The notes under the pieces: model-generated
Told to the model about the DNA's origin: nothing
Database searches by the model: none
Seen by the model: the letters and a program-made list of their open reading frames with translations, nothing else
In this document: positions 1 through 64,000 of the stretch, piece by piece
How the letters are laid out: each line of letters begins with the position of its first letter
Position numbering within the stretch: the first letter of the stretch is position 1
Translations under genes and position numbers: made by a program
DNA from: Tsukamurella sp. TY48
Lineage (GTDB): Bacteria; Actinomycetota; Actinomycetes; Mycobacteriales; Mycobacteriaceae
Direction: 5' to 3'
Assembly (NCBI RefSeq): GCF_019656655.1
Contig: NZ_BPMV01000001.1
Location: 1,054,001 to 1,118,000 of the forward strand
Length of the DNA: 64,000 nt

Positions 1-109
1 GATCCGGGTTCCGTCCACGGTGCAGGACGCCTTCGGCAACCTCGTGGCGCAGGCCGTGTGGGGCATCGACACCCTGCCCGACGGGCTCGTCAGCAAGCAG
101 AACGTGTAG
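1..109 (+). CDS. C-terminal end of an unrecognised protein (partial)
   Basis: An open frame enters from the left edge (codons starting at base 2) and ends at TAG 107-109, giving about 35 residues ending in TLPDGLVSKQNV. High GC at third positions and the start of the next gene two bases after its stop suggest a real coding end in an operon. The fragment is too short to assign a family. Confidence 0.6.
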   Translation, partial: IRVPSTVQDAFGNLVAQAVWGIDTLPDGLVSKQNV

Positions 110-111
110 CC

Positions 112-327
112 GTGGACGAGGCCGAGTGGGTCACCGTCGCGGTTGCCGCGATGCTCTTCCTGCTCCCGATCATCGCCGTGGCCGTAGTGGTCTACCGGAA
201 GAAGAAGGGCCTGTGGCGCGGTGGCGTCCAGCCCTTCCAGGACCCGAACAACCCGGCCCGGCAGTTCAACGACCCGCCGCCGCCCTCACCCGACCGGGCG
301 AACGTGCGGCGGATCGACGAGCTCTAG
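112..327 (+). CDS. small single-pass membrane protein
   Basis: 71 residues from GTG 112, which lies two bases after the stop of the upstream partial gene and so is probably translationally coupled to it. The N-terminal third holds one strongly hydrophobic segment (about residues 8-28, [20 protein letters not shown]), followed by a basic RKKK stop-transfer patch and a hydrophilic Pro/Asp/Asn-rich tail ([12 protein letters not shown]). That pattern predicts an N-out membrane anchor with a cytoplasmic tail. A longer frame opens at 58 but would overlap the upstream coding end. The stop codon shares the palindrome CTAG with the convergent cold-shock gene. Function unknown. Confidence 0.7.
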
Positions 328-740
328 GAGTCGAGCTCCCGCGCGATCTCGCGCAGCACCTTGGCGATCTGCTCCGAGGCCTTGCGGTCCGGGTAGCGGC
401 CCTTGCGCAGCTCCTGCTGCACGCTGCCGTCCAGCAGCTGGATCATGTCCTCGATCATGCCGTGCAGCTCGTCGGCCGGGCGGCGGTTCGCCGCCGGGCG
501 ACGGGTGCGCTGCGCCGCGCCGCGGGCGACGCTCGGGGCGGGTTCGAGCACCGTGACGGTCAGCGCCTGCGGCCCGCGACGACCCGCGGCCATGCTGAAC
601 TCGACGCGCTGACCCTGCTTGAGTTCCCCGGTCCCGTCGGGCAGCGCGGACGAACGGACGTACACGTCCTCGCCGCCCTCCTGCGACAGGAAGCCGAAAC
701 CCTTCTCCGCGTCGTACCACTTGACCTTGCCGGTAGGCAC
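324..740 (-). CDS. cspB: cold-shock domain protein, CspB-like
   Basis: 138 residues. Residues 1-65 form a cold-shock domain ([16 protein letters not shown], with the RNP1 motif KGFGFL and an RNP2-like VYVRSSAL), which binds single-stranded nucleic acid and acts as an RNA chaperone. The remaining part is an Arg-rich linker and a C-terminal helical extension absent from short 67-residue Csp proteins; M. tuberculosis CspB (Rv0871) has a similar long form and lies next to the same moaA neighbourhood. It is divergent from the membrane-protein/moaA operon and convergent with the 71-residue membrane protein, sharing CTAG for both stops. Confidence 0.9.
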
Positions 741-804
741 TTTGTCACCTGCTCCTGCGTACTGAACAACAAACGCGCCCCGCGAGGGCGAGGCGCAACT
801 GTTC

Positions 805-810
805 TAGTCT
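805..810 (+). promoter_or_regulatory. -10 box of a leaderless promoter for the moaA operon
   Basis: TAGTCT fits the actinobacterial TANNNT -10 consensus and is separated by exactly 6 bases from GTG 817, so the predicted transcript starts at the start codon. No Shine-Dalgarno sequence is present. It also decides between the overlapping GTG codons at 815 and 817 in favour of 817. Confidence 0.55.
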
Positions 811-816
811 AGCTGT

Positions 817-1023
817 GTGGGCAAGTGGGAATCGGTTGTGGTGACGGTGGCGGCGATCCTCTTCGCGGTCGGCCTGATCGCGCTGGCCGCCCTGTTCCTC
901 ACACCGATGATCGACGGCGGTGTGACGGCCCCGACATGGGTGTACGCGCTCACTCCGCTGGCGCCGATCGGCTTCATCATCGGGATCGTCGGCGTGGTCC
1001 TCGGCAACATCGGGAAGGACTGA
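817..1023 (+). CDS. small two-helix membrane protein (Rv0870c-like position)
   Basis: 68 residues with two hydrophobic helices (about residues 7-30 and 43-64) separated by a short loop containing DGGVTAPTW, and a charged end NIGKD. It is the first gene of the moaA-moaD transcription unit and is divergent from cspB, the position occupied by the membrane-protein gene Rv0870c in M. tuberculosis. Membrane location is clear from composition; no catalytic motif is visible. Start at GTG 817 is supported by a -10 box 6 bases upstream. Its role with molybdopterin genes is unknown. Confidence 0.75.
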   Translation: MGKWESVVVTVAAILFAVGLIALAALFLTPMIDGGVTAPTWVYALTPLAPIGFIIGIVGVVLGNIGKD

Positions 1024-1030
1024 GGTCGCG

Positions 1031-2044
1031 ATGACGGCATCCACCTCCCCGCGGGCCGGCGACCTCGTCGACCGGTACGGCCGCGTCGCGCGGGACCTGC
1101 GGGTCTCGCTCACCGACCGGTGCAATCTGCGCTGCACCTACTGCATGCCGGCCGAGGGCCTGGACTGGCTCGCCTCCGCGCACGTGCTGAGCACCGAGGA
1201 GATCCAGCGCCTCATCGGCATCGCCGTGCGCGATCTGGGCATCACCGAGATCCGGTTCACCGGCGGTGAGCCGCTGCTGCGCGCCGACCTCCCGGCGATC
1301 GTCGCGCACGCCGCGGCCCTGGTGCCGCGTCCGGAACTGTCGATCACCACCAACGGGCTCTCCCTGGCGCGGCACGCGCAGCGGCTCGCCGAGGCCGGTC
1401 TGGACCGGGTGAACGTCTCGCTCGACACCGTCGACCGCGATACCTACGCCCAGGTGACCCGTCGCGACCGCCTCGACGATGCGCTCGCCGGACTGCGCGC
1501 CGCGGCCGACGCCGGACTCACCCCGGTGAAGGTGAACGCGGTGCTCGGTCCCGGCCGCATCGGCGATGCGGTGCCGCTGCTGCGGCTGTGCCTGGACGCC
1601 GGGTACGAGCTGCGGATCATCGAGCAGATGCCGCTCGACGCCGGGCACACCTGGGAACGCTCGTCGATGATCACGGCGGAGGACCTGCTGGGCGAGCTCG
1701 GCCGCGAGTTCACGCTGACGCCCGACGGTGCGCCCCGCGGCAGCGCGCCCGCGGAGCGGTACCTGGTGAACGGCGGTCCGGCCACCGTCGGGATCATCGC
1801 CTCGGTCACGCGGCCCTTCTGCGGCGATTGCGACCGGGTGCGGCTCACGGCCGACGGGCAGATCCGCACCTGCCTGTTCGCGACGGAGGAGACCGATCTG
1901 CGGCCGCTGCTGCGCGGGGGCGGCTCGGACGCCGAGATCGCCGACGCGTGGCGCACGGCGATGCTGGGCAAGCAGGCCGGGCACGGCATCGATGATCCGA
2001 CCTTCCTGCAACCCCCGCGTCCGATGAGCGCGATCGGGGGCTAG
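1031..2044 (+). CDS. moaA: GTP 3',8-cyclase MoaA
   Basis: 337 residues, the usual length. This radical SAM enzyme, together with MoaC, converts GTP to cyclic pyranopterin monophosphate, the first step of molybdenum cofactor synthesis, in the cytoplasm. Visible motifs: CxxxCxxC at C31/C35/C38 for the SAM-binding 4Fe-4S cluster, TGGEPLLR for SAM contact, the C-terminal second cluster cysteines C264/C267/C281 (FCGDCDRVRLT..RTCLF), and the terminal Gly-Gly needed for activity. The start ATG lies seven bases after the small membrane gene and the moaD start three bases after its stop, indicating an operon. Confidence 0.97.
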   Translation: MTASTSPRAGDLVDRYGRVARDLRVSLTDRCNLRCTYCMPAEGLDWLASAHVLSTEEIQRLIGIAVRDLGITEIRFTGGEPLLRADLPAIVAHAAALVPRPELSITTNGLSLARHAQRLAEAGLDRVNVSLDTVDRDTYAQVTRRDRLDDALAGLRAAADAGLTPVKVNAVLGPGRIGDAVPLLRLCLDAGYELRIIEQMPLDAGHTWERSSMITAEDLLGELGREFTLTPDGAPRGSAPAERYLVNGGPATVGIIASVTRPFCGDCDRVRLTADGQIRTCLFATEETDLRPLLRGGGSDAEIADAWRTAMLGKQAGHGIDDPTFLQPPRPMSAIGG

Positions 2045-2047
2045 AGC

Positions 2048-2287
2048 GTGCAGATCCGGTACTTCGCCGCCGCCCGCGCGGCGACGGGCCTCGACGAGGA
2101 GATCGTGGACGTTCCCGAGGGGGCGTCGGTGGCCGAGGTGGCCGCTCTGTTGGGCAACCGGCATCCGGATCTGGCGGCGGTGCTCACCCGGTGCAGCTTC
2201 CTGCTCGACGAGATCGCGGTACGGGATGTGAATGCGCTGGCGAACGGCGTGATGCTCGACGTGCTCCCCCCGTTCGCGGGCGGCTGA
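2048..2287 (+). CDS. moaD: molybdopterin synthase small subunit MoaD
   Basis: 79 residues with the ubiquitin-like ThiS/MoaD fold and the essential C-terminal Gly-Gly (LPPFAGG), which is adenylylated and thiocarboxylated to deliver sulfur to MoaE for molybdopterin formation. GTG start immediately follows moaA (3-base gap), so the two are co-transcribed and probably translationally coupled. Its partner moaE sits 3 kb away in the convergent-strand moaC-mog-moaE operon. Gene order moaA-moaD-rpfA matches Rv0869c-Rv0868c-Rv0867c of M. tuberculosis (there on the other strand). Confidence 0.93.
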   Translation: MQIRYFAAARAATGLDEEIVDVPEGASVAEVAALLGNRHPDLAAVLTRCSFLLDEIAVRDVNALANGVMLDVLPPFAGG

Positions 2288-2294
2288 CAGCCCG

Positions 2295-2310
2295 AGTGAC
2301 TTCGATCACA
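2295..2310. promoter_or_regulatory. CRP/GlxR-type cAMP receptor binding site upstream of rpfA
   Basis: AGTGACTTCGATCACA differs at one base from TGTGA-N6-TCACA. It is centred about 68 bases before the transcription start predicted from the rpfA promoter, a class I activator position. In M. tuberculosis the CRP homologue Rv3676 is known to control rpfA, so a conserved site here is plausible. The match is read directly from sequence; binding is inferred. Confidence 0.65.
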
Positions 2311-2335
2311 CTCATAAATCACGAAGCGGTAACGG

Positions 2336-2364
2336 TTGGGCAACGGGCAGGATTCTGCTAGCGT
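2336..2364 (+). promoter_or_regulatory. predicted rpfA promoter
   Basis: TTGGGC at 2336-2341 and TAGCGT at 2359-2364 are spaced by 17 bases, a good housekeeping-sigma arrangement for this group. The predicted start near 2371 leaves a leader of about 103 bases before ATG 2474. The CRP-like site lies upstream. Confidence 0.5.
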
Positions 2365-2393
2365 CGCGGACGGTCATAGCAGCAGCTCGGACC

Positions 2394-2417
2394 GGATGAA
2401 GCTCCACGGTTTCATCC
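2394..2417 (+). promoter_or_regulatory. hairpin in the rpfA leader
   Basis: GGATGAAGCT at 2394-2403 pairs with GGTTTCATCC at 2408-2417 around a CCAC loop, including two G-U pairs in RNA. The structure falls about 25 bases into the predicted rpfA leader and ends 56 bases before the start codon. rpf genes in other actinobacteria are often riboswitch-controlled (ydaO/c-di-AMP), but the ydaO consensus is not visible here, so its role is open. Confidence 0.45.
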
Positions 2418-2473
2418 CGCGTTCGTACCGAACAGATCCTTTGCAGGCACGAGAGATGGGAAAACCCCTCAGC

Positions 2474-3136
2474 ATGTCCGGTCGCCACCGTAAGCAGTCC
2501 ACCACCGGCCGTACCGCAGCCAAGGTCGCCGCCACCGGCGCCCTCCTGGGCGGTGCCACCCTCGCCTTCTCGGCGCCCGCGGCGAACGCCGCGCCCGATT
2601 CCCAGTGGGATCAGGTCGCCAAGTGCGAGTCGGGCGGCAACTGGTCGATCAACACCGGCAACGGCTACCACGGCGGCCTGCAGTTCAGCCCCTCCACCTG
2701 GAACTCCTACGGCGGCCAGCAGTACGCGCCCACCGCGAACCAGGCCAGCAAGGCTCAGCAGATCGCGATCGCCGAGAAGGTCCTCGCGGGCCAGGGCAAG
2801 GGCGCTTGGCCGTCCTGCGGCCGTGGCCTCGGCGCCTCGACGCCGCGCACCGTCCCCACCGAGGTGCCCACCAAGCCCGCCGCGCAGAAGCCCGCCGTCG
2901 CGAAGCCCGCCCTTGGCAAGCCCGCGCAGAAGCCGGCGCAGCCCGTCGAGCAGAAGCCGGCCGCGCAGAAGCCCGCCGCACAGGCTCCCGCCGCCCAGAA
3001 GCCGGCCGTCAAGCCCGGCCAGTCGGTGAACTCGCAGTACATCCAGCAGGTCATCTCGCAGGCGCAGAGCGGTGGCCAGCAGGTCGATCCCGCCGTGCTG
3101 GCGATGCTGCAGCAGGCTGCGGCCAAGGGTTACTGA
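2474..3136 (+). CDS. rpfA: resuscitation-promoting factor RpfA (secreted muralytic enzyme)
   Basis: 220 residues. A twin-basic signal peptide (residues 1-39, ending PAANA) leads to the Rpf domain at about 43-116, a lysozyme-like fold that cleaves peptidoglycan and stimulates regrowth of dormant cells. Catalytic Glu52 lies in CESGGNW; C51 and C115 match the conserved disulfide. A Pro/Ala/Lys/Gln-rich linker with KPAAQKP repeats follows, then a short helical tail. The start at MSGRHRK matches RpfA of mycobacteria; upstream in-frame starts at 2336 and 2456 would precede the signal peptide and overlap the promoter or leader. Expression is probably under CRP and leader control. Confidence 0.94.
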   Translation: MSGRHRKQSTTGRTAAKVAATGALLGGATLAFSAPAANAAPDSQWDQVAKCESGGNWSINTGNGYHGGLQFSPSTWNSYGGQQYAPTANQASKAQQIAIAEKVLAGQGKGAWPSCGRGLGASTPRTVPTEVPTKPAAQKPAVAKPALGKPAQKPAQPVEQKPAAQKPAAQAPAAQKPAVKPGQSVNSQYIQQVISQAQSGGQQVDPAVLAMLQQAAAKGY

Positions 3137-3156
3137 CCCCCACGCACTTCACGATC

Positions 3157-3192
3157 CGAACGGGTCGACGGCTTCGGCCGTCGGCCCGTTCG
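3157..3192 (+). terminator. strong terminator hairpin after rpfA
   Basis: A 16-base stem (arms 3157-3172 and 3177-3192, one G-U pair) closes on a TTCG tetraloop, 20 bases after the rpfA stop. There is no T-tract, as is usual for actinobacterial terminators. Confidence 0.75.
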
Positions 3193-3327
3193 GCGTTTCG
3201 GGGCCGCGACGATCCGCCTCGACCCGAGCCGGACATACCGGTACATCCTTTGCGATCCCACACGGTCTGCTACCGTGCCAACGGCCGCACTCGCGGCCGT
3301 TCGACCTGCACGAGAAGAGACCTCCCG

Positions 3328-3942
3328 ATGATCGCTCGCTCCGCCACCGGACTCGCCGCGCTCGGCGCCCTCCTCGGGGGCCTCGGCATGGCCCTCGTCG
3401 CGCCCGCCGCGTCGGCCTCGCCCTCCACCTCGCCGGTGCCCACCACACCCGCGAAGCCGGCCCCGGTCCCGGGCGTCCCCGGCATCGATGAGAACGACAT
3501 CAAGAAGCTCGCCCCCGGCGTGAACCCGCCGTCGGCGAACCGTCCCGCCGCCCCCGGTGCGGCACCGGCCCGTCCGGCGGCCCCCGGGGCACCGGCCCGG
3601 CCGGCCGCACCGGGCGGCACCGTCGAGGTCCCCGGCCTCGGCGCGGTCGCCGTGCCCGGTGGGCTCGGCATCGGCGCCGCCGGCCTCCCCGGCGTGGGCG
3701 TGCCCGGCATCGCGGGCGTCCCCGGCGCGGGCACCCCGGCACCGTCGAACCCGCGCGTGGAGAACCCGCAGGCGAACGTGCCGGCCCGCCCGTCGAACCC
3801 CGGCCCCACCGTGCCGGACGGTGCGCTCGGCATTCCGGTGGTCCCCGGACACCTCGGGGTGCCCCTGTTCACGCCGCGGCCGTGCGATCCGGCGCGCGTG
3901 ACCACGTGCCCGGACACCAAGCCCGCGGACACCCGCCGCTAG
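3328..3942 (+). CDS. secreted Pro/Gly/Ala-rich low-complexity protein
   Basis: 204 residues. N-terminal signal peptide MIARSATGLAALGALLGG..ASA (about 1-30) predicts Sec export. The rest is low-complexity: PAAPGAPARPAAPG repeats (about 68-95), a VPG/GVPG/GLPG-rich middle, and a tail with two Cys (RPCDP.., TTCPD). No enzymatic domain is recognised; composition resembles cell-envelope proline-rich proteins. ATG 3328 has a purine-rich AGAAGAGA upstream and a TACCGT -10 box at 3271-3276. The stop shares CTAG with the convergent glycosyltransferase. Whether it works with the adjacent rpfA is unknown. Confidence 0.75.
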   Translation: MIARSATGLAALGALLGGLGMALVAPAASASPSTSPVPTTPAKPAPVPGVPGIDENDIKKLAPGVNPPSANRPAAPGAAPARPAAPGAPARPAAPGGTVEVPGLGAVAVPGGLGIGAAGLPGVGVPGIAGVPGAGTPAPSNPRVENPQANVPARPSNPGPTVPDGALGIPVVPGHLGVPLFTPRPCDPARVTTCPDTKPADTRR

Positions 3943-5129
3943 TCGCTCCGGCCGAGGATCTGCGGGAGCTGCGCGGGGAAGGTCGTGAGGTCGGGTAGCG
4001 CCCGGCTGCGGCGGGCGAACCGGCGGGCGTTGCGGCCGTACCCCGGGTCGGCGAGCACCTTCTCGACGGCGGCGGCCACCTCGCCCGCGGTCACCGTCTG
4101 CGGGTCGAGGGTGATGCCCGCGCCCAGCGCTTCGGCCTGCGCGCTGTTGGGCGGGTGATCGCCGAACAGCGGCAGCAGCACCATCGGCACGCCCGCCTGC
4201 AGCGATTCCCGCACGCTGTTGAAGCCGCCGTGGGTCACGAAGACGTCGCAGGTGGGCAGGACGGTCTGCTGGTCGACGAAATCGGTGAGGATCACGTTCG
4301 CGGGCGGGGCCGGGATCTCGGCGCCGCCGGTGGCGACGATCGCGGAGACGTCCAGCGTGCCCAGCGCGGCGACGATGCTGCCGAGCAGGCCGCCGTTCAC
4401 CCCGAGCGCGGGCGCGACCGAGCCGAGGCTCGCCAGCACCAGCGGACGATCCGCGGGGAGGTCGGCGATCCGCGGGTCGAGCGGGGCGTGGCTCCGGGGG
4501 CCCGGCCGGAAGCAGTGCAGTCCGGGCACGCGGTGGCTCGGCGGGTAGAAGTCGAGCGGGGTCTGGGCGATCCGGTTCCCGTCCGTCACGGACTCGACGG
4601 GCGGCAGACCGTGCAGCCCGCGCACCTCGTTCACGACCGCCATCACCTCGGGCGCGTCGGACTCGAACATCGGTGCCACGTCCAGGTCCAGGCGGGGGCA
4701 TCCGAGTCGCTCCGCCACGAGGTAGCCGCCGAACTCGGTGTTGTCGCGCACGATGAGGTCGGGGACGGCACCGTCGAGTTCCTCCAGGAGGACGGTGGCC
4801 AGACGGTGCCCCAGGACCCCGACGAAGGCGCGCGCGGCGCCCTGCGGCGCGGCACTGAAGCCCTGGAACGGGTACGGGGTGGCCGGGGGCCGGTAGTCCG
4901 CCACCGAGAACTCCTCGGCCCGCAGCGCGGGATCGGTGGCGATCTGCGCCATCGTCGGGACGCCGTCGAGCGGGAGGACGTCGAGGCCGTAGCCGGTGAC
5001 GAGGTCGGCGCCGTCGGCGGGGACGGCCACCGTCACCTCGTGTCCGGCGGCGCGCAGCGCGGCGGCCGCGGGGAGGACGAACGGGACGAGGTGGGAGTAT
5101 CCGGCGATTCCCGTGACCAATATCTTCAC
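3939..5129 (-). CDS. family 1 (MGT/UGT-type) glycosyltransferase
   Basis: 396 residues, two Rossmann-like halves of the GT-B fold. N-terminus MKILVTGIAGYSHLVPFVLPAAAALRAAGHEV is the acceptor domain; the C-terminal half carries the nucleotide-sugar signature FVTHGGFNSVRESLQAGVP..LPLFGDHPPNS with the conserved His and Gly residues. Such enzymes transfer a sugar to lipids, macrolides or other small molecules; the substrate cannot be read. The start is GTG (AAGATATTG follows). A TATAGT box 7 bases upstream predicts its own leaderless promoter, so although it follows moaE on the same strand it need not be in that operon. Confidence 0.88.
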   Translation of the reverse strand: MKILVTGIAGYSHLVPFVLPAAAALRAAGHEVTVAVPADGADLVTGYGLDVLPLDGVPTMAQIATDPALRAEEFSVADYRPPATPYPFQGFSAAPQGAARAFVGVLGHRLATVLLEELDGAVPDLIVRDNTEFGGYLVAERLGCPRLDLDVAPMFESDAPEVMAVVNEVRGLHGLPPVESVTDGNRIAQTPLDFYPPSHRVPGLHCFRPGPRSHAPLDPRIADLPADRPLVLASLGSVAPALGVNGGLLGSIVAALGTLDVSAIVATGGAEIPAPPANVILTDFVDQQTVLPTCDVFVTHGGFNSVRESLQAGVPMVLLPLFGDHPPNSAQAEALGAGITLDPQTVTAGEVAAAVEKVLADPGYGRNARRFARRSRALPDLTTFPAQLPQILGRSD

Positions 5130-5136
5130 ATTGCTA

Positions 5137-5142
5137 ACTATA
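5137..5142 (-). promoter_or_regulatory. -10 box of a leaderless promoter for the glycosyltransferase
   Basis: On the minus strand TATAGT, the best possible -10 match in this window, lies 7 bases before the GTG start and no ribosome-binding site intervenes. Confidence 0.55.
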
Positions 5143-5166
5143 GGTGAGATCGGTCGGCCGGGTCCG

Positions 5167-5592
5167 TCAGGCGCTGCCCACCCATTCGTCGGTGCCGTCG
5201 GCGAAGATCTGGTGCTTCCACACGGGCAGCGCCTCCTTGACCGCGTCCACCAGGCGCGCGCAAGTGGCGAAGGCCGCGCCGCGGTGATCGGCGGAAACGG
5301 CCACCACGAGGGCGGCGTCGCCGATGGCCAGCGGGCCCACGCGGTGCGAAACGGCGACGGCGCGCACTCCCTGTGCGGCGGCGGCCTCGCGGGCCACGAC
5401 CTCGGCGAGGACGCGGGCGGCGGTGGGGTGCGCGGAGTATTCGAGCCGGGTGACGCCGCGCCCGCCGTCGTGATCGCGGACGGCGCCGATGAAGCCGACG
5501 ACCGCGCCGGCTTCGGCGCGGATCACGGCGGCCTCGTGCGCGGCCAGGTCGATCGGTTCCTCGGTGACCTGCGCGAGCACCACATCAGCCAT
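5167..5592 (-). CDS. moaE: molybdopterin synthase large subunit MoaE
   Basis: 141 residues starting at [16 protein letters not shown]. MoaE takes sulfur from thiocarboxylated MoaD to convert cPMP to molybdopterin. Family features: [50 protein letters not shown], and the lysine-containing [22 protein letters not shown] active-site region. The ATG overlaps the end of mog by 8 bases, so translation is coupled. A longer upstream frame lacks family similarity. Ortholog position of Rv0866 in M. tuberculosis. Confidence 0.95.
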
Positions 5593-6064
5593 GGTCGCCG
5601 CCGCGGATCTGGTCGAGCGCGTGGTCGAGCACACCGTCGAGCACGCCGAGCCCGTCGCGGACGCCGCCGGTGGACCCGGGCAGGTTCACCACGAGCGAGG
5701 CCCCGGCGATGCCCGCGAGGCCGCGGCTGAGCACCGCGGTGGGAACGTCCGGGAGCCCGGCGCTGCGGATCGCATCGGCGAGGCCGGGGATCTCACGGTC
5801 CAGTTCGGGGCGGGTCTGCTCGGGGGTGCGGTCGGTGGGGGTGAGCCCGGTGCCGCCGGTGGTGAGGATCACGGCGTCGCGGCGCCGGATGGCGGAGCGG
5901 ATCGCGGAGCCCACCTCGCGGCCGTCGGGCACCACGACGGGGCCGGTCACGGTGAAGCCGCGGTCGGTGAGCCAGGCGGCGATGAGCGGTCCGGTGCGGT
6001 CCTCGCGCTCGCCGGCGGCCGAGCGGGTGGAGGCCACCACCACGGTCGCGGCGCGGTCAGTCAT
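5585..6064 (-). CDS. mog: molybdopterin adenylyltransferase, MoaB/Mog family
   Basis: 159 residues. The family activates molybdopterin by adenylylation before molybdenum insertion. The MPT-binding signature is present: [21 protein letters not shown], followed by the [26 protein letters not shown] segment. Length fits single-domain MoaB/Mog rather than MoaB-MoaC fusions. Start overlaps moaC by 8 bases and its end overlaps moaE by 8 bases, a tight coupled operon. Neighbour order equals Rv0864-Rv0865-Rv0866. Confidence 0.94.
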
Positions 6065-6527
6065 CGCGCGACCACGGGCCGGTCTTGCCGCCCTCCTTGG
6101 TGAGGACGCGGATGTCGGTGAGGACGGCGGCGGGGTCGATCGCCTTGACCATGTCGTGCAGGGTGAGTCCGGCGACGGCGACGGCCGTCAGCGCCTCCAT
6201 CTCGACGCCGGTGCGTCCGGTGCACCGGACGGTGGCGGTGATGGCGATCTCGGCGTCGCCGGGTTCAAGGTCCACCTGCACTCCGGAGACGGGCAGCGGA
6301 TGGCACAGCGGCACCAGGTCGGGGGTGCGCTTGACGCCCATGATGCCCGCGATGCGAGCGGTGGCGAGCACATCGCCCTTGGCCACCGCGTTCGCGGCGA
6401 TCTTCTCGATCACCTCGGCGGTGGTGCGGAAGACGCCGGCCGCCACCGCGGTGCGCGCGGTGACGTCCTTGCCGGTCACATCGACCATCCGGGCGGCGCC
6501 CGTGTGATCGACGTGCGTCAGGTCCAC
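6057..6527 (-). CDS. moaC: cyclic pyranopterin monophosphate synthase MoaC
   Basis: 156 residues from GTG 6527 (VDLTHVDHTGAARMVDV). It completes conversion of the MoaA product to cPMP. Conserved motifs visible: KGDVLATARIAGIMGVKRTPDLVPLCHPLP with active-site Lys/His residues, TGRTGVEMEALTAV, and DMVKAIDP. The start is one base after the stop of the 62-residue upstream gene; the longer frame at 6593 would run through that gene and encodes no MoaC sequence. It heads the moaC-mog-moaE set. Confidence 0.95.
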   Translation of the reverse strand: MDLTHVDHTGAARMVDVTGKDVTARTAVAAGVFRTTAEVIEKIAANAVAKGDVLATARIAGIMGVKRTPDLVPLCHPLPVSGVQVDLEPGDAEIAITATVRCTGRTGVEMEALTAVAVAGLTLHDMVKAIDPAAVLTDIRVLTKEGGKTGPWSRDD

Positions 6528-6528
6528 G

Positions 6529-6717
6529 TCAGCGATTGATGCGGGTGTTCGGGTGCACGTAGGGGATGTGCGCCTCGGGGAACTGCACATCACCGAAGGG
6601 CGAGAGCGCGCCGACCAGCGGGGCGGCGAACTCGGACACCGCGTGGTCGCCTTCTGCGGCGGGCCAGCCGTTGTCGACGTAGCCGGCCTTCTTCTTGTCG
6701 TTCGTGGTCTCAGACAC
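6529..6717 (-). CDS. 62-residue conserved protein, Rv0863-like position
   Basis: GTG 6717 opens a 62-residue reading frame (MSETTNDKKKAGYVDNGW...HPNTRINR) ending one base before moaC. The matching sequence is the true C-terminal part of a very long antisense frame over the helicase gene, so it is easily missed. It has a polar Lys-rich N-terminus, several aromatic and Pro residues, and no membrane segment. The place between moaC and the divergent helicase-C gene corresponds to Rv0863 in M. tuberculosis, a short protein of unknown function. Tight linkage suggests a role with molybdopterin synthesis, but none is shown. Confidence 0.7.
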   Translation of the reverse strand: MSETTNDKKKAGYVDNGWPAAEGDHAVSEFAAPLVGALSPFGDVQFPEAHIPYVHPNTRINR

Positions 6718-6744
6718 GTCGCTATTCTGACATGCCCCGGCCTC

Positions 6745-6750
6745 TAGGCT
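6745..6750 (+). promoter_or_regulatory. -10 box of a leaderless promoter for the helicase-C operon
   Basis: TAGGCT is followed by 6 bases and GTG 6757, within a 39-base divergent gap. No Shine-Dalgarno sequence precedes the start. Confidence 0.55.
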
Positions 6751-6756
6751 GTATCG

Positions 6757-8937
6757 GTGAGCAGTAAAGCGTCCGGGGCGGCCCCGGCGGCCGTCCTCGC
6801 GGAGTGGCTGCGCAGCCGCGACGATGCGTGGATCGCGGCACTTCTGGATGCGCGGCGCGATGTCGCGACGCCGATTCCGGCGGGTTTCGGGGTGCTGGCC
6901 ACCCGCCTCCTCAGTCCCGCCTCGCTCGGCCGGGTGGCCGAGCGGCTGACCCTGCTCGATCTGGCCGTGTTGGAGCTGGTGCTCGCGGACGGCGGCACCG
7001 TCGATTCGCTGGCGCGGGCGCTGCGCGGCCGGGCCCTGAAGAAGCAGGTCAGTGCGTCGGTCGCCACACTCATCGACCTCGCGCTGGTCTGGGGCGAGTC
7101 CGACCTGCGCACGGTTCCCGCGGTGCGCGAGGCGATGCCCTGGCGGATGCCGCAGCTCACCGTCGACGCGCCGGACCGGGCGGAGCTCCCCGAGCCCGGG
7201 AGCGAGGAGCGCGGGCTGCTCGATCGACTGGCCGAGGGGTCGCCGCTGGGCCGGACCGCGGCGGCGGCGCCCGGCACCTCGCCCGAGCATCCCGTGCAGC
7301 GATTGTTGGCCGCGGGTCTGCTCACGCGGGTCGATCATCAGACGGTCGAGCTGCCCTGGGAGGTGCGGGCGCGGTTGCGGGGCGAGCTGCCGCTGGGTGA
7401 TTCGCTCAAGCCGCCCGTGCCGGACGGTGCGCCGGTCCCCGGGCTCGACGGTGCCGGGGCGGTCGCGGCGCTGGAGCTGCTGCGGCACGCCGACGATCTC
7501 TTGGCGGTGTTGGGACAGGCCCCGGCGGCGCGGGTGAAGGCGGGCGGCATCGGGATCCGGGAGTTGCGGCGGGTGGCGAAGGCCGCCGATCTGCCCGAGG
7601 AGCGGGCGGCGTTGCTGTTGGAGGTGCTGGCGGCCGCGGGACTGATCGCGGAGGGCGAGCTGGCGGACAGTGAGGATTCGGTGTTCGCGCCCACGGTGAC
7701 CGTGGACGAGTGGTCGCGGGCGGAGCCGGCGGACCGCTGGGCGGTGTTGGCGCGCACCTGGCTGGAGCTGCGGCGGCAGCCCGCCCTGATCGGCTCGCGG
7801 GGCGAGGACGGGATCGTGGGGCCGCTGCACCGGGCGGCGCGCAGTTCGGTGGCCCCGCAAGACCGCCGAGCGGTGTTGGAGGCGTTGGCGACCGCGCCCG
7901 CGGGCGTGGCCCCTCCCCTGCCGGAGCTGCACGCGGCGGCGCGGTACGCGCATCCGTCCTGGTACCGGCGGCTCACGCTGGAGGCGATCGCGGGGATCGT
8001 CGAGCAGGCACAGACGGTGGGCCTGGTGGCGGGTGGTGCGCTGACGGCGGCGGGCCGGGCGGCGCTCGCGGAATCGGAGCTGGAGTCGGCGATGGCGGCG
8101 GCGCTTCCGGCACCGGTCGAGGAGTTCCTGTTGCAGGCCGATCTGACACTCACCATCCCGGGGCCCACGACGCACGGGTTCGCGGAGTCGGTGGCGCTGG
8201 TGGCGGATCTGGAGTCGGCGGGCGGGGCGGCGGTGTACCGGGTGACGGATGCCTCGGTGCGGCGGGCGCTCGATGCGGGGCGGACGGCGGCGGAGGTGCA
8301 CGCCTTCTTCGTGGCGCATTCGGTGACGCCGGTGCCGCAGGGCCTGACCTATCTGGTCGACGATGTGGCGCGGCGGCACGGTGCGCTGCGGGCGGGGATG
8401 GCGGCGTCGTTCCTGCGCTCGGACGATCCGGCGCTGATCGCGGCCGTGCTGGCCTCGCCGGCGGCGCAGGCCCTGGCGCTGCGGTCGGTGGCCCCGACGG
8501 TGCTGGTGTGCCAGGCCCCGCTGGCGGAGTTGGTGGCGGGCCTGTCGGCGGCGGGTTTCGCTGCGGCGGCGGAGGATTCGCGGGGCGTGGTGGTGGACCT
8601 GCGGCCGAGCGCGATCCGGTTGCCGATGCCGCGGCCGCGGCCCCCGGCGGCGCAGGCCACGCTGGAGCAGTTGGCGGAGGCGGCGGAGCAGATCCGTCGG
8701 CAGGACTCCCCCGCGGGTGAGCCGCGGACCACGGGGCCCGAGTTGATGGCGTTGTTGCAGTCCGCCGCGGGCGAGGGCCGGCCGGTGCGGCTGGGGTACG
8801 TGGATGCGAACGGGGTGTACACCCGGCACGTGGTGGTGCCCGAGTCGGTGCGGCACGGGCAGCTCGCCGCGCTCGACGGTGACGCGCCGCGCCGGTTCGC
8901 CCTGCATCGCGTGACCACCGCCGAATTCATTGACTGA
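6757..8937 (+). CDS. helicase conserved C-terminal domain protein (Rv0862c family)
   Basis: 726 residues, Ala/Leu-rich. The C-terminal third (about 480-620) resembles the Helicase_C_3 domain (FLLQADLTLTIPGPTTHGFAESVALVADLESAGGAAVYRVTDASVRRALDAG), and the last segment ends GYVDANGVYTRHVVVPESV..LDGD, a WYL-like strand region. No Walker A or DEAD box is seen, so it is not an active helicase on its own. M. tuberculosis Rv0862c holds the same place beside XPB. Leaderless GTG start; its end overlaps the next start by 8 bases. Likely a DNA-repair accessory of XPB (inferred). Confidence 0.82.
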   Translation: MSSKASGAAPAAVLAEWLRSRDDAWIAALLDARRDVATPIPAGFGVLATRLLSPASLGRVAERLTLLDLAVLELVLADGGTVDSLARALRGRALKKQVSASVATLIDLALVWGESDLRTVPAVREAMPWRMPQLTVDAPDRAELPEPGSEERGLLDRLAEGSPLGRTAAAAPGTSPEHPVQRLLAAGLLTRVDHQTVELPWEVRARLRGELPLGDSLKPPVPDGAPVPGLDGAGAVAALELLRHADDLLAVLGQAPAARVKAGGIGIRELRRVAKAADLPEERAALLLEVLAAAGLIAEGELADSEDSVFAPTVTVDEWSRAEPADRWAVLARTWLELRRQPALIGSRGEDGIVGPLHRAARSSVAPQDRRAVLEALATAPAGVAPPLPELHAAARYAHPSWYRRLTLEAIAGIVEQAQTVGLVAGGALTAAGRAALAESELESAMAAALPAPVEEFLLQADLTLTIPGPTTHGFAESVALVADLESAGGAAVYRVTDASVRRALDAGRTAAEVHAFFVAHSVTPVPQGLTYLVDDVARRHGALRAGMAASFLRSDDPALIAAVLASPAAQALALRSVAPTVLVCQAPLAELVAGLSAAGFAAAAEDSRGVVVDLRPSAIRLPMPRPRPPAAQATLEQLAEAAEQIRRQDSPAGEPRTTGPELMALLQSAAGEGRPVRLGYVDANGVYTRHVVVPESVRHGQLAALDGDAPRRFALHRVTTAEFID

Positions 8938-9376
8938 TCAATCGGTCATCGTCGCCACCACCGCGGCCGGAGCCGCCCTCGGCCTGGTGGTGCGCGGGCT
9001 GGTCGGCATGTGGCAGAACGAGGCCTTCCTCGGCCGGGGCGGCGAGCTCACGATCCTGGACCGAGGGGGCGGCCTGCTCGCGGCGGCGAGCACCGACGGG
9101 GTGCCGAGGGCCCGGATCGCGCAGGCCCTCACCGAGGCGGGCTATCCGTGGCGCGGCGACGCCGACCCGTACGAATCCGAGTACGTGCGCTTCGTGCAGG
9201 GCCGCGGCGATGCGGAGCCCGCGGTCGAGGAATTGCTGCGCGAGCGGGCGGTGGCCCGCGCGGAGAAGCGCGGACCCACCGCCCGCGACCTGCGGCTGCG
9301 GCTCGGCGAGCGGGGCGTGGTGGTGCGCGACCGCGGCGATGAGCAGGAGTTCCGTCTCGCGCGGCACAATGGATAG
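8930..9376 (+). CDS. unknown 148-residue protein coupled to XPB helicase
   Basis: TTG 8930 lies inside the last codons of the helicase-C gene and the stop abuts the XPB ATG, so the three are translationally coupled. An N-terminal hydrophobic stretch (VIVATTAAGAALGLVVRGLVG, about 7-27) may be a membrane segment or buried helix; the remainder is charged and Arg/Glu-rich, with LTEAGYPWRGDADPYESEYVRFVQGRGD resembling a small folded domain. No family is recognised. Context suggests a partner of XPB or the helicase-C protein. The rare TTG start and 8-base overlap point to coupling-dependent, low-level expression. Confidence 0.72.
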   Translation: MTDQSVIVATTAAGAALGLVVRGLVGMWQNEAFLGRGGELTILDRGGGLLAAASTDGVPRARIAQALTEAGYPWRGDADPYESEYVRFVQGRGDAEPAVEELLRERAVARAEKRGPTARDLRLRLGERGVVVRDRGDEQEFRLARHNG

Positions 9377-11047
9377 ATGACCGACGGACCCCTCATCGTC
9401 CAGTCCGATAAGACCCTCCTGCTGGAGGTGGATCACGAGCAGGCCGATGCGGCGCGGGCCGCGATCGCGCCCTTCGCCGAGTTGGAGCGCGCTCCGGAGC
9501 ACGTGCACACCTACCGGGTGACGCCGCTGGCGCTGTGGAACGCGCGGGCGGCGGGGCACGACGCCGAGCAGGTGGTGGACGCCCTGGTCACCTTCTCGCG
9601 GTATCCGGTGCCGCAGCCGCTGCTGGTGGACGTGGTCGACACCATGAGCCGGTACGGGCGGCTGCAGCTGGTGAAGAGCCCGGTGCACGGGCTCACCCTG
9701 GTCTCGCTGGACCGCGCGGTGCTGGAGGAGGTGCTGCGGCACAAGAAGATCGCGCCCATGGTGGGCGCCCGGATCGACGACGACACCGTGGTGGTGCACC
9801 CGTCGGAGCGTGGCCACCTCAAGCAGTTGCTGCTCAAGGTGGGCTGGCCGGCGGAGGATCTGGCGGGTTACGTGGACGGCGAATCGCATCCGATCGCGCT
9901 GGACACGGAGACCGACCCGTGGGAGCTGCGCGATTACCAGAAGATCGCCGCGGATTCGTTCTGGCTGGGCGGTTCCGGTGTCGTGGTGCTGCCCTGCGGT
10001 GCGGGCAAGACGATGGTGGGCGCCGCCGCGATGGCCCGTGCGCAGGCCACCACGCTGATCCTGGTGACCAACACCGTGGCCGGGCGGCAGTGGAAGCGCG
10101 AGCTCCTGGCGCGCACGTCCCTCACCGAGGAGGAGATCGGCGAGTACTCGGGCGAGAAGAAGGAGATCCGCCCCGTCACCATCGCCACCTATCAGGTGCT
10201 CACCCGGAAGTCGAAGGGCGAGTACAAGAACCTCGACCTGTTCGATTCCCGGGACTGGGGCCTGATGATCTACGACGAGGTGCATCTGCTGCCCGCACCG
10301 GTCTTCCGGATGACGGCGGATCTGCAGTCCCGGCGCCGACTGGGACTGACCGCCACGCTGGTGCGCGAGGACGGCCGCGAGGGCGATGTCTTCTCCCTGA
10401 TCGGGCCGAAGCGTTACGACGCGCCGTGGAAGGACATCGAGGCGCAGGGCTGGATCGCCCCGGCCGATTGCGTGGAGGTGCGCGTGACGCTCACCGAGAA
10501 CCAGCGCATGCAGTACGCCACCGCCGAGCCCGAGGAGCGGTACAAGCTGGCCTCGACGGCGCCCGCCAAATCGGCCGTGGTGAAGTCGATCCTGGAGCGC
10601 CACAAGGGCGCTCAGACGCTGGTGATCGGCGCGTACATCGATCAGCTGGAGGAGCTGGGCGCCGCACTGGACGCGCCGGTGATCCAGGGTTCCACGAAGA
10701 CCCGCGAGCGCGAGGCGCTCTTCGACGCCTTCCGGCGCGGCGAGATCTCCACGCTGGTGGTGAGCAAGGTGGCGAACTTCTCGATCGATCTGCCGGAGGC
10801 GTCGGTGGCCGTGCAGGTCTCGGGCACGTTCGGTTCCCGCCAGGAGGAGGCGCAGCGCCTCGGCCGGCTGCTGCGACCCAAGCACGACGGTGGCACCGCC
10901 CACTTCTACTCGGTGGTCTCGCGCGACACCCTGGACGCCGAGTACGCCGCGCACCGTCAGCGCTTCCTGGCCGAGCAGGGCTACGCCTACCGCATCGTGG
11001 ACGCCGACGATCTGCTCGGCCCCGCGATCGGCGAGACCGCCGACTGA
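9377..11047 (+). CDS. XPB/Ssl2-type DNA repair helicase
   Basis: 556 residues. Superfamily 2 3'-5' DNA helicase of the XPB family, involved in unwinding during nucleotide excision repair or transcription. An N-terminal damage-recognition-like domain (about 1-175) precedes the RecA folds. Motifs: Walker A GAGKT (about 208-212), DEVH (300-303), LTATLVREDGREGD with the XPB RED motif (about 330), and motif VI AQRLGRLLRP. Equivalent of Rv0861c. ATG directly follows the upstream stop. No Bax1-like nuclease gene follows, unlike archaeal XPB operons. Confidence 0.94.
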   Translation: MTDGPLIVQSDKTLLLEVDHEQADAARAAIAPFAELERAPEHVHTYRVTPLALWNARAAGHDAEQVVDALVTFSRYPVPQPLLVDVVDTMSRYGRLQLVKSPVHGLTLVSLDRAVLEEVLRHKKIAPMVGARIDDDTVVVHPSERGHLKQLLLKVGWPAEDLAGYVDGESHPIALDTETDPWELRDYQKIAADSFWLGGSGVVVLPCGAGKTMVGAAAMARAQATTLILVTNTVAGRQWKRELLARTSLTEEEIGEYSGEKKEIRPVTIATYQVLTRKSKGEYKNLDLFDSRDWGLMIYDEVHLLPAPVFRMTADLQSRRRLGLTATLVREDGREGDVFSLIGPKRYDAPWKDIEAQGWIAPADCVEVRVTLTENQRMQYATAEPEERYKLASTAPAKSAVVKSILERHKGAQTLVIGAYIDQLEELGAALDAPVIQGSTKTREREALFDAFRRGEISTLVVSKVANFSIDLPEASVAVQVSGTFGSRQEEAQRLGRLLRPKHDGGTAHFYSVVSRDTLDAEYAAHRQRFLAEQGYAYRIVDADDLLGPAIGETAD

Positions 11048-11070
11048 CCAGGCGGATCGGCGGCTCCGCG

Positions 11071-11373
11071 CTAGAGCCCGCGATCGGCGAGGTCGGGGTT
11101 CTCCGGATCGATCCGGACGGGGTGCACCGCAGCGTCGAAGGGCCGGCACGGGCACCAGCCGCCGCGGGTGACGGGCGTGCGCGCACGGTCGGCGAGCACG
11201 GTGCCGTGCAGAGTGCCGTCGGCGCCCCAGTGCAGGACGTCGTGCGTCCAGGGCTCCATCAGGATGTGATGCCGTTCGAGCATCTCGACGTGCGTGCGCC
11301 GGTACTCGCCGAAGCTGCGTGCCGCGGCGCGCAGCAGTTCGCCCGCGCTCGTGATCCAGTCCTGGAATCCCAT
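11071..11373 (-). CDS. hypothetical 100-residue protein
   Basis: Begins at MGFQDWITSAGELLRAAARSFGEYRR with GGAAAGGGG about ten bases upstream; a longer frame starts at 11445 but adds no plausible protein. The N-terminal half is an amphipathic helix (HVEMLERHHILMEPW) and the C-terminal half is polar with a CPC pair (GGWCPCRPFDAAVHPVRID). No membrane segment or known domain. Convergent with XPB, divergent from the DUF222/HNH gene. Function unknown. Confidence 0.68.
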   Translation of the reverse strand: MGFQDWITSAGELLRAAARSFGEYRRTHVEMLERHHILMEPWTHDVLHWGADGTLHGTVLADRARTPVTRGGWCPCRPFDAAVHPVRIDPENPDLADRGL

Positions 11374-11564
11374 GACACTCGCCCCTTTCCGATGCGCACC
11401 GCCTGATGCGAATCGATCTTCGGACATTCGAATCGATAGGTCCATCGAGTATTTCTACCGCCATTCGGTGTGTTCGCTTAACAATCGCCGCGGGCGCCGC
11501 GACCAGCGAGAGAGCTTCGCGAATGCCATTGCAATGCAGGCTCATCGGGAGTAATATCGAACAT

Positions 11565-13214
11565 ATGAGCTACGACGACGCTTTCGATCTCGGACGGCGG
11601 GTCACACGCCCCGTGCCCGCCGAGATCGCCGGCGCATCGGATCACACTCCGTCCTCGGCGCTGGCCCGCCTCCGCCGGATCACCGCCGAGGTCAATCGTC
11701 TGGAGGCCGAACGGCACGCGGTGCTCTCTCAGCTCTACGCCCTGCGGGAGGAGGCCCGCGCCGTGCGGGTGGAGTCCGATCGTCGGTTCGTCGACGATTG
11801 GGACGAGTTGGTCGCCGAGGCGGGTGCCGCCCTGGGAACCGGTCGCGGTGCGGCCTCCGCCGCCCTCCATCGCAGCCTGGACCTGCGTGAACGGTTCCCG
11901 CGGGTGTTCGCACTGTTCGCGCGCGGCGCGATCGGCATGGTGCAGGTGCGGGCGGCGCTCCGCGCGGCGGTCGCGGTGCTGGAAGACGAGGTGGCCGCGG
12001 CACTCGACACGCGGCTCGCCGCCTGGCTCCTCGCGCGCGAGGGCACCACGGTGACGGGCCCGGCGGTGGAACAGGCCGCCACGCGGATCCTGGTCGAGCT
12101 CGATCGAGATGCGGTTCCCGAGCGGCCACCCACCGCCCCGTCGGCCCGGCTGGACTTCCATGCCCGGAGCGACGGAGCGGTCGACCTGGAGGTGGTGCTG
12201 GACAGGGCGCAAGCGATCCGGCTGTCGAAGCCGATCAACGACGTCGCCCGAACGGTGTGCCGTCGGGACGGCCGGACCCTCGCCGAGCGACAGGTCGACG
12301 CGCTGGTCGCGCTCGCCGAGGGCTACGAGACGCTGGGCTGCCGATGCGGGAACGAGGAGTGCACCCACCGCGAGGCGCGCCCCCGCACCGGCGCGGTCGC
12401 GCAGAACGTCAAGGCTCTCGCCGTCATCGTGCTGAACGAGTCCGCCGCGATCACGCCCGGCGGGCAGCCGACACCGGCTGCCCCGGCCGCGCCCGGAGGC
12501 GCCGTCGTCGTCACCGACGATCCCGGTCTCTCCGGCCCCGTCACCGCCGATCACGCGCGGGCGTTGATCGGTACCTGCGATACCTCGGTGCGGGTGCTCG
12601 GCCGCCGCGATCCCACCACCGGGAAGATCCACGCCACCGGCGCCACCGGGTACCGGCCCACGCAGTACCAGCTCCTCGTGCTGCGTCTCACCTACCCCAC
12701 CTGCGTCTTCCCGGGGTGTTCGGTGCCGTCGTCGGCCTGCCAGATCGACCACGTCACCGAGTACGACCACCGCGCGCCGGCCGTGGGCGGGCAGACGGAG
12801 ATCGGGAACCTGGTGCCGCTCTGCGGTTTCCACCACAGGATCAAGACGGAGGGCGGGTGGATCTCCGATGTGCTGCCCGGCGGTGGCGTCGAGTGGCGCC
12901 ATCCCACGGGCGCCGTGTGGGTGGTGCCGCCGGGCTCCGCGACGGATCTGATCCCGGGGCTAGGCTCCCTGGTCTGGGACACGCCTGCCCGCACCACCGG
13001 GCGAGCATCGTCCGCGCCGAACGGTTTCGAGAACCACGCCCGCCGCCGGGCCGCGCAGCGCCGTCGCCTCCGCGCGCTGCATCGTCGCCTCCGCCACGCC
13101 CGCCGGAGCGAGCGCGCGGCCCAGCGCGAGGAGGCGAGCCACGAAGCGGCACAGCGCATGGCCCAGCGGCTCGGGATTCCACCGCCGGAGCCTCCGCGGG
13201 CGCCGCCGTTCTGA
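11565..13214 (+). CDS. DUF222 / HNH endonuclease signature protein (13E12 repeat family)
   Basis: 549 residues. Residues about 25-330 match the helical DUF222 region (ALARLRRITAEVNRLEAERHAVLSQL..), and about 375-440 carry an HNH nuclease motif: YPTCVFPGCSVPSSACQIDHVTEYDH..GNLVPLCGFHHRIKTEGGW, with DH, N and HH residues plus two zinc-type CxxC pairs. The tail is Arg-rich. These proteins occur in many copies in Mycobacteriales genomes and are linked to mobile or repeat elements, but no element ends are seen here. Start ATG 11565 is preceded by TAATAT at 11552-11557 (7-base gap, leaderless). Confidence 0.88.
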   Translation: MSYDDAFDLGRRVTRPVPAEIAGASDHTPSSALARLRRITAEVNRLEAERHAVLSQLYALREEARAVRVESDRRFVDDWDELVAEAGAALGTGRGAASAALHRSLDLRERFPRVFALFARGAIGMVQVRAALRAAVAVLEDEVAAALDTRLAAWLLAREGTTVTGPAVEQAATRILVELDRDAVPERPPTAPSARLDFHARSDGAVDLEVVLDRAQAIRLSKPINDVARTVCRRDGRTLAERQVDALVALAEGYETLGCRCGNEECTHREARPRTGAVAQNVKALAVIVLNESAAITPGGQPTPAAPAAPGGAVVVTDDPGLSGPVTADHARALIGTCDTSVRVLGRRDPTTGKIHATGATGYRPTQYQLLVLRLTYPTCVFPGCSVPSSACQIDHVTEYDHRAPAVGGQTEIGNLVPLCGFHHRIKTEGGWISDVLPGGGVEWRHPTGAVWVVPPGSATDLIPGLGSLVWDTPARTTGRASSAPNGFENHARRRAAQRRRLRALHRRLRHARRSERAAQREEASHEAAQRMAQRLGIPPPEPPRAPPF

Positions 13215-13309
13215 GGATGAATCGGCAAGCGGAGCAGGGCATCGTCGGGCACAATGAGCGCCACCGCGCACCGGAATCCACGACCGGTCCGTACCGGAGG
13301 GCTGCACCG

Positions 13310-14752
13310 ATGCCATCACCAGACACCACGGACTCCACCCGCCCGAGTGCTCGCCTCAACGGCACCTTGGGGGTGACGGGGATCGTCTTCATGGTGATCG
13401 CGGCCGCGGCGCCGCTCACCGTGATCGCCGGCAACGTCCCGATCGCGATCGGCCTCGGCCCGGGCGCGGGTGCGCCGGTCGGCTTCCTCATCGCCGCCGC
13501 GGTGCTGCTGGTCTTCTCGGTGGGTTTCGTCGCGATGACCCCGTTCGTCGCCGAGGCCGGCGCATTCTTCTCGTACGTCACCGCGGGCCTCGGCCCGCGT
13601 CCCGGGCTGGGCTCCGCCTACACCGCGCTCGTCGCCTACACCGCCATCCAGGTGGGGATCTACGGCTACTTCGGCTGGGCGGCCGACAATCTCATGCGGT
13701 ACTACGGCGGGCCGGAACTGCCCTGGTGGCTGTGGGCCGCCGGGCTGATCCTCGTGGTCGGAGCGCTCGGCTACCGCCAGATCGATCTCAGCGCGAAGGT
13801 CCTCGGGGTCGCGCTGGTGCTGGAGATCGCGGTGGTCGTGGTGCTCGACGTGGTGGTCGTCGCGCGCGGCGGCGCCGAGGGCATCAGCGCGAGCTCCTTC
13901 TCGCCGTCCGCGATCACCTCGGGCCCGCTGGGAATCGCGGTCCTGTTCGCCCTCACCGGTTTCATCGGCTTCGAGGCGACGGCCGTGTTCCGCGACGAGG
14001 CGCGCGATCCCGCGCGCACCATTCCCCGGGCCACCTACGCGGCGGTCACCATCATCGGTGTCTTCTACGCGATCTCGGCGTGGGCCGTCGTCGAGGCGTG
14101 GGGGCCGTCGAAGGTGCGCGACGTCGCCAACGCCTCGCTGGCGAGCGGGGACAGCATGCTGCTCACCACGGTGCGCGACTATCTCGGGCCGATCCTGCAC
14201 GATGTGACGCAGGTGCTCCTGGTCACGAGCCTGTTCGCGTGTGCACTGTCCTTCCACAACATCATCGCCCGCTACCAGTTCGTCCTCGCCGGGAAGACCG
14301 TCTTTCCCGCCCCGCTCGCCCGGGTACACAGGCGGCACGGTTCGCCGCACCTGTCGTCGGGAGTCCAGACGGTGACCGCAGCGGCCTGCGTCGCCGCCTT
14401 CGCGGTGTCCGGGGTGAGCCCCCTGGTGGGGGTCTTCGGACCGATGGCGGGCGTGTCGACCGTCGGGATGATCCTCTTGCTCCTGATCACCTCGATCGCC
14501 GTGCCCGCCTACTTCTTCCGGCATCCGCACGATCGAGCGGGCCGGGTCCTGCAGACCTACGTCCTTCCGGTGATCGCGGTGGTGGCACTGCTCGCCTGTC
14601 TGGTGATCGTGCTCGACAACTTCACCCTCGTCACCGGCCAGTCCGCGGGGCTGAGCGCGGTGCTCGCCGCGGTGCCGGTGGTGGCCTTCGTGATCGGATT
14701 CGCGACGCGGTCGTCGCGCCGCCTGGCCGTCGACTCCGCGGGCGAGAACTGA
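13310..14752 (+). CDS. APC-family amino acid/amine permease
   Basis: 480 residues with about 12 hydrophobic helices, beginning GTLGVTGIVFMVIAAAAPLTVIAGNVPIAIGLGPGAG, the first-helix signature of the amino acid-polyamine-organocation family; GFEATAVFRDEARDPARTIPRATYAAV in the middle is also typical. It imports an amino acid, amine or related compound; the substrate is not readable. Start at ATG 13310 has GGAGGG eight bases upstream. It is followed 12 bases later by a nitrilase-type hydrolase, so the pair probably imports and then deamidates the same nitrogen compound. Confidence 0.88.
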   Translation: MPSPDTTDSTRPSARLNGTLGVTGIVFMVIAAAAPLTVIAGNVPIAIGLGPGAGAPVGFLIAAAVLLVFSVGFVAMTPFVAEAGAFFSYVTAGLGPRPGLGSAYTALVAYTAIQVGIYGYFGWAADNLMRYYGGPELPWWLWAAGLILVVGALGYRQIDLSAKVLGVALVLEIAVVVVLDVVVVARGGAEGISASSFSPSAITSGPLGIAVLFALTGFIGFEATAVFRDEARDPARTIPRATYAAVTIIGVFYAISAWAVVEAWGPSKVRDVANASLASGDSMLLTTVRDYLGPILHDVTQVLLVTSLFACALSFHNIIARYQFVLAGKTVFPAPLARVHRRHGSPHLSSGVQTVTAAACVAAFAVSGVSPLVGVFGPMAGVSTVGMILLLLITSIAVPAYFFRHPHDRAGRVLQTYVLPVIAVVALLACLVIVLDNFTLVTGQSAGLSAVLAAVPVVAFVIGFATRSSRRLAVDSAGEN

Positions 14753-14764
14753 CAGGATGATCGA

Positions 14765-15544
14765 ATGAGCAGCGTGAAGATCGCCGCATTGCAGGCGGAA
14801 TCGGTTCCCGGAAGCCCGGAGGAGAACCTCGCCGTGATCGCCCGGGCCGCCGAGCAGGCCCGGGAAGCGGGCTGCGAGCTGCTGATCACTCCCGAGTTGT
14901 TCACCACGGGCTACGTTCTGGGTCCCGAGCCGATGCGCGGTTTCGCCCACGCCGGTCTCGCGGACCGCGTCGCGGGGATCGCCGGCGGCGTGGGGATCGG
15001 GGTGATCGCGGTGCTCCCCGAGGCGGATGGCGACGCCGTCTACAACACGGCCTTCCTGTTCTCACCCGAGGGCGAGATCCTGGCGAGGCACCGCAAGACG
15101 CACCTGTTCGGCGACCTCGACCGGTCGATGTTCGCGCCCGGCGAGACGGCGGTGAACCCCGTTGACTTCCACGGGGTTCGCATCGCCATGTTCATCTGCT
15201 ACGACGTGGAGTTCCCCGAGAACGTGCGGCTCGCCGCGGATGCCGGCGCACACCTGGTGGCGGTCCCCACCGCACAGATGGAGCCCTTCGCCATCGTCGC
15301 CGACGTGGTCGTCCGCACCCGGGCGTGGGAGAACCAGGTGTACCTGGCGTACGTCAACCACGAGGGCCACGACCAGGACCTGACCTACGTGGGGCGCAGC
15401 AGCATCGTCGGGCCCGACGGCGAGGTGCTCGCCTCGGCCGGGCGCGGAACCCGGCTGATCACCGCCACCGTCGATACCGAGGCGGTCAACGCGGCGCAGG
15501 CGGCCAATCCGTATCTGACCGATCGCCGCCGCGACCTGTACTAG
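14765..15544 (+). CDS. carbon-nitrogen hydrolase (nitrilase superfamily amidase)
   Basis: 259 residues, single C-N hydrolase domain. The catalytic triad is visible: Glu44 (PELFTTGY), Lys111 (HRKTHLFGD) and Cys145 (FICYDVEFPENVR). The CYDVEFPE form is typical of amidases such as R-amidase and omega-amidase relatives that cleave carboxamides to acid plus ammonia, rather than true nitrilases. It follows the APC permease closely and is convergent with the LacI-controlled operon, whose asparaginase and imidase-like genes act on the same bond types. Substrate unknown. Confidence 0.88.
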   Translation: MSSVKIAALQAESVPGSPEENLAVIARAAEQAREAGCELLITPELFTTGYVLGPEPMRGFAHAGLADRVAGIAGGVGIGVIAVLPEADGDAVYNTAFLFSPEGEILARHRKTHLFGDLDRSMFAPGETAVNPVDFHGVRIAMFICYDVEFPENVRLAADAGAHLVAVPTAQMEPFAIVADVVVRTRAWENQVYLAYVNHEGHDQDLTYVGRSSIVGPDGEVLASAGRGTRLITATVDTEAVNAAQAANPYLTDRRRDLY

Positions 15545-15571
15545 CGTCGCGGGCGCCACTCGCCGAGCGGC

Positions 15572-15838
15572 TCAATCCGATTCGGCGAGTCCGGCGTTCA
15601 CGATGTCGGCCGTCGGCAGCCCCGAGCGGAAGCTCACCTCGTGGACCAGAGAATCGAAGGTGCGGCACACGCTGGTCACGCCCGTGGGACCGCTGACCAC
15701 CCAGCCCATCGTGATGGGCCGGACCACGTCCCGGTGCAGGACACCCGAGAGCCTGCGGGCCACGGCGGCCCGGTTGCGCGGTCCGGTCACCCGATCGGCG
15801 GCCCACTCCGGCGGTGCTCCACCGCAGCCGCCGCACAT
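15572..15838 (-). CDS. small CxxC-starting protein at the end of the LacI-controlled operon
   Basis: 88 residues. The start codon ATG shares its A with the SDR stop (TGATG), so translation is coupled. It opens with MCGGCGG (C2, C5), a possible metal or Fe-S ligand pair, followed by APPEWAADRVTGPRNRAAVARRLSGVL, a hydrophobic-basic helix, and ends near DSLVHEVSFRSGLPTADIV. No known family is assigned. As the last gene of a six-gene catabolic unit it could be an accessory subunit of one of the hydrolases or dehydrogenases; this is inference. Confidence 0.65.
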   Translation of the reverse strand: MCGGCGGAPPEWAADRVTGPRNRAAVARRLSGVLHRDVVRPITMGWVVSGPTGVTSVCRTFDSLVHEVSFRSGLPTADIVNAGLAESD

Positions 15839-16575
15839 CAGGGCATCACGTCGCCGGAGTTGGGGCCGAGCACCTGTCCGACGTAGAGATTGCCTCCCGG
15901 ATCGGATGCCAGCAGTACGGCGGTCGGCGCGACCTCCGCGGGCGTTCCGAACCTGCCGAGCGGGAGTTCGGCGCGTTTGGCGCGCTTCCAGTCGTCGTCG
16001 ATGCCGGCCACCATGGGGGTGTCGATGGGGCCGGGCGCGATCGCGTTGACCAGGACGCCGTGCGGTGCCGCCTCCAGCGCGATCGACTTCGTCATCGCGA
16101 TGACCCCCGCCTTGGCCGCCGCGTAGTGCGCGAGCGAGGCCCCTCCCTTGATCGCGAGCTGCGAGGCGATGTTGATGATCCGGCCGCGTCGCTGCGCGAG
16201 CATCGGGCGCAGCGCCGACCGATTCAACAGGAAGACACTGGTCAGATCGACGTCGAGGGTCTCGCGCCACTGTGCCGCCGTCATCTCGGACGCCGGCGAT
16301 TGGGTGAGGATGCCGTGCGCGCACACCAGGATGTCGAGGCCGCCGTCGGCGGTCGCAACGGTGGACACCGCCCGCTCCACATCGGCCTCGGACGTGGCGT
16401 CGAGCACCTCGCTCCGCAGCGCACCGACCTCGTCGCGCACCGCGACCACCCGTTCGTCGCGATCGACCACGGTGACGGCCGCCCCGGCGGCGACGAAGGC
16501 CTCCGCGATGGCGCGGCCGATCCCCGACGCGGCACCGGTGACGATGGCACTACGCCCCTGCAAGACATCGGTCAT
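15838..16575 (-). CDS. short-chain dehydrogenase/reductase
   Basis: 245 residues. Classical SDR: TGAASGIG cofactor motif near residue 14, VVDRDER acidic residue favouring NAD(H), VCAHG in place of NNAG, catalytic Ser in INIASQLA, YxxxK (YAAAKAG) and APGPIDTPM. The replacement of NNAG by CAHG is mildly unusual. ATG 16575 lies 13 bases after the preceding SDR gene, and its stop overlaps the small CxxC gene. Likely oxidises a hydroxy intermediate in the pathway of this operon; substrate not readable. Confidence 0.88.
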   Translation of the reverse strand: MTDVLQGRSAIVTGAASGIGRAIAEAFVAAGAAVTVVDRDERVVAVRDEVGALRSEVLDATSEADVERAVSTVATADGGLDILVCAHGILTQSPASEMTAAQWRETLDVDLTSVFLLNRSALRPMLAQRRGRIINIASQLAIKGGASLAHYAAAKAGVIAMTKSIALEAAPHGVLVNAIAPGPIDTPMVAGIDDDWKRAKRAELPLGRFGTPAEVAPTAVLLASDPGGNLYVGQVLGPNSGDVMP

Positions 16576-16588
16576 CTCGTTCTCCTCG

Positions 16589-17353
16589 TCAATCCCGCAT
16601 GGCGGTGGTGAGTGCGCCGTCGACCACGATCGCCTGACCGCTCACGTACGACGCCCGGGCACTGGACAGGAAGGCGATGACCTCGCCGACCTCGCGAGGA
16701 TGGCCCACGCGTCCCCACGGGATGTAGCCGCCGGCGCGGTCGAGCCCCTCGGGCCCCAGAGAATTGACGGCATCGCTCGACTGCGGCGTGCGGATCAGAC
16801 CCGGGATCACCGCGTTGGCGCGGATGCCGCGCGGGCCGTATTCGACGGCCAGGCTGCGGATCAGCCCGATCACGCCGGCCTTGGCCGTCGCGTAGTGGGC
16901 GTGTTCCTGCCAGCCGTACACGCCACCGGCGATCGATGAGATGGCGGTGACCGAGCCACCACTCCCCATGTGCCGCAGTCCTGCTCGTGCCGTGCGCATC
17001 ACCCCGTGCAGGTCCACATCCATCATCGCGTGCCACTGCTCGTCGGTCAGCGAGTCGAATGCCGCTTCGCGGAGGATTCCCGCGTTCGCGACCGCGTGGT
17101 CGATCCGGCCCCACTCCGACATCAGGGTCCGGGCGAATCGGTCCACCGACTCGGTCGAGGACACGTCGACCTCGACGATCAGGCCCTCTCCCCCGGCCTC
17201 CCGGACAGCGCGCAGGGTGATCTCGGGATCGTGCGGATCACCACTGAACGTGCCGATTCCCACGCGGACACCCTGTTCGGCGAGGCACACCGCGGTCGCG
17301 GCACCGATTCCGGACGCCGCACCGGTGATCATCGCGACGGGCCGCTCGGTCAT
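16589..17353 (-). CDS. short-chain dehydrogenase/reductase
   Basis: 254 residues starting MTERPVAMITGAASGIGAATAV. The start forms ATGA with the stop of the MFS gene, so a much longer frame reaching back into the transporter gene is not the protein. Motifs: TGxxxGIG, VANAGI (NAG), Ser in AISSIAGG, YATAKAG (YxxxK), and PGLIRTP. The GIGTFSGDP stretch after the third strand lacks an early Asp, leaving NAD/NADP preference unclear. Paralog of the next SDR gene but clearly diverged, suggesting two different oxidation steps. Confidence 0.88.
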   Translation of the reverse strand: MTERPVAMITGAASGIGAATAVCLAEQGVRVGIGTFSGDPHDPEITLRAVREAGGEGLIVEVDVSSTESVDRFARTLMSEWGRIDHAVANAGILREAAFDSLTDEQWHAMMDVDLHGVMRTARAGLRHMGSGGSVTAISSIAGGVYGWQEHAHYATAKAGVIGLIRSLAVEYGPRGIRANAVIPGLIRTPQSSDAVNSLGPEGLDRAGGYIPWGRVGHPREVGEVIAFLSSARASYVSGQAIVVDGALTTAMRD

Positions 17354-18729
17354 GCCGCCACCTCGACGCCGTCGGAAGGGCCCTGCGTGCGCGTCCCGCC
17401 CGGAGCCGGCGGATCTGTCACCTTGCGTGCACCGAGAACCATCAGCGCCGATGCGAGGGCTCCGGCCGCGCCCACCCACAGTGCCGCCGTGGAGTAGTCG
17501 ACCGAGGCGGCCGTGAGAGCGGTCAGCAGGATGCCGGCGATGATCGCGCCGGGCTGCGACATGGCTCCGATGAACGAACTCCCCGTTGCGCGGCAATCGG
17601 TATCGAAGCACTCCGCCTGGAAGAACATGATCGCCGCATACGGCCCGAGCAGGAAGAACAGGCCCATCATGTAGGTCACGAGTACGAAGGCCTGGTCGGA
17701 TGGACCGAGCATCATCGCGGCGAAGAACAGGCCGGCGAGCGACCAGCCGACGGCGATCGTGTTGCGGCGCCCGAACCGATCGCCCGCCCAGCCGTGGGCG
17801 AGGTACCCCGCCACGGCCACCACGTTCGACAGCACGACCAGCAGCAGTGTGCTCGAGGCGTCGATGCCCTTGCCCTTCTCGAGCACCGTGGTTCCCAGGA
17901 CCGAGAAGGTCTGGATGGCGAACCAGTTCAGCATCCACGCGAGCGAGAGCACCACGGTGTTCCGCAGGTGCTTACCGGTGAAGATCCGCTTGAGCGGTGC
18001 GGCGGTCTGCTCGACGGTGCCGGTGGCCGCGGCGAGCGCGTCGGCCTCGTCGTTCTTGCCGGCCTTCCGCAGCTGCCGGACGTTCTGCTGCGCCTCGAAC
18101 TGCGGGCTCTCCTTGAGGGTCCGGCACACCAGGGCCACGATCACGGCGGGAATCGTGGCGAGCAGGAAGGCGATCCGCCAGGAGTCCACGCCGAAGACCG
18201 CGGTCACGAGGGCGACGAATCCCGCCGCCAGCAAGGCGCCCGCGGGCCAGCCGGTCTGGACCATCGAGTACACGAAGCCCCGGCGCTTCTTGATCTGCTC
18301 GTCCTCGGTCACCTCGTAGAGCTCGTTGAGATAGGTGGCGTTGACGGACTGTTCGGCGAGACCGAGCCCGCTCACGGACCGCACGCCGACCAGGGAGGCC
18401 GCGTTGAACGCCGCCGCCGTGGCCAGCGACGATGCCGCGGTACCGCCGACCGAGATGATCATTCCCTTGCGCCGGCCCAGCTTGTCGACCATCGGGCCGA
18501 CGAGCAGCACGACGATGGCGGTGCCGATGCTGACGAAGGTGGAGATGAGCAGGGCGTAGCTGGTACTCCACCCGAAGGACGCCTCGATCCGCGGCAGCAG
18601 CGTGCCGAAGAGGATGAAGTCGTACACCGCGATGGTCCACGCGAAGAAGGCGATTCCCGACGCACGCCGGGTCTCCGCACCGGTCACCCGACGCAGGCCC
18701 GGAACCGGGGGGTTGGCTGATTCAGACAT
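17350..18729 (-). CDS. major facilitator superfamily metabolite transporter
   Basis: 459 residues, 12 predicted helices. The loop 2-3 signature DKLGRRKGM and the matching DRFGRRNTI in the second half, with FFAWTIAVYDFILFGTLLP in helix 1, place it in the metabolite:H+ symporter/SV2-like branch that moves carboxylates, aromatic acids or sugars. It lies between the imidase-like hydrolase (60-base gap upstream) and two SDRs (4-base overlap downstream), so it probably imports the substrate of this operon. No substrate-specific motif can be named. Confidence 0.86.
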   Translation of the reverse strand: MSESANPPVPGLRRVTGAETRRASGIAFFAWTIAVYDFILFGTLLPRIEASFGWSTSYALLISTFVSIGTAIVVLLVGPMVDKLGRRKGMIISVGGTAASSLATAAAFNAASLVGVRSVSGLGLAEQSVNATYLNELYEVTEDEQIKKRRGFVYSMVQTGWPAGALLAAGFVALVTAVFGVDSWRIAFLLATIPAVIVALVCRTLKESPQFEAQQNVRQLRKAGKNDEADALAAATGTVEQTAAPLKRIFTGKHLRNTVVLSLAWMLNWFAIQTFSVLGTTVLEKGKGIDASSTLLLVVLSNVVAVAGYLAHGWAGDRFGRRNTIAVGWSLAGLFFAAMMLGPSDQAFVLVTYMMGLFFLLGPYAAIMFFQAECFDTDCRATGSSFIGAMSQPGAIIAGILLTALTAASVDYSTAALWVGAAGALASALMVLGARKVTDPPAPGGTRTQGPSDGVEVAA

Positions 18730-18789
18730 AGTCGTGCTCTCTGATGAGGTGGGAGGGGGGTGCGCCGGATGCCGGCACGGGGTGCTCGC

Positions 18790-19668
18790 TCAGACGCGGG
18801 GTCGGCGGGTACGGAAGTCCTGGGCGATGGCGTCGAAGGTGGACCAACGGACGCCCTCGTGGGAGCTGATGTGTTCGATCAGGCGCTCCAGCATGAGGAG
18901 CACCTGCGGGCGGCCCGCCACATCCGGGTGGATGGTGAAGGTGAAGACGGCGTAGTCACTCTCGCGGTAGACCCAGTCGAACTGGTCCCGCCACATCTGC
19001 TCGATATCGCGCGGGTTCACGAAGCCGTGGCTGTTCGGGCTGCCCTTGATGAACATCATGGGCGGCAGATCGTCGAGGTACCAGCTCGCCGGGATCTCGA
19101 TCAGATCGGTCTCCTCGCCGCGGACGAGGGGTTTCATCCAGGCGGCGGCGGGCTTGTCGTAGTCGATCGGGGTCCACGTGTCGCCGACGCGCACGTAGTA
19201 CGGCTCGAAGTCGCGGTGCATGAGGGAGTGGTCGTAGGCGATGCCGCGCTCGATGAGCAGTTCGTTGGTCACCTTGCTGAATTCCCACCACGGCGCGACG
19301 TACCCGGTGGGCCGCTTGCCGGTGCGGGTCTGGATGAGATCGATGCAGTGGTCGAGGATCTCGGATTCCTGCTCGCGGGTCATCGCGATGGGGTTCTCGT
19401 GGCTGTATCCGTGCAGCCCGATCTCGTGGCCGGCGGCCACCACCGCGTCGAACTGCTCGGGGAAGGTCTCGATCGAGTGGCCCGGCCAGAACCAGGTGGC
19501 GGGGAGCTCGTATTTGGCGAGCAGCGAGTTGAGCCGGGGCACACCGACTTCGCCGGCGAAGATGCCGCGCGAGATGTCGCCCGGCGAGTTCTCTCCACCG
19601 TACGAGCCGAGCCATCCACCGACGGCATCGACATCGATGCCGAAGGCGACGAAGATCTCCTTGGTCAT
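18790..19668 (-). CDS. polysaccharide-deacetylase-fold hydrolase, PuuE/cyclic-imidase type
   Basis: 292 residues, a NodB-like barrel of carbohydrate esterase family 4 in its PuuE branch. Metal motifs: [10 protein letters not shown] (Asp pair) and [12 protein letters not shown] (HxxxH). The late segment [24 protein letters not shown] is characteristic of PuuE allantoinase and the approximately 293-residue cyclic imide hydrolase of Pseudomonas putida. These open cyclic amides or imides rather than deacetylating sugars. The gap to the asparaginase stop is three bases. In this operon it may open a ring whose half-amide is then deamidated (inferred). No signal peptide, so cytoplasmic. Confidence 0.82.
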
Positions 19669-19671
19669 GAA

Positions 19672-20676
19672 TCAGTCCTCCTGGTTGTTCGCGTAGACGT
19701 CGATCAGGGAAGTGGCGTTGTCCGCCCGGAGCATGTGATGGGAGAGCAAGAGCGCCAGCAGTATCCGGACCTGGGTGGCCGGCAGTCCGGATGCGGCGGG
19801 TATGCCGGCGGCCACGAGATCGGCCCCGCCGCCGTTGCCGTAGACGCCCGCCACCGGCCCCTCGGGCACCCGGGTGGACAGCACCAGCGCGGTGCCCGCC
19901 GCCAGGAGGTCGGTGGCCGCGGAGACCACATCGGGGTTCGCGTTGCCGATGCCGGTGCCGGCGATCACCACACCGGTGGCGCCCACGGCCACGGCGGCGC
20001 GCAGCAGTGCGTCGTCCGCGCCCGGATACATCTCGACGAGGTCGACCCGGGTGCGATCGAAGTCGCTGGTGGGGCGCGGCAGGGGTTTGGGCCGGCGCGG
20101 CGCCGAGGCGATGACCACGGTGTCGCCGCGGATCTCGCCGACTCCCGCGCCGAGCACCGAATCGAAGGCCGCGAGGGCCGTGGTGTGGATCTTGCGAGTT
20201 CCGCGGGCCGGCAGGACGCGACCCGCGAAGACGATCAGGACCCCCAGGTCACGAGCGTCCGGGGACGCCGCGACGCGCACCGCGTCCGCGAGGTTGCGCC
20301 GGCCGTCGCCGTCGGCGGCATCCTGCGGTCGCTGTGCGCCGGTCAGCACCACCGGCCGCGGATCGTCGTGCACCAGGTCGAGCAGGATCGCGGTCTCCTC
20401 CAGGGTGTCGGTGCCGTGCGTGATCACGACGCCGTCCACGCGGTCCTCCCCGCCCCGGGCCAAGACCTCGGCGACGGCATCACTGATCTCGCGCATGTGC
20501 CCGAGAGTGAGCCGGTAGGAGCCCACCGTCATCAGGTCGATGGTGTCGGTGCGGACGTCCCGGACACCGGCGTCGGCCAGGAGGGTCGCGCCGGTTCGAT
20601 TGGCGACCACACCGCCCTCGGTGGCCGTCGACGCGATCGTCCCGCCGGTCGCAATGACCGCTACTCGTGCTTGCAT
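19672..20676 (-). CDS. asparaginase-family amidohydrolase
   Basis: 334 residues, two-domain asparaginase/glutaminase fold. Both catalytic threonine motifs are present: VIATGGTIAS at residues 7-16 and VITHGTDTLEETA near residue 85, with the conserved Lys region VVLTGAQRP. No signal peptide, so cytoplasmic. It is the first gene of the LacI-controlled minus-strand operon, with operators beginning 20 bases upstream. Asparaginases hydrolyse asparagine, glutamine or half-amides of dicarboxylates; next to a cyclic-imidase-like enzyme a half-amidase role is plausible but unproven. Confidence 0.88.
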   Translation of the reverse strand: MQARVAVIATGGTIASTATEGGVVANRTGATLLADAGVRDVRTDTIDLMTVGSYRLTLGHMREISDAVAEVLARGGEDRVDGVVITHGTDTLEETAILLDLVHDDPRPVVLTGAQRPQDAADGDGRRNLADAVRVAASPDARDLGVLIVFAGRVLPARGTRKIHTTALAAFDSVLGAGVGEIRGDTVVIASAPRRPKPLPRPTSDFDRTRVDLVEMYPGADDALLRAAVAVGATGVVIAGTGIGNANPDVVSAATDLLAAGTALVLSTRVPEGPVAGVYGNGGGADLVAAGIPAASGLPATQVRILLALLLSHHMLRADNATSLIDVYANNQED

Positions 20677-20695
20677 GACGACGAGTGAACCACGT

Positions 20696-20722
20696 CACAA
20701 ACGATTGCGGCAATCGTTTGTG
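20696..20722. promoter_or_regulatory. LacI-type double operator between divergent units
   Basis: A perfect inverted repeat: the 13-base arm CACAAACGATTGC (20696-20708), one G, then its exact reverse complement (20710-20722). Each arm also contains a CAAACGATTG-type box with the central CG that LacI-family helices recognise. It starts 20 bases upstream of the asparaginase ATG and 84 bases before the lacI-type GTG. Confidence 0.8.
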
Positions 20723-20732
20723 TAAATTTGCT

Positions 20733-20742
20733 CAAACGTTTG
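20733..20742. promoter_or_regulatory. third LacI-type operator box
   Basis: CAAACGTTTG is a perfect 10-base palindrome with a central CG and shares the CAAAC half with the boxes of the larger repeat; CG centres are at 20702, 20715 and 20737. Position suggests repression of both the asparaginase operon and the regulator gene. Confidence 0.7.
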
Positions 20743-20806
20743 TGTAACGCCTCGCGCCCAGCGGTGCGTCTGTAGTGTTGGCGTCCATGACCAGGGAGGA
20801 GCACCC

Positions 20807-21850
20807 GTGAAAGCAGCACGGCGAGGCACGCTGACCCTCCGGATGCTCGCCGACGAGCTCGGTGTGAGCCCGTCGACGGTGTCCCGGGTGCTGAACGCCG
20901 ACGGCGACGATGCGCTGCGCTGGGCATCGACCGATACCGTGGCCCGCATCCGCGCCCTCGCACAGGAGCAGGGCTACTCCCCCAATCCGCAGGCCTCCAG
21001 CCTGCGCACCCGCCGCTCCGGGCTCATCGGCGTGCTCGTTCCCCGCCTGCAGGACTACGTGCTCGCCACCATCTACGAGGGCATCGAAGAGGCCGCCAGC
21101 GAATCCGGGCAGTCGACCTTCGTCACCAACTCGCTCGATCTCATCGACAACCAGCGCGCCCGGACGCAGATGATGATCGACCGACGGGTCGACGGGATGA
21201 TCTTCGGCGACGCGCATCTGGACCACGCCTTCCTCGACGAGGTGCACCGGCACGGGCTCCCCTTCGTCCTCACATCCCGGCACTCCGGGGACTACCCGGC
21301 GGCCACCGTCGATGACGTCAAGGGCGGACGCCTCGTGGGCGAGCACCTGGCCTCGACCGGCCGTCGCGATATCGCGATCCTCGCCGGACTCGAATTCGCG
21401 TCCACCGCACAGGACCGGACCTCGGGAGCACGGCAGGCACTGTCCGAACACGGAATCCACGTTCCCGACGATCGCGTCGTGTACTCGAGTTTCGATCCCG
21501 CCGGCGGCCGCGCGGGGATGGAGCGCATCCTGGCGACCGGCCCGGTTCCGGATGCGGTCTTCGCGACCAACGACTTCGCCGCCCTGGGCTCCTTCGGCGC
21601 GCTCCGCGATCGCGGCATCCGCGTTCCCGACGATGTCGCGCTCGTGGGCTACAACGACACCCCGCTCGCGGACGGCGGCGCCGTCGCTCTGACCACCGTG
21701 CGCTCGCCCATGCACGAGATGGGCCGCCAAGCGATGCGATTGCTCACCGAGGTGCTGTCGGGCGGCACCCCCGAATCGGTCTTGATGGAACCCGAACTCG
21801 TGGTCCGCCGCAGTAGCGATCCCGATGCCGCGCGGCGCGGCACCGTCTGA
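20807..21850 (+). CDS. LacI-family transcriptional regulator
   Basis: 347 residues. N-terminal helix-turn-helix TLRMLADELGVSPSTVSRVLN followed by the hinge helix (PNPQASSLRTRRSGLIGV), then a periplasmic-binding-like effector domain (VDGMIFGDAH.., FVLTSRHSGDYPAATVDDVKGG.., AVFATNDFAALG.., LVGYNDTPLA). It normally represses and is released by a small ligand. GTG start with GGGAGGA upstream. Operators in the adjacent 130-base gap indicate autoregulation and control of the divergent asparaginase operon; the dehydrogenase gene follows on the same strand. Confidence 0.93.
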   Translation: MKAARRGTLTLRMLADELGVSPSTVSRVLNADGDDALRWASTDTVARIRALAQEQGYSPNPQASSLRTRRSGLIGVLVPRLQDYVLATIYEGIEEAASESGQSTFVTNSLDLIDNQRARTQMMIDRRVDGMIFGDAHLDHAFLDEVHRHGLPFVLTSRHSGDYPAATVDDVKGGRLVGEHLASTGRRDIAILAGLEFASTAQDRTSGARQALSEHGIHVPDDRVVYSSFDPAGGRAGMERILATGPVPDAVFATNDFAALGSFGALRDRGIRVPDDVALVGYNDTPLADGGAVALTTVRSPMHEMGRQAMRLLTEVLSGGTPESVLMEPELVVRRSSDPDAARRGTV

Positions 21851-21923
21851 GCCCAGCAGATCCTCCGGCCGCCGGATGCAGCCGGCGCACCGTCCCTCAC
21901 CGAATCGATCAGGAGACCAGTCC

Positions 21924-22988
21924 ATGAGCACCGCACCCACTTCGTACACCGTCGATGTCATCGCCGGCGACGGCATCGGCCTGGAGGTCATGCCCGCGGC
22001 CATCGACTGTGTGGACACCCTCGCGTCCCGGTTCGACTTCCAGGTCACCTGGCGACACCGCGAGTGGGGCTCGGACTACTACCGCGCCCACGGACGCATG
22101 ATGCCCGTCGACGGGATCGACCAGCTCGCCAGCGGCGATGCCACGCTGCTGGGAGCCGTGGGGGCCGAGGACATCCCGGACGATGTCACGCTGTGGGGCC
22201 TGCTCATCCCGATCCGACGCGAATTCGACCAGTACATCAATCTGCGACCGATCCGGATCCTGCCGGGCGTCGATTCGCCGCTCGCCGGTGTCGAGGAACT
22301 CGACATCGTGGTGGTCCGCGAGAACGTGGAGGGCGAGTACTCGGAGATCGGCGGCCGGTTCCACCGGGGCCGTCCCGAGGAGACCGCGATACAGGAGGCG
22401 GTGTTCACCCGCGCCGGCATCACTCGGGTCGCGGAATACGCCGCGGCACAAGCCCTCGCACGCAGCGGGAAGCTGGTCTCGGCGACGAAGTCCAACGGGA
22501 TCATCCACACCATGCCCTTCTGGGACGAGGTGGTGGCCGAGGTCGTCGCCGCCACTCCCGGGGTGAGCGTCGAGAAGGTGCTCATCGATGCGCTCGCCGC
22601 CCGCCTGGTGCTCAAGCCGCACAGCGTGGACGTGATCGTCGCATCGAATCTCTTCGGCGACATCCTGTCCGACCTCGTGGCCGCCATCGCCGGCTCGATC
22701 GGCATCGCCCCCAGCGGCAATCTCAACCCCGCACGGCGGTACCCGTCGATGTTCGAGCCCGTGCACGGGTCCGCACCCGACATCGCGGGCCGCAACCTGG
22801 CCAACCCCGTCGGCCAGATGTGGGCAGCGGCGATGATGCTCGACCACTTCGGGGAGAACGCCGCCTCGACCGCGCTGATGACGGGCGTGGAAGCGGTTCT
22901 CGCATCGGGTACCCGCACCCGCGACCTCGGCGGAACCGCGGGCACCGACGAGTTCAGCAAGGCCGTGATCGACCAGCTCCGGCGGTAG
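21924..22988 (+). CDS. tartrate/D-malate-type beta-decarboxylating dehydrogenase
   Basis: 354 residues of the isocitrate/isopropylmalate dehydrogenase fold. IAGDGIGLEV, WGLLIPIRREFDQYINLRPIR, VVRENVEGEYSEIGGR, DALAARLVLKP, SNLFGDILSD and the NAD-binding FEPVHGSAPDIAG are visible. The LRPIR/ENVEGEYSEIGG combination fits TtuC/DmlA (tartrate dehydrogenase/D-malate dehydrogenase) better than LeuB, because no leu genes are near. Such enzymes oxidatively decarboxylate a 2-hydroxy diacid to a ketoacid plus CO2. ATG has AGGAGA upstream. In the LacI unit it would feed a deamidated diacid into central metabolism (inferred). Confidence 0.88.
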   Translation: MSTAPTSYTVDVIAGDGIGLEVMPAAIDCVDTLASRFDFQVTWRHREWGSDYYRAHGRMMPVDGIDQLASGDATLLGAVGAEDIPDDVTLWGLLIPIRREFDQYINLRPIRILPGVDSPLAGVEELDIVVVRENVEGEYSEIGGRFHRGRPEETAIQEAVFTRAGITRVAEYAAAQALARSGKLVSATKSNGIIHTMPFWDEVVAEVVAATPGVSVEKVLIDALAARLVLKPHSVDVIVASNLFGDILSDLVAAIAGSIGIAPSGNLNPARRYPSMFEPVHGSAPDIAGRNLANPVGQMWAAAMMLDHFGENAASTALMTGVEAVLASGTRTRDLGGTAGTDEFSKAVIDQLRR

Positions 22989-22992
22989 TCCG

Positions 22993-24291
22993 CTACCCCA
23001 GTGCGCGGAGGGCGGCGCGGGCCGCGTGCCAGCCCACCATGCCGTGCACGCCGGGTGCACCGGCGGCGGAGGAACACAGGTACACCCGGTCGGTGAGCCG
23101 GTAGGGATCGAAGAGCCTCGGCCGCCGCACCAGCTGCGTGGGTATCGCTGCGCCGGCGGCGATATCCCCGCCCACCAGGTTGGCGTTCGAGGCCTGCAGC
23201 TGCGCCGGACCCACGGACCGGACCTCGATGATCCGCTCCCGCACCCCGGGCGCGTGCCGCTCCACCTCGGCGATGATCGACTCGGTGAGATCGCCGGGGA
23301 AACCGTTGGGACAGTGCACGTACATCGACACCGGTACCAGTGCCCCCGAGCACCGCGACGGATCGGCGAGGTACTGCTGGGACAGGATCATCACGGGCCG
23401 CTCGGGCATCCGCCCGCGGTTGACCATGAGCTCCTTGTGCGCGATCTCGGCCGCGGTCCCGCCCAGATGCACGAAGGCCGCGGCGTGCAATTCCTCCTGT
23501 GCCCAGGGGATCCCGCCATCCAGCACCAGGTCCACCTTGAACGCGGCGGGGCCGAACCGCCACCGTCGGGCGCGGCGGCGCAGCCACCCGGGCGCGTGCG
23601 AGCCCAGCAGCTCCCGCGCGGCGGGCAGCCCCGTGTCGAGCACCACGAGATCGGCGTCCGGCAACCGGTCCACGCGCTCGCCGGTACGGATGGTGCCGCC
23701 GTGCCCCTCCACGATCCGGGCCAGACCGTCCGAGATCATCTGCGATCCGCCGACCGGCACCGGCCAGGGGCGCACCCCGGACAGCAGGTAGCCGATCGAG
23801 CTGGTCATCGGGAGGTGCTGCGGGGTGATCGAATGCGCCGCCACCCCGGCGAAGACGGCGCCGCCGACCCGGCCGAGGGCGCGCGCCGTGACCGATGCGG
23901 GCAGCGCGAACCGCGGGCCCCAGCGCAGCGCCGCCGCGGGGTGCTGCGGCACCTCGGGGAGCGGGCCGAAGAACGCCGGCATCACCTCGGGGCCGCAGTC
24001 GGGGACATCGGCCAGGGTGCCCACCGCATCGGCCAGCGGGTGCGCCACGTCGATCGGGGCGGTCGCCCACTGAATGTCCAGCCCCACGTCGCGCAGCGCG
24101 GGCGAGGCGTAGGCGAGCGGGTGGCCGGTGGAGAAGCGATCGATCACGGTGCCGTGCAGCGTGTCGGAACGGCAGGCGCCGCCGAGGGTGGTCGCGGCCT
24201 CCAGCACCGTCACGTCCAGGCCCTCGCGGGCCAGGACGGCGGCCGCGGTGAGCCCGTTGGGTCCGGATCCGACGACGACGGCGGAGGTCAT
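22993..24291 (-). CDS. FAD-dependent oxidoreductase, phytoene-desaturase-like
   Basis: 432 residues. Dinucleotide-binding start VVVGSGPNGLTAAAVLAREGLDVTVLEA and the FAD-binding end YLCSSAAGAPGVHGMVGWHAARAAL, in the CrtI-like flavoprotein family. Middle segment GSQMISDGLARIVEGHGGTIRTGERVDRL is typical of carotenoid/FAD amine-oxidase folds. There is no crtB or other carotenoid gene nearby, so substrate is unknown. ATG carries GGAGG but also TAGTGT (24298-24303) six bases before it, so a leaderless start is possible. Divergent from dapC with a 37-base gap. Confidence 0.85.
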   Translation of the reverse strand: MTSAVVVGSGPNGLTAAAVLAREGLDVTVLEAATTLGGACRSDTLHGTVIDRFSTGHPLAYASPALRDVGLDIQWATAPIDVAHPLADAVGTLADVPDCGPEVMPAFFGPLPEVPQHPAAALRWGPRFALPASVTARALGRVGGAVFAGVAAHSITPQHLPMTSSIGYLLSGVRPWPVPVGGSQMISDGLARIVEGHGGTIRTGERVDRLPDADLVVLDTGLPAARELLGSHAPGWLRRRARRWRFGPAAFKVDLVLDGGIPWAQEELHAAAFVHLGGTAAEIAHKELMVNRGRMPERPVMILSQQYLADPSRCSGALVPVSMYVHCPNGFPGDLTESIIAEVERHAPGVRERIIEVRSVGPAQLQASNANLVGGDIAAGAAIPTQLVRRPRLFDPYRLTDRVYLCSSAAGAPGVHGMVGWHAARAALRALG

Positions 24292-24297
24292 GCCTCC

Positions 24298-24322
24298 ACA
24301 CTATCCAGCGCGGCGATACCGT
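24298..24322. promoter_or_regulatory. divergent -10 boxes for the FAD oxidoreductase and dapC
   Basis: Within a 37-base gap, minus-strand TAGTGT (24298-24303) lies six bases before the FAD-oxidoreductase ATG and plus-strand TACCGT (24317-24322) six bases before the dapC ATG. Both predict leaderless transcripts; promoters on both strands share this short segment. Confidence 0.55.
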
Positions 24323-24328
24323 GAGGGC

Positions 24329-25498
24329 ATGCGCACCGTGCACCGGCTCCAGCCCTTCATGTCCACGATCTTCGCCGAGATCTCGACACTCGCCACCGAG
24401 CACGATGCGGTGAACCTGGGGCAGGGCTTCCCGGACACCGACGGTCCCGCGGGCATGCTGCGCGCCGCGAAGGACGCGATCGACGGTGGCCTCAACCAGT
24501 ACCCGCCGGGCGACGGCCTGCCGGAGCTGCGCCGCGCCGTCGCCGCGCAGGTGGAGCGGGATTACGGGCTGAGTTACGACCCGAACGGCGAGGTGCTGGT
24601 GACCGTGGGCGCCTCGGAGGGGATCGCCGCGGCCGTCCTCGGCCTCGTGGAGCCCGGCCGCGAGGTGATCCTCATCGAGCCCTTCTACGACTCCTACGCC
24701 GCCACGGTGGCGCTGGCCGGTGCGCACCGCGTGGTGGTGCCGCTGATCGAGGACGGCGACCGGTACCGCCTCGACCCCGATCTGCTGCGGGCCGCGGTCA
24801 CCGACAAGACCGCCGCGATCATCGTCAACTCCCCGCACAACCCCTCCGGCACCGTGCTCTCCGACGAGGATCTGGCCGCCGTCGCCGCGCTCTGCGTGGA
24901 GCGCGATCTGCTGTGCTTCACCGATGAGGTGTACGAGCACCTGTTGTTCGACGGCCGCGTGCACCGCCCGCTGGCGGCCTTCGAGGGCATGCGCGAGCGC
25001 ACCGTCCGGATCTCGGGAGCGGCCAAGTCCTTCAACGTGACCGGCTGGAAGGTCGGCTGGATCACGGCGCCGCGGGAGCTGGCGGACGCCTGCCGGGCCG
25101 CGAAGCAGTGGCTCACCTTCACCGGTGCCGCCCCGCTGCAGCACGCGGTGGCGTACGCCCTCGACACCGAGGGCGCCTGGCTGGCGCAGCTCGCACCGGA
25201 TCTGCAGGCCAAGCGGGACCTGCTCACCACGGCCCTGCGCGACAACGGATTCACCGTGCACCCGGCCGAGGGCACGTACTTCGTGTGCGCCGACGCGCGC
25301 AGCCTGGGCTACGACGATGCCGGCGACCTGTGCCGCGCGATGCCCGAACAGATCGGCGTGGCCGCGGTACCGGTGAGTGCGCTCGCCGACGACCACGACC
25401 GCTGGGGGCACCTGATCCGGTTCGCCTTCAGCAAGCAGGCCGATGTGCTGGCCGAGGGGGTGCGCCGGCTGGCGACGCTCCCCCACCGGATCAGCTGA
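24329..25498 (+). CDS. dapC: N-succinyldiaminopimelate aminotransferase DapC
   Basis: 389 residues. Class I/II PLP aminotransferase; starts MRTVHRLQPFMSTIFAEISTLATEHDAVNLGQGFPDTDGP, close to M. tuberculosis DapC (Rv0858c). Motifs: VNSPHNPSGTV, FTDEVYEH, and the PLP-lysine in SGAAKSFNVTGWKVGW. The enzyme makes N-succinyl-LL-diaminopimelate for lysine and peptidoglycan synthesis. In M. tuberculosis it lies just beyond fadA/fadB from the XPB gene; here a 13-kb block separates them. Its last eight bases, TCAGCTGA, also contain the convergent stop of the LLM gene. Confidence 0.92.
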   Translation: MRTVHRLQPFMSTIFAEISTLATEHDAVNLGQGFPDTDGPAGMLRAAKDAIDGGLNQYPPGDGLPELRRAVAAQVERDYGLSYDPNGEVLVTVGASEGIAAAVLGLVEPGREVILIEPFYDSYAATVALAGAHRVVVPLIEDGDRYRLDPDLLRAAVTDKTAAIIVNSPHNPSGTVLSDEDLAAVAALCVERDLLCFTDEVYEHLLFDGRVHRPLAAFEGMRERTVRISGAAKSFNVTGWKVGWITAPRELADACRAAKQWLTFTGAAPLQHAVAYALDTEGAWLAQLAPDLQAKRDLLTTALRDNGFTVHPAEGTYFVCADARSLGYDDAGDLCRAMPEQIGVAAVPVSALADDHDRWGHLIRFAFSKQADVLAEGVRRLATLPHRIS

Positions 25499-26477
25499 GC
25501 GCGGGGATCACCTCGCGTTCGAAGAGCTCCAGACCCGAACGGTCGTAGGCGATCTCGGGGAAGTAGCAGATCGCATAGGTCATCCCCTGCGCCTCGAGCT
25601 TGCGCAGGTTGTCCACGATCTCAGCGGGGGTACCCACGCCGGGCATACCGGCGAAGGCCCCCATCGAGGCGTCGGCGGCCTCGATGGGCGCGTACTCGGA
25701 GTAGCGGCGGCGCACCTCGTCGAGCCGGGCCTGCACATCGGTGGCGTTCTCGGCGATCGCGATGTTGTAGTTCGCCGAGCGGGTGATCGCATCGAAATCG
25801 GTGCCCACCTCGGCGCAGTGCTGCCGCAGGATCTCGGACTTGTGGGCGAAGCCCTCGTAGGTGCCGTCGAAGTTGGTGTACTGCGCGTACTGCGCGGCGA
25901 TCCGCAGCGTCTTCTTCTCGCCGCCGCCGGCGATCCACAGCGGGATGCCGCCGTCCTGCAGCGGGCGGGGCTCGCAGATCGCACCGTCCACCTGGTAGTA
26001 CTTGCCGTCCAGCGTGGCCGACCCCTCGGTCCAGGCCTGGCGCATGATCTGCACGCCCTCGTCGAGCCGGCCGAGCCGCTCGCCCGCGGAGGGGAAACCG
26101 TAGCCGTAGGCCCGCCACTCGTGCTCGTACCAGCCGCCGCCGATGCCCATCTGGGTGCGGCCGCCGGAGATCAGGTCCACGGTGGCGGCCACCTTGGCGA
26201 GGTAGGCCGGGTTGCGGTAGCTCATGGCGGTGCACATCTGGCCGAGCTTCACCCGGTTCGTGGTCGCCGCGAACGCGGCCATCAGGCTCCACGCCTCGTG
26301 GGTGGCCTCGCGGGTGGGCACCGGCACGGTGTGGAAGTGGTCGTAGACCCAGACGGAGTCCCACGGGCCGGCGTCGGCGTGCTGCGCGAGGCCGTTCATG
26401 GTGGACCACTGGTCTGCGGGGTCGATGCCGACGAGATCGAGTCGCCAGCCTTGCGGGATGAAGAGTCCGAAGCGCAC
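25491..26477 (-). CDS. LLM-class F420-dependent oxidoreductase
   Basis: 328 residues, luciferase-like TIM barrel. MRFGLFIPQGWRLDLVG, SVWVYDHFHTVPVPT, KLGQMCTAMSYRNPAYLAKVAATVDLISGGRTQMGIGGGWYEHEWRAYGY are characteristic. The family uses F420 (or FMN) for hydride transfer. GTG start is preceded by TAGGGT (26484-26489) with a 6-base gap, so a leaderless transcript is likely. Divergent from the AlkB-like gene; convergent with dapC. Substrate unknown. Confidence 0.88.
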   Translation of the reverse strand: MRFGLFIPQGWRLDLVGIDPADQWSTMNGLAQHADAGPWDSVWVYDHFHTVPVPTREATHEAWSLMAAFAATTNRVKLGQMCTAMSYRNPAYLAKVAATVDLISGGRTQMGIGGGWYEHEWRAYGYGFPSAGERLGRLDEGVQIMRQAWTEGSATLDGKYYQVDGAICEPRPLQDGGIPLWIAGGGEKKTLRIAAQYAQYTNFDGTYEGFAHKSEILRQHCAEVGTDFDAITRSANYNIAIAENATDVQARLDEVRRRYSEYAPIEAADASMGAFAGMPGVGTPAEIVDNLRKLEAQGMTYAICYFPEIAYDRSGLELFEREVIPALS

Positions 26478-26483
26478 GGGTCC

Positions 26484-26528
26484 ACCCTACGGATGTCGCT
26501 CGGACCTGTCAGTGGGTCGGCGTACCGT
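26484..26528. promoter_or_regulatory. divergent -10 boxes for LLM oxidoreductase and AlkB-like gene
   Basis: Minus-strand TAGGGT at 26484-26489 and plus-strand TACCGT at 26523-26528 lie 6 and 7 bases from the respective start codons; neither gene has a ribosome-binding site. Both predicted transcripts begin at the start codon. Confidence 0.5.
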
Positions 26529-26535
26529 CGGCGGC

Positions 26536-27117
26536 ATGCAGGACGGTCTGTTCGAGGTGGCTGCGCAGCGCCGGGAACTGAAAGACGGGGCGTGGCTGGA
26601 CGTGCGCACCGGCTGGCAGCCGGAGCCGGACGAGTTGTTCGCCGCGCTCGCCCGCGATGTGCCGTGGGTCGAGGAACGCCGCCGCATGTACGACCGCACG
26701 CTTCCTGTGCCGCGGCTGCTGCGCTACTACGACACCGGGGCGGAGCTGCCGCATCCCGCGCTCGGCGCGGCGCGGGACCGGCTCACCGAGATGTACTGGG
26801 ACGATCTGCGCGAGCCCTTCACCTCCGTGGGCCTGTGCCTGTACCGGGACGGGTCCGATTCGGTGGCCTGGCACGGCGACACCATCGGTCGCGGCGCCAC
26901 GCACGACACCGTGGTCGCGATCGTCTCCCTCGGCTCCACCCGCCCGTTCCTGATGCGCCCGCGGGGCGGCGGGGCCAGCACGCGGCTCACGGTGGGGCAC
27001 GGCGATCTGCTCGCGATGGGCGGTTCGGCGCAGCGCACGTGGGAGCACGCCGTCCCGAAGGTGCCCGATGCGGGGCCCCGGATCAGCGTGCAGTTCCGGG
27101 TGGCCGGGGTGCGCTGA
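26536..27117 (+). CDS. AlkB-like 2-oxoglutarate/Fe(II) dioxygenase
   Basis: 193 residues, starting MQDGLFEVAAQR. Fe-binding HxD..H is visible: WHGD (His/Asp) and the distal His in TWEHAVPK, with RISVQFR supplying the 2-oxoglutarate arginine. GGGASTRLTVGHGDLLAMGG forms a late strand pair. AlkB proteins reverse alkylation damage in DNA or RNA, or methylated proteins. Length and the D-W-H arrangement suit the AlkB family. Leaderless ATG with TACCGT seven bases upstream. Confidence 0.87.
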   Translation: MQDGLFEVAAQRRELKDGAWLDVRTGWQPEPDELFAALARDVPWVEERRRMYDRTLPVPRLLRYYDTGAELPHPALGAARDRLTEMYWDDLREPFTSVGLCLYRDGSDSVAWHGDTIGRGATHDTVVAIVSLGSTRPFLMRPRGGGASTRLTVGHGDLLAMGGSAQRTWEHAVPKVPDAGPRISVQFRVAGVR

Positions 27118-27139
27118 CGGGCAACCCCACCAATCGCAT

Positions 27140-27155
27140 ACTGGTCATTACCTCG
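27140..27155. promoter_or_regulatory. dre-like operator at the GntR regulator
   Basis: ACTGGTCATTACCTCG, 18 bases before the regulator ATG, shares ACTGGT-N4-ACCT with the site before the PTS EIIC gene and resembles the DasR dre consensus ACTGGTCTAGACCAGT. Suggests autoregulation. Confidence 0.65.
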
Positions 27156-27172
27156 TGTGCCAAGATGTGGTT

Positions 27173-27919
27173 ATGTCCGCGAACGATGCCCGGACGGTCG
27201 CGATCTCGGACGGCCCGGTCCCCAAACACGAGCAGTTGCGCGCGCTCATCGAGAAGCGCTGCGCCGCGGAGCTGGCTCCGGGGTCCGCGCTCCCCAGTGA
27301 GCGGCAACTGTGCGAGGAGTACGGGGTCTCGCGGATCACGGTGCGGGAGGCGCTGCGCCAGCTCGTCGCGGAGGGCACCTTGGTGCGGATCCGCGGCAAG
27401 GGCACCTTCGTGGCCGATCACCCCGCGCGCTCGCACCTGCACCTCGCATCCTTCCACGAGGACATGCGCCGGCTCGGCCGCGTCCCCACCACCACGGTGC
27501 TGCAGACCGAGCTGCGGGTGCCGCCACCGTCGACCACCTCGGCCCTCGGGCTGCGCGCGGCCGACCGCGCCTTCCACGTCAAGCGGCTGCGGATCGCCGA
27601 CGGGGTGCCGATGTCCGTGGACGACGCCTGGTACCCCGAGTTCGTGGCGCCGGACCTGACGGAACACGAACTGACGCAGTCGATCTACGAACTGCTGCGG
27701 ATCGAGTACGGCCGGCCGATCGACCACGCCGAGCAGTCGATCGGCGCGATCGCGGCGAAGGGCGAGCTGGCGCGCCTGCTCGACGTGCCCGCCGGCGCTC
27801 CCCTACTGGCCTTCGACCGCGTCTCGTTCTCCGGCGCGGCGCGAGTGGAGCATTCGTACTCCTGGTACCGATCCGACCGGTACCGGGTGCAGATGACGGT
27901 GACCGATCCGGCCCAGTAG
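27173..27919 (+). CDS. GntR/HutC-family regulator, DasR/NagR-like
   Basis: 248 residues. The winged helix PKHEQLRALIEKRCAAELAPGSALPSERQLCEEYGVSRITVREALRQLVAEGTLVRIRGKGTFVA lies at about 15-80, followed by a UTRA ligand domain (FHVKRLRIADGVPMSVDDAWYPEF.., LLAFDRVSFSGAARVEHSYSWYRSDRYRVQM). DasR-type proteins sense glucosamine-6-phosphate and control GlcNAc PTS genes. A dre-like site in front of this gene and another in front of the EIIC gene 3 kb away support that role. ATG 27173 chosen; two GTG codons precede it directly. Confidence 0.86.
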   Translation: MSANDARTVAISDGPVPKHEQLRALIEKRCAAELAPGSALPSERQLCEEYGVSRITVREALRQLVAEGTLVRIRGKGTFVADHPARSHLHLASFHEDMRRLGRVPTTTVLQTELRVPPPSTTSALGLRAADRAFHVKRLRIADGVPMSVDDAWYPEFVAPDLTEHELTQSIYELLRIEYGRPIDHAEQSIGAIAAKGELARLLDVPAGAPLLAFDRVSFSGAARVEHSYSWYRSDRYRVQMTVTDPAQ

Positions 27920-27922
27920 CGG

Positions 27923-28735
27923 CTAGGCGAAACTGAAGCAGGTCGCGCAGAAATCGGTTCCCAGCGGGGTGATCTCGATCCGCCGCCGCACCGTCTTGGC
28001 GTACCGTCCGGCGTTGCCGATCGCCTCCACCACCATCGGCTGCACCTGCAGCAGCTCGTAGCGCTGCACCTGCACCTGCTCCTTGGAGAACCAGATCAGG
28101 CCCAGCCGGTGCAGGTTGCCGAGGTACACCGCGATGTGGTCCTGGTGCCGGCAGCCCGCCACCTCGGCGATCATCGACAGGCCCGCGGCCACGGTCTCCG
28201 AGCCCACCCCGAAGGGCCGGTTGGTGCGCACGTCCACGGCGGGCTGCGGGCCCTCGCGGTGCAGCAGTCGCAGGATGCGGGCCTCGTCGGGCGCGATCTG
28301 CTCGAGGATGTGGGCGTAGGCCGGGTGCGGCCCCTCGGTGCACGCCTTCGCCGCCGAGCGCGCGAGCAGTCGGTCGCCGGCGCGCCGCAGCTCGTCCCGG
28401 CTCGGGCCGGTGGGCTCGTCGTCGGGATCGTCGTCGTCGACCACCTCGCCGTGCACCACCACGTGCGGCACCTGCTCGACGGTGCGCGCCACGTCCACCA
28501 GATGCTCGGCCTCGGAGACGAAGTGCCGGGTGAGGCGCTGCGCCGAGCCGCCCACCTCGCGGCCGAAGCTGAACGCCGAGTTCGACGCCCGGCCCACGAG
28601 GCCGAGCAGCCCGCCGGATTCCTCCTGCCGGTCCGCGGTCTCGGGGACCTGCGCATCGCGCGCCACCAGTTCGCGCCCCTCGGCGTCGGCCGCGGGGGTC
28701 GTGGTCGACCGGGACTTCTCGCTCACGTCTGTCAC
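27923..28735 (-). CDS. DUF4393/Abi-alpha-like protein
   Basis: 270 residues from GTG 28735, which overlaps the DUF445 stop as GTGA. The N-terminal third is acidic and low-complexity, the centre helical, and the last 130 residues (about 130-270) resemble the DUF4393 region: LEQIAPDEARILRLLHREGP..SMIAEVAGC..LGNLHRLGLIWFSKEQ..RRRIEITPLGTDFCATCF. Some DUF4393 proteins are called Abi-alpha from phage abortive infection. Here pairing with a DUF445 membrane protein is the only context. CxxC near the end may bind metal. A defence role is not shown. Confidence 0.7.
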   Translation of the reverse strand: MTDVSEKSRSTTTPAADAEGRELVARDAQVPETADRQEESGGLLGLVGRASNSAFSFGREVGGSAQRLTRHFVSEAEHLVDVARTVEQVPHVVVHGEVVDDDDPDDEPTGPSRDELRRAGDRLLARSAAKACTEGPHPAYAHILEQIAPDEARILRLLHREGPQPAVDVRTNRPFGVGSETVAAGLSMIAEVAGCRHQDHIAVYLGNLHRLGLIWFSKEQVQVQRYELLQVQPMVVEAIGNAGRYAKTVRRRIEITPLGTDFCATCFSFA

Positions 28736-30015
28736 ACTCCGAAAATCGCTAGATGGAGGAACCCGGCCGCCGAGCCCAGCACCGCGCCGTGCAGGAACAA
28801 CAGCCACTCGTCCTGTTTGATGGCCGAGCGCAGCAGCTCACTGAGGTCCTCGGGCCGCAGGATGCTCATCCGTGCGACCACGAACTCGCGGACCTTGGTC
28901 TGCTGCTGGGCGGCGAACTCCGGATCGCTCACCGTCTGCTCGGCCACCTTGATGGCCTCCGCTCCGGCCAGCTGCGGCACCCGCTCGTAGGTGTCGTAAC
29001 CCACCGACAGCTTGACCACGCCGCGCGCCCAGCCCGAGGCCTTGTCGACCGAATCGCGGAGCACGGATTCGACGGTGGCGCGGGTGCGGTCCGACCGCGG
29101 GCCGTGGAGCAACTCGTCGCAGATGTTCTCCACGGTGACCACCTGATCGGCCATCACGGTGGCGTACTGCTCGGCGATCTCCTGGCGACGCTTGAGGAAC
29201 AGTCCCTGGCGCCACGGCACCCAGCGGTTCGAATGCAGCGGTTCGAAGATCATCGTCAGGCCCACGTAGTTCACCACGTAGCCGATCACGATCCCGCCCA
29301 CCGGCAGCAGCCACCAGTAGGGAAAGAAATGGAGTAGACCAACCAGAACGAAACCCATCGGATATCCGAAATAGAATCCGAAGTTCTGCATGAACAACAA
29401 TTCTTTGCGGCCGACGTTGTAGAAGATGTCCTTGAGCACCTTCGGATTCGCCGAGAGGTAGCGGATCACCATCAGTTTCGCGTCGATGTAATCGTCGATG
29501 TTCTCGCCGATGGTGGAGGTGATCTTTCGGACGTCGGTGGGCAACGAGGCCGCCACCCGGCGGTACACGAGAAGGCGGACGTCCTCGGGGAGCGAGTACC
29601 ACAGCCGCGGATTCTCGCGCCGCATGATCCCCTCGACGATGGACGGGATCTCGGGCAGCGCGGCGCGGGTGAGTTGCTCGGAGATGTACTCCGGATCCAT
29701 CACCTCGTAGAACTGCGCAATGCTTCCGACCTTGGACAACGACTTGTCCACGGCGATGCTCGCCATCTTCTCGGCGCGGGAGGGGACGATGCCCTGCCAG
29801 CCCACCCTGCCGTCGGCCCGGATGGCCGGGATCACCTGCACCCGGCGGGGCAGGAACGGATAGAGGGTGGCCACCCCGGGAACCTTGACGCCGTAAAAAC
29901 GTTTCGGCTCGAACAGCATGAGAATGCCGGTCCAGTTGGTGATGTAACCGATGATGCCGGTGAACAGCGGAATGGTGATCAACTGCTCGATCAGGTGCCA
30001 ATTCACCACGCGCAC
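28732..30015 (-). CDS. DUF445 membrane protein
   Basis: 427 residues starting at one of three closely spaced GTG codons (30015, 30009, 30006). Helix IIGYITNWTGILMLFEP near the N-terminus is the DUF445 signature, repeated in the second half as VGLTMIFEPL; a further hydrophobic region lies at FGYPMGFVLVGLLHFFPYWWLLPVGGIVIGYVVNYVG, and the extreme C-terminus is a hydrophobic anchor (LFLHGAVLGSAAGFLHLAIFGV). Cytoplasmic-coiled regions between. Function unknown. A patch near 29320-29410 is unusually A/T-rich (25 G/C in the 60 bases 29341-29400). Its stop overlaps the DUF4393 start. Confidence 0.85.
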   Translation of the reverse strand: MRVVNWHLIEQLITIPLFTGIIGYITNWTGILMLFEPKRFYGVKVPGVATLYPFLPRRVQVIPAIRADGRVGWQGIVPSRAEKMASIAVDKSLSKVGSIAQFYEVMDPEYISEQLTRAALPEIPSIVEGIMRRENPRLWYSLPEDVRLLVYRRVAASLPTDVRKITSTIGENIDDYIDAKLMVIRYLSANPKVLKDIFYNVGRKELLFMQNFGFYFGYPMGFVLVGLLHFFPYWWLLPVGGIVIGYVVNYVGLTMIFEPLHSNRWVPWRQGLFLKRRQEIAEQYATVMADQVVTVENICDELLHGPRSDRTRATVESVLRDSVDKASGWARGVVKLSVGYDTYERVPQLAGAEAIKVAEQTVSDPEFAAQQQTKVREFVVARMSILRPEDLSELLRSAIKQDEWLLFLHGAVLGSAAGFLHLAIFGV

Positions 30016-30240
30016 CCGATCGGTCCGTAGACCGCCTTCGCCCCGCTCACCACATATCCTCCGTACCGCCGCCGGACCGCGAAACAATCCGTCCCACGAA
30101 TCATTCCCGACCGCCAATCACCACACTTCGCGGGCAACTGTACTCAATGAAGTGAGAGGTTTGGACCGTCTGTCGATCACGCATCGCCGGATTCGACGCT
30201 GTCGACGTGGGGATCGATTCCCCGGCAGGCATTTTCGGGT

Positions 30241-30693
30241 TCAGACCGAGAAGATCACATCTCCGGCGGCCACATCGCGCTCCGCCGGAGCGGCGATCGT
30301 GTCCGGCTTCGAATCCATGAGCACCACGGGGCAGATCGCACTGAGTCCGCGTTCGCGGATCAGTGCGGGCGAGAACGAGATCAGCGGATCCCCGGCGGCC
30401 ACGGTCGCCTTCTCGGCGGCGAGCAGAGTGAATCCCTCGCCCTGCAGATTCACGGTGTCGATCCCCACGTGCACCAGGATTCCGGCACCGGCGCCGAGCA
30501 CGATGGCCGCGTGCGGATGCAGCTTGAGCACGGTTCCGGCGATCGGCGAGACCACCACCACGTCGGCACCGTCGGCACCGTCCGCCGGCTCGATCGCGAC
30601 GCCGGAACCCACCATCTGGCCCGCGAACACCTGATCGGGCACGGCCGAGAGGGGGACGAGCCGCCCGGTCACCGGGGCGAGCACGTCCGTCAC
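30241..30693 (-). CDS. PTS EIIA component, glucose/GlcNAc class
   Basis: 150 residues from GTG 30693, overlapping the EIIB stop as GTGA. Carries the EIIA-Glc fold: LAPVTGRLVPLSAVPDQVFAGQMVGSGVAIEP, SPIAGTV, HPHAAI (partner His) and the phosphoryl His of ILVHVGIDTVNLQGEGF. It receives phosphate from HPr and passes it to EIIB Cys. As a stand-alone domain in an operon with EIIB and divergent to EIIC, it matches actinobacterial GlcNAc PTS arrangements. Confidence 0.93.
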   Translation of the reverse strand: MTDVLAPVTGRLVPLSAVPDQVFAGQMVGSGVAIEPADGADGADVVVVSPIAGTVLKLHPHAAIVLGAGAGILVHVGIDTVNLQGEGFTLLAAEKATVAAGDPLISFSPALIRERGLSAICPVVLMDSKPDTIAAPAERDVAAGDVIFSV

Positions 30694-30917
30694 AGCAGGT
30701 CCTGGATGTCCTCGGCGAGTGCATCGGCGGTCGGTCCCACCACCACCTGGACCGCGGACCCCGCCACCATCACGCCGTGCGAGAGCTTCTTCAGGGCGGC
30801 CTGGTCGACCTTGGAGGTGTCCTTCACCTCGCACCGCAGGCGGGTGATGCAGCCCTCCACCTCTTCGATGTTGTCCGCACCGCCGAGCCCGTCCACGATG
30901 TCCTGCGCAGTGGCCAT
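30690..30917 (-). CDS. PTS EIIB component, glucose/GlcNAc class
   Basis: 75 residues. Phosphocysteine in the motif GCITRLR, then LKKLSHGVMVAGSAVQVVVGPTADALAEDI typical of EIIB-Glc domains. It relays phosphate from EIIA to the sugar bound by EIIC. It starts 107 bases from the divergent EIIC start with a dre-like operator in the gap, so one regulator can control both arms. Confidence 0.92.
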   Translation of the reverse strand: MATAQDIVDGLGGADNIEEVEGCITRLRCEVKDTSKVDQAALKKLSHGVMVAGSAVQVVVGPTADALAEDIQDLL

Positions 30918-30969
30918 GATCGCCGCCTCCTGATCGAGAGTTGTGGGGAAAGCGACTCGCGCAGCCCCA

Positions 30970-30985
30970 ACTGGTTATAACCTGT
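30970..30985. promoter_or_regulatory. dre-like operator between EIIB and EIIC genes
   Basis: ACTGGTTATAACCTGT is nearly a perfect palindrome and matches 11 of 16 positions of the DasR dre consensus ACTGGTCTAGACCAGT. It shares ACTGGT-N4-ACCT with the site before the GntR gene. Located 53 bases before both divergent starts. Confidence 0.75.
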
Positions 30986-31023
30986 CGTCATCCTAGTGGG
31001 CCTGCACGCGACAGGAGCGAAAA

Positions 31024-32256
31024 ATGAGTTCCTCATCCGGATCCGGTATATCAGCACGGCGGCTCGATCTGAGCGGTCTGCAGAAACTCGGCCGCAGCCT
31101 GATGCTGCCGATCGCGGTCCTCCCCGCGGCCGGACTGCTCCTGCGCCTCGGCCAGGACGACATGCTGGGCCGCTTCGATTCGATGAAGACCGTCGCGGCG
31201 GTGATCGGCGGCGCGGGCAACGCCCTCATCTCGAACCTGCCGATCCTGTTCGCGGTGGGCATCGCGATCGGCTGGGCCAAGAAGGCCGACGGTTCCACCG
31301 CACTCGCCGCGCTGGTCGGGTACCTCTCCTTCCAGGCGGTCGAGAAGGCCATGTCGCCGGTGGTGCTCGCCGGCAAGGTCGACAAGGCCGGCGATCCCGC
31401 CGTGGTCGACTACGGAGTGCTCGGCGGCATCGTCATCGGCATCATGTCGGCGGTGCTGTGGCAGCGGTACTACCGCACCAAGCTGCCCGATTACATCGGC
31501 TTCTTCTCGGGCCGCCGCCTGGTGCCGATCCTCACCGCGTCCGGCGCCATCGTGGTGGGCGTGATCATGTCCTTCGCCTACCCGGTGTTCAACTGGGCGC
31601 TCACCGGCCTGGGCACCTGGGTGGCCGAGAACTCGGTGGTGGGCGGCGGCGTCTTCGGCGCGGTGAACCGGCTGCTGCTCCCGCTCGGCCTGCACCACAT
31701 CATCAACTCCGTGGTCTGGTTCGTGCTGGGCGACTACACGACGTCGACCGGTGAAGTGGTGCACGGCGACATCTCGCGGTTCCTCCAGGGCGATCCCACC
31801 GCCGGCACGTTCATGACCGGGTTCTTCCCGATCATGATGTTCGGCCTGCCCGCCGCGGCGTTCGCCATCTACCGCTGCGCCAAGCCGGAGAACCGCAAGA
31901 CGGTGGGCGGCATCATGGTCTCCGTCGCGCTCACCAGCTTCCTCACCGGCATCACCGAGCCGCTGGAGTTCTCCTTCATCTTCGTCGCCTGGCCGCTGCT
32001 GCTGATCCACGCGCTGCTCACCGGCAGCTCCCTGCTGATCGCGAACTGGCTCGACATCCATCACGGTTTCACCTTCTCGGCCGGATTCATCGACTACGTC
32101 CTGAATTTCGGCAAGGCGACCAACCCGCTGTGGATCATCCCGATGGGCCTGATCTACGCCGTGATCTACTACTTCTCGTTCAGTTTCATCATCAAGCGGC
32201 GGAATCTGAAGACCCCCGGCCGCGAGGACGACGACGAGGCCGAGGTGACCGCTTGA
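31024..32256 (+). CDS. PTS EIIC membrane component, N-acetylglucosamine type
   Basis: 410 residues, multi-spanning. LSGLQKLGRSLMLPIAVLPAAGLLLRLGQDDML at the start, NLPILFAVGIAIGWAKKADG, LGLHHIINSVVWFVLGDYTT and the EIIC active-loop GITEPLEFSFIFVAWPLLLIHA with the conserved Gly-Ile-Thr-Glu-Pro are typical of GlcNAc/glucose EIIC. It imports the sugar while it is phosphorylated by EIIB. The downstream nagA gene overlaps its stop, supporting GlcNAc as substrate. Confidence 0.94.
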   Translation: MSSSSGSGISARRLDLSGLQKLGRSLMLPIAVLPAAGLLLRLGQDDMLGRFDSMKTVAAVIGGAGNALISNLPILFAVGIAIGWAKKADGSTALAALVGYLSFQAVEKAMSPVVLAGKVDKAGDPAVVDYGVLGGIVIGIMSAVLWQRYYRTKLPDYIGFFSGRRLVPILTASGAIVVGVIMSFAYPVFNWALTGLGTWVAENSVVGGGVFGAVNRLLLPLGLHHIINSVVWFVLGDYTTSTGEVVHGDISRFLQGDPTAGTFMTGFFPIMMFGLPAAAFAIYRCAKPENRKTVGGIMVSVALTSFLTGITEPLEFSFIFVAWPLLLIHALLTGSSLLIANWLDIHHGFTFSAGFIDYVLNFGKATNPLWIIPMGLIYAVIYYFSFSFIIKRRNLKTPGREDDDEAEVTA

Positions 32257-33410
32257 CCGAGCTGCTGCGCGGCACCGTCGTGACCCCGTCCGGGACCATC
32301 GACGACGGTGTCGTGGCCCTGACCGGCCCGACGATCACCGAGGTCGGACCGGCCTCGGCCTTCCCCGCCGCCGACCTCCCCGCACCGTCGGATCTGGTGT
32401 ACCTGCCCGGGATGATCGACGTGCACTGCCACGGCGGCGGAGGCTTCGGCTTCCCGGACTCCGATGCCGACGGCGCGCGGTCGGCCGCGCGGCACCACCT
32501 GCTGCGCGGGACCACCACGCTGCTCGCCTCGCTCGTCTCGGCCGCGCCCGAGAAGCTGCTGGAGCGGATCGCCGTGCTGGCGCCGCTCGTGGACGAGGGC
32601 ACCGTGGCCGGCCTGCACCTGGAGGGCCCCTTCCTCGCGCAGGAGGTGTGCGGCGCACAGGATCCGCGGTACATCATCGACGGCGACCCGGACCTGCTGC
32701 GCCGCCTGCTGGACGCGGCCGACGGCCGGATCGCCTCGATGACCGTGGCCGCCGAGACCCCGCACTTCGCGGAACTGGCTCGGCTGCTGTCCGAGCGCGG
32801 CGCCGTGGTCTCGGTGGGGCACACCGCCGGCGACTACGACACCGTGGCCGCCGCGCTCACCGCGCCGCAGGGTCCGGTGAGCATCACCCACCTGTTCAAC
32901 GGCATGCACCCGATGCATCACCGGCATCCGGGCGCGGTGGGCGCCGCGCTCGCCGTGGCGGGCGAGGGCCGGGCCGTGGCCGAGGTGATCGGCGACGGCG
33001 TGCACCTGGCGGCGGGCACGGTGGCCATGGTCTTCGCGACCGTGGGTGCCGACCACATCGCCCTGATCTCCGACGCCATGCAGGCGGCCGGGATGCCCGA
33101 CGGGCAGTACACGCTCGGTCCGCTCGATGTGACCGTCGGCGGCGGGGTCGCGCGCCTGACCACCACCGACGGCACGCCCGGCGCCATCGCGGGCGGCACC
33201 GCCTCCGTGCTCGACGTCGCCGTGCGCGCGGTCCGCGATTCCGGTGTCCCCCTCGCCGATGCGGCGCGCGCCGGTGCCACCACGCCGGCCCGGCTGCTGG
33301 GCCTCACCGATCGCGGCGAGCTGGCCCCGGGCCTGCGCGCGGACGTGCTGGAGCTCGGCTCCGATCTCGCGCTGCGCCGCGTGCTGCGCGCCGGCATCGA
33401 GATCGTCTGA
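32253..33410 (+). CDS. nagA: N-acetylglucosamine-6-phosphate deacetylase NagA
   Basis: 385 residues from TTG 32253, which overlaps the EIIC stop (TTGA). Amidohydrolase barrel: IDVHCHGGGGFGFPD, LHLEGPF, VSVGHTAGDY, ITHLFNGMHPMHHRHPGAVGAAL and LISDAMQAAGMPDGQYTLG, covering the metal and catalytic residues. It removes acetate from GlcNAc-6-phosphate to give glucosamine-6-phosphate, the DasR ligand. No nagB is in the window. TTG start forced by coupling; a longer in-frame opening at 32130 lies inside EIIC. Confidence 0.94.
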   Translation: MTELLRGTVVTPSGTIDDGVVALTGPTITEVGPASAFPAADLPAPSDLVYLPGMIDVHCHGGGGFGFPDSDADGARSAARHHLLRGTTTLLASLVSAAPEKLLERIAVLAPLVDEGTVAGLHLEGPFLAQEVCGAQDPRYIIDGDPDLLRRLLDAADGRIASMTVAAETPHFAELARLLSERGAVVSVGHTAGDYDTVAAALTAPQGPVSITHLFNGMHPMHHRHPGAVGAALAVAGEGRAVAEVIGDGVHLAAGTVAMVFATVGADHIALISDAMQAAGMPDGQYTLGPLDVTVGGGVARLTTTDGTPGAIAGGTASVLDVAVRAVRDSGVPLADAARAGATTPARLLGLTDRGELAPGLRADVLELGSDLALRRVLRAGIEIV

Positions 33411-33454
33411 CGCCTCCCTAGGGACACGCCACCCCTGTGGAGGGTCGGCTGCAC

Positions 33455-34285
33455 TCAGGCGAGGTCGAGGTCGCCGGTGATCGTGGTGCGGGTGGCGCCG
33501 CCGATCCAGATGTCGCCGTCGATCCGCTCCACGTGCACCCGCCCGCGGCGTCCGAGAACGGTTCCCTGCGAGGCGATGTAGCGCTCCGGCAGCGCGCCGG
33601 CACCGATCAGCCACTGCGCCAGGCCCGCGTTGAGGGAGCCGGTCACCGGGTCCTCGGGGACGGCGAGGTCGGGGCAGAAGGCGCGCACCTCCACGGCGCA
33701 CTCCCCTCCGCCCGGGTACCGGCCCACGGCGCCGATCTGCAGCTCACCCATCGCAGCGAAGTCCGGGTCCAGGGCCAGCACCGCATCGGCATCGGGCAAC
33801 AACACCGCCACCCAGCCGGGGCCGTTGTCCACCCACTGGGCGGCGCGCACCTCGTCGGGCCGCACCCGCAGGCCGGCGGCGATCCGCGCCACCGTCGCGG
33901 CATCGACGGATCCGCTGCGCCGCAGGGGCGGTGCCGCGAAGGCCAGGGTGTCCCCGAGGCGCAGCCGGACGAGCCCGGCCGCACATTCCTGTACGACGGT
34001 GCCGGCCCCGGCCGGGTGTCCCCCGGCCTCCAGCCAGGCGTGCGCGCTGCCGAGCGTGGGATGCCCGGCGAAGGGGAGCTCGCCGCCGGGGGTGAAGATC
34101 CGCAACCGGTAGTCGGCACCGGAATCGGTGGGGCGCAACAGGAAGGTGGTCTCGCTCAGGTTGGTCCAGCGCGCGAAGGCCGCCATCTGCGCGTCGGTGA
34201 GATCGTCGGCGTCGTGCACCACCGCCACGGGGTTGCCGAGCAGCGGCTCGGCGGAGAAGACGTCGACCTGTCGGAAGCGGTGCAT
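33455..34285 (-). CDS. PhzF-family isomerase/epimerase-like protein
   Basis: 276 residues, two similar halves of the diaminopimelate-epimerase fold. FRQVDVFSAEPLLGNPVAVV at the start and the catalytic Glu in LSETTFLL fit PhzF; the second half has PEDPVTGSLNAGLAQWL. Substrate is unknown outside phenazine-making species; phz genes are absent. The start ATG is one base after the stop of the PPOX-family gene, suggesting co-transcription. Confidence 0.88.
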   Translation of the reverse strand: MHRFRQVDVFSAEPLLGNPVAVVHDADDLTDAQMAAFARWTNLSETTFLLRPTDSGADYRLRIFTPGGELPFAGHPTLGSAHAWLEAGGHPAGAGTVVQECAAGLVRLRLGDTLAFAAPPLRRSGSVDAATVARIAAGLRVRPDEVRAAQWVDNGPGWVAVLLPDADAVLALDPDFAAMGELQIGAVGRYPGGGECAVEVRAFCPDLAVPEDPVTGSLNAGLAQWLIGAGALPERYIASQGTVLGRRGRVHVERIDGDIWIGGATRTTITGDLDLA

Positions 34286-34286
34286 G

Positions 34287-34922
34287 TCAGTACAGGTCCC
34301 GTCCGTACCCGGCCCCGTAGTAGCGGTCGAGTTCCTCCATCGGCTCCTCCGGACGCTCCAGCTTCTTGGCGATCACGGCGCGGCGGGGCACCCCGTGATC
34401 GTCGTCCTCGGTGGGCCAGCTCGACGGGTCCCAGGCCTCCGAGCGCAGGAAGGCCTTGCTGCAGTGGAAGAAGACCTCGTCGATCGCCACCTCGGTGATC
34501 ATCAGCGGCAGCTTGCCCTGCACCGCCATCAGCGGGGCGTACTCGGCGTCCGCGAGCACCACCGCGGTGCCGTTGATCCGCAGCGTGTCGCCGCGCCCGG
34601 GCACCACGAATTCCACCGCGATGTGCGGGTCCTGCAGCAGATTCTTCAGGCCGTCCACGCGCCGGTTCCCCGGCCGGTCCGGCAGCGCGACGGTGCGCTC
34701 GTCGAGCACCAACACCGACCCCGCCGGATCGCCCTTGGGTGAGACGTCGAGGTTGCCGCCGGCGTCGCAGGTGCCCACGAAGTACAGCCGCGATGCGGCG
34801 AGGAAGGCGCGATGCACATCGGTGAGCTCCGTGCGGACCTTGTCGCGCACCCGGTCGATCGGCTGCGGGATCAGCTCGCGCAGCTCGACCTCCGTGGTCA
34901 CCTGCCTACGGACGTGCTCCAT
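34287..34922 (-). CDS. pyridoxamine 5'-phosphate oxidase-family protein (MSMEG_1061-like)
   Basis: 211 residues, split-barrel FMN- or F420-binding fold: AFLAASRLYFVGTCDAGGNLDVSPKGDPAGSVLVLDERTVALPDRPGNRRVDGLKNLLQDPHIAVEFVVPGRGDTLRINGTA. Such proteins reduce or oxidise small molecules using flavin or F420; the PNPOx activity itself is unlikely because the family branch is TIGR04025-like. Leaderless ATG: TATCGT at 34929-34934 sits 6 bases upstream. Leads into the PhzF gene. Confidence 0.84.
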   Translation of the reverse strand: MEHVRRQVTTEVELRELIPQPIDRVRDKVRTELTDVHRAFLAASRLYFVGTCDAGGNLDVSPKGDPAGSVLVLDERTVALPDRPGNRRVDGLKNLLQDPHIAVEFVVPGRGDTLRINGTAVVLADAEYAPLMAVQGKLPLMITEVAIDEVFFHCSKAFLRSEAWDPSSWPTEDDDHGVPRRAVIAKKLERPEEPMEELDRYYGAGYGRDLY

Positions 34923-34928
34923 GCGTCC

Positions 34929-34934
34929 ACGATA
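34929..34934 (-). promoter_or_regulatory. -10 box of a leaderless promoter for the PPOX-PhzF pair
   Basis: Minus-strand TATCGT is followed by six bases and the ATG of the PPOX-family gene, with no ribosome-binding site. Confidence 0.5.
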
Positions 34935-34965
34935 GGCGGCGCGGCCCCCGCGACGGAAACGCCTT

Positions 34966-35721
34966 TCAGAGCGGGTTGAGGATGCGGTCGAGGAATTCGC
35001 GGGTGCGCTCCTGGGTGGGCGCCCCGATCACGTCCGCGGGCCGTCCGGATTCCAGCACCACGCCGCGGTCGACGAACAGCACCTGGTCGGCCACATCGCG
35101 CGCGAAGGCCATCTCGTGGGTCACCACCACCATGGTGCGGCCCTCGGTGGCGAGATCGCGCATCACGGACAGCACATCGCCCACGAGCTCGGGGTCGAGC
35201 GCGGACGTCGGCTCGTCGAACAGCACGACCTTCGGCCGCAGCGCCAGAGCCCGGGCGATGCCCACGCGCTGCTGCTGCCCGCCGGAGAGCTGGTGCGGGT
35301 ACTTGTCGGCGTGGTCTGCCAGGCCCACCCGGGCGAGCAGCTCGCGGGCCTCGGCGTCCGCCTCACCGGCCGGACGCTTCTGCACCACGACGGGGCCCTC
35401 GGTGACGTTCTGCAGCGCGGTCTTGTGCGGGAACAGGTTGTGCGACTGGAAGACCATGGCGCTCTGCGCGCGGTACCGGGCGAGGGACGCCTTATCGGGT
35501 GCGCCGGCGTCGAAGTCCACGGTCTCGGACCCGACGGTGACGGTGCCCCCGTCGGGCATCTCGAGCGCGTTGAGCGACCGGAGCACCGTGGTCTTGCCGG
35601 AACCGGACGGTCCGATGATCACCGTCACGGTGCCCTCGGGCACGGTGAAGTCGACCCCGCGCAGCACCTGCGCATCGCCGAAGGACTTGGTGAGGCCGGA
35701 TACCGAGATCAGGTCGGTCAT
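34966..35721 (-). CDS. ABC transporter ATP-binding protein, polar amino acid type
   Basis: 251 residues. All ATPase motifs: Walker A GPSGSGKTT, Q-loop MVFQSHNLFPH, signature LSGGQQQRVGIARAL, Walker B VVLFDEPTSALDPE, and the switch His in VVTHEMAFA. The sequence belongs to the HisP/GlnQ-like group importing polar amino acids or opine-like compounds. ATG overlaps the stop of the fused binding-protein/permease gene (ATGA). Last gene of the amidase-transporter operon. Confidence 0.93.
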   Translation of the reverse strand: MTDLISVSGLTKSFGDAQVLRGVDFTVPEGTVTVIIGPSGSGKTTVLRSLNALEMPDGGTVTVGSETVDFDAGAPDKASLARYRAQSAMVFQSHNLFPHKTALQNVTEGPVVVQKRPAGEADAEARELLARVGLADHADKYPHQLSGGQQQRVGIARALALRPKVVLFDEPTSALDPELVGDVLSVMRDLATEGRTMVVVTHEMAFARDVADQVLFVDRGVVLESGRPADVIGAPTQERTREFLDRILNPL

Positions 35722-37166
35722 CGCGCCACGTACCTTTCGAATCGGGTCTCCAGCGAGGACTGGACGAAGCTGAGCACCTGGCAGATCACCCAGTAGTAAC
35801 AGGCCGCCACCACGTACATGACGAAGAAGTCGTAGGTGGGCGCGGCGGCGATCTGCGCGGTGCGGAACAGTTCGGTGACCAGGATGGTCGAGGCCAGCGA
35901 GGTGTCCTTGACCAGGGAGATCAGCGTGTTCGCCAACGGCGGCGTCGCGACCCGGGAGGCCTGCGGCAAGATGATGCGCCGCAGTGAGGTGCGGTAATCC
36001 ATGCCGATGGTGGTGGCCGCCTCCCACTGGCCGCGCGGCACCGCGCCGATCGCGGCACGGATGATCTCGGCGGCGTAGCCGCCCACGTTGAGCGAGAAGG
36101 CCACCACCGCGGCGAGGAACGGATCGATCGAGATCCCCGCGAGGGGCAGGCCGAAGAAGATGATCACCAGTTGCACCAGCAGCGGGGTACCGCGGATGAT
36201 CGAGATGTAGGCGCGGGCGAGACCGCTCACCGCGCGGCGCTTGGACATCCGCGCCAGCGCCACCCCGAGGGCGATCGCGAGCCCGATCACGAAGCTGATC
36301 GCGGTGAGCGGAATGGTCTTGGTGACGGTGGCCTCGGCCAGCGGGACCAGGTTGCGGCGCACCATGTCCCAGGTGCTCGACGATCCGCCCGCGGCGGCGC
36401 GGCTCTCGGCCTGCGCACCGAAGTACTTCTGCGAGATCCGCTCGGCGGTGCCGTCGGCGCGGATCTCCGCGAGCCCGCGGTTGACCTCGGTCATGATCGC
36501 CGACCCCTTGCGGGCGGCGAACACCGATTGCGACTTGTCGGGGGTCTCGGCGGCGATCTTCACCGGGGCACCGGGGTTCACGGCGAGGTAGTTGCGCACC
36601 ACGCCGGTGTCGTTGACCACCGCGTCCACCCGGCCCTGGGCCAGCACGTTGACGGCGTCGGTGAAACTGTTGACCGCCTCGATCTTCGCGCCGGCCTTCT
36701 CGGCCACGCCGGACCAGCTGCTGGTGACGCTCTGGGCGGTGGTCTTGCCCTTGAGATCGGCGAGCGAGGTGATGGAGGTGTCGTCCTTGCGGACCAGGAT
36801 CGAGCCGCCGGTCTGCAGGTACGGATCGGAGAGGGCGTATTTGGCCGCGCGTTCGTCGCTGTAGGTCACCTGGTTGGCCACCAGATCGAAGCGGTTCGCC
36901 TCCAGCGCGGCCATCATCGAATCCCACGGGGTCTCGACGAATTCCACCCGCCACCCGATCTTCTGGGCGATGGCGGTGATCATCTCCACGTCGTAGCCGG
37001 TGAGCTTGTCGTCCTGATCGTGGTAGCTGTACACCTGGTACACACCCTCGGTGCCCACCCGCAGCACACCCGGATCGGGAAGCGCCGGTTCGGCGTTCGC
37101 GGGCAGCGGGCCGGCCACCACCAGCAGGGCGAACAGCGCGGCGAGCACGCGCCGGAGCATCGGCAT
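35718..37166 (-). CDS. fused solute-binding protein and ABC permease
   Basis: 482 residues. A signal peptide (MPMLRRVLAALFALLVVAGPLPANA) leads into a type 3 extracellular solute-binding domain (about 30-255: VGTEGVYQVYSYHDQDDKLTGYDVEMI..IAQKIGWRVEFVETPWDSMMAALEANRFD). After a short Ser/Ala linker comes a HisM-type permease (about 275-480) with the EAA loop ISIIRGTPLLVQLVIIFFGLPLAG..EIIRAAIGAVPRGQWEAATTIGMDYRTSLRRIILPQA. The fusion tethers one binding domain per permease subunit, as in GlnP. Coupled with its ATPase and a preceding amidase gene. Confidence 0.9.
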   Translation of the reverse strand: MPMLRRVLAALFALLVVAGPLPANAEPALPDPGVLRVGTEGVYQVYSYHDQDDKLTGYDVEMITAIAQKIGWRVEFVETPWDSMMAALEANRFDLVANQVTYSDERAAKYALSDPYLQTGGSILVRKDDTSITSLADLKGKTTAQSVTSSWSGVAEKAGAKIEAVNSFTDAVNVLAQGRVDAVVNDTGVVRNYLAVNPGAPVKIAAETPDKSQSVFAARKGSAIMTEVNRGLAEIRADGTAERISQKYFGAQAESRAAAGGSSSTWDMVRRNLVPLAEATVTKTIPLTAISFVIGLAIALGVALARMSKRRAVSGLARAYISIIRGTPLLVQLVIIFFGLPLAGISIDPFLAAVVAFSLNVGGYAAEIIRAAIGAVPRGQWEAATTIGMDYRTSLRRIILPQASRVATPPLANTLISLVKDTSLASTILVTELFRTAQIAAAPTYDFFVMYVVAACYYWVICQVLSFVQSSLETRFERYVAR

Positions 37167-37168
37167 CG

Positions 37169-38572
37169 TCAGGTCCTCGGATCGAGAGTCGGGAAGGGCG
37201 AGAGGCCCTCCAGTTGATAGGCCACGTCGAGCAGGGTGGCCTCGTCGCCGGGGCCCGCGCCCCACACTTGCACCGATCCGGGCAGTCCGCAGGGCATCAG
37301 GGTGTGCGGGACGGCGATCGCCGGCGCGCCGGCGATGTTGTTCACCGGGGTGAAGCCCACGTAGTCCACCAGTTTCGCCATCAGCTCCTCGAAGGGCTGA
37401 TCGGGCGACATCTCGCCGAGCAGCGGGGCCGGGGTCGCCAGCACCGGACTGAGCAACAGATCGTAGGTGTCGAGCTGGCGGGCGTACAGCTCGGAGGTGC
37501 GGCGCAGCCGGGCGATCGCGGGACCGAGCCGCAGCGCCGACGATTTGAGCATCGCCAGCAGGCCCGTGGTCATCGGGTCGAGTTCGGCGGGCCGGAAGCC
37601 GCGGCCGTTGGCGGCCTTGGAGATCCCCACCTCGGCGCCGGCCATGGCGGACCAGTACAGCGTGAAATCGTCGATGAACCGCTCGTCGATGGACAGCGCG
37701 TGCGGTTCCACGGTGTGCCCGGCGTCGCTGAGCACCCGTGCCGCGGAGAGCACCACGTCGAGGACCTCGGGATGCACCTCCCGCCCGCGGATGTCGCGGG
37801 TGATCACGCCGATCCGCAGCCGCCGGTCCGACGGTCCGCGCACCAGCCCGATCGGGGGCAGGCCCGCCGCGGGGGCGTAGGCCTCCGCGGCGGCGAGGTA
37901 GTGCGCGGTATCGCGCACCGTCCGGGTCAGCACGCCCTCGGTCACCAGGTTCACGGGCAGCTGGCGCACACCGGGCTGATCCTCCATCCGGCCGCGGGAG
38001 GGCTTGAGCCCCACCAGCCCGGCACAGGCGGCCGGGATGCGGATGCTGCCGCCACCGTCGTTGCCGTGCCCGATCGGAACCACGCCCGCGGCGACCAGCG
38101 CGGCGGTGCCGCCGGACGATCCGCCGACGGACCGGTCGGTGTCCCAGGGGTTGCGCGCGGGCGGCCGCCCGCCGGCGAACTCGGTGCTGGCGGTGAGCCC
38201 GAACTCGGGCATCTGGGATTTGCCGAGGGCCGTGAATCCCTGTGCCAGGAACTGTTTCGCGGGCGGCGAGGAGCGCTTCACCGGTTTCGGGGTGAAGGCC
38301 GCCGACCCGAAGCAGGTGGGCATGCCCGCGACGTCCACGTTGTCCTTGACGAAGGTGGGAACGCCGCCGAAGAGCCCGCCGCGGGGCGTCGCCTGCTCGG
38401 CATCGTCGTAGGCGGCGTACGCCACCGCGCCGAGCTCCTCCACCGCGCGGGCCCGGGCGATCGCCGCGGCGGTGAGTTCGCGCGGGTCCACCGCCCCGCT
38501 GCGCACCGCCTCCGCGGCCCCGAGGGCGTCGAATCCGGTGAGGGCATCGTCGGTGTAAGCGGTGACACGCAT
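37169..38572 (-). CDS. amidase-signature hydrolase
   Basis: 467 residues. The Ser-cisSer-Lys triad is visible: FVKDNVDVAG (Lys), VGGSSGG (Ser) and GNDGGGSIRIPAACAGLVGLKPSRGR (Ser nucleophile loop). Family includes GatA, fatty-acid amide hydrolases and nylon-oligomer amidases; the size suits an acyl-amide or cyclic-dimer hydrolase. Stop lies two bases before the binding-protein/permease start, so it is in the same operon. Likely hydrolyses the imported amide; no signal peptide. Confidence 0.9.
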   Translation of the reverse strand: MRVTAYTDDALTGFDALGAAEAVRSGAVDPRELTAAAIARARAVEELGAVAYAAYDDAEQATPRGGLFGGVPTFVKDNVDVAGMPTCFGSAAFTPKPVKRSSPPAKQFLAQGFTALGKSQMPEFGLTASTEFAGGRPPARNPWDTDRSVGGSSGGTAALVAAGVVPIGHGNDGGGSIRIPAACAGLVGLKPSRGRMEDQPGVRQLPVNLVTEGVLTRTVRDTAHYLAAAEAYAPAAGLPPIGLVRGPSDRRLRIGVITRDIRGREVHPEVLDVVLSAARVLSDAGHTVEPHALSIDERFIDDFTLYWSAMAGAEVGISKAANGRGFRPAELDPMTTGLLAMLKSSALRLGPAIARLRRTSELYARQLDTYDLLLSPVLATPAPLLGEMSPDQPFEELMAKLVDYVGFTPVNNIAGAPAIAVPHTLMPCGLPGSVQVWGAGPGDEATLLDVAYQLEGLSPFPTLDPRT

Positions 38573-38618
38573 GCGTTGTTCTTAGCACCGCGGGGTCCGT
38601 CCCGGACAACGAACCTTT

Positions 38619-38636
38619 TTCAACCAAGGGGTTGAA
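38619..38636. promoter_or_regulatory. ArsR-type operator, copy 1
   Basis: TTCAAC (38619-38624), six bases, GTTGAA (38631-38636). The same arms and spacing recur 46 bases downstream. Confidence 0.7.
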
Positions 38637-38664
38637 TTAGGCGCGAGGCGGGCGTACCGTCGTA

Positions 38665-38682
38665 TTCAACAGATTGGTTGAA
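38665..38682. promoter_or_regulatory. ArsR-type operator, copy 2
   Basis: TTCAAC (38665-38670), six bases, GTTGAA (38677-38682); one more A-T pair extends each arm. It covers the annotated TTG start of the ArsR gene, just upstream of GGAGG, so bound repressor would block transcription of its own gene. Confidence 0.75.
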
Positions 38683-39075
38683 TACGAAGGAGGCGGGACC
38701 ACGAACGACGACATCGACGACCTGTCCAAGGCGTTCGCCGCCCTGGCGGACCCCACCCGGCGCGACATCGTGGCCCGGCTCGCCGACGGCGACGCCACCC
38801 TGACGGAGATCGCCGAACACTACGACGTGAGCATCCAGGCCGTGTCCAAGCACCTCACCGTGCTGGAGAACGCCCGGTTGATCAGCAGGACCCGGCGCGC
38901 ACAGGCGCGCCCCGCCCACCTGGAAGCGGAGGTCTTCGACCTGATGAACGGGTGGATCGAGCGGTACCGGCGCCGCGCCGAGGAGCGCTACCAGCGCCTC
39001 GACGCCGTGCTGGCCGACATGAACGACGAAGAGAACCCCACCACCACTACCGAACAACGAGGAGCAGCATCATGA
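38674..39075 (+). CDS. ArsR/SmtB-family transcriptional regulator
   Basis: Up to 133 residues from TTG 38674. Winged helix: KAFAALADPTRRDIVARLADGDATLTEIAEHYDVSIQAVSKHLTVLENARLISRTR. No Cys pair for metal sensing, so it is of the SRPBCC-linked, non-metal branch. The start is doubtful: GGAGG at 38689-38693 is followed after 7 bases by ACG (38701), and no ATG, GTG or TTG lies between it and the domain. TTG 38674 lies inside operator 2. Coupled downstream to the AHSA1 gene (ATGA overlap). Confidence 0.83.
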   Translation: MVEYEGGGTTNDDIDDLSKAFAALADPTRRDIVARLADGDATLTEIAEHYDVSIQAVSKHLTVLENARLISRTRRAQARPAHLEAEVFDLMNGWIERYRRRAEERYQRLDAVLADMNDEENPTTTTEQRGAAS

Positions 39076-39569
39076 CCACCACCAACGCCGAGACCGGCAT
39101 CGAGGCCTCGACCACCGTCCCGTCGATCACCATCACCCGCGACTTCCGCGCCACCCCGGCGCAGCTGCATCGCGCACACACCGATCCGGACGTCTACACC
39201 AAGTGGGTCGGCCCGTCCGACATCGATACCGAGATCGTGCACTGGGACGCGCGCACCGGCGGCAGCTACGCGTACCGCAGCGTGCGCCACGGTCAGAAGG
39301 ACGGCGAGGAGTTCTGCTTCCACGGCAGCTTCCACGACGTGACGCCCGACCGGATCGTGCAGACCTTCACCTACGACGGGATGCCCGAGTCGGTCTCCCT
39401 GGAGACCATGACCTTCGAGGACCTGGGCGACGGCCGCACCCGGCTGCGCTCCACCTCGCTGCTCGACAGCTTCGAGAGCCGCGACGGCATGCTCGCCAGC
39501 GGCATGGAGGTGGGCATCGTCGACGGCTACGCCAAGTTGGACGACCTCCTCGAGGCCGGAGACCTGTAG
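39072..39569 (+). CDS. SRPBCC/AHSA1-family protein
   Basis: 165 residues. ITITRDFRATPAQLHRAHTDPDVYTKWVGPSDIDTEIVHWDARTGGSYAYR.. EFCFHGSFHDVTPDRIVQTFTYDGMPE is the AHSA1 signature with a helix-grip pocket for hydrophobic ligands. ArsR-AHSA1 pairs are common in actinobacteria; the regulator probably controls both. ATG overlaps the ArsR stop (ATGA). Confidence 0.88.
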   Translation: MTTTNAETGIEASTTVPSITITRDFRATPAQLHRAHTDPDVYTKWVGPSDIDTEIVHWDARTGGSYAYRSVRHGQKDGEEFCFHGSFHDVTPDRIVQTFTYDGMPESVSLETMTFEDLGDGRTRLRSTSLLDSFESRDGMLASGMEVGIVDGYAKLDDLLEAGDL

Positions 39570-39572
39570 TTT
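39567..39572 (+). promoter_or_regulatory. -10 box of a leaderless promoter for adenylate cyclase
   Basis: TAGTTT is 7 bases before ATG 39580. Its TAG is also the stop codon of the AHSA1 gene (39567-39569), so the promoter is built into a stop codon. Confidence 0.5.
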
Positions 39573-39579
39573 CTGGTCT

Positions 39580-41199
39580 ATGAAGTTGCCGCGGCTGCGC
39601 GCCGACTACGGGTCGATCCTCCTGGGCTCCACCGAGGAGAGCTCGCGTCTGACGCGGTTGCGCGTGCAACTGGTGATCACGGTCGGCGTGATCGTGGCCA
39701 ACCTCATCGGGGTGGGCCTGGCGATCACGCTGTCCGTGGTCGGCATCCCCCAGCCGCCCATCCCGTGGGACGCGTGGTGGATGAACTTCCTGGTGGTGCC
39801 GCTCTACATCGGTATCGCCTTCGTGCTCGGCGCCACGATCGGCACCGTCAAGATCGTGCAATCGCTGCGTTGGTCCATCCGGCGCGAAGAGCCCACCGCC
39901 GCCCAGGCCAAGGCCGCACTCACCGCGCCCTGGCGGCTCACCGCGCTGCAGGCCGCGCTGTGGGCCGTTGGCACCGTGGTCATGACCGTCGGGTACGGCT
40001 CCATCGACCCCGAGCTCATCCCCAAGATCGCGCTGGTGACCGGACTCAGCGGTGTGGTCGTCTGCGCGATCTCCTATCAGATCACCGAATTCGCGCTGCG
40101 CCCCGCGGCCGCCCAGGCGCTCGAGGCGGGGTTCCGTGCACCGCGCCGCGGCCGGCTGCGCATGCGCGCGGCCACGGCGTGGGCCATCGGCTCGGGCGTC
40201 CCCATCCTGGGCATCGTGTTGGTTGCCGCCTTCGGCACCTTCCGCGACGACACCTCCAAGCTCGACATCTTCATCGCCGTCGCCGCCCTCGGCGGCGTGG
40301 CACTGCTCACCGGACCGCTGCTCACGTTGCTCAACACCGACACACTGGTGGCGCCACTGCGCGTGCTGGGCAACGCCATCCGGCAGGTGCGCGACGGCCA
40401 CACCGACGTCTCCGTACGCATCTTCGACGGCTCCGACATGGGCGAACTGCAGGCCGGCTTCAACGCCATGACCGCGGGACTGGCCGAGCGCGAACGACTC
40501 CGGGACCTGTTCGGCCGGCACGTGGGGCGCGATGTGGCCGATGCGGCACTCGGCCTGGGCGTCCAGCTCGGCGGTTCCGAGCAGGTGGTGGCCGTGATCT
40601 TCGTGGACGTGGTCGGGTCCACCACCCTGGCCCGGCAGAAGCCCGCCACCGAGGTGGTCGAACTGCTCAACCGCTTCTTCGAGGTGATCGTCACCGAGGT
40701 GGAAGCGAACGACGGGCTGGTCAACAAGTTCGAGGGCGATGCCGTGCTCGCCGTCTTCGGCGCCCCACTCCCCCATCCCGATCCGGCCGGCGGAGCGCTG
40801 CGTGCGGCGCGCGGTATCGCCGCCCGGCTGCCCTCCGCGGTCCCCGACCTGACGGCGGGCATCGGCGTCTCCTTCGGGACGGTGGTCGCGGGCAACGTGG
40901 GCGCGATCGAACGCTACGAGTACACGGTGATCGGCGATCCGGTCAACGAATCCGCCCGGCTGTCCGAGGTGGCCAAGCGCGACACCACACTGCCGGTGGC
41001 GGCGGAGGCCGCGATCACCGCGGCCCGCGAATCCGAATCGCAGCACTGGGCCTTCACCGACGCGGTCACGCTCCGCGGGCGCGAGGTGCCCACCCGGCTC
41101 TACGCTCCCGGCGCGAGCACCAGCATGTCGTCGACGAAGGTGGTCGATCCCACGGTGAAGGGCTTCTCCCCCGCGCGCACGAATCCGGATTTGGCGTAG
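39580..41199 (+). CDS. membrane-bound class III adenylate/guanylate cyclase with HAMP
   Basis: 539 residues. Six membrane helices in the first 270 residues, then HAMP (about 265-315: LVAPLRVLGNAIRQVRDGHTDVSVRIFDGSDMGELQAGFNAM), then the cyclase domain: metal Asp in FVDVVGST, Lys-containing NKFEGDAVLAVFG, GTVVAGNVGAIERYEYTVIGDPVNESARLSEVAK with Asp/Asn/Arg. It makes cAMP (or cGMP) in response to a membrane signal, like the M. tuberculosis Rv1318c-Rv1320c group. The cAMP could act through CRP sites like that of rpfA. Its C-terminus runs 100 bases into the convergent GNAT gene. Confidence 0.92.
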   Translation: MKLPRLRADYGSILLGSTEESSRLTRLRVQLVITVGVIVANLIGVGLAITLSVVGIPQPPIPWDAWWMNFLVVPLYIGIAFVLGATIGTVKIVQSLRWSIRREEPTAAQAKAALTAPWRLTALQAALWAVGTVVMTVGYGSIDPELIPKIALVTGLSGVVVCAISYQITEFALRPAAAQALEAGFRAPRRGRLRMRAATAWAIGSGVPILGIVLVAAFGTFRDDTSKLDIFIAVAALGGVALLTGPLLTLLNTDTLVAPLRVLGNAIRQVRDGHTDVSVRIFDGSDMGELQAGFNAMTAGLAERERLRDLFGRHVGRDVADAALGLGVQLGGSEQVVAVIFVDVVGSTTLARQKPATEVVELLNRFFEVIVTEVEANDGLVNKFEGDAVLAVFGAPLPHPDPAGGALRAARGIAARLPSAVPDLTAGIGVSFGTVVAGNVGAIERYEYTVIGDPVNESARLSEVAKRDTTLPVAAEAAITAARESESQHWAFTDAVTLRGREVPTRLYAPGASTSMSSTKVVDPTVKGFSPARTNPDLA

Positions 41200-41630
41200 A
41201 ACCGCTTGGCGCGCAGGTTGTCCCGGTTCACGTTCAACCAGACGCCCGCCGTTCTCATCGCCTCGGCATCGGCACGGACCGCGTCGAGGAGCGCCCGCGC
41301 GGCGCCGCCGCCGTGCTGCTCCGGGTCGACGTACAGCTTGGACAGGTACGACGAGGGCCGCTCGCGCCACTGCTCCGGCCCCTCCGGGTGCGTGCCGTGC
41401 AGCACCAGGGCGTAGCCGAGCGGGCCCCGCGCACCGTCGATCACGAGCACCCGGTGATCCGCGTTCGCGAGGTGCTCGGCGAATCGATCCGGGCCCAGGT
41501 GTGCGGCGATGAACGCGTCGATGTGCTCGCGCTCCAGCTCGGGCGGGCAGGCCAGCGGGAAGGTGCGCGCGGCGAGCGATGCGACCGCGGCGGCGTCCGC
41601 GGGGGTCGCGGTGCGGACCGTCGGCGACAT
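41100..41630 (-). CDS. GNAT-family N-acetyltransferase
   Basis: 176 residues. The acetyl-CoA loop is seen in LSKLYVDPEQHGGGAARALLDAVRADAEA, with VWLNVNRDNLRAKRFYAKSGFVRAGE as the last strand-helix; catalytic target not predictable. ATG has AGGAGG upstream. Its 3' end overlaps the adenylate cyclase gene antisense by 100 bases. Possibly acylates a small metabolite or tRNA-bound amino acid. Confidence 0.88.
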   Translation of the reverse strand: MSPTVRTATPADAAAVASLAARTFPLACPPELEREHIDAFIAAHLGPDRFAEHLANADHRVLVIDGARGPLGYALVLHGTHPEGPEQWRERPSSYLSKLYVDPEQHGGGAARALLDAVRADAEAMRTAGVWLNVNRDNLRAKRFYAKSGFVRAGEKPFTVGSTTFVDDMLVLAPGA

Positions 41631-41680
41631 GGGCGTTCCTCCTGTACGGCGAGCGTCGCGGACCCGCGACGCGATGGAGC

Positions 41681-42709
41681 CTATCGACGAGCCACCACGT
41701 ACCGGCGCACGCCGTCGTCGGTGACCACGGCGACATCGCCGCGTTCGCGCAACACCTCCAGGTGGGCGCGGATCTCGCCGACCGCGATCATCCGGTGTTC
41801 CACCGGCAGCTCGTCGAGGGCGAGCTTGCGACGGGTCCAGTGCATCGCCCCGGCGATCGCGAACGCGGTGTCCCGGCCGTCGCCCAGCTGGTCCAGCACC
41901 TCGGCCAGCCGTTCCTCGTGATGCAGGATCAGCTCCCGCACCCGCTCGTGCGTGCCCGGCAGCACCGGACCGTGCGCAGGGAGCATGACGCCGTCGGCCA
42001 GGCCCAGCGTGGCGTCGAGCGAGGCCAGGAACGAGCTCAGCGGGGACTCCTCGGGCGACCACTCGAAACCGATCGACGGGGTGATCCGCGGCAGCACGTG
42101 ATCGCCCGTGATGAGGGCGCCGGATGCGGTGTGCCGCAGGATCACGTGGCCGCGGGTGTGTCCCGGTGTGGCGATCACGTCGAGGGTGCCGTCGGCGAGG
42201 TCGATGCGGTCACCGTGGTCGAGCCAGCCGTCGGGGGCGGCCATCCGGGCGTTGGATTCGACGTTCGGCACGCCGCTGCCCGCGATCCGGTCGGCGAGCT
42301 CGTGCGCGCCCTCCTCCCGCAGCTGCCCGACTTGAACGGGGAAGCGCACCGGCGCATCCCGCGAGTAGTCGAGGATGCTCGGCGCCTCACCCCGCCCGAT
42401 CAGCACCGGGGTGCCGCGGGTGTCGCTCCACAGGCATCCCTGCGAGTAGTGATCGCCGTGGTGGTGGGTGGCCACGGTGAGCGCGATGTCGTCGAGCCCG
42501 AAGCCGAGCTCGCCGAGCGCCTGCGTCAGCGCGCGCTCGTTCTCGTCGGTGGCCCACCCGGGGTCGACGAGCACCACACCGTCGGGTCCGGCGGCGAGAT
42601 AGGCGTTCACGGCGACCAGCCCCGTGATGGGCAGCGGCAGCGGAATCCGGTACAGACCGGGGGCCACCTCGTGCGGGCCCGCCTCGGTCCAGCTCGCCAG
42701 TTCGGTCAT
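41681..42709 (-). CDS. metallo-beta-lactamase-fold hydrolase
   Basis: 342 residues from ATG 42709. The metal motif THHHGDHYSQG (HxHxDH), downstream GHTRGH and GDHVLP supply the remaining ligands. C-terminal winged-helix-like extension (AMHWTRRKLALDELPVEHRMIAVGEIRAHLEVLRERG) places it in the large MBL hydrolase/glyoxalase II-like group (CaiD-type). Substrate unknown. A GTG four codons upstream is an alternative start. Confidence 0.88.
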   Translation of the reverse strand: MTELASWTEAGPHEVAPGLYRIPLPLPITGLVAVNAYLAAGPDGVVLVDPGWATDENERALTQALGELGFGLDDIALTVATHHHGDHYSQGCLWSDTRGTPVLIGRGEAPSILDYSRDAPVRFPVQVGQLREEGAHELADRIAGSGVPNVESNARMAAPDGWLDHGDRIDLADGTLDVIATPGHTRGHVILRHTASGALITGDHVLPRITPSIGFEWSPEESPLSSFLASLDATLGLADGVMLPAHGPVLPGTHERVRELILHHEERLAEVLDQLGDGRDTAFAIAGAMHWTRRKLALDELPVEHRMIAVGEIRAHLEVLRERGDVAVVTDDGVRRYVVARR

Positions 42710-42782
42710 CCGCGCCACCACATTCCGTATCAGTAGATCTTCTCAGCTCTACCAGATTCGGACGTCGGTGGAGAAATCGGGC

Positions 42783-43136
42783 CTATCGGCCGAGCAGGCG
42801 GTCGGTCTCGCGGCGTTCGCGCTTCGTGGGCCTGCCCGCGCCGCGCTCGCGCTGCGGCATCGACAACACGATCTCCCGCGGCGGCGGGGGCGGGCTGCGG
42901 TCGAGGTAGCAGGTGGCGGCCACGGGGGCGCCCACCCGCTTGGGAATGAGGGTGGCCACCTCCACGATCCGTTCGCGGCCGCCGAGCCGCAGCCGCACCT
43001 CGTCTCCCACCACGATGTGTTGGGCGGGTTTCGCCGTGGCGCCGTTGACCCGCACGTGGCCGCCCCGGCACGCGGTGGCGGCGGCCGACCGCGTTTTGGT
43101 CAGCCGCACCGCCCACAGCCAGGCGTCGACGCGCAC
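42783..43136 (-). CDS. S4-domain RNA-binding protein (Hsp15-like)
   Basis: 117 residues from GTG 43136. S4 domain: RVDAWLWAVRLTKTRSAAATACRGGHVRVNGATAKPAQHIVVGDEVRLRL, followed by a basic Pro-rich tail (RSPPPPPRE.. GAGRPTKRERR). Hsp15 binds free 50S ribosomal subunits with stalled nascent chains in heat-shocked cells. The upstream frame to 43238 has no S4 sequence. Starts a few bases after the 69-residue membrane gene's stop. Confidence 0.87.
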   Translation of the reverse strand: MRVDAWLWAVRLTKTRSAAATACRGGHVRVNGATAKPAQHIVVGDEVRLRLGGRERIVEVATLIPKRVGAPVAATCYLDRSPPPPPREIVLSMPQRERGAGRPTKRERRETDRLLGR

Positions 43137-43140
43137 GGGC

Positions 43141-43350
43141 CTAGCGCTTACGCAGCAGCCGCGAGACGCCGACCGCTCCGAGCACGCCGAACGCGACGAG
43201 CAGCAGCAGGCCGATCGCGGGGTTGACGACGAATCCAATCACCACGATGATCGCCGCCGGCGCCGCGATCGCGGCCACCATGCCGGGGTGCTGCTTCACG
43301 ACCTCCAGTGCGGCCTGCTTGCGCGCCGGGTCCAGCTGTTTTCCTGCCAT
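43141..43350 (-). CDS. small two-helix membrane protein
   Basis: 69 residues beginning MAGKQLDPARKQAALEVVKQHPGM, then two hydrophobic helices (VAAIAAPAAIIVVIGFVV and IGLLLLVAFGVLGAVGV) and a basic end (SRLLRKR). TACATT at 43357-43362 lies six bases upstream of ATG, a leaderless start. Function unknown; co-directional with the S4 gene. Confidence 0.7.
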   Translation of the reverse strand: MAGKQLDPARKQAALEVVKQHPGMVAAIAAPAAIIVVIGFVVNPAIGLLLLVAFGVLGAVGVSRLLRKR

Positions 43351-43389
43351 GACACCAATGTACCGGCACATATCGGGCAGGATGGGGGC

Positions 43390-43842
43390 ATGACGGTGCT
43401 GGCGCTGATGCGACACGGCGAGGCCGGGATGTCGGTGCCCGACGAGGCCCGCCCGATCACCGCGACCGGCCACGAGCAGGCCCTCCGCTCGGCGAATTGG
43501 CTGCGCGATCAGGGGCTGGTCCCGGCGCAGGCGCTCGTCTCGGCCGCGCGGCGCACCGTCGAGACCTTCCGGGCCACGGAACTGGACTGTCCGATGACCG
43601 CGACCGAGGCGCTGTACGAGTGCCGCGGGCAGACCGTGCTCGACGAGATCAACGGCGTGCCGGGCGATGTGCCCGTGCTGCTCGTGGTGGGCCACTTCCC
43701 CGGGCTCCCCGAGGCCGCGGCGCTGCTGGACCCGGGTGCCGAGCTGCCCGGGTTCGCGCCGGGCACCGTGGTGCTACTCGACCTGGACGACGGTCCCGTG
43801 ACGCCCGGTTCGGGCCGGTTGCGCGACGCCTTCACCCCGTAG
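43390..43842 (+). CDS. SixA-like histidine phosphatase
   Basis: 150 residues, RHG phosphatase fold: LMRHGEAGM catalytic His, LVVGHFPGLP second His. About the size of SixA. It may dephosphorylate a phosphohistidine or small phosphate ester. Tandem paralog of the next gene, with divergent sequence. Upstream GGATGGGGG could serve as ribosome-binding site. Confidence 0.85.
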   Translation: MTVLALMRHGEAGMSVPDEARPITATGHEQALRSANWLRDQGLVPAQALVSAARRTVETFRATELDCPMTATEALYECRGQTVLDEINGVPGDVPVLLVVGHFPGLPEAAALLDPGAELPGFAPGTVVLLDLDDGPVTPGSGRLRDAFTP

Positions 43843-43852
43843 GATGCCCGAT

Positions 43853-44284
43853 ATGGCCTCCCTGATCCTGCTGCGGCACGGAAAGTCCGCCTACCCCGAC
43901 AAGGTGAAGGATCACGACCGGCCGCTCGCGCCGCGCGGGCTGCGCCAGGCCAAGCTCGCGGGCACGGCGATCCGCCGCTACGGGCACACCGTGGATCTGG
44001 TGCTGTGCTCGACCGCCGAACGCGCCCGCGCCACGCTGGCGCAGACCGAGGTCGACGCGCCGGTGCGGTACCTGGGCGAGTTGTACGGCGCGTCGGGCGA
44101 GGAGATCCTCGCGATCGTCGACGCCGAGCGCGGCGAGGCGGAGACCGTGCTGGTGGTGGGGCACGAGCCGGGCGTCGCCGATGCGGCGCAGCTGCTCGAT
44201 CCCACCTTCACTCTGACCAAGTTCCCCACATCCGCCTTCGCGGTTGTCGAGGATGGTCACGCGGAACTTCACATCCCTCGCTGA
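43853..44284 (+). CDS. SixA-like histidine phosphatase, tandem paralog
   Basis: 143 residues, MASLILLRHGKSAYPD..PLAPRGLRQAKLAG..LCSTAERARATL..VLVVGHEPGVAD, the RHG and distal His motifs of SixA. TAGGAT at 43840-43845 is seven bases before ATG 43853, a better start than 43844. Second of two tandem phosphatases; together they may have divided substrates. Confidence 0.87.
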   Translation: MASLILLRHGKSAYPDKVKDHDRPLAPRGLRQAKLAGTAIRRYGHTVDLVLCSTAERARATLAQTEVDAPVRYLGELYGASGEEILAIVDAERGEAETVLVVGHEPGVADAAQLLDPTFTLTKFPTSAFAVVEDGHAELHIPR

Positions 44285-44337
44285 CCAGGCAGCTCCGGGC
44301 ACACACCCGACCCCGCGCGCCCGAGCAATCGTTCGCA

Positions 44338-44343
44338 TATAGT
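44338..44343 (+). promoter_or_regulatory. -10 box for the low-GC toxin island
   Basis: TATAGT, a consensus-quality -10, gives a start near 44350 and a leader of about 30 bases before GTG 44382; GGGGGA at 44372-44377 serves as ribosome-binding site. Marks the likely 5' end of the three-gene island. Confidence 0.55.
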
Positions 44344-44381
44344 GTGCCGCAGAATCATCGGTCAAGACATTGGGGGATGTC

Positions 44382-45272
44382 GTGTATCGAGTGAAACGTG
44401 TGCTGGCAGCGGTGGCAGGAATGCTCTGCCTGGTTCTGCTGAGCGTCTTTCCAACAACGGTTGCCAATGCAGGCCCGGGCGATGTCTGCCCAGGCGTAGA
44501 AGCGGCGATGCGGTCGCTGGGCGATAGGATCGCCGCACACAATGCGGCGCCACACCAGTTCCTTCTCCCCGATCAGATGGCGCAGTACAACGCGTACAAC
44601 GCAGAGAAGGCCCAGCTCGACACCGAGCAAGCAGCCCTCAAATCGAGGGTGATCGCATGCACAGAAGCTACAGCCTCGGTCGCGAAGACGGTTCCCGGCG
44701 GCGCACCGGTGGAGACACGGGCACCAGATGCCATCCGCGACAAACTTGACGCGGGTAAGAGAGCAATACCGCCGAACTGGCAGACCCCACCGATCAGTCG
44801 GAAGCCCTCAGGAAAACCCGAGGTTCCGAAGACATCGCCACTCAGATCGATCTATGACTCCCTTCGCGGCGCCTCACCTAAGAAGCCGAAGGAATTCGGA
44901 AATGTCATTCTCCAAAACGAACCGAAGCCCAAGATCGGCGACCCGAACCCCGCCTACCCAGGGCAGACTATTGGTCGCAATAGATCAGGTCTTCCCGCCG
45001 TGTCTCCCGACCACATCGTTTCACTAGCCGAACTGGTCCAACTCAACAATTTCTGGAGGCTCACCCCTGATCAGATGTATCTACTTTCCACCACTCCCAT
45101 CAACTTTCAATGGCTACCCACTGGGCCCAACCAATCAAAACAATCCGGAAGTGCCGCTTCCGTCAACCCGCCACCAGATCCGGGGTGGATACGCGCTCAA
45201 GTCGCACTCGAAGATCGCGTTCGAGCTGCATTGCAGGATGCAATCGACAAGCTGGTGATAGCGAATGGATGA
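44382..45272 (+). CDS. secreted HNH-type nuclease toxin candidate
   Basis: 296 residues. Signal peptide MYRVKRVLAAVAGMLCLVLLSVFPTTVANA. Middle is helical and Lys/Pro-rich. The C-terminal domain shows an HNH-like pattern: DHIV (210-213), N241 in INFQWLP and NQSK (250-253), as in polymorphic bacterial toxins that cut nucleic acid. Codon use and base composition are AT-richer than all neighbours (28 G/C in the 60 bases 45541-45600 of the adjacent gene), suggesting acquisition. Downstream acidic gene overlaps its stop by 8 bases, toxin-immunity style. Activity is inferred from motifs only. Confidence 0.72.
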   Translation: MYRVKRVLAAVAGMLCLVLLSVFPTTVANAGPGDVCPGVEAAMRSLGDRIAAHNAAPHQFLLPDQMAQYNAYNAEKAQLDTEQAALKSRVIACTEATASVAKTVPGGAPVETRAPDAIRDKLDAGKRAIPPNWQTPPISRKPSGKPEVPKTSPLRSIYDSLRGASPKKPKEFGNVILQNEPKPKIGDPNPAYPGQTIGRNRSGLPAVSPDHIVSLAELVQLNNFWRLTPDQMYLLSTTPINFQWLPTGPNQSKQSGSAASVNPPPDPGWIRAQVALEDRVRAALQDAIDKLVIANG

Positions 45273-45972
45273 CGGAATGCCCTACCGTATCGAAGAGATC
45301 GAAGACGCACTTTCGACAGAGGCAGTAACCGCCCGAGTCGCTACCGACTCAGAAGTCCTCCATAGCAACATGCCTGACCAATGGGTCTTGATTCACGAGA
45401 GTCACGATCCCCGACGCAGAACCGAACTCGCTCTGGATCTGTGGGGGCCCGCCATCCGGCAAGCAATTCCACAGTACTTCGACAATCTTGAAACCCGCCT
45501 CGACGACGTTCGACTTTTCACACTCACTCTGGACAACGAAAACATTTCTGCGCTCATCTACATCTGTGGTCGAACTAGCTCGAACTTCCCTATTGTGTGG
45601 ATCGGAAGAATTCCGACGACCGGCGAGCAGGATCTACCTGAGGCGCTCGAACCACTACGAGCCTTCTTTGAGAGCACCCACTCCGAGTTCACAGCCGAAG
45701 ATTGGATGTCGAACGGGATACTTCCGCCTGAGCAGTACGACGAACTCAGATTTGAATCACGGATTCCAGACGACGACGATGTCGTCCTCGACGACGGCCG
45801 AACGATGAACACCGGAGACCTACTCGTTACGGCGAAGTATTCCGGTGCACTCTTCCTGTGCTTGGCACCCGCAACCGGGGAAGGAATCCTAGAATCTGAG
45901 GGAAACTTCGATACTGCCGCTCCGTACCTTCCTCATCTCGACCGACTCATGATCCAAGCGTGGGAGGCCTAA
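45265..45972 (+). CDS. acidic candidate immunity protein
   Basis: 235 residues, starts inside the toxin gene end (ATGGATGA). Strikingly acidic (Asp/Glu-rich: IPDDDDVVLDDGRTM), no signal peptide, so cytoplasmic, with alternating strands typical of immunity barrels. No known immunity family is recognised. Close pairing with the secreted nuclease candidate and shared low-GC composition suggest it neutralises that protein inside the producing cell (inferred). Confidence 0.62.
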   Translation: MDDGMPYRIEEIEDALSTEAVTARVATDSEVLHSNMPDQWVLIHESHDPRRRTELALDLWGPAIRQAIPQYFDNLETRLDDVRLFTLTLDNENISALIYICGRTSSNFPIVWIGRIPTTGEQDLPEALEPLRAFFESTHSEFTAEDWMSNGILPPEQYDELRFESRIPDDDDVVLDDGRTMNTGDLLVTAKYSGALFLCLAPATGEGILESEGNFDTAAPYLPHLDRLMIQAWEA

Positions 45973-46430
45973 TGACCCCACCAAGCCTCACACCGGAGCA
46001 GAATCGCCGCCGCTGGCGCCTTCTGCTGTGTGGGATCGCCGTCATCACGCTCGTGACCGTGTCGCTCATGGCGGTGGCCATCTGGCGTGGGGGCAGCCTT
46101 CTCGGTCCGAGCGCGGAAGCTCAGATCGCATCGACCGCTCGCAGTTTCGCTCACGCTGTCGACACCCGAGATCAAACGACGATGCTCAAGCTGCTCTGCC
46201 GCGAGGAAGCAGACCAAGTAACAAGTGACGACGATTACGACCCCGACAACTCGTCGGCCGAAGTCGGCCTCATCCCTCGTCCGTTCCAAGTCCAGTCTGT
46301 CCAAGTCCTCAACGACGTTGCCGCCGTCGAATTCTCTCGGTCGGAACCGGTCAGTAGAGGGACCTTGTACCTCACGAAGGAAGACGACACGTGGAAGGTC
46401 TGTGACGTCGCGAAGACACGTTTCGAGTAG
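45972..46430 (+). CDS. membrane-anchored extracytoplasmic domain protein
   Basis: 152 residues. One N-terminal helix (LLLCGIAVITLVTVSLMAVAIW, about 17-38) anchors an outside domain of about 110 residues resembling the DUF4878/NTF2-like fold (IASTARSFAHAVDTRDQTTMLKLLCREEAD..VEFSRSEPVSRGTLYLTKEDDTWKVCDV). ATG shares one base with the preceding TAA (TAATG) and GGGAGG lies just before, so translation is coupled. Low-GC like its partners. Could help export or receive the toxin; unknown. Confidence 0.7.
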   Translation: MTPPSLTPEQNRRRWRLLLCGIAVITLVTVSLMAVAIWRGGSLLGPSAEAQIASTARSFAHAVDTRDQTTMLKLLCREEADQVTSDDDYDPDNSSAEVGLIPRPFQVQSVQVLNDVAAVEFSRSEPVSRGTLYLTKEDDTWKVCDVAKTRFE

Positions 46431-46461
46431 CGCACCGATTGCGACGCCTACTCTGGGAGCC

Positions 46462-48102
46462 GTGACCGTACGCGCGCAGTTCGAGAATTCATCGCAGACA
46501 CTCTTCACCGACGGGCTGCGGGGCCTCCTCGCCGCCCATCCCGACGCCGCGTGGCACCCCGAGGGATTCGTCGCGCGGCGCACGCCGCGCACCGGCGGGG
46601 TGGCGCTCGTCTCCGGCGGCGGCTCGGGGCACGAGCCGATGCACGCCGGTTTCGTGGGCGCGGGCATGCTCGACGCGGCGTGCCCCGGGCTGGTGTTCAC
46701 CTCCCCCAACGCGGTGCAGATCGCGGCGGCCACGCGCGCGGTGGACACCGGCGCGGGCGTGCTGCACATCGTGAAGAACTACACCGGCGACGTGATGAAC
46801 TTCGCCGTGGCCCGACGCCTGGTGGGCGCCGAGGACGAGGGTCGTCCCGCGGTGCGGACCGATGTGGTGCTGGTGGCCGACGATGTGGCCACCGAAGACA
46901 CCAAGGGGCCGGGCCGCCGCGGCACCGGCGCCACCATCGTGGTCGAAAAGCTCTGCGGCGCAGCAGCGGATGAAGGACATTCCCTGACGGAGGTCGCCGA
47001 TCTGGGACGCGGTGTGGCCGAGACCGCGCGGTCGATGGCCGTGTCCTTCTCCGCCTGCACGGTGCCCGGCGCCACCGAGCCGTCGTTCGAGCTGGCCCCC
47101 GGCCAGATGGCGGTGGGTGTGGGCATCCACGGCGAGCGCGCCCGCGACGAGCGCGACGCGGTGCCGGCGAAGGAGCTGGTGGCGCACCTGCTCGACCGGA
47201 TCCTGCCGGGCACCGGCCTGCAGTCCGGCGGCCGGGCCCTGGTGGTGGTGAACAACCTCGGCGGCGTCACCGATCTCGAACTGGGCGTGCTGTTCGGCGA
47301 GGCCGTGCAGCAGCTCGCCGACCGCGGCATCGAGGTGGCCCGCTCGCTGGTCGGGCGGTTCGTGACCGCCCTCGACATGGCGGGCGCCTCGATCACCGTG
47401 GTGCCGCTCGACGACGAGCGGATCCGCCTGTGGGACGCGCCGACCGCCGCCCCCGGCTGGCCGCACGCGGCCACCGCACCGTCGGCCGTGCCCGAGCTCA
47501 CCACCGCGCGGCCCGACGACTCCGCCGACGACGGTGCGCCGAACGCCTGGATCTCGGCCTTCGTGGAGCGGGTGCAGGGCGCCGTCGACGAGCTGACCGA
47601 ACTGGACCGCAAGGCCGGCGACGGCGACTTCGGCACCAACATGGAGGCCGCGCTCGGCCATTACCCGATCCCCTTGCGCGGCACCGACGGTGACGTCCTC
47701 GAAGCGGTCGCCACCTCGTACCTGGTGCGCGCCGGCGGCACCTCGGGTGCCGTCTTCGGCACCTTCTTCACCGAGCTCGGCCGAGCCCTGGAGGCCGCGC
47801 CCGGCAAGCCCGGATTCGTGACCGGCGTGCGCGCGGGACTCGATGCGGTGCAAGAGCTGGGCGGCGCACAGGTGGGCGATAAGACCGTGGTGGACGCCCT
47901 CTCCCCCGCCGCCGATGTGCTCGACGGCGGCGGTTCCCTCACCGAGGCCGCAGAGGCTGCGGCGCAGGGCGTGGCGGCCACGGCAGACAGCGCGGCCTCG
48001 CGGGGGCGCGCCTCCTACCTCGGTGACACCGTCAAGGGCGTTCCCGATCCCGGCGCACTGGTGATGTCCTGGCTGTTCGAGGCGGCCGCGCAGCACCTGT
48101 AA
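46462..48102 (+). CDS. fused dihydroxyacetone kinase (DhaK-DhaL, ATP-type)
   Basis: 546 residues. DhaK half (1-330): GGGSGHEPMHAGFVGAGMLDAACPG, and the substrate-binding His in GVGIHGERARDE. DhaL half: LTELDRKAGDGDFGTNMEAALG with the Asp ligands of the ADP/ATP magnesium site, then TSYLVRAGGTSGAVFG. The single-chain K-L form is the ATP-dependent type; no DhaM/PTS partner is present. Phosphorylates dihydroxyacetone for glycolysis. GTG start; TACTCT at 46449-46454 is 7 bases before it. Confidence 0.94.
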   Translation: MTVRAQFENSSQTLFTDGLRGLLAAHPDAAWHPEGFVARRTPRTGGVALVSGGGSGHEPMHAGFVGAGMLDAACPGLVFTSPNAVQIAAATRAVDTGAGVLHIVKNYTGDVMNFAVARRLVGAEDEGRPAVRTDVVLVADDVATEDTKGPGRRGTGATIVVEKLCGAAADEGHSLTEVADLGRGVAETARSMAVSFSACTVPGATEPSFELAPGQMAVGVGIHGERARDERDAVPAKELVAHLLDRILPGTGLQSGGRALVVVNNLGGVTDLELGVLFGEAVQQLADRGIEVARSLVGRFVTALDMAGASITVVPLDDERIRLWDAPTAAPGWPHAATAPSAVPELTTARPDDSADDGAPNAWISAFVERVQGAVDELTELDRKAGDGDFGTNMEAALGHYPIPLRGTDGDVLEAVATSYLVRAGGTSGAVFGTFFTELGRALEAAPGKPGFVTGVRAGLDAVQELGGAQVGDKTVVDALSPAADVLDGGGSLTEAAEAAAQGVAATADSAASRGRASYLGDTVKGVPDPGALVMSWLFEAAAQHL

Positions 48103-48144
48103 CGGCAGTTCCGGGGTTCCCCCCACCAAGAACGGTCACTAACT

Positions 48145-48187
48145 TATAGTCGGTTGAGGGGCGTCGTCACCACGGGTGACGACGCCC
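48145..48187 (+). promoter_or_regulatory. promoter -10 and perfect leader hairpin before thiolase gene
   Basis: TATAGT at 48145-48150 is followed directly by a perfect 13-base inverted repeat (arms 48159-48171 and 48175-48187, loop ACG). If TATAGT is used, the transcript begins with this hairpin and the 95-base leader continues to the thiolase ATG. The same repeat could end dhaKL transcription. Confidence 0.5.
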
Positions 48188-48245
48188 GGCGGCCGACACC
48201 TCTGTCAGGGCATCGGCCGCACCGAGCCCGTCGAGAGGAAAGTCC

Positions 48246-49424
48246 ATGACCGAAGCAGTGATCGTCGACATCGTCCGGACCGCATCCGGCAAGGGCAAGC
48301 CCGGCGGCGCCCTGCACGGAGTGCACCCGGCCGACCTGCTGGCGGGCGTGATCCGCTCGCTCGTCGAGCGCAACGACCTCGACCCCGCGCTGGTCGACGA
48401 CGTGATCGCGGGCTGCGTGCACCAGGTGGGCGACCAGGCCCTCAACATCGCGCGGATCGCGGCGCTCACCGCGGGCCTGCCGGTGGAGGTGCCCGGCACC
48501 ACGATCGACCGGCAGTGCGGATCGTCGCAGCAGGCCGCGCACTTCGCGGCGCAGGGCGTGATCGCGGGCGCCTACGACATCGTGATCGCGGGCGGCGTCG
48601 AATCGATGAGCCGCGTGCCCATGGGCTCGACCTCGGTGGGCGGTGCCCCGATGGCCACGCTCGAGACCCGCTTCCCCAGCCTGCCGCATCAGGGCATCGG
48701 CGCCGAGCTGATGGCCGCCCGCTGGAAGCTCGACCGCGAGAGCCTGGACCGGTACGCGGCGGATTCGCACGCCCGCGCCGTGGCCACCCGCGAATCCGGC
48801 GGCTTCGATGCCGAGATCGTGCCCGTCACTCTGCCGGACGGCGCGACGCACACCGTCGACGAGACCGTCCGCGCGAGCACCACCGCCGAGGGGCTCGCCG
48901 GCCTGCGTCCCGCCTTCGAGGAGCAGAAGTGGGCGGAGCGCTACCCGGAGATCACCTCGTGGTCGATCACGCCGGGCAACTCCTCGCCGCTCACCGACGG
49001 CGCCTCGGCCGCGCTCATCATGAGCGCCGAGAAGGCGGCGGCCCTGGGCCTGACGCCCCGTGCGCGGTTCCACAGCTTCGCGGTGGTCGGCTCCGATCCC
49101 GAGATCATGCTGAGTGGCCCGATCCCCGCCACCCACAAGGTTTTGCAGCGCGCGGGCCTGAGCATCGCGGACATCGACGCCTTCGAGGTCAACGAGGCCT
49201 TCGCCTCGGTCCCGCTGGCGTGGTCGGCCGAATTCGACGTCGACCCCGCGAAGCTCAACCCACGGGGCGGCGCCATCGCGCTCGGGCACCCGCTGGGCGC
49301 CTCGGGAACCCGGCTGCTCACCACCCTGGTCAACCACCTGGAGGCCACCGGCGGGCGGTACGGACTGCAGACGATGTGCGAGGGCAACGGCATGGCCAAC
49401 GCCACCGTCATCGAACGGATCTAG
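48246..49424 (+). CDS. acetyl-CoA acetyltransferase / 3-ketoacyl-CoA thiolase
   Basis: 392 residues. Nucleophile Cys91 (IDRQCGSSQQA), catalytic His348 (GGAIALGHPLGASGTR) and Cys378 (CEGNGMANA); VNEAFA precedes them. It cleaves or condenses 3-ketoacyl-CoA. The sequence around PMGSTSVGGAPMATLETRFPSLPHQGIGAELMA is typical of the FadA/steroid thiolase group. Ribosome-binding site GAGAGGAAAG. It is near a hydroxybutyrate-dehydrogenase-like gene, so acetoacetyl-CoA metabolism is possible. Confidence 0.93.
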   Translation: MTEAVIVDIVRTASGKGKPGGALHGVHPADLLAGVIRSLVERNDLDPALVDDVIAGCVHQVGDQALNIARIAALTAGLPVEVPGTTIDRQCGSSQQAAHFAAQGVIAGAYDIVIAGGVESMSRVPMGSTSVGGAPMATLETRFPSLPHQGIGAELMAARWKLDRESLDRYAADSHARAVATRESGGFDAEIVPVTLPDGATHTVDETVRASTTAEGLAGLRPAFEEQKWAERYPEITSWSITPGNSSPLTDGASAALIMSAEKAAALGLTPRARFHSFAVVGSDPEIMLSGPIPATHKVLQRAGLSIADIDAFEVNEAFASVPLAWSAEFDVDPAKLNPRGGAIALGHPLGASGTRLLTTLVNHLEATGGRYGLQTMCEGNGMANATVIERI

Positions 49425-49436
49425 ACGCGGAAACGA

Positions 49437-49469
49437 GAACCGGGGCCGGCGCGATGCCGGCCCCGGTTC
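49437..49469. terminator. bidirectional terminator between convergent genes
   Basis: A perfect 14-base stem (arms 49437-49450 and 49456-49469, five-base loop) lies between the thiolase stop and the acyltransferase stop, terminating both. Confidence 0.8.
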
Positions 49470-49496
49470 CGTCGTCTCGGGCTCTGCGGTCTCGGG

Positions 49497-50942
49497 CTAC
49501 TTCGCCTCGGGGCTGCTCGGCTCGGCCGCCGCAGCGGGACGGGCACCGGCGGGCCCGGCGAAGACGGTGCGGCCCAGCGGCTGCCAGATCAGCAGGATCG
49601 CGCCGAAGATCATCGACGAGGCGCCCGCCGGAACGTCCAGCGGCCAGAAGGCGATCGCACCCACCACGACCATGGCGCCGCCGATCAGCAGCGAATTGCG
49701 CCCACTCTGCTGCGCCATCGGGATCATCGCGCGCCCCGTCGTGTACAGGCTGGCCGGGGTGCGGCGCAGCACCTCCGCGATGCCCACGGTGAGGAAGCAG
49801 GTCACGACGAAGGTGATCGCGGTGACGATCGGCGCGTACACCTCGAACCGGAACCGCTGGATGGTGGGCGCCAACTCCTGCAGGGCGAAGCCGTGCACCA
49901 GGAAGATGCCGAAGGAGCGATCGGAGGCGGTCTTGAGGAACCGGTCCCAGAACGAACCGGGGGTGCGGCGCTCGGACCAGATGGTGCCCGCGGCGTACAG
50001 GGCCATGATGATCAGGACGAACATCGCGGCGTAGAAGGGGCGGAAGACGTTCGCGGCGGTCACCGGGAACATGCCGTCGTCCACCAGGCCCAGGTAGTAC
50101 ATGATCGAGACGGCGATGCTGATGCCGGCGAGCACGATCACCCAGCCGCGGAACCGCGACATGAACTTCTTGACGCCGTCCAGGTGCATGGCCGCCACAC
50201 AGCCGAGCAGCGTGAAGAACTGGTACGGGATGAACGTGGCGGGCAGGTGGTTCCACAGCTTCGCCAGCAGCCCGTAGTTGAAGATCTCGGGGCGCACCTC
50301 GGTCATGTACTGGAGCAGCACGAGGTGGAAGGCCAGGCTCACCGCGAGCAGGTACTTGTGATAGCCCCAGGTCCAGCGGAGGAACTTCAGCAGGAACGGG
50401 AACAGCAGGTACACCTGCAGCGTCACGAAGACGAAGTAGAGGTGGTACCAGGCGTCGCCGGTGAGCAGGTCGTACCCGAGCACCTTGAACGCGGTCTTCG
50501 TCGATTCCCAGGTCTCGAACGTGCGCCAGACGTTGGAGAACGAGGGCGGCCACATGATGTACATGTGGTACAGCCAGTAGAAGACGGTCCACACCACGAA
50601 GGGCAGTCCGACCGCCTTGTAGCGCTTGCGCCAGAACTCGAACGGCTTGAGCTGCCGATCCTTGTACTGGTACACCAGCACGAAACCGGTGAGCGCGAAG
50701 AAGGCGTTGCGGGTGTAGTGGAACACCGTCTGCACGGCGTTCGACGCGACGCTGAACGGGAACGTGGTGCCCGAGACGCAGTGGTCGAAGATCACGCCCG
50801 CGAAGGTGACGATGCGCACGATGTCGAGCTGGTAGAGGTGCCCGCCCTTGGTCTTGCTGGGGACGTAACCACGCTTGCGTCGCGGCTTCTGCGCCTCCGT
50901 CTCCGGTTCGACGCCATCGCTCATGGTTCGGTCCACGCTCAC
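49497..50942 (-). CDS. acyltransferase-3 family membrane protein
   Basis: 481 residues, about ten membrane helices. LDIVRIVTFAGVIFDHCVSGTTFPFSVASNAVQTVFHYTRNAFFALTGFVLVYQYKDR contains the catalytic His/Arg region of the family (OafA-type, here with DHC), and the tail is Pro/Ala/Ser-rich. Such enzymes acylate glycans, lipids or mycolates from the cytoplasmic side; substrate unread. The start may be GTG 50942 or ATG 50924. In Mycobacteriales an envelope-lipid target is plausible. Confidence 0.83.
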   Translation of the reverse strand: MSVDRTMSDGVEPETEAQKPRRKRGYVPSKTKGGHLYQLDIVRIVTFAGVIFDHCVSGTTFPFSVASNAVQTVFHYTRNAFFALTGFVLVYQYKDRQLKPFEFWRKRYKAVGLPFVVWTVFYWLYHMYIMWPPSFSNVWRTFETWESTKTAFKVLGYDLLTGDAWYHLYFVFVTLQVYLLFPFLLKFLRWTWGYHKYLLAVSLAFHLVLLQYMTEVRPEIFNYGLLAKLWNHLPATFIPYQFFTLLGCVAAMHLDGVKKFMSRFRGWVIVLAGISIAVSIMYYLGLVDDGMFPVTAANVFRPFYAAMFVLIIMALYAAGTIWSERRTPGSFWDRFLKTASDRSFGIFLVHGFALQELAPTIQRFRFEVYAPIVTAITFVVTCFLTVGIAEVLRRTPASLYTTGRAMIPMAQQSGRNSLLIGGAMVVVGAIAFWPLDVPAGASSMIFGAILLIWQPLGRTVFAGPAGARPAAAAEPSSPEAK

Positions 50943-51062
50943 TGAGTTGAATCCCTCATACAGCCAGTTAATACCTGGTCACAGGTCCTAGGTACCGTAA
51001 CCGGTGGGTCTGCAAGGGTCCAACTCGGCGCGCGTGCCTCCCGCCGATCGACACGATGCGGG

Positions 51063-51791
51063 TCAGTTCGCGGTCCAGCCGCCGTCCATCGTGTACGACG
51101 AGCCCGTGACCATCGCGGCCGCCGGGCTGCACAACCAGGACACCAGGCCCGCGACCTCGTCGGGCTCGATGAGCCGCTTGATCGCGGGGCGCGCGAGGAA
51201 GACCTCGTCGGTCACCTGCTGTTCGGTGATGCCGTGCGCGGCCGCCTGCTCGGCGATCTGTTTCGCCACCAGCGCGGTGCGCACGTAGCCCGGGTTGACG
51301 CAGTTGCTGGTGACGCCGTGCTCGCCGCCCTCCAGCGCCGTCACCTTCGACAGCCCCTCCACGCCGTGCTTGGCGGCCACGTAGGCGGCCTTGTACTTCG
51401 ACGCCCGCAGCCCGTGCACCGAGGAGACGTGCACGATCCGGCCGAAGCCGCGCTCGTACATCGCGGGCAGCGCCGCGCGGGTGAGCAGGAAGGGCGCCTC
51501 CAGCATGAGCGTGGTGATCCGCCGGAACCATGCGGGATCGAAGTCCTCGATGGGCGCCACGTGCTGGACCCCGGCGTTGTTGACCAGGATGTCCACATCG
51601 AGCGCCAGACCGGCCAGGGCGGCCGTATCGGTGAGGTCGAGTTCCAGCGCCCGCCCGTCGATCTCCTCGGCCAGGGTGCGCGCGGCGGCACCGTCGCGAT
51701 CGACGACGGTGACGGCGGCACCGTCGGCGGCGAGGCGGCGCGCGACGGCCGCCCCGATCCCCGCCGCGCCGCCGGTCACCATCGCCCTCAC
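51063..51791 (-). CDS. 3-hydroxybutyrate-dehydrogenase-like SDR
   Basis: 242 residues from GTG 51791, overlapping the transporter stop as GTGA. MVTGGAAGIGAAVARRLAADG, VVDRDGAA (NAD preference), VNNAGVQHVAPIEDF, HVSSVHGL, YKAAYVAAKHGVEGLSK and SNCVNPGYVRT closely fit D-3-hydroxybutyrate dehydrogenase. It interconverts hydroxybutyrate and acetoacetate; with the MHS transporter it forms a probable hydroxybutyrate uptake/oxidation unit, controlled by the divergent LysR regulator. Confidence 0.88.
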   Translation of the reverse strand: MRAMVTGGAAGIGAAVARRLAADGAAVTVVDRDGAAARTLAEEIDGRALELDLTDTAALAGLALDVDILVNNAGVQHVAPIEDFDPAWFRRITTLMLEAPFLLTRAALPAMYERGFGRIVHVSSVHGLRASKYKAAYVAAKHGVEGLSKVTALEGGEHGVTSNCVNPGYVRTALVAKQIAEQAAAHGITEQQVTDEVFLARPAIKRLIEPDEVAGLVSWLCSPAAAMVTGSSYTMDGGWTAN

Positions 51792-53149
51792 GCGCGGGCC
51801 CCGGCGGCCTGCTCGGCCTGCAGAGCCGCCCGGTCCTCCTCGTCGATCGTGGCGAGGTCGATCCCCTTGGTCTCGCGGACGAAGAAGACCGCGAGGAAGG
51901 TGATGCCGCACGCCATCGCGAGGTACACCGCGACCGGCACCGACGAACCGAAGTCCTTGAGCAGCTTGGTCGCGATGATCGGCGCCAGCGAACCGGCGAC
52001 GACCGAGGTGACCTGCGCGGCGACCGAGACGCCCGAGTAGCGCATCCGGGTCGGGAAGGATTCGGCCATGATCGCGGGCTGCGGCGCGTACATCAGCGCG
52101 TGGAACATCAGGCCGATCGTGACCGCCGCGACCACCACCACGCCGTGGCCGGTGTCGAACATCGGGAAGGCGAAGAAGCCCCAGGTCGCGGCGAGGGCGG
52201 CCCCGACCCAGTACACCGGGCGGCGGCCGACACGGTCGGTGAGCGCGCCCGCCAGCGGCATGACCGCGAAGTGCACCGCGTGCGCGATGAGCAGCCACAT
52301 CAGGATGTCCGAGGTGTCCATCTTCACGACCGTCTTGAGGTACGTGATCGAGAAGGTCACGACGAGGTAGTAGAAGATGTTCTCGCCGAACCGCAGACCC
52401 ATCGCCGAGAGCACGCCGCGGGGGTAGCGCTTGACGACCTCGACGACGCCGTAGGAGACGGCCTTCTCCTCCGCGATCTGCTGCTGGGCCTCCTTGAAGA
52501 TCGGCGACTCGTCGACCTGGGTGCGGATGTAGTAGCCCACCAGCACGATCACGGCCGAGAGCCAGAAGGCGATGCGCCAGCCCCACGCGAGGAAGTCCGC
52601 CTCGGACAGCGCGTTGGTGAGGATCAGCAGCACGACGGTGGCGGCCAGGTTGCCGCCCGGCACGCCGGCCTGCGGCCATGACGCCCAGAAGCCGCGGGTC
52701 TTGTTCGGGCTGTGCTCGGCCACGAGCAGCACCGCGCCGCCCCACTCCCCGCCCACGGCGAAGCCCTGGATGAAGCGCAGCACCACCAGCAGGAAGGGCG
52801 CCCAGTAGCCGATCTGATCGAAGGTGGGCAGGCAGCCCATGAGGAATGTGGCGACGCCGACCATGAGGATCGAGACCTGGAGGAGCTTCTTGCGGCCGAG
52901 CTTGTCGCCCAGGTGGCCGAAGACGATGCCGCCGACCGGGCGGGCCGCGAAGCCCACGGCGTAGGTGACGAAGGCCGCGATGATCGCGTCGTACTCGCTG
53001 GCGCCGGCCTTGAAGAAGATCTTGTTGAAGACCACCGTGGCGGCGATGCCGTAGAGGAAGAACTCGTACCACTCGACCACCGTGCCGGCCATCGACGCCG
53101 CGACGATCTTCCGCAAGCCGCTGGGCTTCTCCAGGTCGGACTCCGCCAT
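51788..53149 (-). CDS. MHS-family MFS metabolite:H+ symporter
   Basis: 453 residues from ATG 53149 (GAGGAG six bases upstream). AGTVVEWYEFFLYGIAATVVFNKIFF and FGHLGDKLGRKKLLQVSILMVGVATFLMGCLPT are the MHS family hallmarks (KgtP/ProP-like), with WGGAVLLVAEHSPNKTRGFWASWPQ in the central region. Imports small carboxylates with protons. Operon with the hydroxybutyrate-dehydrogenase-like gene supports hydroxybutyrate or acetoacetate as cargo. Confidence 0.9.
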   Translation of the reverse strand: MAESDLEKPSGLRKIVAASMAGTVVEWYEFFLYGIAATVVFNKIFFKAGASEYDAIIAAFVTYAVGFAARPVGGIVFGHLGDKLGRKKLLQVSILMVGVATFLMGCLPTFDQIGYWAPFLLVVLRFIQGFAVGGEWGGAVLLVAEHSPNKTRGFWASWPQAGVPGGNLAATVVLLILTNALSEADFLAWGWRIAFWLSAVIVLVGYYIRTQVDESPIFKEAQQQIAEEKAVSYGVVEVVKRYPRGVLSAMGLRFGENIFYYLVVTFSITYLKTVVKMDTSDILMWLLIAHAVHFAVMPLAGALTDRVGRRPVYWVGAALAATWGFFAFPMFDTGHGVVVVAAVTIGLMFHALMYAPQPAIMAESFPTRMRYSGVSVAAQVTSVVAGSLAPIIATKLLKDFGSSVPVAVYLAMACGITFLAVFFVRETKGIDLATIDEEDRAALQAEQAAGARA

Positions 53150-53265
53150 ACCCACTCCTCGTGTCTCAAGTCACGATCGAGCACCTGATGTGATGCAGGT
53201 CATGACCGAAGGAAGTATGGATGCATAGAATTGCAGACACAATGACCACTCACGCCCATCCGATC

Positions 53266-53277
53266 TGCATCGATGCA
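53266..53277. promoter_or_regulatory. palindrome at the LysR start, possible operator
   Basis: TGCATCGATGCA is a perfect 12-base palindrome overlapping the ATG of the LysR gene (53273). Together with ATTG-N6-CAAT at 53230-53243 it is a candidate for autoregulation in the divergent gap to the MHS transporter. Confidence 0.45.
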
Positions 53278-54187
53278 CAGTCCTGAGGTGCACAGTCCTG
53301 AGGCCAGCGCCGACGGCCTGCTCACACTGCTCGCCGTGGCCCGCACCGGCCGCTACACCGCCGCCGCCGATCTGCTGGGCATCAACCACACCACCGCATC
53401 ACGTCGGGTGGCCGCCCTGGAGCACGCGCTCGGCGGGCCGCTGCTGGCCCGCGGGGCCGGCGGCTGGGAACTCACCGACCTCGGCCGCACCGCGGTGGGG
53501 GCGGCCGAGCGGATCGAGGCCACGCTCCTCGGGCTGCACGCCGACACCGACGACGATCTGCACGGCAAGGTCCGCATCGCCGCCACCGACGGCTTCAGCG
53601 CCCGGGTGGTGGCGCCGGCCATCGCGCGGCTGGGCCGCGCCCACCCGCGGCTGTCGGTGGACCTGCTGACGGTGACCCGCCGGGCACCGTCGACCCGATC
53701 CGGGGTCGACATCGAGGTGGTGGTCGGACGGCCCGGGACCTACCGGGTGGAGCCCACCCTGCTGGCGCCGTATCGGTTGGGGCTCTACGGATCCGAGGAC
53801 TTCCTGGCCGCGACCGGCATACCCCGGACCCGCGCCGATCTCGGCGGCCGGCCGCTGGTCTACTTCATCGAGTCGATGCTCACCGTGGACGATCTCGACC
53901 AGGCGCGGGTGGTGGTCCCCGAGATGGCCGACCGGCTCAGTTCGACCAACGTGCTGGTGCACGTGGAGGCGACCCGCGCCGGCACCGGACTGGGCCTGCT
54001 CCCGTGCTTCCTGGCCGATACCCACCCGGACCTCGTCCGGGTGCTCCCCGAGGAGGTGGCGGTGGACCTGGAGTACTGGATGGTGGTGCGCCCCGAGGCC
54101 GCTCGGCGGCGTGAGGTGGCCGCCGTGGCCGGGGCGCTGCGCGAGCGCGTGGATGCGATGCGGGGCGAACTACTGGGTCTGCGCTGA
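53273..54187 (+). CDS. LysR-family transcriptional regulator
   Basis: 304 residues. The N-terminal winged helix TLLAVARTGRYTAAADLLGINHTTASRRVAALEHALGGPLLARGAGGWELTDLGRTAVGAAERI fits LysR; a two-lobe effector domain follows (GKVRIAATDGFSARVVAPAI..). It is divergent from the MHS/hydroxybutyrate unit, the usual target arrangement. The first two repeat units of a 15-base tandem duplication encode HSPE-V-HSPE at residues 2-10, giving two in-frame starts, ATG 53273 and GTG 53288. Confidence 0.9.
   Translation: MHSPEVHSPEASADGLLTLLAVARTGRYTAAADLLGINHTTASRRVAALEHALGGPLLARGAGGWELTDLGRTAVGAAERIEATLLGLHADTDDDLHGKVRIAATDGFSARVVAPAIARLGRAHPRLSVDLLTVTRRAPSTRSGVDIEVVVGRPGTYRVEPTLLAPYRLGLYGSEDFLAATGIPRTRADLGGRPLVYFIESMLTVDDLDQARVVVPEMADRLSSTNVLVHVEATRAGTGLGLLPCFLADTHPDLVRVLPEEVAVDLEYWMVVRPEAARRREVAAVAGALRERVDAMRGELLGLR
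53274..53303 (+). repeat. 15-base tandem duplication at the LysR start
   Basis: TGCACAGTCCTGAGG occurs twice in immediate succession (53274-53288, 53289-53303). It duplicates the HSPE codons and places a second start-like GTG (53288) in frame. Confidence 0.8.
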
Positions 54188-54259
54188 GGCTGGGCGGTGC
54201 GCAACCGCGGAGGGGTGGGTCGCCGGTCCCCCTCAACCTGTGACCCGCACCCGACGGCC

Positions 54260-54288
54260 GGGCCGGCAGCCTTCGCGGCTGCCGGCCC
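54260..54288 (+). terminator. terminator after the LysR gene
   Basis: A perfect 12-base stem (arms 54260-54271 and 54277-54288) with a five-base TTCGC loop, about 70 bases past the LysR stop, with no T-tract. Confidence 0.75.
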
Positions 54289-54320
54289 ATTCCGTTTGGC
54301 GGTAGACTGTCCGCTTGACC

Positions 54321-57300
54321 ATGAGCGCATCGACTACCAACGGCGGTCCCTCGTTCACGCCCGAGGACCTGACCGGATTCTTCGGCGCACCGACGGTGCG
54401 GCGTGCCGGCGAGTACGTGGGCACCGGCCTGATCGGCGACCTGGAGTGGGACGACGAGAAGCGCCTGGTGACCGGCGTGGTGGCGGGCACCCGCGAGTAC
54501 GACGCGCGGGTGTGGATCGAGCCCGTCGGCGGCGGCTGGCGCCCCGTGCGCAGCCTGTGCAGCTGCCCCGTGGCGTTGAACTGCAAACACGGCGCGGCGC
54601 TGCTGCTCGAACTCACCGCGGAGGACGTCGAAGAGGCCTCCGTCGAACAGCCCGATCCGTGGGAGCGGCAACTCGAGGCGCTGCTGCCCGAGACTCCGCG
54701 CACCGTGGCCACCCTGCCGGTGGCCCTGCAGTTCGACGTCGACGAGCGCGGCGTGACCTCCGGCCAGCGACTGCAGGTGCGGCTGGCCACGCCCGGCATG
54801 CGCGACGGCACCTGGGTGGCGGGCGATGTGCGGTGGCGCACCATCGCCTCGGCCCCGCGGGTCTCCCCGGCGCAGCGCGAGGCGCTCACTCCCCTGGCGC
54901 AGCTCGTGCTGTGGAACCTGTACGGCGTGGACGCGTGGGCCGACCTCGGGATGATCGACACCCCGCTGCTGTGGGACCAGCTGCGCGCCGTGCGCGACGC
55001 CGGTGTCCCGCTGCTCACCAAGCGGCCCCGCGGCACCGTCATCCTGGCCGCCCCCACGCGGCTGGGTCTCGTGGCCCGGCCCGAATCCGGCGGGGTGGAG
55101 CTGGACCGGGAGGTGGACTTCGGCGACGGTCCGCGGCGCTTCACCGGCGGGCTGCTCGGCGCGCACCGCGCGCTGGGCCTCTTCCAGCAGGACGGCGACG
55201 AACTGCGGATCGCCCCGCTCGATCCCCCGCTGTCCACCGCACACACGGCCGCGCTGCGCCGGTTCACCCCGGTGCGGGTGCCCGAGGAGGCGGTCCCGCA
55301 GCTGCGGGAGAAGTACCTTCCGTACCTGGCGGCGGTGGCCCCGGTGCGCGATCCCGAGCAGCTGGTGGGTGAGATCGAGGTCCTGGGACCCGAACTCGTG
55401 TGCACCGCACGGTATTACCCCGAGGCCGGCGAGCTCGAGGTCGATTGGAAGTGGCGCTACAGCGTGGGCGGCGAGGCCCGCGATTACGCCGTGGGCACGG
55501 AGCCCGCCGGGATCGCCGACACGGTGGGCCAGCAGCGGATCACCCGGTCCATGGCGGGCGCGCTGCGTGAGGCGCAGGTGGGCGTGGACCATTCGCAGGG
55601 CTTCTACCGCGGCACGGAAGCCGCGGTGTGGCTCGCCGAGGCCGCACCCGTACTGCGGACCGTGCCCGGGCTGATCGTCGAGGTCACCGACGATCCCGGT
55701 TTCCGCTGGGCCGAATCGGCGGCCACGGTGTCGGTCCGGGTGCGCGGCGAGGATTCCGACTCCCCGTCGATGGACTGGTTCGACCTCGAGGTGGCCGTGG
55801 AGGTGGACGGCGAGGAGGTTCCCTTCCGGGACGTCTTCACCGCCGTCGCAGGTGGTCTCGACACCATCGTGACGCCGGGCGGCGTGCTGGCCCGGATCGA
55901 CGGTGAGCGGTTCGACCGGCTGCGCGAGCTGATCGGCGAGGCGCGCGATCTGCCCAGCCGTGGCGGTCGCCGCACCCCGCGTGGCACCGCGGGCGACCGG
56001 GACGGGTTGCGCATCAGCCGATTCCAGGCGGGCCTGGTGGACGATTTGGCGGATCTTGCCGACGCCACCGATTTCGACGGTGACTGGAGCCGCCGGGTGG
56101 GCGCGCTGACGGCGGGCGATCTGGTGCGGCAGGAGACACCGTCGACGCTGCGGGCCGAGCTGCGCCCGTATCAGCGGGACGGCCTGGACTGGCTCTCCTT
56201 CCTGTGGGACAACGATTTCGGCGGCATCTTGGCCGACGACATGGGTCTGGGCAAGACGGTGCAGACGCTGGCGCTGATCTGTCGCGCGCACGAGAACGCC
56301 GAGCCCGATCTACTGGGTTCACCGGGTCCGTTCCTAGTGGTGGCCCCCACCTCGGTGGTGGGCAACTGGGCGGCCGAGTGCCGCCGGTTCGCACCGCATC
56401 TGACGGTGGCCACGGTGACCGAGACCTCACGCAAGTCCGGTGCGTCGATCCGGTCCGTGGTGGCCGGTGCCGATGTGGTGCTCACCTCCTACACGCTGCT
56501 GCGGTTGGACGCCGAGGAGTACGCGGCCGTCTCGTGGGCCGGGGTGATCCTCGATGAGGCGCAGTTCGTGAAGAACCCGCGCTCCAAGGCCTTCGCCGCC
56601 GTCTCGGTGCTGGACCGCAAGTTCACACTCGCGGTGACCGGCACCCCGATGGAGAATCACCTCGAGGAGCTGTGGGCGCTCACGGCGCTCACGGTGCCCG
56701 GCCTGTTCCCCGGCCGCACGTGGTTCGCGGAGGAGTACCGCCGCCCCATCGAGCGCGGCGGCGACGACGATCGCCTGTCCCGGCTGCGTCGGCGCGTGCG
56801 GCCGTTCATGTTGCGGCGCACCAAGGATCTGGTGGCCAAGGACCTGCCGGCGAAGACCGAATCGGTGGTGCAGGTACAGCTCAGCGACGAGCACCGACAC
56901 ACCTACGACCGGATCCTGGCCGATCAGCGAGCCAAGCTGCTGGGGCTGCTGGATGATTTCGACGGCAACCGGTTCGAGATCCTGCGGTCGCTGACGATGC
57001 TGCGGCGCCTTGCGCTCGATCCGTCGCTGGTGGACGAGGAGCTCGCCGTCGAAGACGTGGCGAAGCTCGACTACCTGGCGGAGAAGCTGGACGAGCTGCT
57101 GGAGGAGAAGCACGCGGTGCTGGTGTTCAGCCAGTTCACCGGGTTCCTGCGCAAGGCGGCCGAGCGGCTCGACGAGGAGGGCGTGGAGTACGCCTACCTC
57201 GATGGGTCCACCACCGACCGGGCCGCGGCGATCGAGAAGTTCACCTCCGGCGAGGTGCAGGTCTTCCTGATCTCCTTGAAGGCGGGCGGATTCGGCCTGA

Positions 57301-57563
57301 ACCTGGTGCAGGCGGACTACTGCTTCCTGCTGGATCCGTGGTGGAACCCCGCGGCCGAGGCGCAGGCCATCGACCGCGCGCACCGGATCGGGCAGACCCG
57401 CAGCGTGATGGTGTACCGCCTCGTCTCCGCGGGCACGATCGAGGACAAGGTGATGGAGCTCAAGGAGCGCAAGGCCGCGCTCTTCGAGTCGGTCGTCGGC
57501 GGCGAGGGCGGTTTCGATGCCCGGCTCGCGGCCTCGGACATTCGCGCGCTGTTCGAGAACTGA
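54321..57563 (+). CDS. SWIM zinc finger and SNF2-family helicase
   Basis: 1080 residues from ATG 54321 (TTG 54315 is an alternative; TAGACT ends 6 bases before it). The N-terminal SWIM zinc finger (about 60-90: VRSLCSCPVALNCKHGAALLLELTAEDV) is followed by a long variable region, then SNF2 ATPase: ILADDMGLGKTVQTLALI, ILDEAQFVKNPRSKAF, VTGTPMENHLEELWAL, and the C-terminal helicase part with VQADYCFLLDPWWNPAAEAQAIDRAHRIGQTRSVMVYRLVS. DNA-remodelling translocase, perhaps in repair or chromosome defence; no partner gene nearby. Confidence 0.93.
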   Translation: MSASTTNGGPSFTPEDLTGFFGAPTVRRAGEYVGTGLIGDLEWDDEKRLVTGVVAGTREYDARVWIEPVGGGWRPVRSLCSCPVALNCKHGAALLLELTAEDVEEASVEQPDPWERQLEALLPETPRTVATLPVALQFDVDERGVTSGQRLQVRLATPGMRDGTWVAGDVRWRTIASAPRVSPAQREALTPLAQLVLWNLYGVDAWADLGMIDTPLLWDQLRAVRDAGVPLLTKRPRGTVILAAPTRLGLVARPESGGVELDREVDFGDGPRRFTGGLLGAHRALGLFQQDGDELRIAPLDPPLSTAHTAALRRFTPVRVPEEAVPQLREKYLPYLAAVAPVRDPEQLVGEIEVLGPELVCTARYYPEAGELEVDWKWRYSVGGEARDYAVGTEPAGIADTVGQQRITRSMAGALREAQVGVDHSQGFYRGTEAAVWLAEAAPVLRTVPGLIVEVTDDPGFRWAESAATVSVRVRGEDSDSPSMDWFDLEVAVEVDGEEVPFRDVFTAVAGGLDTIVTPGGVLARIDGERFDRLRELIGEARDLPSRGGRRTPRGTAGDRDGLRISRFQAGLVDDLADLADATDFDGDWSRRVGALTAGDLVRQETPSTLRAELRPYQRDGLDWLSFLWDNDFGGILADDMGLGKTVQTLALICRAHENAEPDLLGSPGPFLVVAPTSVVGNWAAECRRFAPHLTVATVTETSRKSGASIRSVVAGADVVLTSYTLLRLDAEEYAAVSWAGVILDEAQFVKNPRSKAFAAVSVLDRKFTLAVTGTPMENHLEELWALTALTVPGLFPGRTWFAEEYRRPIERGGDDDRLSRLRRRVRPFMLRRTKDLVAKDLPAKTESVVQVQLSDEHRHTYDRILADQRAKLLGLLDDFDGNRFEILRSLTMLRRLALDPSLVDEELAVEDVAKLDYLAEKLDELLEEKHAVLVFSQFTGFLRKAAERLDEEGVEYAYLDGSTTDRAAAIEKFTSGEVQVFLISLKAGGFGLNLVQADYCFLLDPWWNPAAEAQAIDRAHRIGQTRSVMVYRLVSAGTIEDKVMELKERKAALFESVVGGEGGFDARLAASDIRALFEN

Positions 57564-57611
57564 GGGCGGGCCGAGCCCCGGGCCGGTCGGCGGATGGTCG
57601 TTGCGAATGGT

Positions 57612-57685
57612 CATGCGTGCGACGCATATCCCCGAACGACCAGGTCAGCGGCTTTTCTGCGTCGTCGCCCATGCGTGCGGCGCAT
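57612..57685. repeat. two copies of a palindromic 16-mer in a gene gap
   Basis: CATGCGTGCG[A/G]CGCAT occurs at 57612-57627 and 57670-57685, each internally palindromic, 58 bases apart in the 134-base gap between the SNF2 and VOC genes. The two copies differ at one base inside the palindrome. It may belong to a dispersed intergenic repeat family or be a protein site. Confidence 0.6.
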
Positions 57686-57697
57686 GCCCCGGTCTCG

Positions 57698-58072
57698 TCA
57701 GGCTGCGGTGAGAGCTTCCAGGGCGTGTCCGTCGGGCGAGGGGAAGTAGACGCCGCGGCCACCGAAGCGGTGGTTGATCTCGCCCGCACCGGAACCGTCG
57801 GGCTCGGCGTGGAAGGCGAGGCCGCGCTGCTTTATCCGCGCGAGGATCTCGTCGAACTCGGTCTCCGAGACCAGGAAGGCGTAGTGCTGCGGGTGGATCG
57901 GCGCGGGCCTGGTCATCACGTCGAGCACCACGCTGTTCGCGAGGCGCACCTGCTGGAAGTGGCCACCGCCCACATCGACCGGACCCTCGAGACCGAGCAT
58001 TTCGGTGAGGAACCGCGCGGTCTCGAGGTTGTCGGTGGCGGCGACGATGGTGTGGTTCAGTTCGATGCTCAT
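57698..58072 (-). CDS. VOC-family (glyoxalase/bleomycin resistance) protein
   Basis: 124 residues: IELNHTIVAATDNLETARFLTEMLGLEGP..QQVRLANSVVLDVMTR..HYAFLVSETEFDEILARIKQRGL..GRGVYFPSPDGHALEALTA. Vicinal oxygen chelate fold with possible metal residues His/Glu; no specific activity. ATG has TAGCGT (58079-58084) six bases upstream, a leaderless promoter. Confidence 0.86.
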   Translation of the reverse strand: MSIELNHTIVAATDNLETARFLTEMLGLEGPVDVGGGHFQQVRLANSVVLDVMTRPAPIHPQHYAFLVSETEFDEILARIKQRGLAFHAEPDGSGAGEINHRFGGRGVYFPSPDGHALEALTAA

Positions 58073-58105
58073 GCCTCGACGCTAGGACCTCAACATCCCT
58101 TCATG

Positions 58106-58705
58106 TCAACGGTTCGCGGTTCGAACCCAGGCGGCTGCATCACGGCCGTTCCAGTTCGCGAGGCGTTCGGTGGGGCCGGCACCGTCGCGCGGCTCGACGA
58201 CGGGGCCGAACGGGAACCCCGGGATAGCGCGGAGCTCCGCGGGCAGCGCCACCCGGGCGACGGTCTCGGTCGCTGCGGCGACCGCACCGTCGGGCACCTC
58301 GGCGGGTTGACCGGTGGCGACCGCCAGATCCCAGCCGTGCACCAGCAACTCGTTGGCGTACATCCCGAGCGCGATGGCGCCGGTCGCCGGACCCCACGGC
58401 GCGATGACCTCCCGATCGAGCGACGCCGCGGCCCACGCGGCGACGGCGCGCTCGTGGGCCGCGGCGAAGGCTTCCGCGGTACCCTCGTCCGCCTGTACCG
58501 GCTGCCCCTCCGCGGTGGCCGCCTCGGCCAGCGCGACGGATTGGAGACCGAGGGCGACGAGGTGCCGCGCGAGGGTGCCCACGTCCAGGTCGCCGCACGG
58601 GGTGGGGCGATCGAGCTGATCGGCGGTGACGTGCCCGAGGAGGGCGTGCACCCAGTGGGCGGCGGCGGCGTAGTGAGAACGGGGATCGGTGGCGGCGTTG
58701 GTCAT
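58106..58705 (-). CDS. TIGR03086-family protein (DinB/mycothiol-type)
   Basis: 199 residues. TIGR03086 metal-binding helical bundle: PCGDLDVGTLARHLVALGLQSVAL (metal His), LGMYANELLVHGWDLAVATGQ (His-Trp-Asp) and the conserved WNGR end. Family shares the DinB/maleylpyruvate-isomerase fold, proposed to use mycothiol. It is a close tandem paralog of the next gene on the same strand. Confidence 0.85.
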   Translation of the reverse strand: MTNAATDPRSHYAAAAHWVHALLGHVTADQLDRPTPCGDLDVGTLARHLVALGLQSVALAEAATAEGQPVQADEGTAEAFAAAHERAVAAWAAASLDREVIAPWGPATGAIALGMYANELLVHGWDLAVATGQPAEVPDGAVAAATETVARVALPAELRAIPGFPFGPVVEPRDGAGPTERLANWNGRDAAAWVRTANR

Positions 58706-58772
58706 GGCGATGAGTCAACCCGGCACTAGTGACAGTTTCCGTCCTGATTACCGTCGGCCGCCGACGGTCGGG

Positions 58773-59357
58773 CTAGGCGATCCAGTTGGTGGAGCTGCGG
58801 CCGTTCCAGTTCGCCAGGCGCTCGGTGGCGCCGGCGCCCTCCCGGGGTTCGACGACGGGGCCGAAGGGCACCTCGCCGCCTCGGAAATCGGCGGGCAGCA
58901 CCTGCTTCACCACCGCGAGCACCCCCTCGGGCAGCGCAGAGTCCGGGAACTCCGCCGACTGGCCGGTGGCGACCGCCAGGTCCCAGCCGTGCACCAGGGT
59001 CTCGTTGACGTACATGCCGAGCGCGGCGAAGCCGGGGACCACGCCCCACGGCACGGTGACCTCGCGGTCGAGCGGGGCGGCGTCCCACGCGGCGAGAGCG
59101 CGCTCGCGGGTGGCGGCATAGGCGTCGGCACTGGCATCGGCGGCGAGGAAGGGCTGTCCCTCGACGGTGGCGGTCTCGGCGAGGGCGACGGCGCGGAGCC
59201 CGACGGCGTTGATGTGCTGCGCGAGGGTGCGGACGTCGAACTCGTCGCAGGGCGTGGGCAGGGCGAGTTGCTCGTCCGCGATACCGGCGAGCAGGGACTG
59301 CATCCAGGCGGATACGGCGGCGTAGGAGGGGCGCGGGTCTGTGGCTGTGTTGGTCAT
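58773..59357 (-). CDS. TIGR03086-family protein, tandem paralog
   Basis: 194 residues, same motifs: PCDEFDVRTLAQHINAVG, LGMYVNETLVHGWDLAVATGQSAEFP, ERLANWNGR. Divergent from the WYL regulator across a perfect palindrome, so is its likely target. The paralog downstream lacks this upstream palindrome and probably depends on read-through. Confidence 0.86.
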   Translation of the reverse strand: MTNTATDPRPSYAAVSAWMQSLLAGIADEQLALPTPCDEFDVRTLAQHINAVGLRAVALAETATVEGQPFLAADASADAYAATRERALAAWDAAPLDREVTVPWGVVPGFAALGMYVNETLVHGWDLAVATGQSAEFPDSALPEGVLAVVKQVLPADFRGGEVPFGPVVEPREGAGATERLANWNGRSSTNWIA

Positions 59358-59377
59358 GGAATGCAGTCAACAGGCTG

Positions 59378-59400
59378 AACATGACACCTTCTGTCATGTT
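59378..59400. promoter_or_regulatory. perfect palindromic operator between TIGR03086 and WYL regulator genes
   Basis: AACATGACA (59378-59386), five bases, TGTCATGTT (59392-59400). Centred between the divergent start codons 59357 and 59421, it is the only strong inverted repeat in the gap. Confidence 0.75.
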
Positions 59401-59420
59401 TGTTTGAGAGAGTTCGTTCC

Positions 59421-60332
59421 ATGCGCGCCGACCGCCTGCTCTCGCTCCTCATGTTGCTGCGCCACCGCGGCACGATGACGGCCGCGCAGATCGCCGACGA
59501 GTTGGAGGTGTCCACCCGCACGGTGCTCCGTGATGTCGAGGCCCTGTCCACCGCCGGCATCCCCGTGTACACCGACCGGGGCCGCGGCGGCGGCATCAGC
59601 CTGCTCCCCGGCTACCGCACGGACCTCACCGGACTGACCCTCGACGAGGCGAAGACACTCCTCTCGGGCGCACCCGTGTCCCCCGCCTTCGCCAGCGCGA
59701 TGCGCAAGGTGGCCGCGGCGCTGCCGGAGGCGCACCGTCGGGAGGCGGCGGCCGCCGCGCAGCGAATCCACGTGCGCCCCGACGGTTTCGTCCGCGCACC
59801 GGAACCCGATCCCTTCCTCGGCGATCTCCAGCACGCCGTGATCGACGGACTGCGCATCCGGGCCGTGTACCAACCGCGCGGCGGGACACCGTCGGAACGC
59901 GTGCTCGACCCGATCGGCCTGGTGCACGCCGGCCGCACCTGGTACCTGCTGGCGCTCCGCGACGGCGAACGCCGCACCTACCGCACGTCCCGATTCTCCG
60001 CCGTGACCGTACTGCCCGAGCACGCACAACGCCCCGTGGACGTCGATCTCGCGGCCGAGTTCGAAGCCTCCCGCGCGTCGTTCCGGGGTGCGCACGCCGA
60101 GTTCGTCGTCACCATCCGGGCGACCGACGAGATCTGGGAGCGATTCCGGCAGTTCACCTCTCACATCGAATCCGGGCCCGACGGTGCCGGCACCATCGCC
60201 TTCCGGGACCTCGATCAAGCGGCGGCTGTGCTGTGGGCGGCGCTCCCCGGTGTCGCCGTGCTCGGCCCTCCCGAGATCGTCGACGCCCTACGCGCTCGGG
60301 TGACCGACGCGGCACACGCTCTCCACGCCTGA
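59421..60332 (+). CDS. YafY-type WYL-domain transcriptional regulator
   Basis: 303 residues. N-terminal winged helix (RADRLLSLLMLLRHRGTMTAAQIADELEVSTRTVLRDVEALSTAGIPVYTDRGRGGGI), then WYL ligand domain (DPIGLVHAGRTWYLLALRDGERRTYRTSRFSAV). WYL regulators often sense nucleotides or oxidised/alkylated compounds and can activate or repress. Start ATG 59421; a TTG at 59400 would overlap the palindrome. Divergent from the TIGR03086 genes. Confidence 0.9.
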   Translation: MRADRLLSLLMLLRHRGTMTAAQIADELEVSTRTVLRDVEALSTAGIPVYTDRGRGGGISLLPGYRTDLTGLTLDEAKTLLSGAPVSPAFASAMRKVAAALPEAHRREAAAAAQRIHVRPDGFVRAPEPDPFLGDLQHAVIDGLRIRAVYQPRGGTPSERVLDPIGLVHAGRTWYLLALRDGERRTYRTSRFSAVTVLPEHAQRPVDVDLAAEFEASRASFRGAHAEFVVTIRATDEIWERFRQFTSHIESGPDGAGTIAFRDLDQAAAVLWAALPGVAVLGPPEIVDALRARVTDAAHALHA

Positions 60333-60335
60333 CGG

Positions 60336-61058
60336 TCAGCGGGGAGGGACTGCGATCCCTGGATCCCACCGCCGCGACTCGTCGGGCGCGGAGCCCTCGT
60401 TGAGTGCAGCGAGCGCCTCGGGGCGCAGGCGGATGGTGGGCACGTGGACGGAATTTCCGCGATACCGCAACAACACCGAGAGCGGAGACCGGTCCCGCCG
60501 CCGAGGCGGTCCGTGGACGACGGTGGTGCCGCGGTCAGTATCGAACTGCGCCAGCCCTCGACGGAAGGTGGTGCGCTCGAAGACCGTCGATACGACGACC
60601 CGCTCGGCGTCCGCCTCGATCGCGGGCCACCAGATGCGCCCAGCGAGTGCGCTGATCGAGACGAGTACCCAGATCGCGATGAGCACCGGCGCAGCGAGTG
60701 CGGGCACCAGGGCCCGGTCACCGTCGCCCCAGAAGAGGTCGAAGACGGCCGACCACGCGACCGCGGTCATGCCGATCGCGGCAGCGGAGTATCCGGCGAC
60801 GGGAAACACCGACGCCCGAGCGTGCAGCCGGTCACCGGTCCGGAAGAGCTTCGTGTACCTCACCGCGGAGTACAGCACCGACGAGCCCACGCCGATGAGC
60901 GCGAGCCACGCCCCGATCGCGAGCAGTTGCCCCGACACCAGCGACGGCGGCCACTCCTCGGGGATTCCCGAGTCGATCGCCGCGCGTGCCCAGAGCACCA
61001 GCACGACCACGCCGGCCACCACCAAGATCACCCCTATGAACCCGCGCTTCACGAACAC
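60336..61058 (-). CDS. membrane protein with PH-like domain features
   Basis: 240 residues. Four hydrophobic helices (VILVVAGVVVLVLWARAA, LLAIGAWLALIGVGSSVLYSAV, AAIGMTAVAWSAVFDLF, VPALAAPVLIAIWVLVSISALAG) with a cytosolic segment ERVVVSTVFERTTFRRGLAQFDTDRGTTVVHGPPRRR..LRYRGNSVHVPTIRL resembling a bacterial PH domain. No catalytic motif. Convergent with the WYL regulator by a 3-base gap. Starts at GTG 61058, two bases after TAGAAT. Function unknown. Confidence 0.7.
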   Translation of the reverse strand: MFVKRGFIGVILVVAGVVVLVLWARAAIDSGIPEEWPPSLVSGQLLAIGAWLALIGVGSSVLYSAVRYTKLFRTGDRLHARASVFPVAGYSAAAIGMTAVAWSAVFDLFWGDGDRALVPALAAPVLIAIWVLVSISALAGRIWWPAIEADAERVVVSTVFERTTFRRGLAQFDTDRGTTVVHGPPRRRDRSPLSVLLRYRGNSVHVPTIRLRPEALAALNEGSAPDESRRWDPGIAVPPR

Positions 61059-61071
61059 GGATTCTACGGGG

Positions 61072-61413
61072 TCAGCGGAGCGCGACCTTCAGCGCGACGG
61101 AGCCGTCGTCGGCGCGGGTGGCGACGGCGTGACCGGTGCGGTCACCGTCGGGAAAGCGCAGCGTGAGATCGGCGCCCTCGCCGACGAAATTGCGCCACCA
61201 CTGCTTCTGATCGGGCATCGCCACACCGATCACCACCTGGTCGTCGCCCCGCCGCTGGTAGGCGACGGGCAGCGAGAACTGCTTGCCGGACTTCCGGCCG
61301 GTGTAGCTCACGGTGACCATGCTCTTGCCCAGGGCAGGGCCGATCACCGGCAGCGACAGCAGCGGCGTGAAGGCGGTGTTGAAGACCTTGGCGGTGCGCT
61401 GGAAGAGGTTCAT
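61072..61413 (-). CDS. deazaflavin (F420)-dependent nitroreductase-family protein
   Basis: 113 residues, DUF385/Ddn-like: GKSMVTVSYTGRKSGKQFSLPVAYQRRGDDQVVIGVAMPDQKQWWRNFVGEGADLTLRF, the split-barrel F420-binding family of M. tuberculosis Ddn. It reduces small nitro or quinone compounds with F420H2 (family knowledge). TAGCCT at 61420-61425 is six bases before ATG, so leaderless. Confidence 0.85.
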   Translation of the reverse strand: MNLFQRTAKVFNTAFTPLLSLPVIGPALGKSMVTVSYTGRKSGKQFSLPVAYQRRGDDQVVIGVAMPDQKQWWRNFVGEGADLTLRFPDGDRTGHAVATRADDGSVALKVALR

Positions 61414-61481
61414 GCACCCAGGCTACGCAGCGGCGACGCAGGTACCGAAGGAATTTTCATCGCACTGGGCATACTGGACCC

Positions 61482-61853
61482 ATGAAGGTGATCCTGAACA
61501 TCATCTGGCTGGTCTTCTGCGGCTTCTGGATGGCCGTGGGCTACGCCGTGGCCGGCATCATCTGCTGCCTGCTGATCGTGACCATCCCGTTCGGCCTCGC
61601 CTCGTTCCGCATCGCCAACTACGCCCTGTGGCCCTTCGGCCGGAAGGTGGTCGACCGCCCGGGCGCGGGCGCGGCCTCGGTGCTGGGCAACGTGATCTGG
61701 CTGCTGGTGGCGGGGATCTGGCTGGCGATCGGGCACATCGTGACGGGGATCGCCCTGTGTCTGACCATCATCGGAATCCCGATGGCAGTGGCCAACTTCA
61801 AGATGATCCGGCTGTCGCTGCTGCCGCTCGGCTCGGAGATCGTGCCGGTCTAG
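61482..61853 (+). CDS. YccF-domain membrane protein
   Basis: 123 residues with four hydrophobic helices in two repeats: ILNIIWLVFCGFWMAVGYAVAGIICCLLIVTIPFGLASFRIANYALWPFG and VLGNVIWLLVAGIWLAIGHIVTGIALCLTIIGIPMAVANFKMIRLSLLPLGSE, characteristic YccF repeats. Function unknown. Stop shares CTAG with the convergent GntR gene. Confidence 0.87.
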   Translation: MKVILNIIWLVFCGFWMAVGYAVAGIICCLLIVTIPFGLASFRIANYALWPFGRKVVDRPGAGAASVLGNVIWLLVAGIWLAIGHIVTGIALCLTIIGIPMAVANFKMIRLSLLPLGSEIVPV

Positions 61854-62569
61854 CGGTTCGCGGCCTCGTCCTCCATGGCCTTGCGCACGAAGTTCTCCAC
61901 CCCCGAGATGTGCACCGTCGCACAGGCGCACGCCACATCCGCCTGCCGCGCCACCAGGGCGTCGAAGATCTGACGGTGCTCGGCGATGGTGCGCGCCCGC
62001 GCATCCGATTCGTCGTAGCCGCGCCAGATCCGGGCCCGCAGCGTTGGGGCCGAGAGCCCCGAGATCAGGGCCCGCAGCACCGGATTTCCGGATGCGTCGG
62101 CGATCGTCTGGTGGAACAGGATGTCCTGCTGCACCAGAGTTTCCACCGAGGCGTCCGGGCCACCGAGAGACAGGGTCTCCTCCAGGACGGCCAGCTTCTC
62201 GTCGGTGATCTTGTGCGTGGCCAGGGCCGTGGCCGCCGGCTCCAGAATGCGCCGCACCTCGAAGAAGTGCAGGACCGAATCCTCCTGCTGGAAATCGACC
62301 ACGAAGCCCATCGTGTCCAGCAGCAGCGTGGGTTCCAGGCTGGTGACGTAGGTGCCGTCGCCCTGGCGCACGTCCAGGATGCGGAGCATGGCGAGCGCGC
62401 GGATCGCCTCGCGCAGCGAGTTCCGCGACAACCCCAGGCGAGCGGCCAGATCCGCCTCACGCGGCAGGCGACTCCCGGCGGGCAGCTCGCCGTCCGTGAT
62501 CATCGCCTTGAGCTTGAGGATCGCGTCGTCCGTCCGCGAGATCCGCCCGGCACCCTCGTTGGTCGACAT
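61850..62569 (-). CDS. FadR-type GntR regulator (FCD domain)
   Basis: 239 residues. Winged helix TDDAILKLKAMITDGELPAGSRLPREADLAARLGLSRNSLREAIRALAMLRILDVRQGDGTYV, then an FCD ligand domain (FHQTIADASGNPVLRALISGLS..EHRQIFDALVARQADVA) with possible metal-binding Asp/His residues. Adjacent to aldo/keto reductase and SDR genes of an L-fucose-like pathway, likely its repressor. TACCAT at 62576-62581 is six bases before ATG, leaderless. Confidence 0.9.
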   Translation of the reverse strand: MSTNEGAGRISRTDDAILKLKAMITDGELPAGSRLPREADLAARLGLSRNSLREAIRALAMLRILDVRQGDGTYVTSLEPTLLLDTMGFVVDFQQEDSVLHFFEVRRILEPAATALATHKITDEKLAVLEETLSLGGPDASVETLVQQDILFHQTIADASGNPVLRALISGLSAPTLRARIWRGYDESDARARTIAEHRQIFDALVARQADVACACATVHISGVENFVRKAMEDEAANR

Positions 62570-62604
62570 CGGTCAATGGTACCGGCGTGGCCGCCTGCGC
62601 GGAC

Positions 62605-63582
62605 TCACGACGCGGCTTCCAGATCGGCCCACAGCGCCTCGGGCGGAGGATTGCGGAGCAGATCGAGATCGTCGCGCACCTCCTGCGCCGAACGCATGCC
62701 GAGCAGCACCGTGCGCACCGCCGGGTGCCGCAGCGGGAAGTGCACCGCCGCGTGCGGCAACGTGGTGCCGTGATCGCGGCAGATCCCCGCGATCCGGCGG
62801 GCCCGATCGAGCACGCCCAGCGTGGCCGGGGCGTAGTCGTACATCGCCCCCGGTCGCGGATCGGCCGAGGCGCTGATCCCGGAGTTGAAGACGCCACCCG
62901 CCGCCACCGAGACCTCGCGCTCGAGGCACGCCGGCAGCAGATCCTCCTCGGCGCTGCGATCGAGCACGGTGTACCGGCCCGCGACGAGCACGGCGTCCAG
63001 ATCCGTCTCCCGGACGAACCGGGTGAGCATCTCCGACTGGTTCATCCCCGCGCCGTAGGAGGTGATCACGCCCTGGCGGCGCAGCTCGTCCAGGGCGGGG
63101 AAGGCACCATCCATCGCCTCCGCGAAGTGATCATCGGGATCGTGCACGTACACCACGTCGATCCGATCCCGGCCCAGCCGCTCCAGGCTCGCCTCGATCG
63201 AGCGCAGCACACCGTCGCGGCTGAAGTCCCACACCCGCTCGACATCGGCGGACACCGCGAAGCCCTCCGAATCAGCGGAACCGCCGGACACCGCCGGACG
63301 CAGCACGCGGCCCACCTTCGTGGAGATCACCACATCGGCCCGATCGCCGAGTGCCGCACCGAGTCTGCGCTCGGAGAGCCCCAGACCGTAGTGGGGTGCG
63401 GTGTCGAAGTAGCGGACCCCGGCGTCGGCGGCCGTCTGCACCGCCTCCGCCGCCGCGGCATCGTCGACCTCCGCGTACAGGTTCCCGATCGCCGCCGCCC
63501 CGAAGGCCAGCGGCGCCACGCGGAGCCCGCCGCGCCCGAAGGCGCGATCCGCCGCGAGCACGGCGCCGCCGGGCGCCGTCAC
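62605..63582 (-). CDS. aldo/keto reductase, L-fucose-dehydrogenase-like
   Basis: 325 residues from GTG 63582 (overlaps the SDR stop as GTGA). AKR barrel: RAFGRGGLRVAPLAFGAAAIGNLYAEVDDAAAAEAVQTAADAGVRYFDTAPHYGLGLSERRLGAAL with catalytic Asp/Tyr and VVYVHDPDDHF. This subgroup includes L-fucose/D-threo-aldose dehydrogenases, which make the lactone from the sugar. With the SDR and GntR genes it suggests an oxidative fucose pathway. Following SDR and coupled. Confidence 0.87.
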   Translation of the reverse strand: MTAPGGAVLAADRAFGRGGLRVAPLAFGAAAIGNLYAEVDDAAAAEAVQTAADAGVRYFDTAPHYGLGLSERRLGAALGDRADVVISTKVGRVLRPAVSGGSADSEGFAVSADVERVWDFSRDGVLRSIEASLERLGRDRIDVVYVHDPDDHFAEAMDGAFPALDELRRQGVITSYGAGMNQSEMLTRFVRETDLDAVLVAGRYTVLDRSAEEDLLPACLEREVSVAAGGVFNSGISASADPRPGAMYDYAPATLGVLDRARRIAGICRDHGTTLPHAAVHFPLRHPAVRTVLLGMRSAQEVRDDLDLLRNPPPEALWADLEAAS

Positions 63583-64000
63583 CGCGGAGCCGGGAGTCGA
63601 AGGCCGCTCATGCCGCCGTCCACGGCGAGCGAGGTGCCCGTAGTGGCGCTCGAAGCGGGGCTCAGTAGGTAGCAGATCGCCCCCGCCACTTCGGCATCCG
63701 TGACCAGACGGCCGGTGGGCTGCCGCTGCTGCAGGGCCTGTGCCTCGGCCTCCGGATCGGCCGCCGCGTCCAACAGGCGCCGCACCCACGGCGTGTCGAC
63801 GGTGCCGGGGTTCACGCAGTTGAACCGGATCCCCTCGCGCACATGATCGGCGGCCATGGCCCGCGTCATCGCCTCCACGGCGCCCTTCGACGCGCTGTAC
63901 AGGGCGCGGCCGGGCAGCCCCGCGGTGGCGGCGATCGAGCAGGTGTTCACCACGGCCGGATTCGCCGACCCCCGCAGGTGCGCGAGCGCCGCGCGGGTGA
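63579..64000 (-). CDS. SDR, 2-keto-3-deoxy-fuconate-dehydrogenase-like (partial)
   Basis: 140 residues of a C-terminal part; the start lies beyond the right edge, so MVNTCS at 63953 is not the N-terminus. Visible: NPAVVNTCSIAATAGLPGRALYSASKGAVEAMTRAMAADHVREGIRFNCVNPGTVDTPWVRRLLDAAADPEAEAQALQQRQPTGRLVTDAEVAG, a Ser/YxxxK site and the PGTVDTPW loop typical of KDF dehydrogenases. It is the upstream gene of the coupled AKR; remaining fucose genes lie outside the window. Confidence 0.85.
   Translation of the reverse strand, partial: TRAALAHLRGSANPAVVNTCSIAATAGLPGRALYSASKGAVEAMTRAMAADHVREGIRFNCVNPGTVDTPWVRRLLDAAADPEAEAQALQQRQPTGRLVTDAEVAGAICYLLSPASSATTGTSLAVDGGMSGLRLPAPR

Follow-up and report, generated by a model that had tools for sequence, protein, structure and literature searches.

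A three-gene island of Tsukamurella sp. TY48 encoding a candidate secreted HNH-type nuclease toxin, an acidic partner and an Rv0361-family membrane protein

Architecture of the three-gene island

The window, that is, the whole analysed stretch of 64,000 nucleotides (64 kb) from the 4.37-Mb genome of Tsukamurella sp. TY48, contains three consecutive genes on the forward strand that together form a compact unit. ORF1 (44382..45272, + strand) encodes a candidate secreted nuclease toxin of 296 aa when read from the GTG at 44382, with an alternative TTG start at 44370. ORF2 (45265..45972, + strand) encodes a candidate acidic immunity protein of 235 aa, and ORF3 (45972..46430, + strand) a one-helix membrane protein of 152 aa. 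The start of ORF2 at 45265 precedes the end of ORF1 at 45272, giving an overlap of 8 nt, while the end of ORF2 and the start of ORF3 share position 45972 (1-nt overlap), in agreement with the preliminary description of this DNA, in which the three genes were called coupled. As read from the sequence, GGGGGA precedes the GTG of ORF1 at 44382, and GGAGG directly precedes the start of ORF3. A single TATAGT promoter had also been proposed. The hexamer is present at 44338–44343, but a scan for sigma-70 promoter pairs returned 0 against 0.6 expected by shuffling, leaving a native sigma-70 promoter unsupported.

The genes lie in a segment of unusual composition. The stretch 44286–46455 has a G+C content of 58.0%, compared with a mean of 70.2% (sd 2.8%) for windows of 2,170 bases slid across the 64 kb, and the lowest-G+C window of all 61,831 begins at 44323, overlapping the island. 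The AT-rich character described earlier is thereby borne out, as is the count of 28 G/C in 45541–45600. The extent originally given (44338–46430) is too narrow: the low-G+C stretch is real, but the insertion is wider and reaches from 44286 to ~46455. Two further dips in G+C occur in the window at 29001–30000 (62.1%) and 50001–51000 (61.7%).

The borders of the acquired island (44286..46455, right end approximate, no strand assigned) are defined by this composition and by the flanks of sibling genomes. The left flanking gene, which we take from its sequence to be SixA-like, ends at 44284, and the right one, by the same token DhaK-like, begins at ~46462. The left flank is found in all 15 other same-genus genomes searched. 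Herein, the flanks lie 1–12 bases apart at 13 of the 15 loci, meaning that the island is absent there. At the remaining two (L053 and L054), neither blastn nor tblastn detected the right-hand gene in the stretch read; hence, both are uninformative on the insertion site. The nearest sibling shows 86–88% identity across both flanks and lacks the island. A full-length relative of ORF1 is encoded in 0 of the 15 siblings, and two have the nuclease domain only. Vertical inheritance of single-copy genes within the genus, which had been named as a finding that would speak against the proposal, is ruled out by the empty sites (13/15), and, judged by comparison with relatives, the island was gained in the Tsukamurella lineage of the window.

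A mobile element with visible ends was considered and rejected. Between 44200 and 46600, no inverted repeats were found in a repeat search, and the direct repeats comprise four two-copy families of 14–24 nt, none of which flanks the island, as anticipated in the preliminary description. No match to ORF1 turned up among phage or plasmid records, nor one to ORF2 among plasmid records. Since the island ends carry no repeats, it may have arrived via homologous exchange in the flanking genes.

The secreted protein and its two modules

ORF1 is built of a predicted signal peptide, an N-terminal module (TN), a linker and a C-terminal module (TC). The signal peptide (approximately residues 1–30; 44382..44471, + strand) was recognized by inspection of the sequence, as in the earlier reading, with a guessed cleavage site after …VANA; the structural model places a low-confidence helix at residues 3–22 of this region. 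TN (44487..44660, + strand), defined by alignment and model, is a helical hairpin between the invariant residues Cys36 and Cys93 that also bears an invariant HN. C36, C93, H53 and N54 are kept in all 15 rows of the alignment of proteins that combine TN with TC, and the helices span residues 37–55 and 66–101 in the model. TC (44823..45254, + strand) is the HNH-type nuclease domain with D210–H211 (45009–45014), N241, N250 and K253. In the AlphaFold2 model of ORF1 (six sequences; mean pLDDT 79.4), strands are formed by residues 207–211 and 242–246, followed by a helix at 247–255. This placement would be compatible with the order of the HNH (beta-beta-alpha metal) fold, in which a strand with D-H is followed by a second strand and a helix with N..K.

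Direct searches do not assign the toxin to a family. Pfam offers no match for ORF1 at E 1, and none of the 15 toxin proteins matches a nuclease family at E 0.1, where single weak matches point to six unrelated families. At the same threshold, 0 of the 15 match GmrSD_C (PF07510; formerly DUF1524), none carries a WXG or LXG domain of Pfam, and a sequence search for relatives with a solved structure returned none for the toxin or immunity profiles. A relationship emerges from profile–profile alignment: the profile built from 14 TC sequences matches a set of 18 GmrSD_C-like proteins with a probability of 97.7% (E 9e-12) over the overall domain, bringing the D-H, N and N..K positions into register, whereas control profiles of the immunity, membrane and TN sequences reach 0.3% or less. 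PF07510 itself is confirmed in 7 of 7 Pfam-scanned genes of this 18-protein set, in which L126 is the gene of L013. TC therefore appears to be an HNH-type domain remotely related to GmrSD_C. The DHIV/N/NQSK pattern first seen by eye is thus backed by this alignment and by conservation of the HNH residues at every one of the 12 TN+TC loci with a partner gene, and the possible objection that the first protein lacks a nuclease active site fails as far as it is testable. Differences from GmrSD_C proteins lie in the missing direct Pfam match and in the signal peptide and partner gene of ORF1; no ATPase or restriction part was found. The trio is not classed as a GmrSD restriction system.

The acidic partner

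ORF2 has a net charge of −29 and a pI of 4.19, consistent with the highly acidic second protein reported earlier. Acidity is a family trait, with pI values of 4.05–4.81 for ORF2 and its 14 aligned relatives. The model shows a mixed alpha/beta protein with a mean pLDDT of 87.9. The 15 ORF2-type proteins match no immunity family in Pfam (E 0.1) or NCBIfam (E 0.01), and only weak, unrelated matches occur in single members. None of the three proteins of the trio matches a PADLOC model at E 0.01, and a phage-defence system was set aside on this basis. Relatives of ORF2 also exist where no toxin relative is present in the stretches read (G306:C17, G278:C15 and G082), G278:C15 being a weak ORF2 match (E 1e-11). 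Two variants were observed in passing. At L135, a toxin-less ORF2 relative has a membrane-type match ~3 kb off, and at L037:6607-7974 (− strand) a 455-aa frame joins an ORF2-like immunity domain to a second domain; the stretch read there contains no toxin relative.

The membrane protein

The third component, described before as an unexplained one-helix membrane protein, is identified as a member of the Rv0361 family (NCBIfam NF051431; 50.1 bits, cut-off 37). NF051431 is matched at E 0.001 by all 14 rows of the alignment, that is, ORF3 and 13 relatives. Every one of the 14 rows keeps C76, and C144 is present in all 13 rows that extend to its position. The sole Pfam match of ORF3 is VirB8, below the cut-off (E 0.066). 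The outer domain of Rv0361 is presumably NTF2-like. Four Rv0361-family genes of the own genome score over the cut-off, including the island's copy. The island copy accompanies a toxin, whereas the three others adjoin what we take to be housekeeping genes. Rv0361 itself has been localized to the membrane fraction and, in intact cells, to the surface; other fractions showed additional bands whose size was unexpected (PMC2891697). No stated function for the family was found in the literature searched (open-licence PMC).

Relatives of the system

Relatives are scattered. A toxin profile built from four sequences gave a match of any kind in 35 of 401 genomes of the family and in one of 396 phylum-wide genomes (the own genome); a profile of 15 toxin sequences matched two of 394 class-wide genomes (the own and G278, from the same family). 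A contig profile scan added Kitasatospora and Virgisporangium. The 41 matches of the family survey comprise 13 with TN+TC, six with TC only (five loci, L035 having two), eight with TN only and 14 that are GmrSD_C-like. Of these 14, nine were read, and Pfam was run on four (G041, G285, G315 and G126); G325, G392, G364, G347 and G012:C23 are labelled GmrSD_C-like solely from the part of the profile matched.

The TN+TC set consists of 15 distinct loci, 13 of them (from 11 genomes) from the family survey and two from the contig scan: the window, L032, L033, L034, L038, L070, L072 and L107–L114. L032 belongs to Williamsia sterculiae and L033 to Jongsikchunia kroppenstedtii, as named via their duplicates L073 and L069, and L034 and L038 belong to one Williamsia metagenome-assembled genome (via the duplicate L071). 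L069, L071 and L073 duplicate L033, L034 and L032, respectively, and each pair is counted once. Toxins of the TN+TC loci share a median pairwise identity of 34%. The presence of the system across the genomes searched is patchy.

Both modules occur apart from each other. TC is found outside TN at five loci, either behind long other N termini (L035 and L036), as a tail on a WXG-like protein (L123, by our recognition of the motif) or with no evident carrier (L115 and L124). At L036, in a sibling genome, the carrier is a protein of 1018 aa beside the same partner. TN without TC is found at 11 loci (L074–L076 from the contig scan, L116–L122 and L125), some with short flanks. Nine of these 11 proteins were scanned against Pfam (L119 and L122 were left out), and in six of the nine TN is fused to HINT, deaminase, AHH or Endonuclea_NS_2 domains.

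Which partner goes with which part

All three genes are adjacent in 11 of the 15 TN+TC loci, the window counted, which answers the earlier suggestion to survey whether the trio travels together. ORF2 and ORF3 follow different parts of the toxin. D210, H211, N250 and K253 are intact in 12 of the 15 loci, and in all 12 a relative of ORF2 adjoins the toxin. H211 and N250 are lost in L038, L109 and L110, where an ORF2 relative is adjacent in none of the three (Fisher's exact p 0.0022). Because L109 and L110 are 75% identical, the three active-site losses represent about two events, and with this pair merged as one event, the association has p 0.011. G242 and G391, the genomes of L109 and L110, contain no ORF2 relative anywhere at E 1e-4. 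G132, the genome of L038, has two ORF2 relatives elsewhere, so the dead L038 copy may not need its own.

Outside TN, an ORF2 relative is present at four of the five TC loci (not at L035), and here the link to a live active site breaks in both directions: L115, lacking D-H, and L123, with the TC tail only, still have an ORF2 relative, and L035, whose first TC is apparently live, has none adjacent or anywhere in its genome G070 (E 1e-4). Over all 20 TC loci, the partner accompanies 14 of 15 live domains versus two of five broken ones (p 0.032, uncorrected for relatedness). Given these exceptions, ORF2 follows the TC domain and is tied strictly to the active site only in the TN+TC form.

Three of these loci have peculiar layouts. 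At L035:6095-7048 (− strand), a 317-aa frame lies directly after a 449-aa, apparently intact TC toxin; its N-terminal half consists of a TC in which the catalytic His has given way to another residue, the C-terminal remainder is unrelated, and it may be a decoy-type protector. At L115:3543-4646 (− strand), a single open frame encodes both a TC that lacks the catalytic D-H and an immunity domain resembling ORF2, and the adjoining gene looks to us like a serine recombinase. At L123:3632-5012 (+ strand), the WXG-like N terminus fused to the TC tail is followed by an immunity relative, resembling a remnant of a T7SS-carried version.

The membrane gene has a different distribution. It is adjacent in 14 of the 15 TN+TC loci, 12 times downstream and codirectional and twice divergent and upstream, and it adjoins the dead-nuclease proteins in three of three. 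The sole TN+TC locus without it is L072, where the upstream side is lost to a contig end and another gene lies downstream. It is present at none of the five loci with TC outside TN. Next to TN with other C termini, a clear membrane relative occurs at only one of 11 loci (L125), a weak match 3 kb away at L122 being uncounted; ORF3 thus tracks the TN+TC combination and not TN itself. Around the 18 GmrSD_C-like loci, most with ~1.5 kb on each side, no membrane-gene or ORF2-like match was found at E 0.001 (0/18). As these loci lack the gene and the three other Rv0361 copies of the own genome lie next to apparent housekeeping genes, the adjacency in 14 of 15 loci is not background. L125:3196-5507 (− strand) itself encodes a TN protein with an unassigned C terminus and has two Rv0361-like envelope genes directly upstream, one of them with a lipobox-like sequence.

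Comparison with known toxin systems

Polymorphic toxin systems include Sec-exported toxins with lineage-specific N-terminal domains such as MafB-N, as described by Zhang et al. (2012, PMC3482391). The trio shares with them a signal peptide (by inspection in ORF1) followed by a conserved N-terminal module, exchangeable C-terminal toxin domains, an adjacent partner gene and partners without a toxin. TC sits on different N-terminal parts and TN carries different toxin domains; a candidate immunity gene adjoins the toxin in 12 of 12 intact TN+TC loci and in four of five TC loci outside TN; and the three toxin-less loci named above hold candidate immunity genes on their own. By these neighborhood criteria (PMC3482391), the trio is best read as belonging with polymorphic toxin systems. 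It differs from them in toxin and immunity families for which no Pfam or NCBIfam entry was found and in the dedicated Rv0361-family membrane gene of the TN+TC form.

The WXG/LXG toxins of T7SS, for example EsaD–EsaG, resemble the trio in pairing a nuclease toxin with a cytoplasmic partner, and L123 joins a WXG-like part to a TC tail. ORF1 differs in having a signal peptide, recognized by inspection, and no WXG/LXG Pfam hit, the Pfam search covering the 15 proteins at E 0.1. The trio is not classed as a T7SS LXG/WXG toxin. No description of the trio was found in the open-licence PMC papers searched, and no name for the TC family, the ORF2 family, the TN module or the tied membrane partner was found in Pfam, NCBIfam, PADLOC or this literature.

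Proposed mechanism and alternatives

Comparison establishes, at the level of sequence, the domain make-up, the conserved active site, the gene association, the exchange of carrier and toxin domains, and the gain of the island. The reading that we favor, and hold to be moderately probable, sees the trio as a polymorphic-toxin system that has its own dedicated membrane partner. ORF1 would be exported by Sec, and the TN hairpin, probably closed by a disulphide, would serve as its trafficking part. TC would act as an HNH (beta-beta-alpha metal) nuclease that cuts nucleic acid in a susceptible neighbor, both the activity and the antibacterial target being putative. ORF2 would bind TC in the cytoplasm, probably via its acidic surface, and by neutralizing it would shield the producer before export and kin upon arrival. 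ORF3, anchored in the membrane with its domain outside, might hold or hand over the exported TN+TC protein, docking being the most conjectural step of all. No route is known to us by which a Sec-exported protein of 30 kDa would enter another cell of an actinobacterium. The toxin–immunity arrangement with a third membrane component, as first proposed, draws support from the conserved HNH residues, the GmrSD_C alignment, the joint occurrence of the trio (11/15) and the patchy island.

Alternatively, ORF3 could confer a second layer of immunity on the membrane side, by blocking entry or by capturing the toxin at the surface of the producer itself. Of the 14 loci with its gene, 12 have it downstream and codirectional, and NTF2-fold immunity families exist (PMC3482391). 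Retention of the gene in all three TN+TC loci with a dead nuclease and no adjacent ORF2 relative, together with its absence next to all five loci with TC outside TN, makes this role unlikely. We give slightly less weight still to ORF1 as a secreted scavenging or housekeeping nuclease that acts on environmental DNA for nutrition or matrix remodelling, with ORF2 guarding against retained enzyme. Compatible with such a role, none of the 18 scanned loci of GmrSD_C-type HNH proteins showed a gene like ORF2 or ORF3, but TC also occurs on the 1018-aa protein beside the same partner, partner genes exist without a detected toxin, TN bears HINT-linked toxin domains and presence is patchy. An intracellular toxin–antitoxin or phage-defence module, suggested by a small acquired operon of a nuclease and an acidic partner, is very improbable in view of the apparent signal peptide, the two cysteines invariant in 15 of 15 rows, the lack of a PADLOC match at E 0.01 and the missing phage/plasmid matches for ORF1 and plasmid matches for ORF2.

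Dead-nuclease copies and a possible separate role

The copies with a dead nuclease bear on what the exported protein may do besides cutting. Comparing L109 with L110 by the Nei–Gojobori method gives dN/dS values of 0.37 for the toxin, 0.27 for its last 150 codons, 0.49 for signal peptide, TN and linker, and 0.29 for the membrane domain; a second method yields 0.10 for the last 150 codons of the toxin. For this one pair, the values favor a retained function of the dead copies. Tentatively, and with doubts outweighing confidence, the membrane protein of Rv0361 type might assemble with the exported TN+TC protein into a surface unit that has its own task and can be separated from the nuclease. In some lineages this pair would then persist with the nuclease inactive and the immunity gene missing, in two cases from the entire genome, perhaps as a decoy, a receptor block or an adhesion partner against the live toxin. 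If this holds true, exported proteins of mycobacterial relatives would have a docking partner in the Rv0361 family.

Significance

The island adds a candidate toxin family and a candidate immunity family for which no match was found in Pfam or NCBIfam. Its parts are separated by nature itself, with one partner accompanying the nuclease domain and the other the TN+TC carrier even when the nuclease is dead, and this separation gives the Rv0361 membrane family a testable role. Mycobacteriales possess a mycolate envelope, and the trio, as a small operon, lends itself to the question of how toxins exported by Sec could be active between cells enclosed in it.
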